64,000 nucleotides of DNA. It comes from Taiwanofungus camphoratus. Its lineage: Eukaryota > Basidiomycota > Agaricomycetes > Polyporales > Taiwanofungaceae. Of this stretch, positions 1 to 64,000 are shown one piece after another. The notes under the pieces are model-generated. The model was given only the letters and a program-made list of their open reading frames with translations, made no database searches and was not told the DNA's origin. How positions within the stretch are numbered: position 1 is the first letter of the stretch; each line of letters begins with the position of its first letter. The translations under genes and the position numbers were made by a program. Location of the stretch: positions 496,001 to 560,000 of the forward strand of contig CP021233.1 of NCBI GenBank assembly GCA_003999685.1, in the 5' to 3' direction.

Positions 1-1138
1 GCCTGCGTAGGTAGTAGACGACAGCTGTGAGTTCAGCAGGCAGTGGACAAAGAACTTGGATGCACACCTGCATCGCCTCCTGCTGCATCTGCTGCTGGTA
101 AGGATTGAATGAGGTGTACTGCATCGTGAGCTGCGGCTGAACACCTTGCCCAAATTGTGGCTGCGAGACGTCCACAAGGGGGAAAGGATTCGTGGTTGCC
201 GAATTCCTATTTGACAATCAACATCATGCAGAAGGTACACAAAGACGACACCCACTGTTGGTTGTGGTCGTCGAAGAGTGAAGACTGATTGGAGTCCGCA
301 ATCGCCTTTGCACGACGGGCCTCCTCCTCTTCACTGAGTCGGATCGCTTGTTGTAGATCGCGTTCCTCAGCTGTCAGCTGGCCTTTCCGTGCATGTTCTT
401 CGGCGAGCGACCTCTTGCTCTCTTCAATCGCCCGGCGTAAGTCCGCGTCCGCATCGGGCCCGTTTGCCTTTCTTCTTGGAGGAAGACTGTGTGACCGTCT
501 CCGCGAGTTCTCGTCCTCGAGGCCATCATCGTCCCCTGGAATCCCCCCGCCGCGGATCATGCGATCCCGCATGGTTGCTCGCGAGCGGCGCTCCTGGCGC
601 AGGCGCGACTCATCCGACAACAAGTTGCTTATGTCTTTGGCCTTCTGGCGTACATTGGCACCCTGATCTTTACCGTCTTCGTCGATGTATTGAAACTCTT
701 TCAGTGTTTTCACAACGTAGATGTTATCTCGGAAGTAGATGACCACATTCTCGGAGCCCGCGTGGAGGAGGTAATCCAAAACGGTAAGAGACTACGAAAT
801 CAGCGAGGTCAGGAGAGCCAGACGGACTCAAACTCACTTTGAATACGTGTCTCCAATTCTTGCCTTTATCATTGAGCCGCTTATCGAGCATCTCCATGAT
901 CTCGATGAAGTCAGCCCTACCGGACGTAAGTTGCATGTTTGTGTAGCATACACAGGATCACTCGACACACTTACTGGTTGTATGTCATTTGTGCTATCTC
1001 GTTCATCTGTGTGCCCGACGGTCCCCATGGGTCGTTCGATGTGGCATCCCGTACCTTCGCCTGGACATCCGAGTAGCCTTTAGTGTAGTTCTTGGCCACT
1101 CGCATTACACCTTTCCCGAAATGCTGCATCGTGGACAT
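1..1138 (-). CDS. Epsin-like endocytic adaptor (ENTH + UIM + NPF), C-terminus cut by window edge
   Basis: This is a clathrin-adaptor epsin that binds PI(4,5)P2, ubiquitinated cargo and EH-domain proteins at endocytic sites. The N-terminal ENTH domain is spread over several exons: RVAKNYTKGYSDVQAKVRDA with ATSNDPWGPSG, then IEIMEMLDKRL, then DYLLHAGSENVVIYFRDN and KTLKEFQYIDEDGKDQG. Two ubiquitin-interacting motifs follow (ADLRRAIEESKRSLAEE and RDLQQAIRLSEEEE). After an intron near 190-235 comes a Gln/Pro-rich segment that opens with an NPF motif. A further intron begins near 95 and the protein runs off the window. The start is the first ATG of the open frame (MSTMQHFGKGV); an in-frame ATG three codons on is an alternative. 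Family assignment is firm. Fungal Ent1/Ent2 paralogues cannot be separated here. Confidence 0.93.
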
Positions 1139-2728
1139 GCAACGCGGGCTACGCGCGACCTAGTGACAAGCTATAAATGCTGATAGTTAACAATGGCGAT
1201 GTTAGTGTTAGATTTGTGCCAGTTCAAAGGATGTGGGTGCAGACGGGTCGTATCAACGACGTGTAGCTGCGCAGCCTTGACAGAGGTAAATAGACGCCCA
1301 GTGTGGCCTGTAAGAGTTATGTACTAGCATCTCACATGGCAAGGTTTTTTATCTCATTTTTCATTTTCTGAGCTTCAGATACTCGAAACGAAAGGTCAGA
1401 TGTTCATTTGTACCAGGTATGTATGTATGTGCGCGTTGTACCGCTGTCTTGGTGGGTAGGTCGCGGAACTTAGTACTCTGCAAGATGCCACCTTAACTTA
1501 TTCCTATATACCAGTCGGTTAGAATGCAGTCAAGGAGCACCGCCCAGACATTGCCAATTTGCACAAACTCAATTCGACGAATCATACAAGAGTACATATT
1601 AGGAACATATCACTAAAACGTTACGGCAGCGGCGCCTACTAGACCAGTATCCACGATAGGCCGCTCAGCATGTTCGAGCCTTTGAGGAACAATGATGGGG
1701 GGCCATGGTGTAGTCCTTTAAGCTCTCAGACAACAAATCAGATCAGGTCATAAGGTGGACTTATGCTGGACTGTACATGCTATCCTCTGTCAGAAGTGCC
1801 CCGCCCGCTGTTGGGCCATCCCCGATATCATCATAACCATCCCACCAGAAGAGATCGCCGTAATCGCAGAATTTGACTCACGGGTGTTTCATTGCAAAGT
1901 TGATACATCGAACTACAGTTCTGACTCTGAGGCCACCTATTTTATGTCGCATCTGAAGATATCACGCAAACAGTTATTGATGCCCATATCTAGCTTGTAT
2001 ACGGATCCAACAGCATACGTCGAGGTGGGTGTAACAGGGCCCGTCGCCGCCGTATGTGACCAAGATCTCACTGTCGCCAGCCACATGCCTCAAATTGCTC
2101 GCCCATGATATGGTACCCATTCTGCGAACAAAAGAAAAAGTGAACCAAAATGGATCGTGTGCAAGGGATGCATGGTAGCGCGGTATTGTTCTGTAGCATA
2201 ACAAAAGAGTGAATGAAACGCCCATAACTTGAAAGCAAGGTGCAAGCAATTGCGAGGTTCGTAGTTCACTTCTACATTGTTGCCTGTATCGCGCATGTTT
2301 TTGTCGAACTTGCGAGCCTGCTATCGCGCTTTCTGGTGTTTCGAACGATATTACATGATATATTGCACTGGACGAAGGAGTGCCAGTGCTCGGATTGGCT
2401 TGTTCCACATGTGGCGTCCTCTGTTCGTATCGCTCCTTTCGCGTACATGATTTACGGACTGCATGGGATCAAACAGTCTATGACTGTGCAAGGAAGATCC
2501 TGAGGCACCTTGATGCCTTGCTTTGAGGCAGACATGAGGGAAATTTAGGTACAGAAAACCAGGTCCAGTCTATAGTACGAGGGGATGCCCCACACGAACG
2601 ATCTAGCAAAGGGAGTTGCATGTCCTCCTCCTCAAACAGCCTTGTCGAAACTCCAGTGATCATGAGAAGGAACACAATGTTCGGAAACACCTACTATTTG
2701 TATAGAACCGACATGAATAATGCAATTT
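1139..2728. other. Intergenic, 1.6 kb, no gene supported
   Basis: This stretch lies upstream of the epsin start and downstream of the sugar-kinase stop. Short open frames occur on both strands (for example + 1755-2108 and - 1974-2408), but none has recognisable motifs, splice-linked partners or convincing composition. It should contain the epsin promoter and the kinase 3' UTR. Confidence 0.5.
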
Positions 2729-5405
2729 TTAGCTCTCAAACCATCCGGCGCTCGTCATCTCATCTGCGAGTCCATCCCACCCCTTTCTCCACGCTTTACG
2801 CCCCGCAAGCTCTGTCGCAAACCTAGTCATTAACAGACAGATCCGGTGAGCTCCGCAACCATCATCATATCGCTGCATGTCCCCCGGAACGTACCTCAAG
2901 CACTCCTCCAGCCTCCAGCGTCCCCGCTCACGTTCTCCATCACTAGCCGTAGGCTCATCACGCACCGCCGCTGGCGTGTATGGCTCACCCGGGAGCAGCC
3001 GGCGGCTCAGTGCGAACATCATGCCCGCCACAAACGCATCCTGCGCGCCCACCTCGTCGAGTACTTCGCCAGAAGTCGTGGCTACGCACGTACCATTCGG
3101 CCCCGCGATCCTTTGTGGGTATCCGCCGCCGCCACCGCTACCATGTGCTACGCCGCTGGCGCCGCTCCTGCCCGGGGCGACCTGGGTGCCGTCCGAGTCG
3201 TCCGAGTCCACGTCGTCATCCGCGCTCCGCCGCGGCTCCGGCTCCCGGCGCCTTGTAGATGACGCTGCATGCTGAGCCTGCGTGGACGGCGGCAGGGACG
3301 GCGCGCACGATGAGAGCGCGCCGGCCGTGAAGACGCTCGTCGAGTCGCTGTGCTCGCCCGCCCAGAAGTCGCTCGCGGTCCGCACCGAGCGCACGTCCGC
3401 GTTGTCTGCGAGCCTCGCGCCGTCGTCCGCCGTGCGTGCGGCGATGTCCCGACCCGCCGCGCGCCCTGCGCTCCCGCCCATGCGCGTGCCGGGTGGGGGC
3501 GGCGCGTCGGCGCTCGGGACCCAGCCGGAGCTCTGGAAGTACTCGCGCGTGGGCACGGAGAGCACGGCGGCGCCGTCTGTGCCCCAGTGTGCGACGAGCA
3601 GCGCGTGCGGGGGCGCGAGTGCGGTGAAGGCAAGGAGGGACGCGCGCGGGGACGCGGCGTATTGCGGCGAGTGCGCGAGCGCGTAGTGTTTGTTCAGGAA
3701 GAGGACGTCGGCGTGCGGGATGAGCTGTAGGGTGACATGTACAGCGACGTGTCAGTTCGTTCGATATGTTTATGTTGGAAGATTAGTCAGTGTCACTGCA
3801 GTCAAGCGGAAGAAGACAATTCACACCGCTTCGACGCCTTGCCGCGCTCGCCTGCCCACGTCCACGCTAAAAACACAATGGCTCCTCCATTTTCTCTCTC
3901 GTGCAAGGCCATCTAGGCCCACGATGTTGCTCAGCGTCGTCTTCACTGACCGGCCTTCGAAGTGTATCCAGTCAAATGGCGCCGGGCTCCTCACGCCTGC
4001 GCTCGCGCCCCCATTATTCGTGTTCGCCGAATTCCCGCTCGCTCCGGAGGGATGGGAAAACGACGCACGGGGCGGGATGGTGTGCGGATGTGCAGAAAGG
4101 GTAGCGGGAGGCGCGGCCGCGGGGGTCGGGGCAAATGGGTGTGTGTAGGCAGGCGAGGATGACGACGAGGGCGGAGCGAGGTATGCGTAGTTCTCGGGGG
4201 CGAGTAGCGGACCAAGGAGGGCAATGAACTCCTCGTGTGTGATGTCCGGGAGCGGGTTGTTGTTGATCACCGTGCGCGAGTCGGTGTCATCTGGGAGAAT
4301 GCAGAGTCAGTTTCCGTGAAATCGGTCGCGGCCACGTCATGCAAGAATAGGCACAGTGTGTCCGGATGAACACTTGCGATAGCCGGTCGAGCGGATATAG
4401 GCGTTGGATGATACCCGTCCCGCCTCCACGGCTGGAAACAGGCAAGGACTAGTGCGACATTCTCGACACCAGACCGACCACCGGTACCTGCCCGAGAAAA
4501 CTCGAGTAACCACCGAACAATCCATACTCCCTTCGGGGACCAAAATCAGCGGGATTTGAGCTGAGACTCGAGGAGGATGCCGATCACCTCGTAAGCTTTG
4601 TCGTCGCACGAGTTGTGAGTATCTGGGCAGGTTACAAGCCTAGGCAATCACCTCAGCAGCTCAAACCGGGCAGAGTCCAAGACGGCACAAGTGCGAGATC
4701 TTGTCTGCCCGCTGCCAGTGAAAGTCACATGAGGATGAGAACTGCCACAATATGCCGCTTCAGCGGCTTCAAGCTCTCGCTGAAGCCCGCAATCCCAGAA
4801 TGAGTATTTCTCATTTGCCCGTTGAGTTCAGTACGTTCAATGGGCTGGACAGTTTGCCACGCTTTCGGCACCAGGAATGTGTTATCCATAGCTTTGAGAC
4901 CTTAACTCTCCACCTACGTTTACATGACAATGGTTCACTTTACGTACATTGCCGGTTTCGAGGCCTCGATATGCAGACCAGATGTGAGTTTGGCAGTGCA
5001 CAGCCTTGACTCTTGCTAGACGCCGCTCGTCATGAACGGAAACTTACCTGCATAAAGCACCCATGCACTTGGTACGCCAGCGTCGTTCCAGATCTTGCAG
5101 AACCGCGTGCTCACCCGCTCCTTCTCCAAGTCACGTATGATCATCCTGCCGTCGTCGTTCCCGCCCAGCGGTGCGACCAGCATCGCCTCTACAGAGGGAA
5201 ATTGGGCCAGGATGGCCAGACATGTGCTGGCGGACCCGCCGCGGGAGCGGGTGACTGATCGCGCACGGACGACAGAGGACGGCTCTGGGTGGGTGGGCAG
5301 TGAGAGGGTGTGGGTGAGGAAGAGGGTGCCAGAGGCGACTACACGGAGGGGGCGCTGGATGGCGGGGCTGGCTGACTCCTGAGTGTCGCGTCTGAGGCGG
5401 GCCAT
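2729..5405 (-). CDS. Ketohexokinase-like PfkB-family sugar kinase
   Basis: Four exons (5405-5048, 4290-3827, 3724-2895, 2822-2729) sum to 581 codons with GT-AG introns. The order of motifs follows ketohexokinase: an N-terminal GGSAS/LGGNDDG substrate region, the short RTVINNNPLPDIT strand, FDWIHFEGR, a VLFLNKHYA segment, the C-terminal catalytic region DEVGAQDAFVAGMMFAL with its catalytic Asp, and a final TELAGRKAWRKGWDGLAD, which matches the C-terminal KLAGRKCGLQGFDG of animal KHK. It would phosphorylate a ketose or related sugar with ATP in the cytosol; the true substrate is not deducible. Odd points are an insertion of about 150 low-complexity, Ala/Ser/Gly-rich residues before the catalytic motif, a GAQD version of the usual GAGD, and a 757-nt first intron. 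The start is the ATG just before the first beta strand. Confidence 0.85.
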
Positions 5406-6014
5406 AATGGCGGAGGTCCAGCTGGGACGCGTCGAGGGCGACGTGCTGTCGATCGCGCGTATGTCGCGGATCGCGACAACAATAGTGATCGTGTTCTGGC
5501 AGAGACTACGTAAGTAGTAATAGCCTTTGTACGTATCCGATATAATTCCCATATACAGTCGTTCATTAAAGTTAAGTTTGGCTTCCCGGTATTTTTTGGG
5601 ATGTATGATTGAGGTTAGGGTTTATTCTTTCTTCTCTCCACTGGATGGATAGACTAGTTCAAGCCTTCTCCTGTGCAACTTGGCAGGCATTGTCATAAAA
5701 GGTGAACGCTTGAACACGCAACCAGTCTGCTATCACACAGCGTATAAGTGACCCCCTGTATTATTTAATAATCGACATATAGAAGGGTTAATTTCATATT
5801 TTTTTAATTATAATGTAAGTAGCGAACCTAACCCTGATCGAGAGATTTGATTCTGCATCCAACTTTTTCCAACATATCGAGAGGCGGGAGGAAGTACTAC
5901 ACTTCGCGAGATCTTGTTGAAACAGAGTCACCACCAATATACTGGGACAGCACTAGCATCAAGCTGATTCCAATATTCCGCGCCGTGCAAGCACGGTTGA
6001 GGCACAACCGACAT
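5406..6014. promoter_or_regulatory. Divergent promoter between sugar kinase and FCP1-like gene
   Basis: This 609-bp stretch separates two head-to-head start codons, so it must carry both promoters. It holds an AT-rich block near 5760-5830 with T-rich and A-rich runs. No defined factor site could be assigned. Confidence 0.5.
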
Positions 6015-8811
6015 ATGTCTAACCGTCACCGTCATGCAAGATCTTGCGACTACCCAGATGTGTACTATCATGATGCCTCTCGTAACGGCGGAAATTGGTA
6101 CGAAAACGAAGGAAATCAAGTACCATCCTCTTCGCAATCCTCCTACTACTCCAAGGGCGAGCAAGAAGGCTTCTCGGATCCTTACTACACATTGGGGCAT
6201 CAACCCAATCCTTTCGAAATCGGGTACGCTGATAGACAGCCTGATGGATTGAGGTACCCAGAAGTTAGATCGAAACGAGCTCCTCATCTGCACAGTCATA
6301 GTGAGGCCTCAAGCTCGCAACAGCAGCAGAATAGACAATCATCGCTCCTTGAACCGGGTGCGTCCCGAGCACAGGATGATGACCGCTCTGTAACGCCTCC
6401 ACCCACGCCCGAACCATCTCCTGAATACCTCGCGCTCGCAGAACAGCCTTCCTTGTCGATTACGGATCCCTCAAGTTCCAGGAAACTGCTCATCCTCGAC
6501 CTCAACGGCACGCTCCTCCACCGCTCCCCGCACTCTGTGCGCCCAAAGCGTGCTCCTGGCCACACCCATTCCTACACTGTTAGAGAGGCGGATATGACCA
6601 GAGGTAGAGTAGCAGATCGGTATGGCGCTGGCGGCGCGGACGGAGCCTACAGCGACGAGCACGCAGGCCCGCGTCTGCGCTCAGTGCACCCGCGCCCGTA
6701 CATGCCCGCCTTCCGCGCATACCTCTTTGCACCGAGCACGCGCCCGTGGCTCGACGTCATGGTGTGGTCATCTGCACAGCCACACAGCGTTGCGGACATG
6801 GTCGACCACTGCTTTGGCGAGCGCAAGACGGAGCTAAGGGCGGTGTGGGCAAGAGACACCCTGGGCCTGAGCAAGGATAACTATAGTGAGGACACCTTTC
6901 TTTGTCATTGCGTCTTCCATTTCTCTTCCGCATCAGACTGGGGGCGCGTGGGTGTCAAGGGGTGTGCCGCCCGTACTTGCAGTCAGATTGAGCGTTCGAC
7001 TCATTCGCACCTGGGCACCGATGGCCTTAGCCTACTTACTGCGCCATGCTCCTGCCATGCTCTCTTTCCCGCTTGCATATATCTCTTTGCGATATCACGT
7101 TGCTCGAGGGTTGTTTGACCATTTGTACTTCATGAAGTCACCTAATCCCGCATGTGGGACATCTGCAGGTCGCGATTTTCCTTTGTTTACGATCCCCGTG
7201 CACGTTTCGCCGTCATATCTAGTTGACGTTTCTTCCTTTCCCCGGCCCATCGTCATGCTAATACCTTGTCTGTCTTAGCGAGACACGCTAGGGCGCCGGG
7301 AGTTGATTGGGAAACGCTGTTCCGTGCTATGATCTGGTCTATCGCAATAGTCGTTTTTCCTTACGCATCCGTGCTTGTAATTCATTGTCATGGTCTCGTG
7401 TTGATACGTGTTTTACTCCAAACTTTCAGAGCGCAAAGTGCAAACCTTGAAAGACCTTGCGAAGCCCTGGTCCCAGCTCCCCTCGCTGCTGAATGTTTCT
7501 CATTATGCGCTTCATCCTTTATCTCCGCCTTCGCCACATGCCTCCGAAGCAAGCACTCCGCGCTCTAGCCCTGTCCCCTTGTCCTCCAGTCCTGCTGCTC
7601 CTTTTGCTCCAACTGACACCCTTACCTCCATGGCCAATAGTGCCAGCGACGATACCATGTCAGGCTTGGTACCCCAAGCCCACTCAGCACTCACAACGCT
7701 TTTGCTCGACGATTCTCCAGGCAAGGCTGCGTTGCAACCATATAATCATGTGTGCATTGGGGAGTATTCTGCGACTCTACGTGCCCGGGACTTGGAGAGT
7801 CTGCAAAAGGTGAGAGAATGGAAAGAGGTAGCAGCGACACGGGAAGAATTGTTAGCGGGATCGGCGGTTACGGTCAAGCTAGCGGATGATGAAACCACAA
7901 TGCATACAGCGAGTGGGGTACACGAGCAGGGGCAGGTAAAACAAGACAAGACAGAGGCGGAGGTCGTCAACAACAAGCGCAAGCGCAAAACTAGGCGCGC
8001 CGAGCGGGAGATGCAGTTGGACGAAGTGGCATCAGTCCGAGACTCCTCTTCCTCCTCCTCATCATCATCTCATGCATCGTATTCCACGGATCCCTCTTCT
8101 CCGCCTGAAGACGTATGTTCACCTGAGCGCCTTACCACCACACCGCAGAAGCGCCACCGCAAGTCTAAGCGGCAGAAGAAGCTTGAGGCTCTTCTCCAGT
8201 CTCAGGAAGAGCGAACGCCTCCGCCGGATGAAGTATATGACGAGACACTACTTGCCGTCGTCGGTATATTGGAAGAGATCAAATCCCAGAGCAATGTCGC
8301 GGGCTGGGTTCGCGGTGGCGGGCTGTGGGGCCCAGGAGGTAGCTCAATGCGAAAAGCTGACGGATGCAAAGATGAAGCTGCCACAGGATGTTCACCTTCC
8401 GCTGAGGAAGCAGAGGAAGCGCAAGCATCCTCTAATGCGGATGATAGTCATTCCTCCATTAAGAAGGCACCTCCAGGACAAGCAGAAGATGCGGCAGATA
8501 GGCCCAGGCAAAAGAGGAAGCGCAGGCGCCGACACCGCGCTGTGCCAACTGGCAAGACTGTCGATTGCGTATCCGAGCCGGAAGAGAAGGCGGGGAACGA
8601 CGAAGTCACCGTGCAGGCGCCTCGCTCGTCTCCTCTCTTCCACGAGGAAGGAGACAGCAATAGCCAGCCGCTCGATGCGCCTGACGACGTGGAGAATGAG
8701 GCGATGCCGTTATGGTTCGAGCATTCGGAGACGCTGGCATACTGGGCAGCGCGGGGGAGAAAGGTGCTGGAGGAGCTCAGGATACCAGTCGAGCATGGGA
8801 TCGAGCGGTAG
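6015..8811 (+). CDS. FCP1-homology (NLI-interacting-factor type, HAD superfamily) phosphatase-like protein
   Basis: Two exons (6015-6885 and 7430-8811) sum to 751 codons. A disordered N-terminus of about 150 residues leads into an FCP1 homology domain. It opens with LLILDLNGTLL, has HPRPYMPAFRAYLF, the MVWSSAQPHSVADMV helix, KDNYKRKVQTLKDLAKPW across the splice junction, and LLDDSPGKAALQPYNHVCI, which carries the second acidic pair. A conserved C-terminal LLAVVGILEEIKSQSNVAGW helix follows a basic and serine-rich linker. Members of the family dephosphorylate Ser/Thr in proteins such as the RNA polymerase II CTD. The catalytic DxDxT is DLNGT here, so the second Asp (general acid/base) is Asn and activity may be weak or lost. 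The last ~300 residues are charged and low-complexity. The start is the ATG giving MSNRHRHARS; an ATG at 5847 in the same frame is possible. Confidence 0.85.
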
Positions 8812-9792
8812 AGTTGGTCGTGTTTGGATCTCTCATTCCTGAGTATCTTTCCTCTGGGATGCACATACCTTCTGTCGGTTATTTTGACTTTCTTAAAGTA
8901 GGGGTTCAGTCATCTTTTCTAGGGGACATACATGAATGAATCCGATGTTACCGAAAACAATTCAACGGGACGCCGATACAGCATATAATATATTTACCAC
9001 GGAATGTTCCACCGCCGCCAGCGCATTTAAGTGGATAACTCCACGGAAAGGAGTAGTACTTACATACCGACACATAATGTTTGCAATAGCAACTTTGCTG
9101 TGATATTGATCAACTTATTCAACCACGCAAGGTCGTAAATAATGCGATCTGTGTTTGTGTAATTGGGTTAATGTAGTAGGAACACCAGTGTTACTGCTTG
9201 TCCTCCCGCTCCGCACAGAATGACCAAACAAGATGAGGCGGATCCTCGTAAGAGAAAGTGTTTCCAATAATCATTAATCATTGTTCGTTATGCACGTTTC
9301 AAGGTTCTTCGTGTTTGGAAAATGCCCATGTTGCTGCCTTTGCGTACAACGATTGACGAGTCTAGGGAATGCCTGTAAAGGATAGTAAACAGATATTTTG
9401 GTGAGGAGCAAGTTTTAAAAGTACCATGATGACAGAACGTCTACCCACGGACAGCATGTAGCGCCAGTACAGAATATGATAAGTGGGGTTCACTTTTACT
9501 TTGCGGCGAGCAGGGAAGCCTGAGCCAGATCGCGAAGTTAATGCCATGGCGAAGACAGTTGGCCCATTTCACTCGAATAAAGGCTGGTGGTCGTTGTGTA
9601 GATCGTGAAGGGGATGAATACTATGTTCAGTGACGTACCAATAGCATACACTTACTAAATAAATAAATCTCACTGGCAGCTGACGTAAGGGTCTGAACTT
9701 CCCACGATTACACTCAGCTGTCAGAATCGCTGGTGTAGTCTACTCAAACATTCCGACCAAGAACCGCCTTGCTGTCCTCAGTCTTCGTGACG
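8812..9792. other. Intergenic, 1 kb, no secure gene
   Basis: This holds the 3' end of the FCP1-like gene and the promoter of NI9M. A minus-strand ATG at 9547 opens a short basic segment (MALTSRSGSGFPARRK) directly followed by a GTAAAA donor-like site. It lies divergently 245 bp from NI9M. It could start a small unrecognised gene, but no second exon could be placed with confidence. Confidence 0.4.
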
Positions 9793-10169
9793 ATGGCCTC
9801 GCTCCTTGCGCCATTCCGGCAGACATTCCGCTATCTGGTATGTAGAACGATCCCTAGTTTACACAGCCGCTGATCTATTGCATGCCCACTCCTGTGTCCC
9901 GAATCATATTTGGCCCTCACAACAGCAACGGCAAGCACATGAATCACCAGTGATATTCTACTCTTGCTGTTTGGGCCTTACGGGTCCTCTTCTAGTCATG
10001 ACGGTCCCTAATATCCGCAGGAGCATGGGATGGAGGCCAGCAGAGCCAATCCCGACTACATATCCAAGTGCGTGCATCTGACTATGTATCAATACAATTT
10101 TTAACAAGGAAGCCGCTTCAAGTTCCTAACAGACCGAGGAAACCGGTACAAGGATATGAAGATGAATAA
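9793..10169 (+). CDS. NADH:ubiquinone oxidoreductase (complex I) subunit NI9M, 9.5-kDa type
   Basis: Three small exons (9793-9837, 9926-10071, 10133-10169) give exactly 76 codons. The product begins MASLLAPFRQTFRYL, continues with SPVIFYSCCLGLTGPLLVMT as the single membrane helix, then VPNIRRSMGW, and ends PIPTTYPSAPRKPVQGYEDE. This pattern of RYL, a 'PAIFYS...GLTGP' helix, 'PPIRR', 'PIPTTYP' and a short basic end is that of the fungal NI9M accessory subunit of complex I in the mitochondrial inner membrane; its known members are about 65-80 residues. The gene is convergent with the oxoprolinase-like gene, with 260 bp between their stop codons. The exon joins were chosen by splice signals and by match to the family as I remember it. 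Confidence 0.85.
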
Positions 10170-10429
10170 GATGGAAGATCGTTCTGTAACTGGGTTGTCT
10201 GATTGCTGTTGGACTTAGATTCAGAACGTATCTTTCCCTCATTTGCAATCGCAGTACCCGACACAATCGAAACTGGATGTGAGGGCCATTTTCGTCAACA
10301 TCGCAGACACGATGCCGAAGGTTGTTAGGGGCGCAATTTCGAACTGAACGCAAGTAGTGATCTTGTGCTCGTAAATGCTACACGTATATCTAGACTCTTC
10401 AGATTCTTTCTTCCATCGTACAGCCTGGT

Positions 10430-13306
10430 TCATTCTAAGGTGATGTACAAATGCTTGGTGGTCAATACTGCTCTCGCTCCGGGAATGAGCACGATGGTCT
10501 GGGTGTCGTCGATGATCATTGCTGGACCCTGGATCACGTCTCCAACCTCCAGCGCCGGCAACAGGTATACGGGGGTATCTTTGACGCGGCCTATCTGGTC
10601 GAAATACACGCTGTAAGTTGTGTCAGCCTTCTTTCGGTCTACCGCTTGCTGTGCCAGTTTGGACACCTCGGAGTACACAGACTCGCCGAGTGTGTCGAAT
10701 GTCTTGCCAATTCCTCGGACCTGATTCCACGGTGAGATATACTTCAACACGACCTGCATCTGGATCGCATCGCGAAAAGTTTACCTTCACATCGTCAACA
10801 ATGATCGTCTTTGTTTCTAGCAAGAACCCAAACTCCGCTTTGTATATCCTCTTGAATGCCGCTTCGAAGTCCTCGTTGCCGTCTCCATCTTTTGCGTCAG
10901 GCAGTACCATCAACGCCGTATCTGTGCCATCGAAGCGCATATTCAGCATGCGTTCGGTGTGCACATGGTCGCCTTCGAAGCCCTGGCGAGCGAGCTCCTT
11001 CTTCACCTCCGCGTCCAGTCTGTCCAGCCGAGCCTTAAGTATTGCTCGGTTCTCTGGAGTATAGAACGTGGAGGATGGTTCTTGCAACTCGAACGCGCTT
11101 GGTGAAAGTGTCTGTAAATCAGTATCAGATTGCGAGACACAAAGTGGATTGGACGTACCGGTCGGCCAGGGCGAGCCCGTAGGCAGACAAGATGGAACTA
11201 TATCGGTGAATGAGGATCGTCTTGATCCCCAGCAAGTGCGCGATCTCGCAGGCATGTTGCCCGCCTGCCCCTCCGAAGCTCGCCAATCTAGGTCGTTTTC
11301 ATCAGAGGGAGACTGTCATACGCAAGCGGAGTACAAACATATGCTTGGACGTTGCGTAGCCCCGCGCCTCAGTGAGCGCACGTATAGGCCTGCACATCGT
11401 CTCGTTCGCAACCTTGATGAAACTTCCGACGTATCTCAGTCTGGAAATTGATGAAATACTTTGAGTTTGTTAGGTGCGCACCCATAGACGATCTCGTCGA
11501 GCTCCAGTTGTTTCTCCTGGCTCGTGTTGATCTCCTTAGCGAGTGCTTCAAACGCGGATCTGGAAGCCTCTACGTCGAGTGGCTCCTTCTCCGACTTGCC
11601 AAAAATCTTCGGGAAGTAGTCCGGGACCAAGCGACCTAGGACAAGGTTGGCGTCTGTCACAGCAAGTGGACCCCCTTTGCTATAACAACAAGTCAATCAG
11701 CAACTGTCAAGATTCGAGATGACAGTGAGCCCACCGGTAGCACGCAGGTCCAGGCTCCGCACCCGCGCTGTGAGGGCCTGCAAGTAAGAGGCCATTGCGG
11801 AATGTCAGGCACGATCCACCACCTGCGGCAACGGTGTTGATGTCCAGCTGCGGCGATTGAATCGTAACGCCGGCTGTCGTCGTCTCGTAAACGACTTCGT
11901 ACCGGCCGTCGAATCGCGAAACGTCTGTTGATGTACCACCGACATCTAGCCTATCTTCACCGTCAAAGGAGGATTATTCTTCTGCAGGGTAAATGAACTG
12001 ACCCGATGATAGGATGTTTCTTCTGCTCGTCCCAACTCGTGAGTGCGTATCCGACGACGCCTCCTGCTGGCCCGCTCAGGATACTCTTCAATCCAGAAAA
12101 GTTGTTCAAGTCGAGCAAGCCGCCATCGCTGCCCATGAACTCCACCCGCGGGCTCCGCAACCTCCCGTCCTTGAGCTTCGCGTCAAACCCGCCGAAGAAC
12201 CCATCCAAGTATTCTTTGAGGACCGGCGTCAGATATGCATCAGCTGTTGAAGACACTCCGCGGGGCACCATCTTGATCATGGGCAGGAGTTGTGACGACT
12301 CGGATACGTGCGTGAAGCCGAGAGAACGCGCGAGCGTCCCAACTTGGCGTTCATGCTCTGGGAACGTATACGAGTGGCAAAATACGATGGCAATCGAACG
12401 GTAGCCTTCATCGTATAATCGCTGCAGGTCGTTCTTGACGATATTCATATCTAGATCATATCATAAGGAATGCAATGTTGTGTGCGGCTGAGCTTACCTA
12501 GTCGTTGCATTATCCTGACCGCCTCGCCTGAGAGTCCCTGTACGATGTCGCCAGGGCCTTCCGCATCGGACTGGCGGTCCCATCCTGCGCCTCTGTATCC
12601 TCGCTTCACTTTTCCTTGCTCGTCGAATTGAACCGCGTGCTCTTCCGCCTGTGGATCCGAGGTGTACCCAACAAGCGTCACACGCTCGTCAACCTCAATA
12701 ACCGTCGAGTACAGTGGAGGCGGGCGGCGGATATTGAGATCGAAAATCTTCGGGCGCGATTGGTTGCCGATGAGGAGGAGGTCCTTGAAGCCGCGTGTGA
12801 TGAGTAAAGCATGCTTGTGCCCCTTCCGCTCGAGGAGCGCGTTCGTAGCTACCGTTGTGGAAAGTCGAATGTAATCTGCCCGGCAACTGTTGTAAATAGA
12901 GTGCACTGGCACAGGCAGCGAAATCATATTTTACCGATCTTGTCCGTCTCCAATATCGACCCCCGTGGTATCGCCTTTCCTGTCACAATTTCAAGGACAC
13001 GCCTGATCCCTTCTGTGGGTGCGTCGCTGTAATTAGCAGGGTCCTGGGACACTGAACCTCAGGTCAATACTAGACAGGGCGGTAGGACAGTCGTACTGAC
13101 AGAGTTTTACTACGAGTTCTTTCTTCTCCTGCGGGTTCTCGGGATTCGGATATGATGCGTGCACATCGCAAAATGTCCCTCCTCTGTCTGCGCAGATTCG
13201 AATCGATCTGTCTGGTACTTCACGCAGCTGCACCCACAATGACGGGTGAATACGAGGAGTGGAGAGACGGGAGAGCACATACTTCTGGTTTCACTTCGGC
13301 AGACAT
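10430..13306 (-). CDS. 5-oxoprolinase-like protein, HyuA half only (HyuB half absent)
   Basis: The exons encode the ATP-binding HyuA-type half of 5-oxoprolinase, the enzyme that opens 5-oxoproline to glutamate in the gamma-glutamyl cycle. Landmarks in order are [98 protein letters not shown], a [16 protein letters not shown] phosphate-binding motif, [49 protein letters not shown], and a closing [20 protein letters not shown]. At least seven short introns are evident. The start MSAEVKPE is joined to LREVPDRS by a GTATGT...GTGCAG intron. The frame stops a few residues after the HyuA domain (KHLYITLE). Eukaryotic OPLAH is normally about 1280 residues with HyuB fused behind; here the next gene ends only 260 bp away and no HyuB sequence is visible. 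Confidence 0.88.
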
Positions 13307-15089
13307 CACAGGCTTCCGAGAATCCAAATCACGGTGATCTGAGTTCTCCAGCGGGCAAGGCAGCTATACCAGCTCCATGTCATAAGATATAGCGGTCTTA
13401 TGATCACGTTAGGGCCGAGTCAGAAGATAAGATAGGATAATCAGTGGATAAATTCGAATATGTATGTATTGCATCCTGAATTTGACCAGAACCCATCGAT
13501 GGCGTAAGTACTCTTATCGCGCAGCGTTGCTCAGCTGAAGGCCATGGCGGCGTGATGAAAGAGCCTGGGGCTGAATGATTCACCCTATACTTAGGCCACA
13601 TTGTGCAGCTATGCAAACGATTTTCTTTAAGTTGATGGTACTAAATACAACAAGAATTGCACGGTGTATAGAGCAAGATCACAATTATCAGTAACATCCT
13701 AAGGCAGGCCTGAGGCCTGACTTCTGAGACTTGAGATACAACTAGAGCTTGCAACGTACCGATATCCTGAAGCACGAAGGTTGAAGAAAGTAGTCTGCCT
13801 GGCTCAGGGAGACTATTGCAACGCGGTTTATGGGTTTTTCAATCCTTCTGGCACGCCTCAGAACAATAGCGCGCTTTCTGGAACGTCCCAACTTCCCCCT
13901 CGGTGCACTAATGCAACGTTGAGACACTTCTTTTGAGGTGGTCAAGTCATTCTCATTATGCTCAGTCTCCCGCACGCGACGTGCCTTGCATTTCCTATTG
14001 TTACGATCAACTCCCTCTTAACCCATACCTCTCAAAAAACTCATACTTCCTCTAAACCCATAGCTTTTCCGATTCACCAAATTGCTTTGTGTGGTGCAAT
14101 AGTCTCCCCATAACCCATACTCCCTGATGACCCATAGCTCGTAGCTTCCACCGAGGGGGTATGGGTTAAGAGGGAGTTGACTGTATATCAAGTGCATTTC
14201 TGCAGGTACTTCCAGGCTAAACATGGACCGTATCGCGCGCTCGAGCAATGGCGGGCCGACACTATCTCGTCTTCTGTGATGTCCACTTCTAGTTTGTCAG
14301 AGCGGTACTGGGCGCACGATGCACCACTGCCCGCCAACTCTCGTGCAGAGCTGCACGCCCGCTCGAGGCCCCAGACGCGAATGCCGCACCGCTGCCACTT
14401 TCACCTGCAGCTTACAGCCTGCCGCTGGGAACGCGCGTCCCCTGCCCCTGGCCCGCCCGGGCGACTGGGCGCGTCTCGGGGCCGCAGTCGTCCCGCGGAG
14501 GTCCGTACGTGCCGCCTTGCCGCGCGGCGCGGATTCATCGTCGTGCGAGTGGGAGACGAACGAGGAGAGGGGCGAAGGGAATGAGCCCCGAGGGAGACAA
14601 ATTTAAGACAAACGACCAAGACCAAAAGCCCGAAGGGAACTGCACCCTGCCGCGCTACCTGCGGTCTATAGCAGCGCGGGCCTTGTAGATGTGAGAGCTG
14701 TCCTCTGACGCCACTCTGATGAGCACCATGTGCGACACGGGGACTGCGGACCGCGGAGGGGAGGCGAGGAGGAAAAAGGAGCGGGAGATGAATCAAGGGA
14801 GCGCACATAAAGGAGGCGGACGGGGAAGACAGGGGGCGAGAAGGGAAGCTAGTTGGGTGGGATGAGCTGAAGGCGGGGCGAAGCGTTGAAGACGAAGACA
14901 AGAACGCTGCGGCTCCAAGCGAGCCCTGCTCGACCTCGCAGACGACAGAAAGAGACCTTGTAGCCTGGCAATGTACTCAGACCGTGACGGATCTGGGGCG
15001 CCGCGCCGTGCTTACGCCTTTGTATTGCACACATGCACATGGACTGTAGGCTGTATAAGTAAACAGCAAGCAGTATGATAATAGAGTAT
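13307..15089. other. Intergenic, 1.8 kb, with MITE and GC-rich coding-like patches
   Basis: A 180-bp MITE is at 14004-14183. The GC-rich part at about 14190-14900 has coding-like patches on the minus strand: an ATG at 14729 opening MVLIRVASEDSSHIYKARAA, and a segment ending VDITEDEIVSARHCSS...LQKCT just before the MITE. The patches lie in different frames and I could not join them with believable introns, so no gene is called; a small multi-exon gene may be present. Confidence 0.35.
14004..14183. mobile_element. MITE, 180 bp, mariner-like ends with TA target duplication
   Basis: A perfect 22-bp inverted repeat joins 14008-14029 (CAACTCCCTCTTAACCCATACC) with 14158-14179. The similarity extends with two mismatches to the outer ends (CGATCAACTC left, CAGTCAACTC right when reversed). 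Both ends abut TA (14002-14003 and 14184-14185), as expected for Tc1/mariner-type insertion. The 180-bp body has no open frame and several CCCATA/AACCCATA repeats, so the whole unit could fold into a long hairpin. This fits a non-autonomous miniature element mobilised in trans by a mariner-type transposase. No second copy was seen in the window. Confidence 0.75.
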
Positions 15090-15830
15090 CTACAAGGATG
15101 TAGTCTGTGAGGATTTGACGACCTTTTCTGTGCCGGCTTCCGCAGCGCCAAGTTCCGTCTGCACAATCTGTTCACCCAGTGCCTTCACCTTGTCAGAACT
15201 TGTCGCCGAGCCGAGCCTCATCTGCTTCATAACGCTTTCAAGTGTCCTCTGACCTATCCCGACGGGTGCTCTGTGCCATCTTACCACTCGAATGCCCACC
15301 CCAGCCATTGCATGTTCCTCCAGATACTTTATCCAGCGGTCAACCACCTCCTGGTCGGCGTCCCATGCCTTGATTACCCGCTTGTGAACTCGACGTTCAA
15401 AATTCTCCTGCGACTTTTTGTGCGCGAATGGGCCCCTTGGCACTGTCCATAGTGATCGCTGCGTCGGAAGGCGTACGGGCCGCGATACAGGTATAGCGAG
15501 CGACGAAGCGGCGTGACTGGTGAAATGAATGAATTGGTCGAGAAGATTGGGGAAGTATGAGCGGAAGTGGATGAGGGCAACCGGAATGCCATGAGTTTTA
15601 GGATGGTAGTATGGCTCAGCGATACCACGGCCGTGAACAACAGTCGACGCCCATAGTCGTTCCGAAACCTGCGGGATGCTCTGCGAGACAGCAACTTCTC
15701 TGAACACGACGCTTTGACATTAGCTACAAATTCTCGTTATGGTGACAGCAGACACTCACGAGGATGTGCTACTCTGGCGAATCCATCGATGTGCTATTGC
15801 GAAGGCATTCTTACAGGACCGAGACAACAT
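15090..15830 (-). CDS. RSM10: Mitochondrial small-subunit ribosomal protein uS10m (S10)
   Basis: Two exons (15830-15760 and 15699-15090) give 226 codons plus stop. Exon 1 encodes a basic, serine-rich N-terminus (MLSRSCKNAFAIAHRWIRQS) typical of a mitochondrial targeting peptide. The intron has GTGAGT, a GCTAAT branch site and TTCAG. Exon 2 holds the S10 fold: HGIPVALIHFRSYFPNLLD, FTSHAASSLAIPVSRPVRLP, TQRSLWTVPRGPFAHKKSQE, FERRVHKRVIKAWDAD and a C-terminal MAGVGIRVVRW strand. The SRPV...LPT and KKSQENFERR stretches are hallmarks of uS10m. The protein sits in the head of the mitoribosomal small subunit. A lysine-containing tail of about 45 residues extends past the core. Confidence 0.93.
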
Positions 15831-17015
15831 GGTACTGCGATAGTAGTACCAAGACTTGGACTTTTGATGCAATTCTACAAGACTGTAAGTCTATTTACCG
15901 GAACGTATTTATTACCAAATTATATAAGTAAATTTATGTATGTGTGATACAACGGGCAACAACATGTTGTAATACAGCACTCATAATTTTGCTGAGGCTA
16001 GTGAAAACCTACAAGCCGGAGGATGTGACTACATATATTTTCAGAAGGAAGTTGAACTCAAGCTGCCCTGATGTACCGCGAAGGGAGTTTGCCCACACCT
16101 GCACGCTGTATTCTAAGCCCCAAGGAGGCCTCTGGAGATTGCAAGTTGCAATTGCAAGGTCTGATCAACGGACGGGCAGAGGTGCACACGCTTAGACGCG
16201 GTGGACGTGGACCTTTGACGACAGTCTCCAAGCTCACGAGGTGCACGGGTGCACGGCCCCATTCAACATGCCCATCCGCCCCGCTCCTTGCGCTTACAGC
16301 CGCTGCCCGAGGCCTCGGAAGCCTCGCCCTTCCGAAACGAAATCTACGTCCGAGTGTTGATGAGAGCGGTGTTCTGCTCAGCGGGAACGAGAGGGCCACA
16401 TGACCCTCGGTGAATCCTGCGAAGAGACACCACGCGCCCCTGCGCTGCTGCGGTGGATACACACCTCGGAAGAAGGGTCGTGGATTTGGCCGTTTTGAAC
16501 AGACAAGGATGGCTTGCCGCAGCTACGTCGTCCAAGCATGACCTTCGAGTCTGAGCTTACCTCTCGAGATGTCGGGATGAGTAAGGTTGATAAGCAGCGT
16601 ACTGAAGGAGGTGAGTGCAGAAGGACTGAGGACGACGTACGACCACCGTTGGAAGATCATTTCAGGGCAAAGATACGGGGGGGCTGCAGAAAATAAGTTA
16701 TAGAGTAGTAACTGAGATGATCCATGAGAGAGATGTCGCATCTATCCTGTTCAACAAGCACATGTTCCACTTATTTCCGAATCGACTCTACAAGATTAAA
16801 CACTGTCTAGAGCACTGAAGGATGGACCTGCTATCAACTGCACACATATACATCACTGGAACCAGCGAAGACGAGACGAAAGTCGAGCTTCATCGGTCTC
16901 ACTAGATACATTACGGATTAACCTCCACCTACTTGAAGACCGAATAGCCCAAATCAGAATTAATCTGGTAAGACATACATCGTTCTCACCGTCGTGACCG
17001 CTGTTACCCAGTCAT
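15831..17015. other. Intergenic, 1.2 kb, nothing recognised
   Basis: This contains the promoter side of uS10m. Open frames at + 16071-16403 and - 16058-16462 overlap in antisense, are Arg/Gly/Pro-rich and show no known motif; I see no gene. Confidence 0.4.
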
Positions 17016-17955
17016 TCAGCCTCCTCGCTCGTACAGCACTCGAAGAGCTGGACCGTTGTTATTATTCTTGTCGACATTGAAGGCTGCCGGACGGCCGCGC
17101 CTACAGATGAGCTCGCCCTCTTTCGGCTCGTCGATGATACCACTGAAGTCTGAAAACTTGCACTGAACGGGATTGATGATGTTTAAGACACGCACAACTA
17201 GTGTGCGAGTCCTCGCATGCTCTGGGAGCGTTGAGCGTTCGAGCCAACACATAGCGGTGCCTGTGGAGATCCATGAGTACCATCAAGATGAACAAAGAGA
17301 CGCTAGCAAAACCAGCTGAACGTTCGGACTGACCAGTGTATGGTAAGCGCTTCCGAAATGGAGGCCATAGTCTCTCCTGAAATAGTGGGCTAGAAAGGTT
17401 GACGTGGAGCAATTTATCGTCTCCGATCACACGATGGGTCCCATATGAACCAAAGTCCATATAGAATGGGTACTTGAGCGAATGGATGTAACGGTGATGA
17501 CGGGTGACTAGGAAATCGGTTTGCTGGATAACACGAGCACATTGATCTACCAGATCATTTGTTATCAACCCATCGCGAAGAAGGACCTCGCGTAATTTCT
17601 GATATTTCTTGGCTGTCACCAATATGAGAAAAGGTATGCACCAAGGCGAGCCCCGCGGGAGTAATAAGTCGGCGCCCTCGTCGAAGCTCTTTGGGCTCGA
17701 GGATGGTGTAATTCTGAATCGGATTTCACCCAGCATAGGAGAAAGACGAGGATTGGAATAGTAGTACAGAAAGCCATCTGTGCCCTGGGGAAAAGGTAGC
17801 ACTGCAGTCGGATCGACCCAATAATATATTGCACTCTTATTGAGGTCTGCATTCCCGACGTGTTTCCATTTGCCCCTCTTGGCCCCTTCCTCTTTGTGCT
17901 TATTGCAGCGATCAGAAGTCCAGATCAGATCAGATCTGTCAAATATCGCAAGCAT
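17016..17955 (-). CDS. Unrecognised protein of an Agaricomycete-type family
   Basis: Two exons (17955-17334, 17260-17016) with a 73-nt intron sum to 289 codons. I cannot name the function. Visible features are a WTSDRCNKHKEEGAKRGKWK start, GTDGFLYYYSNPRLSPMLGE, a PWCIPFLILVTAKKYQKLRE hydrophobic-to-helical segment, LLRDGLITNDLVDQC, HSLKYPFYMDFGSYGTHRV, LCWLERSTLPEH-like and a C-terminal EPKEGELICRRGRPAAFNVD. The style resembles anonymous Agaricomycete multigene families that often carry an F-box-like N-terminus. In the same frame the reading continues upstream of the chosen ATG (NIETLDPHRLSTADYLHLSG), which is weakly F-box-like, so a 5' exon may be missing from this model. Confidence 0.6.
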
Positions 17956-20464
17956 ACTGAGGCCTGACAGGTGGAGGTAATCAGCAGTGCTGAGACGATG
18001 TGGGTCGAGTGTCTCGATATTCCGAGAAAAATGCGGTATCCTTGACCGGGTTACTGCCTTGTCGTCTGATGTCGTCTGATGTTAAGATGCAGCATATTCC
18101 TGAGACTCACTCGACAGTAGTAAACGTGTCAACTCACATATTGCCGTGATAGCATGAAAACCCGGCACCGCTCCACACTTAGAGTCCTGTCTAACCCCAG
18201 TCGTGAAGCTGAGTGCCAAACCTGGCGGAAACCGCGAGATAGGGCCAGCGCGTTCATTCTCGCATGGTGTGATTCCACGCAGCTCCGGAGTCAGCTAGCC
18301 CTCGGAACGAAAGGTACCTAATCACCGCAAGGCCTGAGATGCGCTAGTCAAGGTCTCAGAAAGACAACAAAATGCGAGATACTGCGTGAACCCTGACCTT
18401 TTGCCCCCAGCGTAGGGATAAGATGGCTTGGACAGATGGTGTTGGCTTGTTCTCGATTTTGAAGTTGGATCACAGATTGTGACCCAACGCGTCGAAACAT
18501 GTCACGTTTATTTATATAAATCCTTATCACCTCTCTTCTCATACCTAATTCCTTGCTAGTTGACGTCAAGTGTGCAGAATATTATCATATATGTTATTGC
18601 CAGATCCAAAGTACCAAATTTTGTTACCAAGTCACTCCGTGTTCTGTCAGCGTTATAATGTCTGGGAACGCATGAAATCGAAGCGCACATTGACTGCTGA
18701 GAGCTGGTCCTAGGATGTGTTTTCCAGCTGTGTTGCTGATGCACGGTCGATGATAGCTTTCACGTCTCAGCACAAGTATACACGGTACCTTTCCGTGAGT
18801 CACTCTGTAATTGACCATGCATAGACTCGAGGAGACCTGATGCATTTCATTCACGGTTGTTTGGTGTCTGCCGGGTCATAACCTTCATCGCCCTGAGTCT
18901 CGATACCTGGCGACGTCCTCCATAACTCAGACGGTCGAGGGCCATCGACGACAGGATACTTGTCATACAAATTCTTGCCCATGTGATCAATTCATTGCTG
19001 AGTCTTCGTTTTCTCTCTTGGGCACGCGCATCATGGACAACTTAATAATACTGCTTGATGGTGCACCCAAGCGCAACTTGACTTATCGCGTTGTCGATTA
19101 AGAACTTGACCTTACATCTCACGGCTCACTCGCATGCGGCTGGTTACATTGGGAGCGCAGAAAAGATCAAGAGCATCGTTTGATACAAAGCATTGCTATA
19201 GGGCGGAAAGAACCGCCTGCCTGGATGGAATATGAAGTTTTCCAATATTCCGCACCAGAATAGAGCTGATTGGAGTCAGTTCCATTGGCTTACCCCAGCA
19301 GCAGCAGCGTGAAATCATACAACTTCGAGCTCTACTGGATATACATACTTGGTTTGTCTTGGAAGATCTCCACGATGTTCTTGCTGACAACAGGCAAGGA
19401 GGCAATGTTGCAGTTTGTCATTGCCAGGTGTCTGATTTCTCGAGTCTACATGCATCGTCCAGCATTGTCCTACTTCCGATGCACGATACGGCGCTCAGCA
19501 CGCAGCTCCTATGTCGGCAAAACGACGCGGCTCGTGAGTCATCTCGCGGAAGCAACGATCGAGACTGCATCCGTCTAGCGTTCCTGTTGGACGTTTGACT
19601 TGATGACGGAGTCTGTGAAAAGATGTTTGTGAGAATAATTATGTGGTAGGTGCAAAACAGCTCTCGTGGTTGTATACGCCGGATACGATGACGGTTGGTC
19701 TTTCTGGAGGGAGGATTTTGTTCTAGGAGACTTGCCATATTAGGATATTTTGTTGAAGGGGGCTCCAAGCTTTCCATAATCGGTTTAGCCTCTATACCAT
19801 GGGAACGTCTTCACTCCTGCGAATTATCTTTCGTGACCCAGCCATGCCCAGCGACTGTCGGAATACTGAATGAACCCAAGCGGACAAGCGAGAAGACGAT
19901 GGCGAAGACTGCATATCCGAGTCTTGCGATAATGCGATAAAATGGAACCTACCAGATTATGGTCAGTATTCGTGATCAAGGGCTGACTTCGCTGACTCTT
20001 TTGTCTTCCATATCGATGATCGTAATATCAAACGCGTCCATGATGAAGCCCAAGCCCAAGCGAGCGAACTAAATAGGTCTGAATATGTCTACAGGCAACG
20101 CCGACTGTAAGTGCAGCGGTTTTTATAATCCTGTTGGAAACTGCTACTGCGAGTGGTGGAATGACTTCGTTCAACGGTCGCGATCAGTGGCAATCTGAGT
20201 TTGAACTGTTGCATTACAGGCCGATCACTCCTGCCAACAGTTCTGCCGTGCCAATGCCCATGATTTTGCATCCGCATCTTATAGCCTAGCTCATGCAGGC
20301 ATGGTCCCTTGGAAGCCCCACACAAGAAGGCTAAATATGGTTGTGTTTCTGACGGCTCATCCCCAGTATATAAATTCATAACCGACCCATACAGTCAGCC
20401 CACAGGTTTGCTGATAGAAATTCTCATCTGTCCTTTACTCGTATTTATCGGCCTATTTATGAGT
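17956..20464. other. Gene-poor stretch, 2.5 kb
   Basis: No gene is supported. A plus-strand open frame at about 19226-19598 begins with a short poly-Gln and contains QLRALLD-like and cysteine-poor segments, but it has no start context, domain or splice partner. A small tandem duplication (CGTCTGATGT twice) lies near 18062-18082. The remainder should include the upstream exon or promoter of the minus-strand gene ending at 17016. Confidence 0.35.
20367..20374 (+). promoter_or_regulatory. TATA box of the small secreted-peptide gene
   Basis: A clean TATATAAA motif lies 91 bp before the peptide's ATG, leaving room for a short 5' UTR. Position and match to consensus support a core promoter; transcription is inferred. 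Confidence 0.5.
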
Positions 20465-20635
20465 ATGCATCTTAAAGCGACCACCTTCTTCGTGCTCCTC
20501 GCTCTCATATGCGCATGCTTCGCCGCACCCGCCGCAAACATATTTGAGTCGCGCATGCCCCTCCCCTTGCGCGCAGCCCGTTATCCCGGATTCTTGGAGC
20601 CGCATGAGTTGCCCTGGTATTCACCCAAGGCATGA
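20465..20635 (+). CDS. Candidate small secreted peptide, 56 aa, cysteine-free after the signal
   Basis: The single short frame opens with a textbook signal peptide: basic Lys at position 4, then TTFFVLLALICACFAAP as the hydrophobic core with an Ala-x-Ala style cleavage region (AAPAA). The remaining mature part of about 35 residues has no cysteine, is Pro/Arg/Glu-rich (ESRMPLPLRAARYPGFLEPH) and ends in ELPWYSPKA. A TATA box lies 91 bp upstream. Just past the stop codon is a GTGAGT...TCTGCAG pair that looks like a 3'-UTR intron. It lacks a C-terminal CaaX, so it is not a mating pheromone precursor of the usual basidiomycete type. Function unknown. An in-frame ATG two codons upstream (20459) is an alternative start. 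The call rests on signal peptide and promoter only. Confidence 0.55.
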   Translation: MHLKATTFFVLLALICACFAAPAANIFESRMPLPLRAARYPGFLEPHELPWYSPKA

Positions 20636-22810
20636 CATACGTGAGTGCGAGGCATTTTTCATATGAGACACTCCTATCAAACAATTCTGCAGGTACTATT
20701 GATCTTCAATAAGACGGTCAAGCTCACACTCTGCCACACACAATCCCACTGTCGAAAGATAGTAGTCAGAGGTTGGAGTCGCATGCAGCACGGATGGCAT
20801 CTGGCAGGAAAGTTGATTGTCACATCGGCATCATTGTATGTGTCTTTTGTGCGAAGAACAGCATCGTGTATTGGTACCGGAGGAAAGGACATTTATAATT
20901 CAGTCACCTACCGTCGTTTTTCTCAACAATTCAGCATGTACTAGTACTGTCAGCAACAATTACGATTCGTTGTATTCCTAGGATCGCCTCAGCAGCCTGA
21001 AGATAGCGGACGTAAGCGTGAAGGGTATGCACGAAGCTCGACGTTAGCGAACTGCTTTTGAGGTACGCAGCGGAATGGTAGGACCACTAGCATAGCATCT
21101 ACAAATCAAGGCTCCTTGGCTTTTGGTCGAAATTTTCGGCCTTCGGTCATTCAAGACCACAGTGTTCTAAGTTTGTGTAGGTAGCAAGCGCAAGCAATCC
21201 AGTAGTCAAATGGTGTGCACGTACTGTGAAGTGTGTACTTGAACTTCGAACGCTTTGCGGGAAAATCAATATGCTTCAGCAACGAGAGCGAACACTGCTG
21301 CCTGTATTGTCTAGTAACCGCAACAGTTTTCGCGTGCGTGAATGAGGTCGCCGTCGTATCCAGAAAGCTGTCCCCGTATCGTGATCATAAGCGCTCTGGT
21401 GTCAGCGTAGCTCCGGTGCCTGTCTACGATGATATGACGGCGCGAAAAAGGTCTGTATACAATGAATTCCCTGAAAGCAGCAACGTATTGAGCAGACGCA
21501 TAACCTCAGCAACTCCATCCGTCTCTCGGTGGATAATGTTATCTGCAATAAAATGAGTGCGACAGACGAAGCGGTCGAGGGAAATAGAGCGATTCCCCTC
21601 TGACGTTATGCTTGCATCAGTTTCAAGATGTCAGTCAGGATTTGACACCATGACGTATGGATGTGGAAGGTAGACCTTCTGATGTGCTGTTCCCGAGATC
21701 CTCTCATGGTCGAGACGGAATGTTGTCTTGTAGCTAACCCTACAGGAAGGCTCCACCGACATGACCTTCGAGTACCGGAAACATGCACCGGATGGGTCCT
21801 TTAAACACCTTCAGATGAAATAAGACAACAACGTCAGTGAGTTCTGCTTCAAGAGCGCTGCGCGCTCAACGCAACTCGTGCTTCGGGCCCAGGGTACACG
21901 TGTATCTAACGGTAGATACGACTCTGCCGAAGTCGAGGGTGTCGTTGTTCGGATTCGAGCCTTTCGGAATCTTGTTTGACCCACACTAGATGATAGAAGA
22001 GAACTTGATTGAAAATAAAGGAAACCATACGTACTAGCCGAAGCAAGCCCTCTAAGGCCGGAGACATAACGAGAATCCGGAGCACTGAATGGGTTTTTCA
22101 ACGAAACAGAAAGAGGTGGCAGTCAGATATCACGGTTGACCTTCCACAGCTCTTCGGCTTATGTGCCATCCTTTTGTCCTGTTTTAATTTGCAGGAGGGG
22201 GTTGGAAAAGTGAGGCTTGTCCCACAGGCAAACGTTAGCGACTAAAAGTGATCTGATGGGCGACATGCCGCAGTCCGTGATGGAATCTCATCCGACAGGT
22301 AGGCAGCATGTTCTCGGTATCACGCAACATACAAAAAGGATAAGTGCGCAATGATTACTCGCACTGTAAAAGTGTTGGACAAACACGGTACAAAAACTTC
22401 AGCTCAGCGCGGTCGGAGGGCTCTATGACTCAACCTGTTAAATGAACGTTGTGGACAACAGTGTCCTACTGCACCACGATTGTAGACAGTAGAACTCTTA
22501 CGCCATGCGTAGTGTTGAATTGGTCGGACCTATGTAGAAATAGATTCCTCTCGTAAAGCTTTTCTATTATACGGGATCACGGACACGGTGCCAAAGAGTG
22601 CGAAGACCGTAGAAGCCCATTTCTGGGAGGCGAAAAAGCTGGATTCAAATTGAAATCTGTAATGGTTGGTAAATGAGATGAGTTCCACTTATGTAACCTG
22701 TTCTTATTTGCCACCAGGAACAAATAGATGTCAGCAACTTCCAAGTTCCAGCAAACCAATTTCACGAACGTTGTCGTCGGGCCATTACAGTAATTTCTCC
22801 TTCATTATCC
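20636..22810. other. Gene-poor stretch, 2.2 kb
   Basis: Besides the possible 3'-UTR intron of the peptide gene, I see only short, motif-free open frames (for example + 21233-21556, - 21811-22101). The last few hundred bases should hold the septin promoter. Confidence 0.35.
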
Positions 22811-24304
22811 ATGGCTGCTACTGCACCTCCCATGTCTGACGGTATTGGCATTGCCAACCTCCCCAACCAGGTGCGCACAGAACGGGCAAAATTTACCCAA
22901 TTCACTCTGACACGTCCATCCTTGTAGCGGCACAAGATTGTTGCCAAACGGGGGGCGCATTTCACGGTCATGGTCGTAGGTCAGTGCAAGAATCAATAAG
23001 GTTTCTGACATCGTTTCTCAGTGTTTTCTCAGGCGAGTCTGGTCTTGGAAAGACTACGCTCATCAATACGCTCTTTTCAACGGAACTCTCGCCGCCCAAG
23101 AACTACAATCGCCGTCACCAGAAGCAGTTGGACAAGCTGACCGAAGTCGAGATTATCAAGGCTGAACTCGAGGAGAAACAGTTTAAGACCAAGCTGACAG
23201 TCATCGACACGCCTGGCTTCGGTGACTACGTTAACAACCGCGACTCGTGGGCGCCCATTGTGGACTTCATCGACGACCAGCACGAAGCCTACATGCGCCA
23301 GGAACAACAGCCGCAGAGGCAGGAAAAGATTGATCTCAGAGTGCATGCTTGCCTGTACTTTATCAGGCCTACCGGTCACACGTGAGCTATGCTTCCCATG
23401 TCCGCGCACGCTGCTTCGTCTTATCCCGGCCGTTCCACTGTAGTCTGAAACCGTTGGACATCGAGATCATGAAGCGCCTGGGCACGCGCGTGAATCTCAT
23501 TCCGGTGGTCGCCAAGGCTGATACGCTCACACAGAACGACCTGTACACTTTCAAACAGCGTGTGCGTAGCCAGTTGCTCGCGTTTTTGTGTTTTGTTCTG
23601 ACGCTATGCAGATCCGAGAGGTCATCCAGGTGCAGGGCATCCGGATCTATCAGCCGCCTATCGAGCCCGATGACGAGATGGGCGCAGAGCATGCGCGCAT
23701 TTTGTCGGAGGCGATACCGTTCTCGATCATTGGCTCGACAGAGGACGTGACTACGGCCGATGGCCGTGTCGTGAAGGGTCGTGAATACTTGTGGGGTGTG
23801 GCCGAGGGTGAGTGGGGCTACCCGTGTTCATTGAGGAATTTGTTGACAGCTCTCCTCTGCAGTCGAAAACGAGAACCACTGCGATTTCCGAAAGCTGCGG
23901 TCGCTACTAATCCGCACTCACATGCTGGACCTGATCTCAACGACGGAGGATCTACACTACGAGAATTACCGGCAGGCGCAGATGGAGACGCGCAAGTTTG
24001 GAGAGCAGAAGCCGCGCAAGTTTGAGAACCCAAAGTTCAAGGAGGAGGAAGAGCAGCTCCGCAAGCGCTTCACGGAGCAGGTCAAAGCCGAGGAGGCCCG
24101 CTTCAGGCAGTGGGAACAGCACGTACGTTTTAAATGTCGTGCGGGTACTGCCGAGCGATAGACTGATTCGACGTTTGACAGCTAATCCAAGAACGAGACC
24201 GTCTCAACAAGGACCTCGAGATGGCACACAGTGCCATTAAGTCACTCGAAGCTGAGCTGGACAATCTACAGGTTGGCTACGGTAGGGGTACTAACAGGCG
24301 ATAG
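22811..24304 (+). CDS. Septin GTPase (Cdc3/Cdc12-type)
   Basis: Seven exons (22811-22870, 22928-22979, 23033-23381, 23444-23561, 23612-23807, 23863-24122, 24182-24304) sum to 386 codons. The product has the septin order: a [10 protein letters not shown] start, a basic KIVAKRG patch, the P-loop GESGLGKTT, the G3 motif [11 protein letters not shown], a [18 protein letters not shown] stretch, [20 protein letters not shown], the G4 motif VAKADTL, the septin unique element ending [20 protein letters not shown], and a C-terminal coiled coil ([20 protein letters not shown] onward). Septins form hetero-oligomeric filaments at the hyphal cortex and septa. By comparison with what I recall of fungal septins it belongs to the Cdc3/Cdc12 group, but I do not assign the exact orthologue. 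Confidence 0.96.
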
Positions 24305-24592
24305 GTTATTTAGCCTGTCGCTTATATGGGCATTCGTGTTCTTATAAAATCACCCTGTTTTCGTTGATACCCATGTGTCACTCATTCTTTTGGTCTGCTT
24401 TCATCGTCCTTCTTTCGATACTGCTTGGATTTGTCAGGGATAATGTTCGCTTACCACTTACTCTTGTTGTCGTCGTTTGATAATACCTTCTTAGTGCATA
24501 CACAACCACTGAATGTTCACGATGTTTTACATTAAGATGTGATACAAACCAAGTGGTGTAGAAAGTTCTGACATCATTCCAACAAAAAACGT

Positions 24593-26837
24593 CTATGGTC
24601 TCAACACTCCACGGTGCGCCTGGGCGAGGACCAGAGCGGCATCGCGCTTGTGTTCCGCTGCGTACGCCTGCCGAGTTCTTCTGCGCTCAGGGACTGGGAC
24701 ATCTTGGAAGTTCACCGCGGGGTTCTGCAACATCGCATACTGGTCCACGCTATGAATTTGAGACAGCGCTGGAGGTGGCGGTGGCCATGGCACACCGTCG
24801 GTGCGCATGCCGTGCTCGTCAAGCCCGAACACCTCGACCGCGTCCGAGATCTCCGCGTTCCTCGCGTCCACCTCGAACAGTTCTTTCACCTCCCCTGAGC
24901 GCGGATACCACTCCCCAACGCCCACCTTGATCAAGCGTTTCTCCAACGGAATGGGGTCTGCCAGCCCGTCGCCGCCGATGCTGCGGCCCTTGTCTTCCAT
25001 CCTGAAACGTATACCAACGAGACCTCCGCGTGCACCTTGCAGCAGGTGTGCGCAGTCCATTGCCAGCTTGTGCATGCGATTGAGGCGCAGATTGCGCATC
25101 CGTGTGGTGAACGATGCGTGGCACTTACGGTCCTCGTTCGTGACAGATGCATAGAACGGGAGACCCCGCTCGAGCCCACGCGAGAGCCGCGCCATGCTCA
25201 ATGCGAGCGGCCGTGTAGAGAAGGTGAACGAGAGTAGCGGTCGCCAAAAGGGTTCGGCTCCGAGTGTGGGGAGGTACTGAGAGCGGAGAGTACGCAAATT
25301 TTCGTCTACCACGTACTGCTCTGACGTTGCGTTGACGTCCCTGTCATCGTCATTGTTACCATCGTATTCGTCCATCTCCTGGCTGCGAGGGGTGGATTCG
25401 GCATTGGGTGATACTTTGAGACCATCGGTAAGAGCAGGCGCTATCATGTGAAATGCTTCGTCAGATATCGCTCTCGCACCCGTGCATGCACTGCTATGAA
25501 AGGTCCTTGAATTCTTGGTGTGTGGCACGTCCGTCCATGGCAACTTCGACGGCCCCTCCGCAGGCTTTGCTGCCACCGGATGGAAGTCGGTTTCGGCCGT
25601 GGGCGGTTCGAATCCACTCGCATGCCGCACCTTCCCGTCCTCTTCGACTACCTCAACTGGTATTTTCTCCTCGCGTGTACGCATCTGTGCTGAAAGCCCC
25701 TCGCTGAGGATCCCTGCATTCAGCTCGGCCATAAGACTCCCCTCCTCCTCCTTGCGTTCCTCAATATCGTCCCTCTGCCGTTTGCGCTCCACGTAATATG
25801 GAGGGACGACATCGTCTGGGTAGGCTGACTGGTTGGTAGAGCGGTGGGGCGAATCCCATGACGAGGTTGGTATCGTGCTGCGCGAAGCGGGCGAGGATGA
25901 AGTGTCACGGCCAGGCGCGTCAGCGACGGACGAACCCTGTTCCGCGGAATCGCTCTTTGAGCGCGAGGCGGAGCGGGGGATGGAGAAGTGGAAGGCGCGA
26001 CGTTGTGAGACAGATCCGCCGGCATTCGACGAGGGGTCGAGGATCTCCGTAACTATGAGTGAATTTCCTCGCGCCACAGGTCCTTGTTTCGAATGGTAAC
26101 TGGCCCCTGTGCTGCTGCCGGGAGCCGGAGTGACGGTACTAGCCTGGGCTTCTTCTCCTTCGAGCAGCTCACGCAGGACGTCGTCCGGGTTCTCCCCCTT
26201 CTTCCACCAGACCGTCCGCCTTAGCTTCTTCTGCGGCAACCACGGCCAGCGCGCGTTATCCATAGCCTCCCGGACCTCCGTCGGCGCACGCGTACTGTTC
26301 AGTCGCTGCAGAACTGCAGAGAAGTCCCCCTCCCTGCATACACCGACAAAGTGCTCGTGCGCGTCAACGCGCCCGATACCGTACTTGACGAGGTAGCGCG
26401 ATTCGAGTAAGAAAACGGTGTGTGGCTCGTAGGCGGCACGCGGAGGGAGCTCGTAGACCTTCTTGCGCTGGGCATACGCTCCACCAGGGAACCAGTTCGA
26501 GGCGCGCAGGTCTCTCGGTCGTGTAAAACCATCCATGTAACTGTAGAATATGAACATAAGTGGAGAGTAGAAGAATACGTCTTCCTGTAGACTGCTACAG
26601 TGAAGCCGAAAACACGTACGTCTTGACTGGAGTCAAAGCAGTGGTGATGTCCATCCTCTCATCGCGTTCGGCCTTCATCATTCGTCGTGCTATGACCCTA
26701 GTCTCCTCTTCCTCATTCACGAGAACGGATGCCTGACTGGCATCTCCTTCGTTACTCTTGCATATTGACTTGTGAAATTCCGAGCTTGCGAAACGTCTTG
26801 TGAGTCGTACCTTACTTAACTTCGAGCGAGGTAGCAT
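24593..26837 (-). CDS. Unknown protein, mitochondrial-type N-terminus, one copy of a ~100-residue module
   Basis: Two exons (26837-26620, 26540-24593) sum to 722 codons. The N-terminus (MLPRSKLSKVRLTRRFASSE) is basic with no acidic residue before the Glu at position 20, as in mitochondrial presequences. Next come conserved-looking segments: FTRPRDLRASNWFPGGAYAQ, FLLESRYLVKYGIGRVDAHE, RWPWLPQKKLRRTVWWKKGE, then a disordered linker. The module follows at about residues 299-397 (SSWDSP..., DDVVPPYYVERKRQRD, GSLMAELNAGILSEGLSAQM, EEKIPVEV, HASGFEPPTAETDFHPVAAK). A structured C-terminal part (PFWRPLLSFTFSTRPLALSM, NRMHKLAMDCAHLLQGARGG, VGVGEWYPRSGEVKELFEVD) ends the protein. I do not recognise the family. 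The downstream neighbour at 28309-29451 is a paralogue sharing presequence and module. The 289-bp gap to the septin stop makes the two genes tightly convergent. Confidence 0.8.
25565..25864 (-). repeat. Module copy 1 (within the 721-aa unknown protein)
   Basis: This segment encodes the single copy of the shared module: TSSWDSP, DDVVPPYYVERKRQRD, EERKEEEGSLMAELNAGILS, IPVEVVEEDGKVRHASGFEP, PTAETDFHPVAAK. It matches copies 2 and 3 in the neighbouring gene residue by residue over most of its length. Confidence 0.85.
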
Positions 26838-28308
26838 GGAGTGTCGAGTCGAAGTTACCTTGCTTGACAAGGCTTCCCAACGAGCTTATTTAATTCGTGT
26901 ATGGCTCATCTTACCGGCATAAAGTTTGAAGCTATTTGTCATGTGGCTCCGCAAGCGTCATTGCAAATCAGACTCTACCTCATCCAGTACTCTGGAAAGC
27001 CAGTCTCGACCTGACTAGCAGACGTATCTAGACTGTGTGATCACCCCTCCGACAAGAAAAACATGAAGATATAGAATGGGAGCCATAGTTTGACCATTTT
27101 GCAAACCGGTGTAAGCTCCTGCAACCAGTTTCTACCACGAGTATGATCACCGTTTTCTGTAGTTATACTCATATATCAATACAATCTCATATTGCACAGT
27201 CCGATTCACACTTTAGAACCCGTTCCGCATTGTTTTCCATTCCCGTGCTGTTTCTGCTGGCGCCTGGCAGCGGGAACTCTTCTGGGATCGACCGCCGTCT
27301 CGGCGCCTGTTTTTGATATCGATTATGATAGGGATAGCATGCACTCTCGCCTTCCATTGACTCAATTCTTGTTCCCGAAACCGTCGCGCTGTCAAGTACG
27401 CCAGCCCCGTATGTTGGCATTGTGAGCAAGGAAGCAGGCTGGTGAGCTCATGTGCAATAACGCGCTAACAACGTCTCCAACGTTTGATTGTGATCCAGTG
27501 GTCGGTTTACCGCCATGCGGTGAATGAGGGCCCACATATACACATCGCTCATGGCAACTCGCTCGTGTATTGTGAACACTGCACCCAGAAGATGAAGGCC
27601 AATTCAAGTTCGCATTTCTTTGCATTTATCTGTGGCTGACGCAAATTCTAGGAGTTCGTGGAACGGACACTCGCCACGATGTCCACATTCCACTGCTTGA
27701 GTACCCACCGATATCCACATAGACGTCTCCCGCGCGCACTTTCTCCACCAACGTCCGGCAAACGACCTTCCTTCACACTGCAAGTATGTCTTAGAAGACA
27801 TGCAGCTCTCGAAGGTGGGGGCATTTTGCATCTGAGTCCTCTGTGACTTCTTTACAGGATGTCCGTGTGTGTTTGGAGCATGTGTGCAATCTCTGCTTTA
27901 GGTTTCCTGGAAGACATTGATCTGAACTGTCTACCACTTCGTACTTATCTTCAAGCTTATGTCATCACAACACCGAGCTTAGGGTTAGGACCATCGCCTT
28001 GACGGCCTGTCAGTTAGCTGCTATCTGGGGGATAAGGCAAGTAGCGAATGGCGCGAATTGCCCAGTCAGGTCATAGGGATCTGACGTTGGCCTTCCCAAC
28101 AAGGCACAGATAGACCACGAATGCCTGACATCCGCACTGACTGCGAAAATTTCAACGAAAATTTGAGCGCAAAATTTTTCTGCTCATTCGAATGCAATCA
28201 TGTGCAATCATATCAATTCGAAACAATGCAGGGAATGACACAGCAAAGGTATAGCCAGACATGCATAGCGTACAAGTGAAGATAGAGCTGGTAAACCATG
28301 AACAATCA
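26838..28308. other. Intergenic, 1.5 kb, nothing recognised
   Basis: This lies between the two paralogous genes, upstream of one and downstream of the other. Short frames at 27187-27429 (both strands) and 27604-27846 have no recognisable motif. AT-rich with A/T runs near 28140-28180. Confidence 0.4.
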
Positions 28309-29451
28309 TTACGCTCCCCTCGCATTCTTCAAGGTAAGCACCTCCGTCCACAGCATCTTCATGGGTGCCTCCGCGGGCTTGGAAGCCATAGGGTGGAAGT
28401 CTGTCTCCGCGGTTGGTGGCTCGAAGCCGCTAGGGTGTCGCACCGTCCCATCTCGCTCTGCCACCTCGACCGGAATCTTCTCATCCCGCATGCGCATCTC
28501 CGCCGCGAGCCCGTCGCTCAGAATGCCAGCGTTCAGCTCAGCCATCAGGCTCCCCTCCTCTTCCTTGCGTTCCGCAACGGCATCGCGCTGGCGCTTGCGC
28601 TCGATGTAGTATGGCGGCACAACATCATCGGGGATTTGTGACTGACGAGTCGATCGACGGGGAGAGTCCCAAGACGATGTTGGAATAGAGCCGCGGGAGG
28701 AAGGAGTGGGTCGCGTAGCGTGGCTGAGCGAGTCAAACGTCCCCGACGGGCCTTGCTCGGTGCGCTGGTGGTTGACAAGAACAGAAGCGGCATCAACGTC
28801 CACATTGACCTTGCGCTTCTGGAAGTGTTTCTCGACGCTGGGGTCGGGACGCGACCTCCCCCTTGCGTTCACAGGTTGTGCATGCCACAGCTCCTTCACC
28901 GTCGTAAAGAGAGAACCAGGCTCATTAATTGTAGGCGTCTTCGCTGCAATAGGGTGGAAAAGCGTTTCTGGGGTAGGCGGCTGGAACCCGCTCGGATGGC
29001 TGATCGAGCCGTCGGGATGTCTGACCTCGACAGGGATCTTCTCTTCGCGCACTCTCGTCTGCGCAGCGACGCCCTCGCTGAGAATGCCAGCACTCAACTC
29101 GGCCATGAGCCCACCCTCCTCCTCCTCCTCCTCCTTCCGCTCGGCAACAGCGTCACGCTGCTTTTTGCGCTCGACGTAGTAAATCGGCACGACGTTGTCG
29201 TCAGCATCTTGGGATGCGCGCGGCGGGCGACTCCACGACGACGCGGGGATTTGGGCACGCTCGGCATAGGAGCCCGGAGAGCCAGCAATGTTTTCAGAAA
29301 CGTGAGTGGCGGAGCGACGACTGGAGAAGTGCACCGCGCGGTGGTGTGCTACAGAACTACTGGCAGCAGGTGAAGAGGTAAGCTCCGCTACACCCGCACC
29401 CGAGCAGCGCTTGGTGAGCTGAGCGGGATTGAGTTTTGTACGGGAGAACAT
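28309..29451 (-). CDS. Unknown protein, mitochondrial-type N-terminus, two tandem copies of the module
   Basis: This is one uninterrupted frame of 380 residues starting at ATG 29451. The N-terminus (MFSRTKLNPAQLTKRC) resembles that of the paralogue at 24593-26837 (M-x-R-x-K-L...L-T-R/K-R), consistent with a shared presequence. Module A spans about residues 70-171 (DNVVPIYYVERKKQRDAVAE, LMAELSAGILSEGVAAQ, EEKIPVEVRHPDGSISHPSG, TLFHPIAAK). Module B spans about 258-361 (DDVVPPYYIERKRQRDAVAE, GSLMAELNAGILSDGLAAEM, DEKIPVEVAERDGTVRHPSG, TDFHPMASK). A DAASVLVNHQR stretch between them resembles DASQASVLVNEE near the N-terminus of the paralogue, as if two shortened paralogue copies had been joined. 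The large C-terminal part of the paralogue is absent: the protein ends soon after LWTEVLTLKNARGA, which aligns with PWTDVPHTKNSRT of the other. Function unknown. Confidence 0.8.
   Translation of the reverse strand: MFSRTKLNPAQLTKRCSGAGVAELTSSPAASSSVAHHRAVHFSSRRSATHVSENIAGSPGSYAERAQIPASSWSRPPRASQDADDNVVPIYYVERKKQRDAVAERKEEEEEEGGLMAELSAGILSEGVAAQTRVREEKIPVEVRHPDGSISHPSGFQPPTPETLFHPIAAKTPTINEPGSLFTTVKELWHAQPVNARGRSRPDPSVEKHFQKRKVNVDVDAASVLVNHQRTEQGPSGTFDSLSHATRPTPSSRGSIPTSSWDSPRRSTRQSQIPDDVVPPYYIERKRQRDAVAERKEEEGSLMAELNAGILSDGLAAEMRMRDEKIPVEVAERDGTVRHPSGFEPPTAETDFHPMASKPAEAPMKMLWTEVLTLKNARGA
28369..28680 (-). repeat. Module copy 3 (module B of the 380-aa protein)
   Basis: The C-terminal copy of the shared module. 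It is closer to copy 1 in the neighbouring gene (EEGSLMAELNAGILS and GFEPPTAETDFHP are shared) than to the adjacent copy 2, suggesting that the intragenic duplication is not the most recent event or that conversion has acted. Confidence 0.8.
28939..29241 (-). repeat. Module copy 2 (module A of the 380-aa protein)
   Basis: The N-terminal copy, more divergent: VPIYYVERKKQRD, a longer Glu run before GGLMAELSAGILSEG, and GFQPPTPETLFHPIAAK in place of GFEPPTAETDFHP. Confidence 0.8.
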
Positions 29452-30961
29452 GGTGGACGATGGAAAAGATGAGTAAGACGACGAGGACTTGTTTTATTTT
29501 GCCGAACGCAGATGCTCTCTTTATGGACGCGCTGTTGTGGCGTGTTTGCGCCGCTCCGACTCCACTCCCCGATGAAGTCACAGTCGCGTATGGGAGGCAT
29601 GTCGGCAGGAAATTTCCTATTTGAGAAAACGTCTTGAGCATTCAGAGCGCACTTCCTAGATAGGACAGTGGCGACGGCGATGTTCTCAGGGATAGGCGCA
29701 CCGCCGTCTGCGCGCGCGGCGGCAATCAAGAAGGGCACAGGCAAGTGGACCCCCGTTTGTGCTCAGAAGGTGCCCCATAGATACCACCTCGCCGTCCGGA
29801 GCATGCCCTCCTTCGCGTTTGGTGTCTTTACAAAGACATCGTCTTCCCTTCTCCGTGGTTCTCACCACGCCGTTGTTCTTCTCCCAGGAGCTTTGTTTTG
29901 GATCCACTCGAGTTGCAGGCCAGACGCGGCGGCACCACAGTCCTCCGCTATTTCGGAAGGGAACCGTTGATCGTTACATATATGTCATTACGACTAGATG
30001 TTCTGCCATAAATTCTGTTGCAGGCTGTGCACGGCGCTCCACATACTCAACGCCCGTGCTTATCAGGCGCCGGCATCAGGCCAGTGGCGTGGTGTAAGTA
30101 TATCGGTTTCAACAGACAACAGGACGTCGGTACTTACTCGCCTGCGTATTGCATGGCGCGCAGCAGACGCAGGGGCGAGACATCGGGCAAGGGGGATTAC
30201 CAACTAGGAAGACATGTTGTGTTCTCGCATCTGACCACTCCATAGAGTTCATTCGGGCGGCTCTCAGCTCACGGGGACTGGGCTGGCACTGACACCGTCA
30301 CGTTGGTGTATCAGGAGCACCAGCGACTGCTCGATGGGAGCAATGCTAGTCCGCTGGTATGTTCAGACCGTGTAATTGCAGTCCCTGAACAGTCGTTTGG
30401 GTGAGTCTGCCGCTCATGCATTGATCGGCGACTTTGAATACCCAGTACCAACTCAGATAGCAAACCCAGGAGCCGGTGTCCTGGCTTATCTGCGAACTGT
30501 TGAAGCATGATCGTCGCAGCCCAAAGGTGCCAACCGTTGAGGTATGCCGGATTCGGATGTCTTCTCCATGCCCAAGGGCCGAGACTGGTTGGCAAGAATA
30601 GATTTATCCCGCTCTCAGCTTGCGAGGATCGCCAAGGCACTGCGTCGAGTTCTGCGGCTCGAGTAAAGTGTTAGTCTATTCCATGTGGCTGACATCCATG
30701 GAAACTCATGGCATCGTCGAACTGCGAGCGAGCGACTTCCTCTGCTACGATGATCACGAAGAGAACCCAGTGCTGCGTCCTCAAACCCTGCCATATGGAT
30801 CAGACCGGGCAAAGGGTAAGGCTATTGCATTCAATTTACCATTTTAAGTCACGGCTACATGCTGATTTTGTCGATCTGCATCATTGAGGTCTGTCCAGTG
30901 GCCAGGTCCCATAATCGACGTTATCCTCACGAATGAAATATACAGAGACACTTGTATGGAT
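29452..30961. other. Intergenic, 1.5 kb, no gene supported
   Basis: This is the promoter side of the two-module gene. A minus-strand frame at 29388-29744 and a plus-strand frame at 29668-29970 overlap in antisense; neither has motifs. A minus frame near 30311-30640 is likewise unrecognised. Confidence 0.4.
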
Positions 30962-31675
30962 TCAATCATCGTCGTCGTCGTCGTCGTCACCGCCGTCCAT
31001 TTCCTTCCGCCCGTACATGCCCTTGATTTCTCTCTCTTTCCGGAACAGAGCCTGCGCCAACAATACCAATCCACGCACAAGATGCTCCTTATCCGTATCG
31101 CAGATGTCCTTCCGTGATCTCACACGCAGCTCCCTCACAATAGCGACGACATCCTGCCCGTTGACGTCCGGGGGCTCATGGTATTCCGTCGTGACAGCGC
31201 GGCGCGCGATCGCTCGATGGGCAACGCCCTTCAACTCCGCGAGTTCGATGTCGGCGTCGTCGAGCTGCTTCATGTACTCCGAGTGCAGGTCGACGAGTGC
31301 GCGCGGGCGCAGCTGAAGCAACTGCGGCGGTATGCGTCCAAGCACGAGCTCGCGCCGCAGCCGCTGCTCCTCGCGAATCGCGTCGTCTGCAAACTCGTCC
31401 TCGCTGCTGAACGCGTCGTCGTCGGATGCGATGTCGTCGCGGCCGGGGCGGAGTGCCGGTTCGGAAAGCCGGACGGCAGAGAACGCGCTGGCGACGCTGG
31501 ACGCGGTCGCGGAGGAGTCGCCCTCTTCCTGCTCCTCGTCAGTGGACATCGCCTCGTCGCTCTCATGGCCCTCGTTGTGCTCTTTTTGGACGCTGGAGAG
31601 GTACGCCTGCAGGATCTCGGGCGGCCAGTTGGCAGCGAGTGCGCTAGTGGGGAGAGGACTGCTGATTGACTCCAT
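30962..31675 (-). CDS. Unrecognised acidic protein, 237 aa
   Basis: An uninterrupted frame from ATG to TGA. The N-terminal WPPEILQAYLSSVQKEHNE is followed by a Ser/Glu/Asp-rich acidic region (SDEAMSTDEEQEEGDSS, then SDDDAFSSEDEFADD). The second half is helical: EEQRLRRELVLGRIPPQLLQ, LVDLHSEYMKQLDDADIELA, AIVRELRVRSRKDICDTDKE, GLVLLAQALFRKEREIKG, and a terminal run of eight aspartates encoded by a GTC/ATC-type trinucleotide repeat on the plus strand. The composition suggests a nuclear or chaperone-like partner, but this is only inference. Coding potential is strong; no family recognised. Confidence 0.7.
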   Translation of the reverse strand: MESISSPLPTSALAANWPPEILQAYLSSVQKEHNEGHESDEAMSTDEEQEEGDSSATASSVASAFSAVRLSEPALRPGRDDIASDDDAFSSEDEFADDAIREEQRLRRELVLGRIPPQLLQLRPRALVDLHSEYMKQLDDADIELAELKGVAHRAIARRAVTTEYHEPPDVNGQDVVAIVRELRVRSRKDICDTDKEHLVRGLVLLAQALFRKEREIKGMYGRKEMDGGDDDDDDDD

Positions 31676-32667
31676 GTGTATGGGAGATTGGACAGTAGGG
31701 TGATTGTGTGGTAAGTGGTCACAAACTTGAGGACTTGAAGACTACCCTCCATCCTTTATACTGTCTGCCCTTCATGTATCATATGGCTTTTTGGCTTTGC
31801 TAGCATGGGTCATTGAACACATGACATTGTGACTGACACCTCCATCAGAACATCAGAGCCTTCTAGTGCCTTATATTATGGTAAAGGCACTATCAAACAT
31901 GAAGTTTATGAAGCTTATGAATGAACTGTGAGGCCAGAGGATACAGGTAAGTGCTTGAGTATTTATTGCTATTGGATGGTAGGGGGCCCCAGGCCCTGGG
32001 TCTAGGCCCACAACTTTCAGGCACTGATGGGAGATTGTTGGCATAGCAATGGGGGTACAAATGGGTGCATTTTACCAGCTTTGAGAGGTGAACATGCCTT
32101 GCTAGAGGACCAAGCACACCATCATGTACCAATCGCAACCTTCAGTGTTGCAAACTTTTGTGCTGGCCAATGGTGTTTCCAGGGCATTCTCATTGAATGT
32201 ATCTCCAGTTATCCCAAGGGAGAGGTGTATGACGCGTCAAGTTGTCGGTTGGAGGTGGAGGGGAGGAACTTTGTAGGGGATCGAATGATGACATATCGAA
32301 AGCGATATCCGATGTCAACAGCTACTTACCAATCCGACTCACTGTCATCTCTTTTGAATCAGTGCCGATACTCTTCCGCAGTTATGTTGTGTGTGTGCCA
32401 AACATTAGCTAGACGAAAAATAGATGAAGCTCACAGCATTGCGGTCGTGTTTTGTACGCGACTCAAATGTCAGCACGTGATCCTATGACGCGTCGAGTCA
32501 CGCACAAACTTCTGAAGCTGTCATTGATTCTGTAAACATTCTTGCACTGCAGCCCATCATGATTAAAATGGGACACAACTTTTGTGATAAGGCTCTGGAT
32601 CCACTGCCATAGTGTGACAAGAATGTCTAGCCCTAATAATAACAATGCAGGTTTAAACAATGAATTG

Positions 32668-33300
32668 TGACATCTAGTGTATTTCAAAGAGGGGTGGTAA
32701 AAAGCACACTGAAAGTATCAAATGAAACTTTGCTGCATTTCAAACTAGGAATTTATGCTATGCCCTCCAATTCCAATATTATCTGCCTTCATCTTTCCCC
32801 TACTCACCTTCTGCTTCACAAATGTATGCTACTTTCTTCACTGTTGTACTATAAAAGTATGATCTTTACACTGCGTGGTAGGAGATTGATTGGGTAATGG
32901 TAACACACTAACTTGGACTCTGTCACCCTTTACAATAACAGGACATTGCTGCTGCAAGTTGAGACATTTCTTACCAAGAGAATCTTTGGTTAACTGAAAT
33001 ATATATAGCAATGGCTGACAATAGAGTGCATAGACCTAGGTCATGGTCAACCTGACAGCACCTACCAACCTCAAAATGTTACTTGAAAGTAGTATAGATT
33101 AGTGGCATATTCTAATACCTACTATATTATATATACCAGGTAACACCATGTCTTAGCACTAGTTTGCTTGTGGTGGTATATAAATGCTGATTTCATCATC
33201 ATCATCATCATCATCTAGGTCATGGTCAAAAAGAAATTTTCTTATGTTTCAGCCAGCTGATAAGCAAGACCTGGGTCTCTACAGATATAGTGTGATGTCA
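32668..33300. mobile_element. Possible old solo LTR (family unclear)
   Basis: The 633-bp segment starts TGACATC and ends GATGTCA, a perfect 7-bp inverted pair in TG...CA form, and carries a TATATAAA box followed by the TCA repeat, as many LTRs do. No matching target-site duplication is visible at its edges and no second copy is in the window, so this is a weak call of a decayed remnant. Confidence 0.25.
33193..33214. repeat. (TCA)n microsatellite
   Basis: About seven uninterrupted TCA units in non-coding, AT-rich sequence. Confidence 0.9.
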
Positions 33301-33465
33301 GAAGTCCTTGAAAAATGCAGACAAATGCATCGCAGTGTCGCACGTTTTATCAGATCACGTGATAAGACCATGAGGTAAAGTTTTTTACGTTTATTATTTG
33401 TGTTCCAAGTCGATATCTCTCAGCAGGAGCTATTCTGTCATTTCTTCGTTTCAGTTGCGACCAAC

Positions 33466-36317
<2,852 letters not shown>

Positions 36318-37568
36318 GGCTGATGGGTAAGAGAGACCGGTATATTGAGCTTTCGGATTTAGTCTGTCTAAGGTGTACATTGATCGTTTATCGCTGTATA
36401 CTTAATGTTGCCAATGTGTGATTTGTCCTTGGAATCTGCCCGGCTTTGCATTACTTATATAATTTGAAGTGCAATTGTTGAAGACCCGAGGGACTGTCCA
36501 AAGACGGCCGAAGATTTTGTTCCCGTGTTCCAACCTGGCGACATATGTAGAGGCTGTTTTGCTCTGAATTCAAAGTTGTCGAATCGACTCAGTATCTTAT
36601 CAGCTCCTTGCATGCAGTCTTCCTCCCGGTCACATGTCTGTACTGTGCATCGATGGTCCAGCGCAATTTCTGGTGCCTGTTGGTTTGTCAAAAGTCTCCA
36701 GTTCGCTAAACTACGACCTGTGGACCCGAGCGGTGTGTTCTGCAATCTGGATTGCACGAGCATACTTGTTGCATGTTTTTGTTCGTCTCAAAGGAGCAAT
36801 GGTCCTTGCCAATCCTGAGGACAATGGGCTCGTACTTGGGACTTCTAGCTTACACCTTCGCATGACCTTCGTGCATGACAATAACCACCTTGGTCGCAGA
36901 CTGGTTGTCAACTCTGCTTTTTTGATCCGGACGGCCCATGAGTGACTGTGCCTGATACAAACCTGTACCGTTCAAGTCGACTCGAGCTAAGATCCCTCCT
37001 GACTCGATGACTCGACTTGAGTATCTGGTTGTCGCCGCCATATCGCCTTTTCTTGGGTGCGGTGAACAATGACAACTTTTACTTCAATTATCTTATTGTT
37101 GGCACAGGGTTCTTCTATGAATTATATTACCCAAGGCTGGTCTCACAGGTCCATCTATATGTCACTATCCTTAAAGTGATGACCACGCCTTTTCCTGCAG
37201 GCATGTATTTGCTGAAGTGCGCCCAAAATTTAGACGTCTTACCCGTTACCCATCGTATTCAGTCGGTGGCTTGCTCGTTGCAGATTAGCCGATAGTGGCT
37301 CGTGTTGACGCGTCGAAGCGTGTGTGACGCCGCCTTTGTACCGTCCAATCAAAAGAGTGTGGCCAGTCCTCCAAGCAAGGTGGCTGCTATAAAAGCAACT
37401 AGGCTCACGCGTCCTCTCTCATTTGCGTTACCATACGCACGATAGGTACTGCTCTTCCCAACAGCTATCTCGTCGTACAGCATTACTGCCCTTACACGCG
37501 CCTGTCACATTGACGTGTTTCTCCGCCTTTCGACACCAGTAGCTGATCCAAGTTCGATGGCCGGAGTC
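36318..37568. other. Intergenic, 1.25 kb
   Basis: This holds the PRP43 3' end and the promoter of the 1187-aa gene. A minus-strand ATG at 37041 opens MAATTRYSSRVIESGG...DLNGT up to a GTTTGT donor-like site, and minus-strand open patches continue to 36455. They are not recognisable and could not be joined; a small unknown gene is possible. Confidence 0.35.
37388..37395 (+). promoter_or_regulatory. TATA box (TATAAAAG) upstream of the 1187-aa gene
   Basis: A consensus TATAAAAG lies 181 bp before the ATG of the downstream gene; probable core promoter. Confidence 0.45.
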
Positions 37569-40500
37569 ATGCATGATCGTAAGATGGGAAAATATCGTAT
37601 GCAGCCTTATCCGGTACGTTGATCCTCTGTCCATCCTCCATGACAATTTGTTTGTTTGGAGTTGTGCTGATATCCAATAATTACTGCTTGTAGACACGTC
37701 GGGACTGGAGTTTGGAAGACAAGGTGAATTTTTCGTCGTCTTCTACAACCTCGGTCGAGGTCCAAGAAGGTCTTGTCGTCTCTGAATCTCGCGATTGGGC
37801 TGTCAACGCTGCAGATGTTTCGTCTCCTGTTATTGGACCTCCACTAGACTTGGCGCGTGGGGCTGTGGAAGAAGTTCTGCAAATGAGTGCCCGTTCGGGT
37901 CCACGTACCCAAGCAGAAGAAGATCATACAGGCCTCGATGTCCGAGAACACAGTGAAGAAAAATTTGGTCAACAGCACGCCCGGAATCTGTCGATGAGTT
38001 ACGATGTTCACGACACGACTTCTGGTAATACTGTGATTCCATCATTCGACGAGAGTCATGACGTCGCATCAACTGATTTACTCGGGCATGGGCGCAAGAA
38101 CGAGAGCAAACAAAGGGTAAATGATCAGATTGGTCAAATAGCAAGCAAAGAGCAGCCTGACCAAGACTCCTCCACAATGAAGCTCGTTGGGCCCGAATCC
38201 ACCCTCATTCCAGACCAGAGGAAGCAAGGGAAAAAGAAGAAGAAAAAAGCTAAGGGGAAGGGCAAAGCCGCAGGGAAAGGAGAAGTTCATACTTCTCAGG
38301 CGCGCATCTCAGCACAGTCATCTAGCTCCACAGGAACGGTCAGGCAAAACACCGCTATGGCGCGGAAGGATTCAAATATGAATGAACATCCTGCACGACT
38401 AGAGTCCCTCACTTCAGAATGGCCAAGAGGTCGAGAACCCACGTCCGCCATGCCCTCTGCCTTTGCTGGGGCTAGCAAGAGCGCTAGAACTTTGCATAGT
38501 TCGCATTCTTCTTCATCTAACACATCGACAACTGGTCTACCTGACGACAAATCCTTCGAATACCACCGTGACCGCGCCATGACGAAGCTCTACGAGCTTG
38601 CAGAATCAAGTGGATTCAACATGGAGTTGAAGGAGTATCAGGCTAAGCTACAAAGCTCCATGACCAGTATTGGGCCATCAAGCCATCCAGGGCAGCAAGA
38701 TGCAGAATGGTGGTGCCTTGTATATGAGGAAGTCGAACGAATGATGCAGATCATGAAGCAGCATAGAGACTGGGCAAATGCTTGGGAGGAGAGCATGCGT
38801 GTGCGTCGGGCGCAGATTGACATGGCCCTTGAGGCCAGAGGATGCCAAGACCAAGATGAGGGAAGTGTCTCGGATAGTGCGCTGGACAGTACCTCGGGCA
38901 GCTTGCGGGACACCGACGCAAAGGTCTCAGAAAGTGGAACTGATGCGACCGAATTTGACGTTGACTTTGGCAAGATAGGTGAGACAAAAGAAAGACCGTC
39001 GTATCATATGGATCGCACAGATACCATTCGTCCAGGAACGACAGGTGTGTCTGCAATCCTTGGAGAGGTACGCACTACCCGCCCACGAAGTCAAGCAACA
39101 GAGGTCTCTACCTCTCCTGTGAAACTCAATGGGCAGGACGTGAATAAAGACGCGAAGACTACTCGCCGTCTAGCAACATTGACTGACTTCTACTCAGCTG
39201 CTGCTACTGAAAACTGGAAGGCAGCTCCCTTATTTCCGGGTGAGTTCGCAATGCGCGATGATGATGATGATGATGAAGCGAACAAGACAACGCTTTTCTC
39301 TCACTATCCCATGGGAGCGCACCGACTTACGCCGCACACTTCAACTCCTAGCTCGAACCTTGAGAACGTGATTTGTGCTCCTCCTCCACCGCCGGACAAC
39401 GCGGTCGAGGTGTTGTTGCGTAATCCCTGGAGCACGTCCGAAATCTACCTTTTGCTAGATGTCATTGCACACTATCCTCCGGCTGAGCAAGGCTGGAACT
39501 GCGTCGCGGAGGTGTACAATTATATGCTTCTTCAAAAGCTGACGAGACGGTGGCATTACGAGCTCAAGAATCAATCTCGGATGGAAACGACTGAGCTGCG
39601 AAAGTTCAGATCGAATCTACGAAGCCGATTGCAATTCGAAGCTCAACGACAAGCAATAGAAACTGGACAGGCACGCTCTGGAAACGTCCAAACCAGTACC
39701 TCTGTCTCCAGAGACCCTGCGCCCGTCAGCTATGCCAAAATCGTTTCTCAAGGAACTTCTCCATCCACAGCTCACAGCACGCCATTGGTGGTTGGAGCGC
39801 AGTCACAACCTACCCAGACTTGTGTGCCGCTTGCACATGAACGACATCCCAGCGCAGCGTTTGGAAGCGAAGAAGCACGGGCGCAGGCCCGCACTTATGC
39901 TGGGACCCAAGCAGGCAATGGCCAGCAGGAGCCTGTATGGGTGCAGCCAGGTGCCTCTCGCGTTCTTGGGCTGACTCACCAACAGTATGGGGTCCGGGCT
40001 CAAGCACAGACCCGAACGCATGAGGGACCGCGGACGTATGCGCAAGTCGCAGCGTCACCCGCCACCTTTCCTGTTCCTCTAGATAAGAAGCATCCCATTC
40101 CACCGCCGCTCGAGTTTCCCCCCGCACAAGCTCGTATTTGGAATGATCTGCTCGATGCCTACAAAAAAGCTCTTAATGCTGAGAACCAGAAGGCCAGGTA
40201 CAATATTGTCAAGCTCATCGAGGAGGTGTACCATACATCTAATCCGAAGTTCGTCCTCAGGACTCCATGGGAATGCTGGCATCGCTGGTGTGTGCCTTTT
40301 GTAGCGTCTGTGGGCGAGTACGAGGAAGGAGCCCATGACAGTCCCAGCAAGAATAAAAGACAGATGGCGAGAGACGTTGTGTGTAACCTTGCGCAACGGG
40401 CTGAAGAAAGAAAGAGCCCTCTCCGAGACACTTTTTTCCCAGATTCTTCTGACTCTCCTTTCACTCCGCGTTCCTTACACTCCGATTCCTCCCATCCCAG

Positions 40501-41268
40501 AGATCCTCCTTACTCACCTACCTCCCCCTATTTCCCTCACTGTTGCAATTCTATGTCCTCTCCTTCGTCAGAACGCGTCTGTCCCTCAACGGCCTCGGCC
40601 CCCGCTCTGCATCCCGTTCTTGGTAATGTCGCTGCCGACATCCGTTCAGCGCCCGTTTCAATCCCTGGTACATACCCCTTAGTGCCAGGTGTACAGCGCC
40701 ATTTTACGATCCATGACCCACGCCCTGGGATGGTGGCATACGGCATGACGGCACGCGCGCAGGCTTTGAATGACGAGACGGCGACGCAGGAGGCTGTCAA
40801 GAAAGGCCTCAAGCCGATGCAGACGGTGTCGGAGCTTCCTGAAAGCGTTCAAGGTAGGTGTGTGTGATGAATGTCTGGGTCACTGCAGGCTTAATCGTCG
40901 AATTTATAGACAAGCTTCGAGTGCCCGGCTTGAAAACGGAGAAGAAGACAAGGAGCGTTTGTCCGAATGTACCTCCCGGGACGCTAGGTTCTCCCGTACG
41001 CCCGGGGATCCGTGCGTGGTTCCACAACGCGGCAGTGAACCCATTGTCTCTATCGCTGCTCCTGGACATTGGGTGCAGGAGTGACGAAGGTGGCGAGGAG
41101 GGACTGTACGAGAAGGGGGGGTACGTGGGGAACGGTGGTCCGAATGAACGAGGGCGGGAGTGGGAGTGGATCGGTGAAGGCGAGAAGGAGTTGCCTCCGC
41201 ATCTGCGAGCGGTGAAGGTACCTCCGAAGCCACAGAATGGAAGGTATGGATTTGTTTCGACTGCGTGA
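37569..41268 (+). CDS. Unrecognised large low-complexity protein, 1187 aa
   Basis: Three exons (37569-37613, 37694-40853, 40910-41268) sum to 1188 codons. Exon 1 is just 45 nt (MHDRKMGKYRMQPYP) and is joined by a GTACGT...TTGTAG intron to TRRDWSLEDKVNF. I do not recognise the family. Visible parts are a polybasic run KQGKKKKKKAKGKGKAAGKG (nuclear or RNA-binding style), three islands that look folded (YHRDRAMTKLYELAESSGFN to about WANAWEESM; RNPWSTSEIYLLLDVIAHYP to HYELKNQSRM; ARIWNDLLDAYKKALNAENQ to ECWHRWCVPF), and long Ser/Thr/Pro/Gln linkers with an Ala-Gln-Ala-Arg pattern. The C-terminal exon is conserved in style (NVPPGTLGSPVRPGIRAWFH, then EWEWIGEGEKELPPHLRAVK). The many Trp residues in the islands suggest protein-binding helical domains. 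Function unknown. Confidence 0.75.
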
Positions 41269-41560
41269 AATACCAGCACTTGCGAATTGTGATTTGTGGA
41301 CATTCCAAGATGTATTTCAAGGTCTTACCTGAAGTGTAATTATACAGCTATCGGTCTAAATGCATATCTAAATAGTTACATAGCAGTGAAACGAAATGCG
41401 TAAATGATATGCAACAGTTGAATCAACTTTGGTTGTTCTGAATATTTAGGTGTATTGGTGTCTGAATTAACACACACCAGCGTTCGGCGGCCATACACAC
41501 GATCCACTGAAATTTGATACAAGACCAATATCATGTACAAAGCGTCTGTAGGCGCTGTAT

Positions 41561-42715
41561 CTACTGCGTCTGTGCACCGTACCCACGAATACCTTCTGCG
41601 AAGCCCCAGGATGTCTCGAGCTTCTGTGCATCGGAAATAGATACGCCAGCAGCTGTAACAGTCGCAATTTGATACTGCAGAGCGAGTGAGCAATTGATAA
41701 GAATAAATCAAGAAGTGACGGGAAACCAAGGTAGAGACATAAATTGTATAAATCAGTGAACGCACCTTGTCCAAGCTGCGTGCATCACGGTAGTAGAGTA
41801 CCCGCATGCAGTCCTGAAGAAGTTTACGAGCATCGGCCTCGGAGAGCGTGTCTTGGCGCCCATCGACAGCTTTACGAAGGAGCGGAATAGCAATGTGTGC
41901 ACCGTAGCCAGTCGCAATCGACGGCGAAGAATAGGTAGTCCCGAGGAGATCCACGTACGCGAGGAAACTGCACAGGTGCCAAGGCGGACACAACAGGTCG
42001 TACACAGTTATTCGTCAGCGATGCAGAGAGCCCTTGGAGAGGGTAAAACCTACCGCTTGCCGTCTCTGAAGCCGCCGACAAGGAGCGCGTTCCACAGCGG
42101 GTTCATCTTTGAACGGCGCGAGTACATAAGGCGGGACAGATATTCATGCACTTCGGCTGGACCAAGGTCGTGCCCATCACCGCACGTAAATTGTTCGGTG
42201 ACAAGGGCATCGAGATGCTCTTGGAGGTACTGGTAGTCTGACATGTCGCCGGACGCACCGACGACAGTGGCGGAGCCGACGGGATGGAGACGTTGTACGT
42301 CCTTGAAGCGCGCAAGTGAGCCATACGAGGCTTGTTGTGCATGTGAAATGGGAAGGTTCAGAATGTACGGGTGGATGAGATGTCAGAAAGGACAGACCGA
42401 GGTTGTCGGCGGCCATCATAATACCATCCTTGAATTGGATAGCAAGGATGCTTGTACCAGTAACAATCGGTTGCCTGTACAGGGTTGATGCAATAATTAG
42501 CTATGTCGAGCTCATATGGTGACTGAAACATACTGAGTATGCTGCACGCCCTCTGCGAAAGTGTCTTTTGTATTGGATGGCCGTTGGTGGATAGGATGAG
42601 TACTGTACGGGTCGTAAAAGTCGTTACGCTGTGGATATTGGTAGATAAGTTGGACGGTTCTGAACGGAACAGGAATGCATACTGGACGGCCCCAATTTGT
42701 CGGAAAGTGGTCCAT
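41561..42715 (-). CDS. PRE4: 20S proteasome subunit beta-7 (Pre4/PSMB4)
   Basis: A non-catalytic beta subunit of the 20S core, on the minus strand with several short introns. A propeptide-like N-terminus (MDHFPTNWGRPVCIP..., PYSTHPIHQRPSNTKDT) leads to the beta fold start QPIVTGTSILAIQFKDGIMM and AADNLGSYGSLARFKDVQRL, HPVGSATVVGASGDMSDYQY, RSKMNPLWNALLVGGF, YVDLLGTTYSSPSIATGYGA, LLQDCMRVLYYRDARSLDK and a C-terminal YQIATVTAAGVSISDAQKLE followed by TSWGFAEGIRGYGAQTQ. The TGTS in place of a catalytic Thr after a Gly-cleaved propeptide, and the ASGDMSDYQY signature, are those of beta-7. It is a housekeeping gene. The start is the ATG of the longest exon-1 frame. Confidence 0.94.
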
Positions 42716-44770
42716 GGCGAATTGAGAGGAGTGTATATGCGCTGCTGAGCTTGCGTGGGGCTACTTCAAGCACTTCTTGTACGCGCGTCGACGCGCTTTA
42801 CGTAATCCTCACTTGACCTATTCCCTCCTGATCCTTCAAAGCTTCAAGCTTCAATAATGCGGCTTCATAGTCCACGCCGGCTCGAGATCAGATCCCAATT
42901 CCTTCGACTTATTGTCTACGTTTATCTACCATACTACCTTGTTTAAACGCATCTGCGTTCGGTTTACCTGCGAATGTACAATTTTATCTTCGCTGCAACG
43001 TGCTTGCGCCCCCCCATTTATGGGTCAACACAGAGAAATGGGTGTCGTATCCGACAAGCAAAGCGTACACAGTGAAGCCTTCTTCTGACCTTGTGCGAAT
43101 ATACTCCCCAGCAGAGAATCGCAGTCATGCACTGCATTGTTTGTCAGGGTACCGAGTCCCGCCGTACGCTGTGCAGTAAGCGATGAACGGACAATATCTA
43201 CCCCCCATGTCGTATCTCTCGCATGTTCGACATGCACCGCAGCTCGCAGACTTGTGCAGTGGCAGCGGGACAGTCGGTTCTGACTAGCTCCTGGCTCCAT
43301 GTCGGCTCGTTTTGCTCCCAAATTTCTCACAGTAAAATATAAAATCTTGCTTACTCTTCACACGTTTGCTTGCTGCCAACTTTGCATCTAACAAGCAGCA
43401 GAAGACGACGCGAGTGGACTCCACTAGATGGGCTATCTGTATTCAGTCCGATGATCCAAGTCTTGCACTTGGTGAGAGGCAGACCATCGGAAGTCGTGAC
43501 AACTCCGACTTTCACGGTGAACTGACGGGAAGACAGACACTTGTGGAACATTGCTTACTCCTTGCACTCGTTTCTTCTGTCCATTGAGTCTTGATCACCT
43601 ACCATTAGAAGGATGATTTATTTGGGGGGACCTGGCGAGCACGTACATTTGGTATTATCGGATGGGCAGGTTGGGCGGACTAATGGCTCTCTGCATTCAC
43701 TAGGCTGAAACATGATTGCAAGTTCTATGTGCGCTCAAGATGGCATCAAAGTTTATAGCCAGTTGCAATGTCAATGCTGAAGCAGAAGTGGTTGGCGCCG
43801 TCAGACGTGTGAGGCGGTGATGGGCGTTGTCCATGTCATTCCTTTGACAGCTCTGATGAGGCGATGAGCCCGTATCAAATACTCACCTACAGGAAATTGT
43901 CTAGGCCTTGACTCGATGGGCTCCTACGAACGACTATCCCATAATTGCCTAGGAACTTGTACGCATACTGGAGTCTTTATTGAGGCGGAGGAGCCGTCTA
44001 CAGCATATGGTCGTGATTGTGATATACAGTGTATAGGCTGCTAGTGAAGTTTTGTCAAGGAGAAATCTTAATCCTGCTTCTTAATTAGAAGGGAAGAGGT
44101 CAAGGCTAACGTCTGGAATCCCAGTCGCAATGGTGCCCATCAAGAACGAAATATATTTTTCGATGCCAGATGGTATACAAATGGTTGCAGCAAAAGATAT
44201 TGCAAGTATTTGAAGCAAGAGCCGGCACCGAACATATGAAATTGACATCCTGCGCACAAACTCACGTGGGTGGAGATTGCCAAAGAATTATCATAGCCTT
44301 TGATCACCGTCCTGATCATTGCACTCGTCTGCGAGCAGCTTTCGTAGCCGACTCGAACTATGAGTCAATCTAAAATCAAGTCTGTGTTACCTGCAGTAGC
44401 TTTCAACGTACTCGTCAGTCGCTCGGGAGTCGGTGGATTCAAGCATCAACTCCTCGGCGGTCCGAGAATGTGGAGGTTCTGTGCCATCACGCGTTCCGGC
44501 GGCAGAGCAAGGCACTTTACCTAAAATTCGGAATCTGTATCATCCTTGGCTTAGCCGAATGTAGGTACCGGAGACAAGTGGGGAGTGAATGCCGCCCTGT
44601 CTGCCAGTTCGGTTCTGGTCTCCAATATTATCAAGGCGCCAGGCGTTTATTCCTCGTCTTTTCTTGATCTTTCACTCACCCTCTCCGTGCCTGCCATTGA
44701 AGTCGTGGTTTCCCTGTGGCTTCTTCTCGTCTGCGACTTCAGGCTGTGAATGCTTAGTAGTCTGACAGCC
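42716..44770. other. Intergenic, 2 kb, nothing recognised
   Basis: This separates the divergent proteasome and membrane-protein genes. Only short frames without motifs are present (for example - 43025-43330, + 44170-44373). It should include both promoters. Confidence 0.45.
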
Positions 44771-46577
44771 ATGGCCCTAGGCCGAAGGCTGCTATTATTC
44801 TCATTTACCGCGCAGGTGCTGATTGTCCGGTGTCGAGCCCAGGACCGAGCGTTCCAGTGGAAATTTGGTGGTAATGTAAGTTCTTTCTGTACAGTCATAG
44901 TCTCTTTTGGCACATATTTACGGTGCGTACCATCAGTATGTCCTCACCGAGGTGCAAGAATGCCAGAATATGAGCATCATTGTCGAGTCAATTACAAGTA
45001 ATGCTTCTGCTATCGGTATGCCGCCCTATTACTTGATCGCATTTGAGCCGGGAGGCGTGCCCACGACAAGCTTGGTTGGGTCTGATCCCTCACATCTCAG
45101 TTGGCGGGTGAACCACAAGAGCGGTTTGTCAAACCTCGATATGCGATCCACGTTCTCATTATCCTCATACAACTGTGTATCGACGTTCCAGGATCTGCGT
45201 TGATGCTCACTATGGTCGACTCCAATGGTAGTACAGGCGGAGTTCCCAGCACTCTTTTCAATGTTACAGGTCAATTCTTATTCGCAACTTCAGCTGCCTG
45301 GTTATTGGGTATATCTGACGCTTCTTCCAGCTAGTAGTAATACATCCTGTTTGCCTGCTGCTCCTTCCGATTCGATTGCGCGAATATCACCTAATGTGAC
45401 CTCAACGCTTACCACTTGCGAGCCTTGGGGCCTCACTATCACTAATGGCACAAGGCCTTACAATGTCATATTCTCTGCCTTAAATTCACCTGTTATCACC
45501 AATGTCACGATGGGTCCGGAGGATGACGTATTCACCTACATAGATCGAGCAGACCCCAATGGAGAGCTCTTAGGTGGGTATTTTGCGTGACACTAGTGAT
45601 CGCACGTACTGATGCTTTCTCACCTGTCCTAATCCAGCTGCCGTCGTTGACGCGTGAGCATATCCACATGTCTCCTGTGCATTTTTCCTGGTTTGTTGAT
45701 ATGCGCCTTACGACCGATCTTTTTACGCATCGATATATCAAGAAATGGCCAATGGGGCTTTGCCACGTCGGTAGTACGAACCTCTGGCTCGAGCAATACA
45801 GATTGTGTGGGTCTGGTTTCATCCTCCCAAACACAGGCACAGATTGCCAGTGAGGCCGCAGCTCGCGCGCATGCCGCTGCTTTGGCTGCCAAGCATCGAC
45901 GAACACGTATCATAGCTGGTGTCGTTATTGGCGTCGTACTTTCTGTCTTAATAGGTTCTGCAGCTTGGTGGTGCTGGAGACGGAAGAAGGCAATGGCCAG
46001 CGGAATATGGGACGGCCAGGATACAACGGCTCGAGCGTGGGATGGTCATGACACGACGCCACGGACACGGGACGTCGAAATCCCGAGTATGGGTGAATTC
46101 GTCGCAACCAGGAACGCGAGCCGACATGTCAAATTGGCTTCAACGGATTCTGTGACCGCCAGCGGGAGGCTTCCACTACTCTCCGCAACTCCTGATATTG
46201 AACAACCGCAGTCCGGGTCATCAGCACGAGCCGCAGTGGATTCCACTCCATCTGCTGCCTCGCCTGATTACTCGCCTCAAAGTATGCCGCTGCGTCAAAA
46301 TCGAAAAGCAGACATCCCACACCGGTCCTCCGATTCCTCTAACACGCCGCAGCTACCACTCCTTCACTTCCCGCAACTGGCAGTGCCTGCTCTTGGCGTT
46401 GCGTCCCCACACCCAGGTGTGGATCGCAGTCATAGCTCCCTCAATCTTGGTCTGTCACTCATAGACCCAGACGTACAACCGGACATTATTATTCAACATC
46501 GTGATGGCGGGGTGGTGCATGAGTTGCCTCCACCATACCTTGATCGGTATGGGCCTGGTCCCGCAGAACAGACATGA
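44771..46577 (+). CDS. Single-pass plasma-membrane-type protein of unknown function
   Basis: About six exons. A signal peptide (MALGRRLLLFSFTAQVLIVR, cleaved near CRAQ) is followed by an ectodomain of about 230 residues with several N-glycosylation sequons (NMS, NAS, NGS, NVT, NTS, NGT), cysteines and the pattern ECQNMSIIVESI...WRVNHKSGSALMLTMVDSNG...FNVTG...NTSCLP...TCEPWGLTI. A single transmembrane helix (IIAGVVIGVVLSVLIGSAAW) ends in a stop-transfer WCWRRKK, followed by a cytoplasmic tail of about 200 residues rich in Ser/Pro that closes with PPPYLDRYGPGP. The layout recalls the large anonymous Agaricomycete family of wall- or surface-sensor-like proteins; no ligand or partner is evident. 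Splices were placed by frame; exon 1 ends at 44875 and exon 2 starts at 44937. An in-frame ATG at 44750 is an alternative start. Confidence 0.75.
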
Positions 46578-51378
<4,801 letters not shown>

Positions 51379-51636
51379 GCGTACACCGGCTGTGTCGATT
51401 GGACGTCGTTATCTTTGTTGACCGTTGAAATATGCATGTATTTTTATTCGAATCATAAGGGTTCAGCCATACTCGCAGCAGTTAGATAAATCAGTAATTG
51501 TAATGCCATGTGCCCGCATACTAGTCGTGATCAGCTGGTTTTCTTGGCCACAAGCGAAGCACGTGAGACGTGTTTATGGTCGCGTCGGAGTAACCGCACG
51601 CGTACTCTCTAGTCATTTAGACTCTCATATGTGGTG

Positions 51637-54600
51637 ATGTGGGTCATCAATGGCCCATTTGATGCTCAAAACCCTGAAGATACGGCGTTGCAGAGTAAGT
51701 ATCACGCTCTTCATATCCTACGGATCGAGGTAGACCTGCTTTTCAGAAGCAAAACTTCTCAAGCCGGGTGGCAAGTACGCGGTGGGGAGGAAGGAGTCCT
51801 CAGATGTTCAGCTCGTCATCAGGCACAAGCGAATATCTCGGAGGCACGCCGAATTTACTGTCGGGGAGTATTCAGAGGATGATGCGGTGTGTATCTTCTG
51901 CGCTAACACCTTCACATTGAACCACCGATTGCTCATAAAACGAAGATGAACCCTTCCTTTGTACCTACCCTTCATGTCGAGGTTTTTGGAGACCTTAAAA
52001 CTGGACGCCACTTGAAAAGGCGAAGCCGAGAAGAGAAATATATTCTTTTTCCAGGCCAAGGATTTGAGGTAGAAGACGGTGATATACTGGAGGTGATCTC
52101 CGGCATCCCTGTTACGTTAGCAACTATTTTCATAAGGCTACGGGGTATGGAAAGCTCACAAAGTATGTGGATGCTTTAGAATCAAATGGCAGAAAGTCTG
52201 CTGCTGCTATCCTCCACCAAGAGGTAAGCCAAATGTTTCTCTGCAAACGTGTAGTCGCTTAGGTATGATGGAATTTTCTATTCTGCATGTCTTTGTCTGA
52301 CCGACTTGATTCAGGCATCAGCGTAGTCTATAGCCCTCTGCCCGATGTCACACACCATGTCACCCCAACATACGTTCTCTCTCCCGACATAGCTACTTCT
52401 CTGGTCAACTTAGCCCATCTAGTTAAGCCTTCTTGGCTTGAAGAGATATCTCGTCTCGCAGATCCTACACTTGGATCTGCCTCGCTTGAGCACACATTTG
52501 CCCTTCCGCTTGAAAGTAAGCATCGCCCGGCGTTCTCCTCTTCACTTCCGGTTGCTCTCAAGGCGTTCGCTAAGTGGGAAAGAAACGAAGCACGGGTGGG
52601 CATTTTTCGAGGCTACCGGTTCATATTTGTAGTTGAAGGGGGGCGAGAAGTACAAGAAGCCATGAGAGAGTTAGTGAGGAGGGGCGAGGGCGATTACGAA
52701 TGTTTCCCCGTGGAAGGAGGCCGTAGCGCCTGGCACAAGGTGCTGGCAAAAGGCAAAGGCAAGGGATCGACCCTGGTCTTGATTGCAAATGAGGAGGCAA
52801 TGACCATTGCAGTGGGAAAGGATCATTGGCGGGATTTAGTGGACGAAGCGGGAAGGTATGGGTGACGTCCGCGTTAGTATGCTTGGTGGCATCACTCACC
52901 ACATCGGGATCTACGCTAGCTTTGGACTACTTCCGCTACCCTTTGAGAAGGTCATTGAGTCGGTGGTTCTTACTGATGTCTCATATATTAACCCAAGTCC
53001 TGTCGAACATGATGGTAACCACACTCTTCGTCTTTTCGATGTCATACTCATAGTTTTTTCTAGATGCCCATGGATTCTCATCACCTTTACCAGATGTGGT
53101 ACCTAACACCCATCCCGACGAACCATCAATACCTCCTGAATTACCAGAGCCTGAACCCGTTCCGGAAAGTGTTGCCCCCAGGAGGAGATTACCCCGTCGA
53201 GCCACTTCCCGCGCATCTTCTCGAGCCCCTTCTCCATCGCCACTTCCACTAGTGTCTGTGCAAGAATCCGAAGAATCCGAGCCATCGAAACCTCGTAGGG
53301 TCGGTCACACCTCTACCTGTCGTCACTCCTGTTACCCATCTGATCTACGTTTCTCTGCGTTGGCACCTTGCAGGCATTGGTACGACGAGCAGGCCGGTCT
53401 CAAGCGCCTATCGTCGGTATAGATGATCTATCAGCAGATTTAGAAGGGGATTCCGTGATTGTATCTTCAACAGCAACGCCCGAACCTGAGCCAGGAAAGC
53501 CAGCACGTAGTACTGATATGACTGTAAGTCTTTCTCCAAGCCCGTCTTTGCTTAGTCTTTTCATGTGACCGTCACAGGCGCCCACGCTAGCAAGGTCCTC
53601 TCGTTTGAAACGCCGTGCTGGGACCACTCAGACACCTGTTAACCAGCTCTTCGCCTTAACAAATGATGTATCACCGACGGAAATAGATGAGCCACCATTG
53701 AAGAAGTTCAAGGCTCTTTTTGAGGAGAGCGATCCAGATCGGATTGCAGAGCTAGGGGCGAGTAGTTCGAATGGGACAGGCACACTTGGTCATGTTGCAA
53801 GCGAAAGCCAGACCTTGACACAGAACCAGAGCAGTTCGACTCAAGTACAACCACGATTGCGTGCTGATGGAGTGACACAACTAGCGCCGTTACCCGAGGA
53901 AGAGGAGGAGAGCATGACTACATCGGTACCAGGAACATCGATCGATAAGCAGATACAAGGTACGAAGAGAAAGAGTCAGGCTGTGGATGAGGACGTTCAG
54001 ATGGAGGATCGAACTGAACCAAGAGCCAAGAAACGGGCAGTCGAGAATGTGAACGCGGTCGAAAAGTCAACATCTCAAGCGGGAACATCGAGAACCGCTT
54101 CGAAGCCCTCCTCCAAGACCAGTAAACAGGCCGAGCTACAAAAGAAGCTGGTTAAATCAGGTGCTGCACCTGGTCGTCCGGACACCGATGAGGCGTTTCT
54201 CAAAGCTGTCGCCTCGACGAAGCGGGGCAAGAAGACTGAGGACACTTTCGACCGTGAGTTCAACAACCTGAAGATCTCGAAGCCAGATCTGGAAAAGGAC
54301 CAAGAGCGCAAGGAGTGGGCTGTGCTGGATGACTTCGGAGATGATGGCGACGTGCGGGGAAATTTCATGGTCATATTGGAGATGGACGTACCCGTGAGAA
54401 AGAATGAAACGCAGGCCTTGGATAGAGGAGGTGGGAGATTGGATTGGGAGGGACGACCTGATTTCAAGAAGTTTAAGAAGGTATGTCACTTCTCATCATT
54501 GTATACGCTAACCCTGAGCCGCGCTTTAGAAATCAGTCGGGGAGACGCGGCACGTAGTTCAGCTATACGTCGATGAAAAGAATGATTATGGCGTAGGATC

Positions 54601-55194
54601 GCGTAAGTGATTGGATCGACATTGCATGCAGCGGAGTGCTCAACGTTGATCTTAGAGTATTGGAAGGACAGTCCACAAATGCAGCCGTCATCACAGCCAC
54701 AGTCGCATCTGCCGGGGACAAGGCATGATCCCAGTCAAACAGCGCCATCGCGATCGCAAACCCAACGGAAAGGAAGGAGTCGAACGGTTGTTGTCGATTC
54801 TGAAGAAGATAACTCCGATTTCCCAGAGTCTGCGGAAGTCAAGACCGTACAGAGCCGAGCATCGACACAGACTGTTAGAGCACGAACGGAACGAACGCAA
54901 CTTCGGGAAAAGAGCCAACCTTTGTTCATGGACTCCGAGGAAGATGAGCAGAAAGACAGTGGCAAACAGATGCTGCCAGACGATGACATGCTTAATGCTA
55001 ACATCGACGAAGACTTCGATGACGATTTTACCCTGCGTTCCAGCAGACCGAAGACCCACAGTTCTGCGACACGACAATCGTCAAGAATAGCTACATCCAG
55101 AAAGTTGCCACTGGGTGCTATCATTGACGATGACTCAGATGATGAGGCGACATTCAAAGGGTTTGGAGCAAAGAGGAAAGGGAAGAGAAGGTGA
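51637..55194 (+). CDS. Nbs1-type subunit of the Mre11-Rad50-Nbs1 complex
   Basis: The N-terminal FHA domain is spread over exons: LLKPGGKYAVGRKESSDVQL, VIRHKRISRRHAEFTV with the FHA GR and SRRH, and later VPTLHVE and DGDILEVISGIPV. A BRCT region follows (VVYSPLPDVTHHVTPTYVLS, LVNLAHLVKPSWLEEISRLA, NEARVGIFRGYRFIFVVEGG). The long middle is acidic and disordered. The decisive motif is the Mre11-binding RPDFKKFKK near 54460, equivalent to NFKKFKK of human NBS1, followed by VGETRHVVQLYV. The C-terminus (DDEATFKGFGAKRKGKRR) has the acidic-then-basic end typical of fungal Nbs1. The protein recruits the MRN complex and ATM/Tel1 to double-strand breaks. About ten introns; those around 52100-52320 and 52860-53600 are approximate. 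The start (MWVINGPFDA) is the first ATG before the FHA domain. Confidence 0.88.
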
Positions 55195-55971
55195 TTTTGC
55201 TGGAGGAATTTTCCGTGTTGATATTACACGGTTGATACTTTCTGAGACATGTGATCTCAATAATGCTTGGCTAATACACCACCAGAAGTTGGAATGAAGC
55301 AGAAGACGAGATGCAGTATCAAATATGGGTTCTGATCCTTGGCCGGATAAGACCCATATGTCGAAACACTCCGTGGTGGGCGTACTTCCGGACATGGTGC
55401 GCCATACAACTCTGAATCAACTATCGAATACCCTAATCGAAAAGACACCAGCGACCGGTTTCATGTAAGTGTGAAGCAATGCGACTGACATCAACGTGTC
55501 GTCTGCTGAGTATATAATGCCATATAATCCGTGAAAGTATGAAAGTTCATTAGCGTTATTTCGCTGACACTCCGCATTCTCCGTACCCTCACTATCACAT
55601 CATTAGTGTTAGATGAATAGTAGTGTATTGATGCAAGGATGTCGTTGCCTCGAACGCCGCTCTAGCGCTCAATTTCGGTGCGCCCGCCTTGAAGCTGGCC
55701 TCCTTTCCAATGCTGCTGTACATCGCCTTACATCTCAAAGCCTTTTCTTGTACTACGAAGAAATTGTATTGATTGTCGAATAATTGTCAGTGTACAAGTT
55801 CTGCACTACGATCCAAGTAGACGAGCTCGGAACGACGATTACCATTTTTGGATTGAGGTACGGCCGAGCAAACGATCGCCGGCTTCTTCCTTTCAATCCC
55901 AGAGTGTATCATTACTCTCGCTTTCGTTGTAGGCTGGGTGCACCGAAAGTCTGTGCGTCTCATTGTTGCAC
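55195..55971. other. Intergenic, 0.8 kb
   Basis: This holds the 3' end of Nbs1 and the promoter of the mannosyltransferase. No gene or element recognised. Confidence 0.5.
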
Positions 55972-57924
55972 ATGGCCGTTTTTTTCCGACGACGTAGCCT
56001 CATACGTGTTTTTCTTTTTGCTGCTACTGTATTCCTTGTCCGGCTGTTCATTGTCTCCCCGTCTCCAGCATCGTCGGTATCCTCGTTTTACACGTCGAGG
56101 TCTCAGGAGATTCGGAAGCAAAACGTGCTTGACCTGGTCGCACGGTCGGATAAACCGCTTGATGCTCGGAAACACTCATTCCTGCAAGTTCGAATGGGGA
56201 GGGATGACAGGCCCGACCTCTTCAGCGATATAATCAGGGACGGAGTATTGGATTACTGGGAGAGATTTCAGAAGCCTTAGTGAGTTCCAGCCACGCCTCG
56301 AGCCCGCATTTTGTTCATTTTCCTCAGTATCGTTGGTCATGACACAGCTCATATGGACGAACAATCCGTTCTGTCCTCTATTGAGCAGCTTTTGACGTTG
56401 AACGGTTGGGTTGCTGCACTGTGTCCTACGCTGACTCGCCCGTTCGGCCAAAATAAGTATGAAGATGCTTATGAGGATCTTGCCAAGCAAGATCATCTCT
56501 ACTATATCGGCATGGTGATCCACTCTGCTGACCATTTCCTCGTGGACCAGTTGGCTGTCATCGTCCAGCTCGCGAAAAGGCTTGGGAATACAAACCTCTT
56601 CGTATCTATGCTGGATTACGACTCTTCAGATTCGACCTCAACGCTGACGGATTTGTGCGAGGCCGTTCTGACGCTTTTGGGAGTCCCGTTTCGTATCCGC
56701 AGAGTTCCTGGAATGACAGTCGATCCCGTCGCGGCCTATTATCCTCTGGAGGAAGCATATACCAGGAATCTGGTGTTGGAGCCTTTGCATGAACTGAACC
56801 AAAAGCGCAAAATCAAGTTCCATCGCGTTATTTGGCTCAAAGGCTTCACTTGTCCCAACGATATTTTGGAAACAATCAAACTGAGTATAGCAAATGAGGC
56901 GGCTATGGTGTGTGGGATGGATTGGGCAGAGCATAATGGCTTCTTCATTTTCTCTGATCGGTGAGCGGAGTCGATCATGGTCTTCTATTCTGGGCTATTG
57001 ATCTCGATGCTAGCTGGCGCACCCGCGATATCAACGGCGACCAGTTCCGTCAGTCGAAATCATCCTCTATATCGACATCCCCCCTCACATCAGTCCCGCC
57101 GCGTGACGTCGTCGGTGCTCAGCGCTACACTCAGCATCTTCCATTCCAAGTCTTCTGTTGTGAGTCTGGGACACACGTCGTGGACCCTGCTCAGTCATAC
57201 TATGCGGGCATCTCTTATCGTGCGGGGATGGATTTCCATAATGCAAGCACTCCGGCAGACCCGCCCGTTCGAGACCCGGAGGCAAAATGCTTGGACAGTG
57301 CACAGGCATGGTTCTGCAGGGACTTATGGGTGTGGAAAGCGAGAGAGGGCATGCGTGCCCTCGAGCCCGATTCGGACGACGAAGGTGCAGTTGCACGAAA
57401 TGGCCGCAAGGTGAAGCGGGATCCTGCTCCGGTTGACCCCGACGAGCCTCTGGCGCCTCGACAAGCAGGGAAGGAAGACCTGGATGCGAATGCAGGATCT
57501 GATTACGATGCTTCCGACCTCCCGCTTGCTGATCCGCCTCCCGCAGACTCACAAGACCCACAAGAGCTGACGATCCCTAACTCAGTCTTCCGCCCCGCAA
57601 GGATTCTCGTCAATCCTCGCTGTGTCACCACATATGCGGGTGTCTCGCACACGCAGCTCGCACTCGACCTATTTGGTCCACCGGACGAGGAGAGGGAGGC
57701 CCAGCTGAAAGGGAGAGACGTGTTGGATGAGTGGGAGGGCGCGCCGGATACTTTCGTGTGTCAAGAGCAGCAGTGAGTCATGTTTCTTTGTTACCTCATG
57801 GATGGTTGCTGACATTCGCATGTCTCTCGCCAGACGCACGGGCGGAAGGAGAGCCGCAAAAACGCAGAGACGGCTCAGCTTCTCGATTCATCGTGAGCTT
57901 GAGGAATCATTGTCGACATCATAG
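55972..57924 (+). CDS. CAP59/CMT1-type alpha-1,3-mannosyltransferase (GT69)
   Basis: Four exons (55972-56279, 56328-56960, 57014-57772, 57834-57924) sum to 597 codons. A cytoplasmic MAVFFRRRSLIR and a hydrophobic anchor (VFLFAATVFLVRLFIV) make it a type II Golgi or ER membrane protein. The lumenal catalytic region has YYIGMVIHSADHFLVDQLAV, NLFVSMLDYDSSDSTSTLTD, FRIRRVPGM, a KFHRVIWLKGFTCPNDILET stretch, EAAMVCGMDWAEHNGFFIFS, then RDINGDQFRQ and FQVFCCESGTHVVDPAQSYY. These are the conserved blocks of the Cryptococcus Cap59/Cmt1 family, which transfers mannose in extracellular polysaccharide or glycolipid synthesis. An insertion of about 90 acidic and Pro-rich residues (residues about 440-530) precedes NSVFRPARILVNPRCVTTYA, a typical family end. 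The C-terminus carries a basic RTGGRRAAKTQRR tail. Confidence 0.92.
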
Positions 57925-58163
57925 CTTATCGATGCATTGCGTTAATGTATTCTATATCTTGTTACTCGCATAATTTTGGGACCTTGGGTATGTTTGTTTT
58001 GCAATTGGTAGTATTGGCTTCGCTGAATCTTTATGATCCTCTCTTGTCACCGTCACGATATGGCATATTCTTGTTTCGCTTTCGGCCAATGTATTACACA
58101 CTTCAGAGCACGACACATACACACAGGGACAATAGTAGTACTATTGGGACAGCGGACACCTAT

Positions 58164-58168
58164 AGATA
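58164..58168. repeat. Target-site duplication AGATA, left of the copia element
   Basis: Identical 5-bp AGATA directly abuts the left LTR; its partner is at 63304-63308. Five bases is the usual length for Ty1/copia integrase. Confidence 0.9.
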
Positions 58169-58544
58169 TATCAAAATGGGACGCAGGGAACAGCAATTAA
58201 GTGCTGGAGTCCGAAGTAAGCCACAGAGATGTATTCAAATAATGTACTCTACTACATACCTGGAGTCCGAAGTAAGCCACAGAGATGGGGGGCTACTCCG
58301 GACTACAGGGCACTATTTATGCTGGTGAGAACAAAGGGCTCCACCACAGAACAATAGAGTCCATCAAAAAGGGAACAATACAAACATATGACCCAGCCAC
58401 AAAACTAATGTGGCCTGTGTTCAACTCCAATCCAATAGCTCCGCCACTAATGATGTAAGTGGCCCACAGTCTACTGTGGCCACTCCAAGTCCGGCAGCAC
58501 TCCAGCTTGACCAAGGGACTGTGGCAGAGCACATTATTGTGACA
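58169..58544 (-). repeat. 3' LTR of the copia element
   Basis: 376 bp; read on the minus strand it starts TGTCACAATAATG and ends CCATTTTGATA, so its termini form a short imperfect inverted repeat. Matches the other LTR throughout by eye. Confidence 0.92.
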
Positions 58545-58558
58545 TACCCCCCCTGATC
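58545..58558 (-). other. Polypurine tract of the copia element
   Basis: On the minus strand CAGGGGGGGTA lies immediately upstream of the 3' LTR, the position used to prime plus-strand DNA synthesis. Confidence 0.75.
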
Positions 58559-58580
58559 TGCCAAGTCCCAGAGAGAGTGG

Positions 58581-61500
58581 TTAGGATGCTGCAACCCCCA
58601 TCCCAGTACGGCAGAATGCAACTTTAGGTGCAGGTAGTGCCTTGGTTAGACAGTCTGCAAGCATGTCTGCGGTGGGAATGTATTCTGGCTGTATGTGACC
58701 AGATTCCACAGTGTTCCTAAGCCAGAAAGTGCGCAGGTCAAGGTGCTTCATCCGACCATGATGCTCTGGATTCTTTGACACATTGATGCTTGACTGGTTG
58801 TCCATTTCCAAGGGTGAGGCAGTGTCCACTTTGTATCCAAACTCAGTCATCAGATTGCGCATCCAGAGGATTTCTTTGCCAGCTTCAACTGCAGCAACAT
58901 ATTCAGCCTCTGTAGTTGAAAGTGCGACAATAGACTGGAGTTTGCTTGACCAACTGATTGCCCCAGATCCAACTTTGACAAGATAGCCACTAGTGGAGCG
59001 TCCGGTGTCTGGACAGTCACTATGTGCAGAGTCTGTGTAAGTCAGGAAAGGTGCACCCAAATCATCAGGCCTGTAGATGAGCTTGTGGTCCTTGGTGCCC
59101 TGCAAATAGCGAAAGAGGTGCTTGACTGCAGCCCAGTGAGCTGGTCCAGGGCAGGAATTGAAACGAGCAAGGCAGGAGACCGCATATTGAATGTCTGGAC
59201 GAGTCATGATAGCCAGATACATCAGAGAGCCAACTGCATTGAGATATGGCTTGTCCTTCATAAAGGCTCGATCCTCATCGCTCTGGCAGGCTTGTTCTTT
59301 GGAAAGATGAAGGCCAGGTTCCATTGGGGTCAGGACACTCTTGCAACTGGTCAGGCCATACCGCTCAAGCATATCTAGGATGTACTGGTGCTGAGACAAG
59401 AACATGGTGTGTTTTGAACGGTCTCTGGAGATTTCAATGCCCAACAAAAATGTGGTAGGGCCAAGATTGCGCAATTTAAAGTGCTGAGATAGTTGCTCAA
59501 TGGTTCTATCAATTGCAGCTTGTGATTTTGAGGCCAGAGTGAGGTCATCAACATGCACAGGGATGATTATGCGCACATCATCATGCAGATAGATGTAAAC
59601 ACTGCGATCTGACTCCAACCGCTTGAACCCCATGGAGGTGAGCACCTGATGTAGCTTCTTGTTCCACATGCGACCTGCCTGCTTGAGACCATAGATAGGA
59701 CGTCCAAGGCGTAGGACAGTGCCTGGAGGACCTTGAGGAAAGCCTTCTGGTTGCTGCATGTAGATCTCCTCTTCAAGATCACCTTGTAAAAATGCGGAGG
59801 AGATGTCCACAGAGTGAAGTTCCAGGTCTTCAATGGCAGAGAGTGCAAGGACAAGGCGCAGGGCAGCAGGGCGAGATGTGGGGGCAAAGACCTCAGTGTA
59901 GTCAAAACCAGGTCGCTGTGAATAGCCCTTGGCCACAAGACGAGCCTTGTATCGCTCAATTGAGCCATCTGCATTGTGTTTGACCTTGAACACCCATCCA
60001 CAGCCAATTGCCTTCTTTCCAGGAGGGAGAGGGACCGCATCCCAGGTATGGTTTGCAATCAAAGACATGATCTCCTCGTTGCAGGCTGTCTGCCATAACT
60101 TGGCATCAGGAGAATGCATTGCCTCACGGAAATTGTGAGGATCAGCATCAGCTGTAAGCCCAGCAAACTGCACTTCAACATAGTCCGCATCTGCACTAAG
60201 CAGATCAAGGGGATCAGGAGAGTCTTCGCGCTTTGGGACAGGAGCAGGAACTGAAGCATGGCGTCTTCCTCTGCGAATAGCAATAGGCAGATCAAGCTCA
60301 TTGACCTCAGGAGGAGGTTGAGGTGCAGAGGCAGGGGGTGGCTGAGCAGCTTGAGGCACAGGAGGCACAATGGGTGCAGGAGGCGCAGCTTGAACAGACA
60401 CTGGAGCAACTGGAGGAGGTGCAGCTGCAGGCACAGGCACAATAGGTGGCTCAGGTATGGCAGCAGGCACAGAGTCGACATCCCCCCCATGATCCAGTGC
60501 AGGTACAAAGAGAGGGACAGTCTCAGAAGTTGAAGGGTCAACAATTGGAGTAGAAAGTGAGGGAGGAGTGCGCTTGAGACCAGGGAAGTAGCGTTCATCA
60601 AATTCAGCACGCTCTGAAATTAGAACTCGCCTTGTATCAGGGCAGTAGAATTTCCAGCCCTTGTAGCCATCAGGGTAGCCAATGAACACGCATTTCTGCA
60701 TGTGAGGGGACAGTCCTTTGCGCTGGTCCTTTTGAATGTGCACATAGGCAGTGCAGCCCCAAACTCGAAGGTGTGCCACACTAGGCTTGTTCTTGTGCCA
60801 CAGCTCATAGGGTGTGGTTCCAGGTCGCACAGAAGTGGGCAAGCGATTCCAGACATGAACCATAGCAGCAACAGCTTCACCCCAGAAACTTGGAGGCAAA
60901 TTGGACTCTGCAAGCATGGCAGTAACAGTGTCAGACATGATCCCATTGGCTCGCTCTGCAACTCCATTCTGTTGTGGCCTATTGTGCACAGTGTGACGCC
61001 TCACAATGCCACAAGAGTCAGTAAAAGCAATGAACTCTTTGGACATGTATTCTCCTCCCTTGTCATCCTGTAATGCCTTTATTTTGGTGCTGAGCTGGTT
61101 CTCAGCATAGGCCTTGAACTGCTTGAACGCACTGAAGGCTTCACTTTTGGCTTTCAAAAGGATAACCACTCTGAATCTAGAGTAGTCATCGATGAAGGTG
61201 ATCCAGTAGCGGTAGCCTGAGTGTGTGCGGACAGGGAGAGGGCCATGGATATCAGTATGGACAAGTTCTAGAGGCTTTGAGGATGTGTGATTGGAGGGAG
61301 GGAAGGGGTTGGCTCGCATTTTGCCTGCCAGGCAAGGCTCACAGACAGGATCAGGCTGCTGCTTTGAGTTGAGAGTTAGACCAGTGACCAGGTCGTCTTT
61401 GACAAGCTTCTGGACATCTGCATGATTATTGTGAGCAAGACGACGGTGCCAGAGACTGAGATCAAGTGGTAGAGTGGCTGCAAGGCATGCAGATGCCTCA

Positions 61501-62768
61501 AAATAAGGCTCAACTTCACCATCCAAGTAGGCAGCATTGTTGGAATCTATTGGTGCCACAAAGCGCAGTGTGCCAGTCTGGTAGAAGGCAATGGCATCTG
61601 AAGAGATGTTGATGGAAAATCCTTTATTCCGGGCAAGATAAAGACATGACAGAAGATTACTGCGCAGGTCAGGCACATGCAGGACCCTCGAAAATTCCAC
61701 AGCCCGCAGAAATGCTCCCTTCACCCTAGGTCTGAAGATGACCGACCCAACTCCAGCAGAATAGACAACATTGTTGTCTGCCAGCTTCACAGGAATGCGC
61801 AGGGGCTTATAATTGCGAAGCCAGTGGCGATGGGGCGTCATATGAGAAGTGGCGCCTGTGTCTGCATTCCAGGTGAAGTCAGCATCATGCTGAAGCGGTG
61901 TAAAGGGTGAGGAGGGCTCAGGTGAATTGGAACTTGCATTTGCAGCAGCTTCCTGAGTGGGTTCTTCTGTCTTGGTCTGTGCAGTATTGGCCTTTCCTTT
62001 GCCTCTGGTGGCACGACGCTCCTTGGCCTGTTTTTGCGCCTTCTGGAATGAGTAGCACTGTGGCTGAGTGTGGCCAGGTGCACCACAGAAGTCACAGGGG
62101 CCAGAGGACGATGAAGTGGCTGCCAGAGCGGTCTGAGATGAGATAGAGGACTCATGGCGGCGTTGGGCATCCTCAGTAACAAAGGCCTGAATGACCGTTT
62201 CCTTTTTGAGGTCACCATTGAGGAGCTGAGAGCGCAGTAGGGCAAACTCCTCTCTAGGCAGGGCAAGGATCATGGCCATGACAGTCAGCTCCTTGTCCAG
62301 ATCCTCCAAAGTGTAGTGGTCAGGACGCAGGTTCTTGCATTGCTGCATGGCATCTTCAGCACGATTAATGACGGTCTGAAGCGAGTCAGAGTCTCCTTTT
62401 CTGATGGACAGGAGCGATTCCCAAGCATTCCAGCGCGCAGCAGGATGCTTGCGCTGGTGAGCATTCTTGAGAGTAGCCCACATCTTGACAGGGTCACTGT
62501 CAATGCCAGAAAAATGCACCTTTTGGTCCGCTTCCACCATCAAATACAGCCATCCAGCTGCCTTGGCCTCCTGCACCTCCCAAGCTTCGAGTTTTGTGGC
62601 CTCAGCATCAGTGGGTGCCTTGACATCCTTGGGGGTAGGTTTGGGGTATGCCCCAGAAACAAGACGCCATAGGCCTGCAGAGCGCAGCCAGGCAGTCATA
62701 TCCCCAGCCCAGGACTTGTAGTTCGATGCATTGAGCTTTGGAAATGAAGGGGAGGACGAGTTTGACAT
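58581..62768 (-). CDS. Copia gag-pol polyprotein
   Basis: One open frame of 1395 codons from the ATG giving MSNSSSPSFPKLNASNYKSW. In order: a Gag region of the UBN2/Copia type (LNASNYKSWAGDM, KNAHQRKHPA), a CCHC zinc knuckle near residues 225-238 (CDFCGAPGHTQPQC), an aspartic protease site (WNADTGATSHMT), the GAG-pre-integrase segment (LDLSLWHRRLAHNNHADVQK), integrase core (PLELVHTDIHGPLPVRTHSG, DDKGGEYMSKEF, RPQQNGVAERANGIM), a Pro/Ala-rich linker, reverse transcriptase (GCGWVFKVKHNADGSIERYK, LHSVDISSAFLQGDLEEEIY, YGLKQAGRMW, VHVDDLTLAS) and RNase H (TYTDSAHSDCPDTGRSTSGY, ALSTTEAEYVAAVEAGKEIL). As in other single-frame copia elements, Gag and Pol products would be released by the element's own protease. 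Confidence 0.95.
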   Translation of the reverse strand: MSNSSSPSFPKLNASNYKSWAGDMTAWLRSAGLWRLVSGAYPKPTPKDVKAPTDAEATKLEAWEVQEAKAAGWLYLMVEADQKVHFSGIDSDPVKMWATLKNAHQRKHPAARWNAWESLLSIRKGDSDSLQTVINRAEDAMQQCKNLRPDHYTLEDLDKELTVMAMILALPREEFALLRSQLLNGDLKKETVIQAFVTEDAQRRHESSISSQTALAATSSSSGPCDFCGAPGHTQPQCYSFQKAQKQAKERRATRGKGKANTAQTKTEEPTQEAAANASSNSPEPSSPFTPLQHDADFTWNADTGATSHMTPHRHWLRNYKPLRIPVKLADNNVVYSAGVGSVIFRPRVKGAFLRAVEFSRVLHVPDLRSNLLSCLYLARNKGFSINISSDAIAFYQTGTLRFVAPIDSNNAAYLDGEVEPYFEASACLAATLPLDLSLWHRRLAHNNHADVQKLVKDDLVTGLTLNSKQQPDPVCEPCLAGKMRANPFPPSNHTSSKPLELVHTDIHGPLPVRTHSGYRYWITFIDDYSRFRVVILLKAKSEAFSAFKQFKAYAENQLSTKIKALQDDKGGEYMSKEFIAFTDSCGIVRRHTVHNRPQQNGVAERANGIMSDTVTAMLAESNLPPSFWGEAVAAMVHVWNRLPTSVRPGTTPYELWHKNKPSVAHLRVWGCTAYVHIQKDQRKGLSPHMQKCVFIGYPDGYKGWKFYCPDTRRVLISERAEFDERYFPGLKRTPPSLSTPIVDPSTSETVPLFVPALDHGGDVDSVPAAIPEPPIVPVPAAAPPPVAPVSVQAAPPAPIVPPVPQAAQPPPASAPQPPPEVNELDLPIAIRRGRRHASVPAPVPKREDSPDPLDLLSADADYVEVQFAGLTADADPHNFREAMHSPDAKLWQTACNEEIMSLIANHTWDAVPLPPGKKAIGCGWVFKVKHNADGSIERYKARLVAKGYSQRPGFDYTEVFAPTSRPAALRLVLALSAIEDLELHSVDISSAFLQGDLEEEIYMQQPEGFPQGPPGTVLRLGRPIYGLKQAGRMWNKKLHQVLTSMGFKRLESDRSVYIYLHDDVRIIIPVHVDDLTLASKSQAAIDRTIEQLSQHFKLRNLGPTTFLLGIEISRDRSKHTMFLSQHQYILDMLERYGLTSCKSVLTPMEPGLHLSKEQACQSDEDRAFMKDKPYLNAVGSLMYLAIMTRPDIQYAVSCLARFNSCPGPAHWAAVKHLFRYLQGTKDHKLIYRPDDLGAPFLTYTDSAHSDCPDTGRSTSGYLVKVGSGAISWSSKLQSIVALSTTEAEYVAAVEAGKEILWMRNLMTEFGYKVDTASPLEMDNQSSINVSKNPEHHGRMKHLDLRTFWLRNTVESGHIQPEYIPTADMLADCLTKALPAPKVAFCRTGMGVAAS

Positions 62769-62910
62769 TTGTAGCCCAGATAGAAAGGAATGAGTAAGAA
62801 CAGGATTTGGGATGATTTGAACAAGATGTTGTATGGGGACAAAGCAGTGTCCCAAAAATCGAAAGAGATCGTCTGTGATGCGCTAGTAGTGTGTGTAATA
62901 GACTGCTATA

Positions 62911-62927
62911 GCGCAGGGCTCATAACC
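62911..62927 (-). other. Primer-binding site of the copia element (half-tRNA-iMet type)
   Basis: Directly beside the 5' LTR the minus strand reads GGTTATGAGCCCTGCGC. It is complementary to GCGCAGGGCTCATAACC, which I recall as the anticodon stem-loop part of fungal initiator tRNA-Met, not to a tRNA 3' end. Drosophila copia and yeast Ty5 are known to prime with such an internal 5'-half of tRNA-iMet. Confidence 0.75.
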
Positions 62928-63303
62928 TATCAAAATGGGACGCAGGGAACAGCAATTAAGTGCTGGAGTCCGAAGTAAGCCACAGAGATGTATTCAAATA
63001 ATGTACTCTACTACATACCTGGAGTCCGAAGTAAGCCACAGAGATGGGGGGCTACTCCGGACTACAGGGCACTATTTATGCTGGTGAGAACAAAGGGCTC
63101 CACCACAGAACAATAGAGTCCATCAAAAAGGGAACAATACAAACATATGACCCAGCCACAAAACTAATGTGGCCTGTGTTCAACTCCAATCCAATAGCTC
63201 CGCCACTAATGATGTAAGTGGCCCACAGTCTACTGTGGCCACTCCAAGTCCGGCAGCACTCCAGCTTGACCAAGGGACTGTGGCAGAGCACATTATTGTG
63301 ACA
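62928..63303 (-). repeat. 5' LTR of the copia element
   Basis: 376 bp, matching the copy at 58169-58544 throughout by eye. It carries the element's own promoter and lies 298 bp upstream of the OTC start codon, transcribed in the opposite direction. Confidence 0.92.
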
Positions 63304-63308
63304 AGATA
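63304..63308. repeat. Target-site duplication AGATA, right of the copia element
   Basis: Partner of 58164-58168; directly abuts the right LTR. Confidence 0.9.
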
Positions 63309-63601
63309 TGCTCTTTCATGTTGGCCGGCAGTTCATAGTGGTAATGCGTTCGCCTGTCGCAGGATAATCCGCATCAGCCGAGTAGCAATGTGGGATTGAC
63401 CTCGCCATCTCAATCAAAGCCGGTGTTCGCTGCTGCTGTTGATGATAATGGTCGCCGATCATGGCTCGATCACGTGTTCCACTCAATTTCGCAAATTCCT
63501 AGTCACTGTCGGCCTGACTCTGGCCAGTCCCTCTTCATAGTCACTTGGAAGGCAGTTGTTAGACGTGTTTCCTCTCGTTGAGGCTTGCCAAGGTAGCTAG
63601 A
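63304..63601 (+). promoter_or_regulatory. Short upstream region of the OTC gene, bounded by the retrotransposon
   Basis: Only 298 bp separate the LTR from the OTC start codon, so the insertion lies inside or at the edge of the OTC promoter. A tRNA-like half (TAGTGGTAATGCG with TTCGCCTGTCGC) at about 63335-63375 is noted but not called, as it lacks a B box. Confidence 0.5.
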
Positions 63602-64000
63602 ATGCGCCTCGTACCGCATTTGATGACCCTTGCGGACCTGTCGTCTGTACAGATTGAACGAGTCCTAAGGCACTCGTATCATCTGAAGCAATTTTATTTG
63701 CCATGGCTCGCACCGCCGCAACCAGGCAAAACGTCGCAATTACGGGTGCCCTCGCAGGCGCTCTTTCGCAAGACTATCGCACTTCTCTTCTCAAAACGCA
63801 GCACGCGCACTCGAGTGTCCGCTGAGACCGCAGCGACGTTGTTGGGTGGACAGGCGCTCTTCCTCGGGAGCGAGGACATCCAGCTCGGGGTGAACGAGAC
63901 CGTACGGGATTCCGCAAGGGTCATTGGCGGAATGTGCCAAGGAATTTTTGCGAGGGTCGGTGCGCACGAGGAGATTGAGGTGCGTTCAGTCTGTATCGTC
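63602..64000 (+). CDS. Ornithine carbamoyltransferase (arginine synthesis), N-terminal part only
   Basis: The frame from ATG 63602 to 63979 (126 codons) ends at a GTGCGT donor and the gene runs off the window. It encodes the carbamoyl-phosphate domain: [20 protein letters not shown], then [20 protein letters not shown] with the STRTR phosphate-binding motif, [20 protein letters not shown] with the SEDIQLG loop, and [20 protein letters not shown]. The enzyme makes citrulline from ornithine and carbamoyl phosphate, in mitochondria in most fungi. From this ATG the protein begins directly at the catalytic fold, with no targeting peptide; a short upstream exon joined at the AG just before the ATG is possible. 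[17 protein letters not shown] segment of ordinary length separates the first helix from the first strand. Confidence 0.92.

Follow-up and report, generated by a model that had tools for sequence, protein, structure and literature searches.

A duplicated, probably helical module in two adjacent genes of Taiwanofungus camphoratus with mitochondrial-type sequence features

In Taiwanofungus camphoratus, two neighbouring genes raise the question of what a module is that stands once in a predicted protein of 721 amino acids (gene 1, p721) and twice in one of 380 amino acids (gene 2, p380), and how these genes are related. We analysed a window of 64,000 nucleotides of contig CP021233.1, that is, the whole stretch of DNA considered here; coordinates count from its first letter (Table 1).

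Gene models and the shared module

The two genes are adjacent and both are encoded on the minus strand. Exon 2 of gene 1 contains 647 stop-free codons counted from its first ATG, which exceeds the chance maximum of 393 stop-free codons in 60 sequences of 64 kb drawn from a first-order Markov model and read in three frames of one strand. The 380-codon frame of gene 2 falls within this chance range, so the reality of gene 2 rests on the substitution pattern of its modules described below. Antisense to gene 2, a 243-aa open frame was seen (28642..29373, plus strand), probably a by-product of codon composition. A septin gene (PF00735 in two open frames, hence at least two exons; 22840..24161, plus strand) is convergent with gene 1.

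Table 1. Coordinates of genes 1 and 2, of the module copies and of the presequence-type motifs in the window
Feature	Position	Strand	Remarks
Gene 1	26837..24593	-	721 aa once the single 79-bp GT-AG intron is spliced out
Gene 1, exon 1	26620..26837	-	residues 1-72 and part of codon 73; basic N-terminus
Gene 1, intron	26541..26619	-	79 bp, GTACGT...TACAG, putatively of spliceosomal type
Gene 1, exon 2	24593..26540	-	N-domain, module M1, C-domain, stop
RAFHFS motif, p721 254-259	25982..25999	-	upstream of M1; pattern scan, coordinates by arithmetic
Module copy M1, p721 296-405	25544..25873	-	alignment
RTFHSS motif, p721 418-423	25490..25507	-	between M1 and C-domain; pattern scan, coordinates by arithmetic
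Gene 1, C-terminal part, p721 435-721	24596..25456	-	no family in Pfam/PDB searches
Gene 2	28309..29451	-	380 aa, intronless, two modules
RAVHFS motif, p380 38-43	29323..29340	-	precedes M2a and pairs with the gene 1 RAFHFS in the alignment
Module copy M2a, p380 68-178	28918..29250	-	alignment
Module copy M2b, p380 256-365	28357..28686	-	alignment

An earlier note on this DNA had placed one copy of the module in the larger protein and two in the smaller one, and alignment, BLASTP and a profile search of the window all agree with this count. The copies are 110-111 residues long and 63 of the 113 alignment columns are invariant among the three. M1 and M2b are 81% identical, and M2a is 63% identical to either of them. 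The three pairs scored 132, 137 and 188 bits in BLASTP, whereas M2b against 60 shuffled versions of M2a never gave more than 19.6 bits. When the profile of the three copies was run on all six frames of the window, exactly three copies were recovered, the next match having an E value of 1.1. The landmarks described as fixed are mostly right, but two of them are not strictly so, as M2b reads YYIERK and DEKIPVEV. M2a carries three additional Glu residues.

By comparison of the two sequences, genes 1 and 2 were shown to share the module together with the segment preceding it; the N-terminus is shared too, though with weaker support. The segment upstream of M1 (RRAFHFSIPRSA) resembles the one upstream of M2a (HRAVHFSSRRSA) and not the one upstream of M2b; at the DNA level the pre-module segments of the two genes are 75% identical across 48 bp (E 6e-4). 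Downstream of the module the homology ends at KNSR in gene 1 and at KNARGA, followed by the stop, in gene 2. The shared N-terminus claimed previously is supported: aligning residues 1-25 of the two proteins gave a score of 36, which none of 2000 shuffles reached (maximum 34), though the same piece had an E value of only 0.43 in whole-protein BLASTP, and gene 2 was not among the matches of a phmmer search with the gene 1 N-domain (E up to 1). The ASVLVN stretch, also put forward as a link, is indeed present in both proteins, but as a mark of common descent it is weak. It lies near the N-terminus in gene 1 and between the modules in gene 2, some 6-mer was common to both proteins in 20 of 5000 shuffles, and the local alignment of this region was unremarkable (15% of 1000 shuffles were equally good).

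That the smaller gene lacks the C-terminal domain of its partner was likewise found when the window was searched with tblastn and phmmer; the region around residues 74-252 of gene 1 is missing from it as well. Searching the window with the C-domain by tblastn (E up to 1) turned up no further match. A GIR..KGR..GG stretch had prompted a comparison of this C-domain with the C-terminal domain of ribosomal protein uS3. The best BLASTP match to E. coli uS3 had an E value of 1.9 and the prompting stretch one of 6.0, and pieces of the C-domain matched zero Pfam families; the idea is not supported.

The Pfam scans covered the 380-aa protein, both exons of gene 1 and pieces, the 721-aa protein thus being scanned in parts, and nothing reached the curated cut-off for either gene. 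Sub-threshold matches to ERCC4 (14.2 of 24 bits) and PhiKZ_gp244 (12 of 27 bits) were taken as chance. The same applies to the PDB matches found by sequence (urease gamma, 0.064 at best; NS3, NUDT5, phage portal, CF6), and the module profile had no match in the PDB. Viral contigs, prokaryote genomes and plasmids gave zero matches, which is expected for a fungal family and uninformative on fungi. In the literature, the motif strings of the module were unmatched and, judged by title and start of the abstract, no relevant paper on such a fungal family appeared. Within the libraries searched, the statement that the module is not a known domain therefore stands. It might still be a family already present in fungal databases or a known domain diverged too far, which would be compatible with any of the readings discussed below; the search scope (non-fungal collections, Pfam and PDB) and the weakness of a profile from three similar sequences leave room for this, but with nothing above cut-off in the Pfam scans or for the profile against the PDB we regard it as rather improbable.

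Age of the copies and predicted structure of the module

Between M1 and M2b, 93 of 330 bases differ, 68 of them at third codon positions, and dN is about 0.12. For the remaining two module pairs the counts are 120 and 117 of 324 bases, third positions making up 63 and 67 of these, and dN is 0.26-0.31. Estimates of dS were 3.0 (ML) or undefined (NG86) for M1/M2b, 3.7 (NG86) or 27 (ML) for M1/M2a, and undefined (NG86) or 26 (ML) for M2a/M2b, which we read as saturation of the synonymous sites. Saturated synonymous sites together with dN of 0.12-0.31 indicate paralogues that are old and under selection, which does not fit a truncated copy of recent date. Purifying selection has maintained the module at the protein level, and the copies are read as free of recent levelling by gene conversion. 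The duplication proposed before is supported by the identities and the invariant columns, and the duplications are old.

Gene 2 as a decaying, truncated, recent duplicate of gene 1 would account for its missing N- and C-domains, and a frame of chance-range length would fit it too. This is contradicted by third positions that are saturated while the protein identity stays at 63-81%, and by the absence from the window of a second C-domain match, so that we consider it extremely improbable.

The earlier note had further suggested a folded unit. In the AlphaFold2 model built from the alignment of the three copies (mean pLDDT 62, pTM 0.26), one 43-residue helix spans residues 25-67, the highest block mean within it being 88; outside the helix only a pairing of two-residue strands and low-confidence ends were predicted. 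A single-sequence model of gene 1 from the exon-2 ATG had a mean pLDDT of 38, and its 10-residue blocks averaging above 70 were confined to the module helix. Although an alignment of three is too shallow for excluding a fold, a compact duplicated domain finds no support in a model with a lone helix and low-confidence tails, and the module more probably forms an extended, charged helix than a compact domain.

Presequence-type features and internal sites

The proteins had been called mitochondrial-type on account of their N-termini. For gene 1 this agrees with the sequence features: the first 30 residues carry a net charge of +6, and RRFASS in exon 1 fits the Icp55-type consensus, given as RX(F/Y/I/L)↓(S/A)(S/T) (PMC8847149). 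The N-terminus of gene 2 is the weaker one, with a moderate charge of +3 in 30 residues; the list of basic, acid-poor stretches did not include it, and the pattern scan found no consensus presequence site in it. A loose R-3-type pattern was not enriched, with two matches in gene 1 (shuffle mean 1.6) and none in gene 2.

Two R.FH.S motifs, at residues 254 and 418, bracket the module segment of gene 1, and the second sits where the homology to gene 2 ends. Shuffled versions of gene 1 contained this pattern 0.005 times on average and two copies of it in 0 of 5000 cases, figures that overstate the surprise because the pattern was chosen after the sequence had been seen. These internal motifs resemble Oct1-type presequence sites; Oct1 takes off eight residues after MPP, where Arg stands at position -10 (PMC8847149). 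At all three sites, RAFHFS, RTFHSS and RAVHFS, the presumed octapeptide is followed by Ala. In gene 2 the strict R.FH.S is absent, the stretch separating M2a from M2b lacks such a site, and RAVHFS is matched only once the pattern is widened (2.5% of 5000 shuffles).

A loose R-10 pattern matched gene 1 eight times (shuffle mean 1.9; 0.02% of 5000 shuffles), at positions 14, 82, 196, 254, 418, 516, 527 and 608. Three of these matches fall within the presumed C-domain, and six lie away from the R.FH.S sites, including the N-terminal RRFASS. Gene 2 had no match (shuffle mean 0.8). The hydrophobic moment of the segment near 245 of gene 1 is low (0.22), and the charge scan listed no basic, acid-poor stretch near 418.

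Composite precursor or ordinary paralogues

Altogether, the reading that we tentatively prefer, at somewhat less than an even chance, is that the module serves mitochondrial precursors as a linear binding element of helical character and that gene 1 is composite and may be cut internally. Both genes would encode nuclear-encoded mitochondrial precursors, and the module would dock on a partner instead of forming a free-standing globular domain. Its order of elements would be a Pro/Ser-rich entry with IPxSSW, the charged helix of about 40 residues and a conserved tail, EKIPVEV..DG..H.SGF.PPT.ET.FHP. Less certain than these points is the composite nature of gene 1, in which the N-domain would be followed by module and C-domain. 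Putative presequence-type sites would head these later parts, RA↓FHFSIPRS↓A the module and RT↓FHSSACTG↓A the C-domain, and MPP and Oct1 might set both parts free in the matrix, comparable to Arg5,6 by MPP. Gene 2 would carry the module twice and dispense with the N- and C-domain. Localisation and cutting we infer from sequence features. Module identity, selection, the shared N-terminus, the R.FH.S motifs with RAVHFS and the Ala that follows, RRFASS, the helix and fungal precedent were counted for this composite reading. Counted against it were the choice of the R.FH.S pattern in view of the sequence, the low moment near 245, the lack of a listed basic stretch near 418, the scattered R-10 matches, the unenriched R-3-type pattern, the moderate N-terminus of gene 2, the N-terminal similarity that BLASTP and phmmer hardly register, and the absence of a strict R.FH.S from gene 2.

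The precedent is Arg5,6 of Saccharomyces cerevisiae, described as a tandem mitochondrial precursor with an internal cut by MPP (PMC8847149, PMC8835746), and the composite precursors Atp25, Etp1 and Rsm22-Cox11 (S. pombe) are reported to bear similar motifs (PMC8847149). Like Arg5,6 as described there, gene 1 would have presequence-like sites inside one frame, ahead of its later parts; however, Arg5,6 yields two known enzymes and its cutting has been shown, whereas the parts of gene 1 match no family and their cutting is a proposal. With the other three, as PMC8847149 presents them, gene 1 would have in common a composite build, internal targeting-like sequences, candidate MPP sites and fungal origin. 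The parts of Rsm22-Cox11, Atp25 and Etp1 are recognisable, unlike those of gene 1. Small mitochondrial accessory and assembly proteins form a class that is short, charged and helical; the module likewise is short, charged and predicted to be helical without a globular domain, but no sequence match to any member of this class was found in Pfam or PDB.

Fungi commonly have mitochondrial proteins that are lineage-specific and uncharacterised. The two genes could well, with a probability not far below one half, encode ordinary paralogous mitochondrial proteins from a fungal family of unknown function. Gene 1 would then be an uncut multidomain protein and the module a helical segment of a subunit or assembly factor, for example of the mitoribosome or a respiratory complex. 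The evidence for paralogy and selection fits this equally, the loose R-10 matches are scattered across gene 1, and most multidomain mitochondrial proteins escape internal cutting; two strict R.FH.S motifs at the edges of the module segment are, on the other hand, unexpected by chance. Proteins that are not mitochondrial at all, with coincidental basic N-termini and R.FH.S motifs, seem distinctly unlikely: localisation was read from sequence features only, gene 2 has an N-terminus of moderate quality and enrichment of the RRFASS-type pattern was not seen, but the N-termini of both genes are alike and the R.FH.S count exceeds that of the shuffles.

If the composite reading holds and the cutting is real, gene 1 would add a further fungal composite mitochondrial precursor, made of three parts, the middle one being a module also found doubled next door. 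If it is not, there are still two mitochondrial-type paralogues under selection for which Pfam and PDB offer no match. Going further, and in our view unlikely, gene 1 might be a three-part mitochondrial polyprotein from which the module is excised as a separate mature helical protein, with gene 2 giving a doubled version. One uncharacterised matrix factor would then be made in single, tandem and fused forms, and module dose would be coupled to two other unknown mitochondrial proteins.

Elsewhere in the window, a protein of the Ribosomal_S10 family (PF00338, E 1.8e-32) is encoded at 15090..15719 on the minus strand and has extensions, possibly being a mitochondrial uS10. On the plus strand, a frame at 34050..35198 with a helicase C-terminal domain (PF00271, E 9.5e-09) probably belongs to a DEAH-box helicase, and a CAP59_mtransfer gene (PF11735, cryptococcal mannosyltransferase 1 family, E 3.3e-23) lies at 56284..56961. 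This gene, the septin gene and the spliceosomal-type intron of gene 1 by themselves already point to probably fungal DNA. The uninterrupted 1433-aa frame at 58581..62882 (minus strand) looks by eye like a Ty1/copia-type retrotransposon polyprotein.
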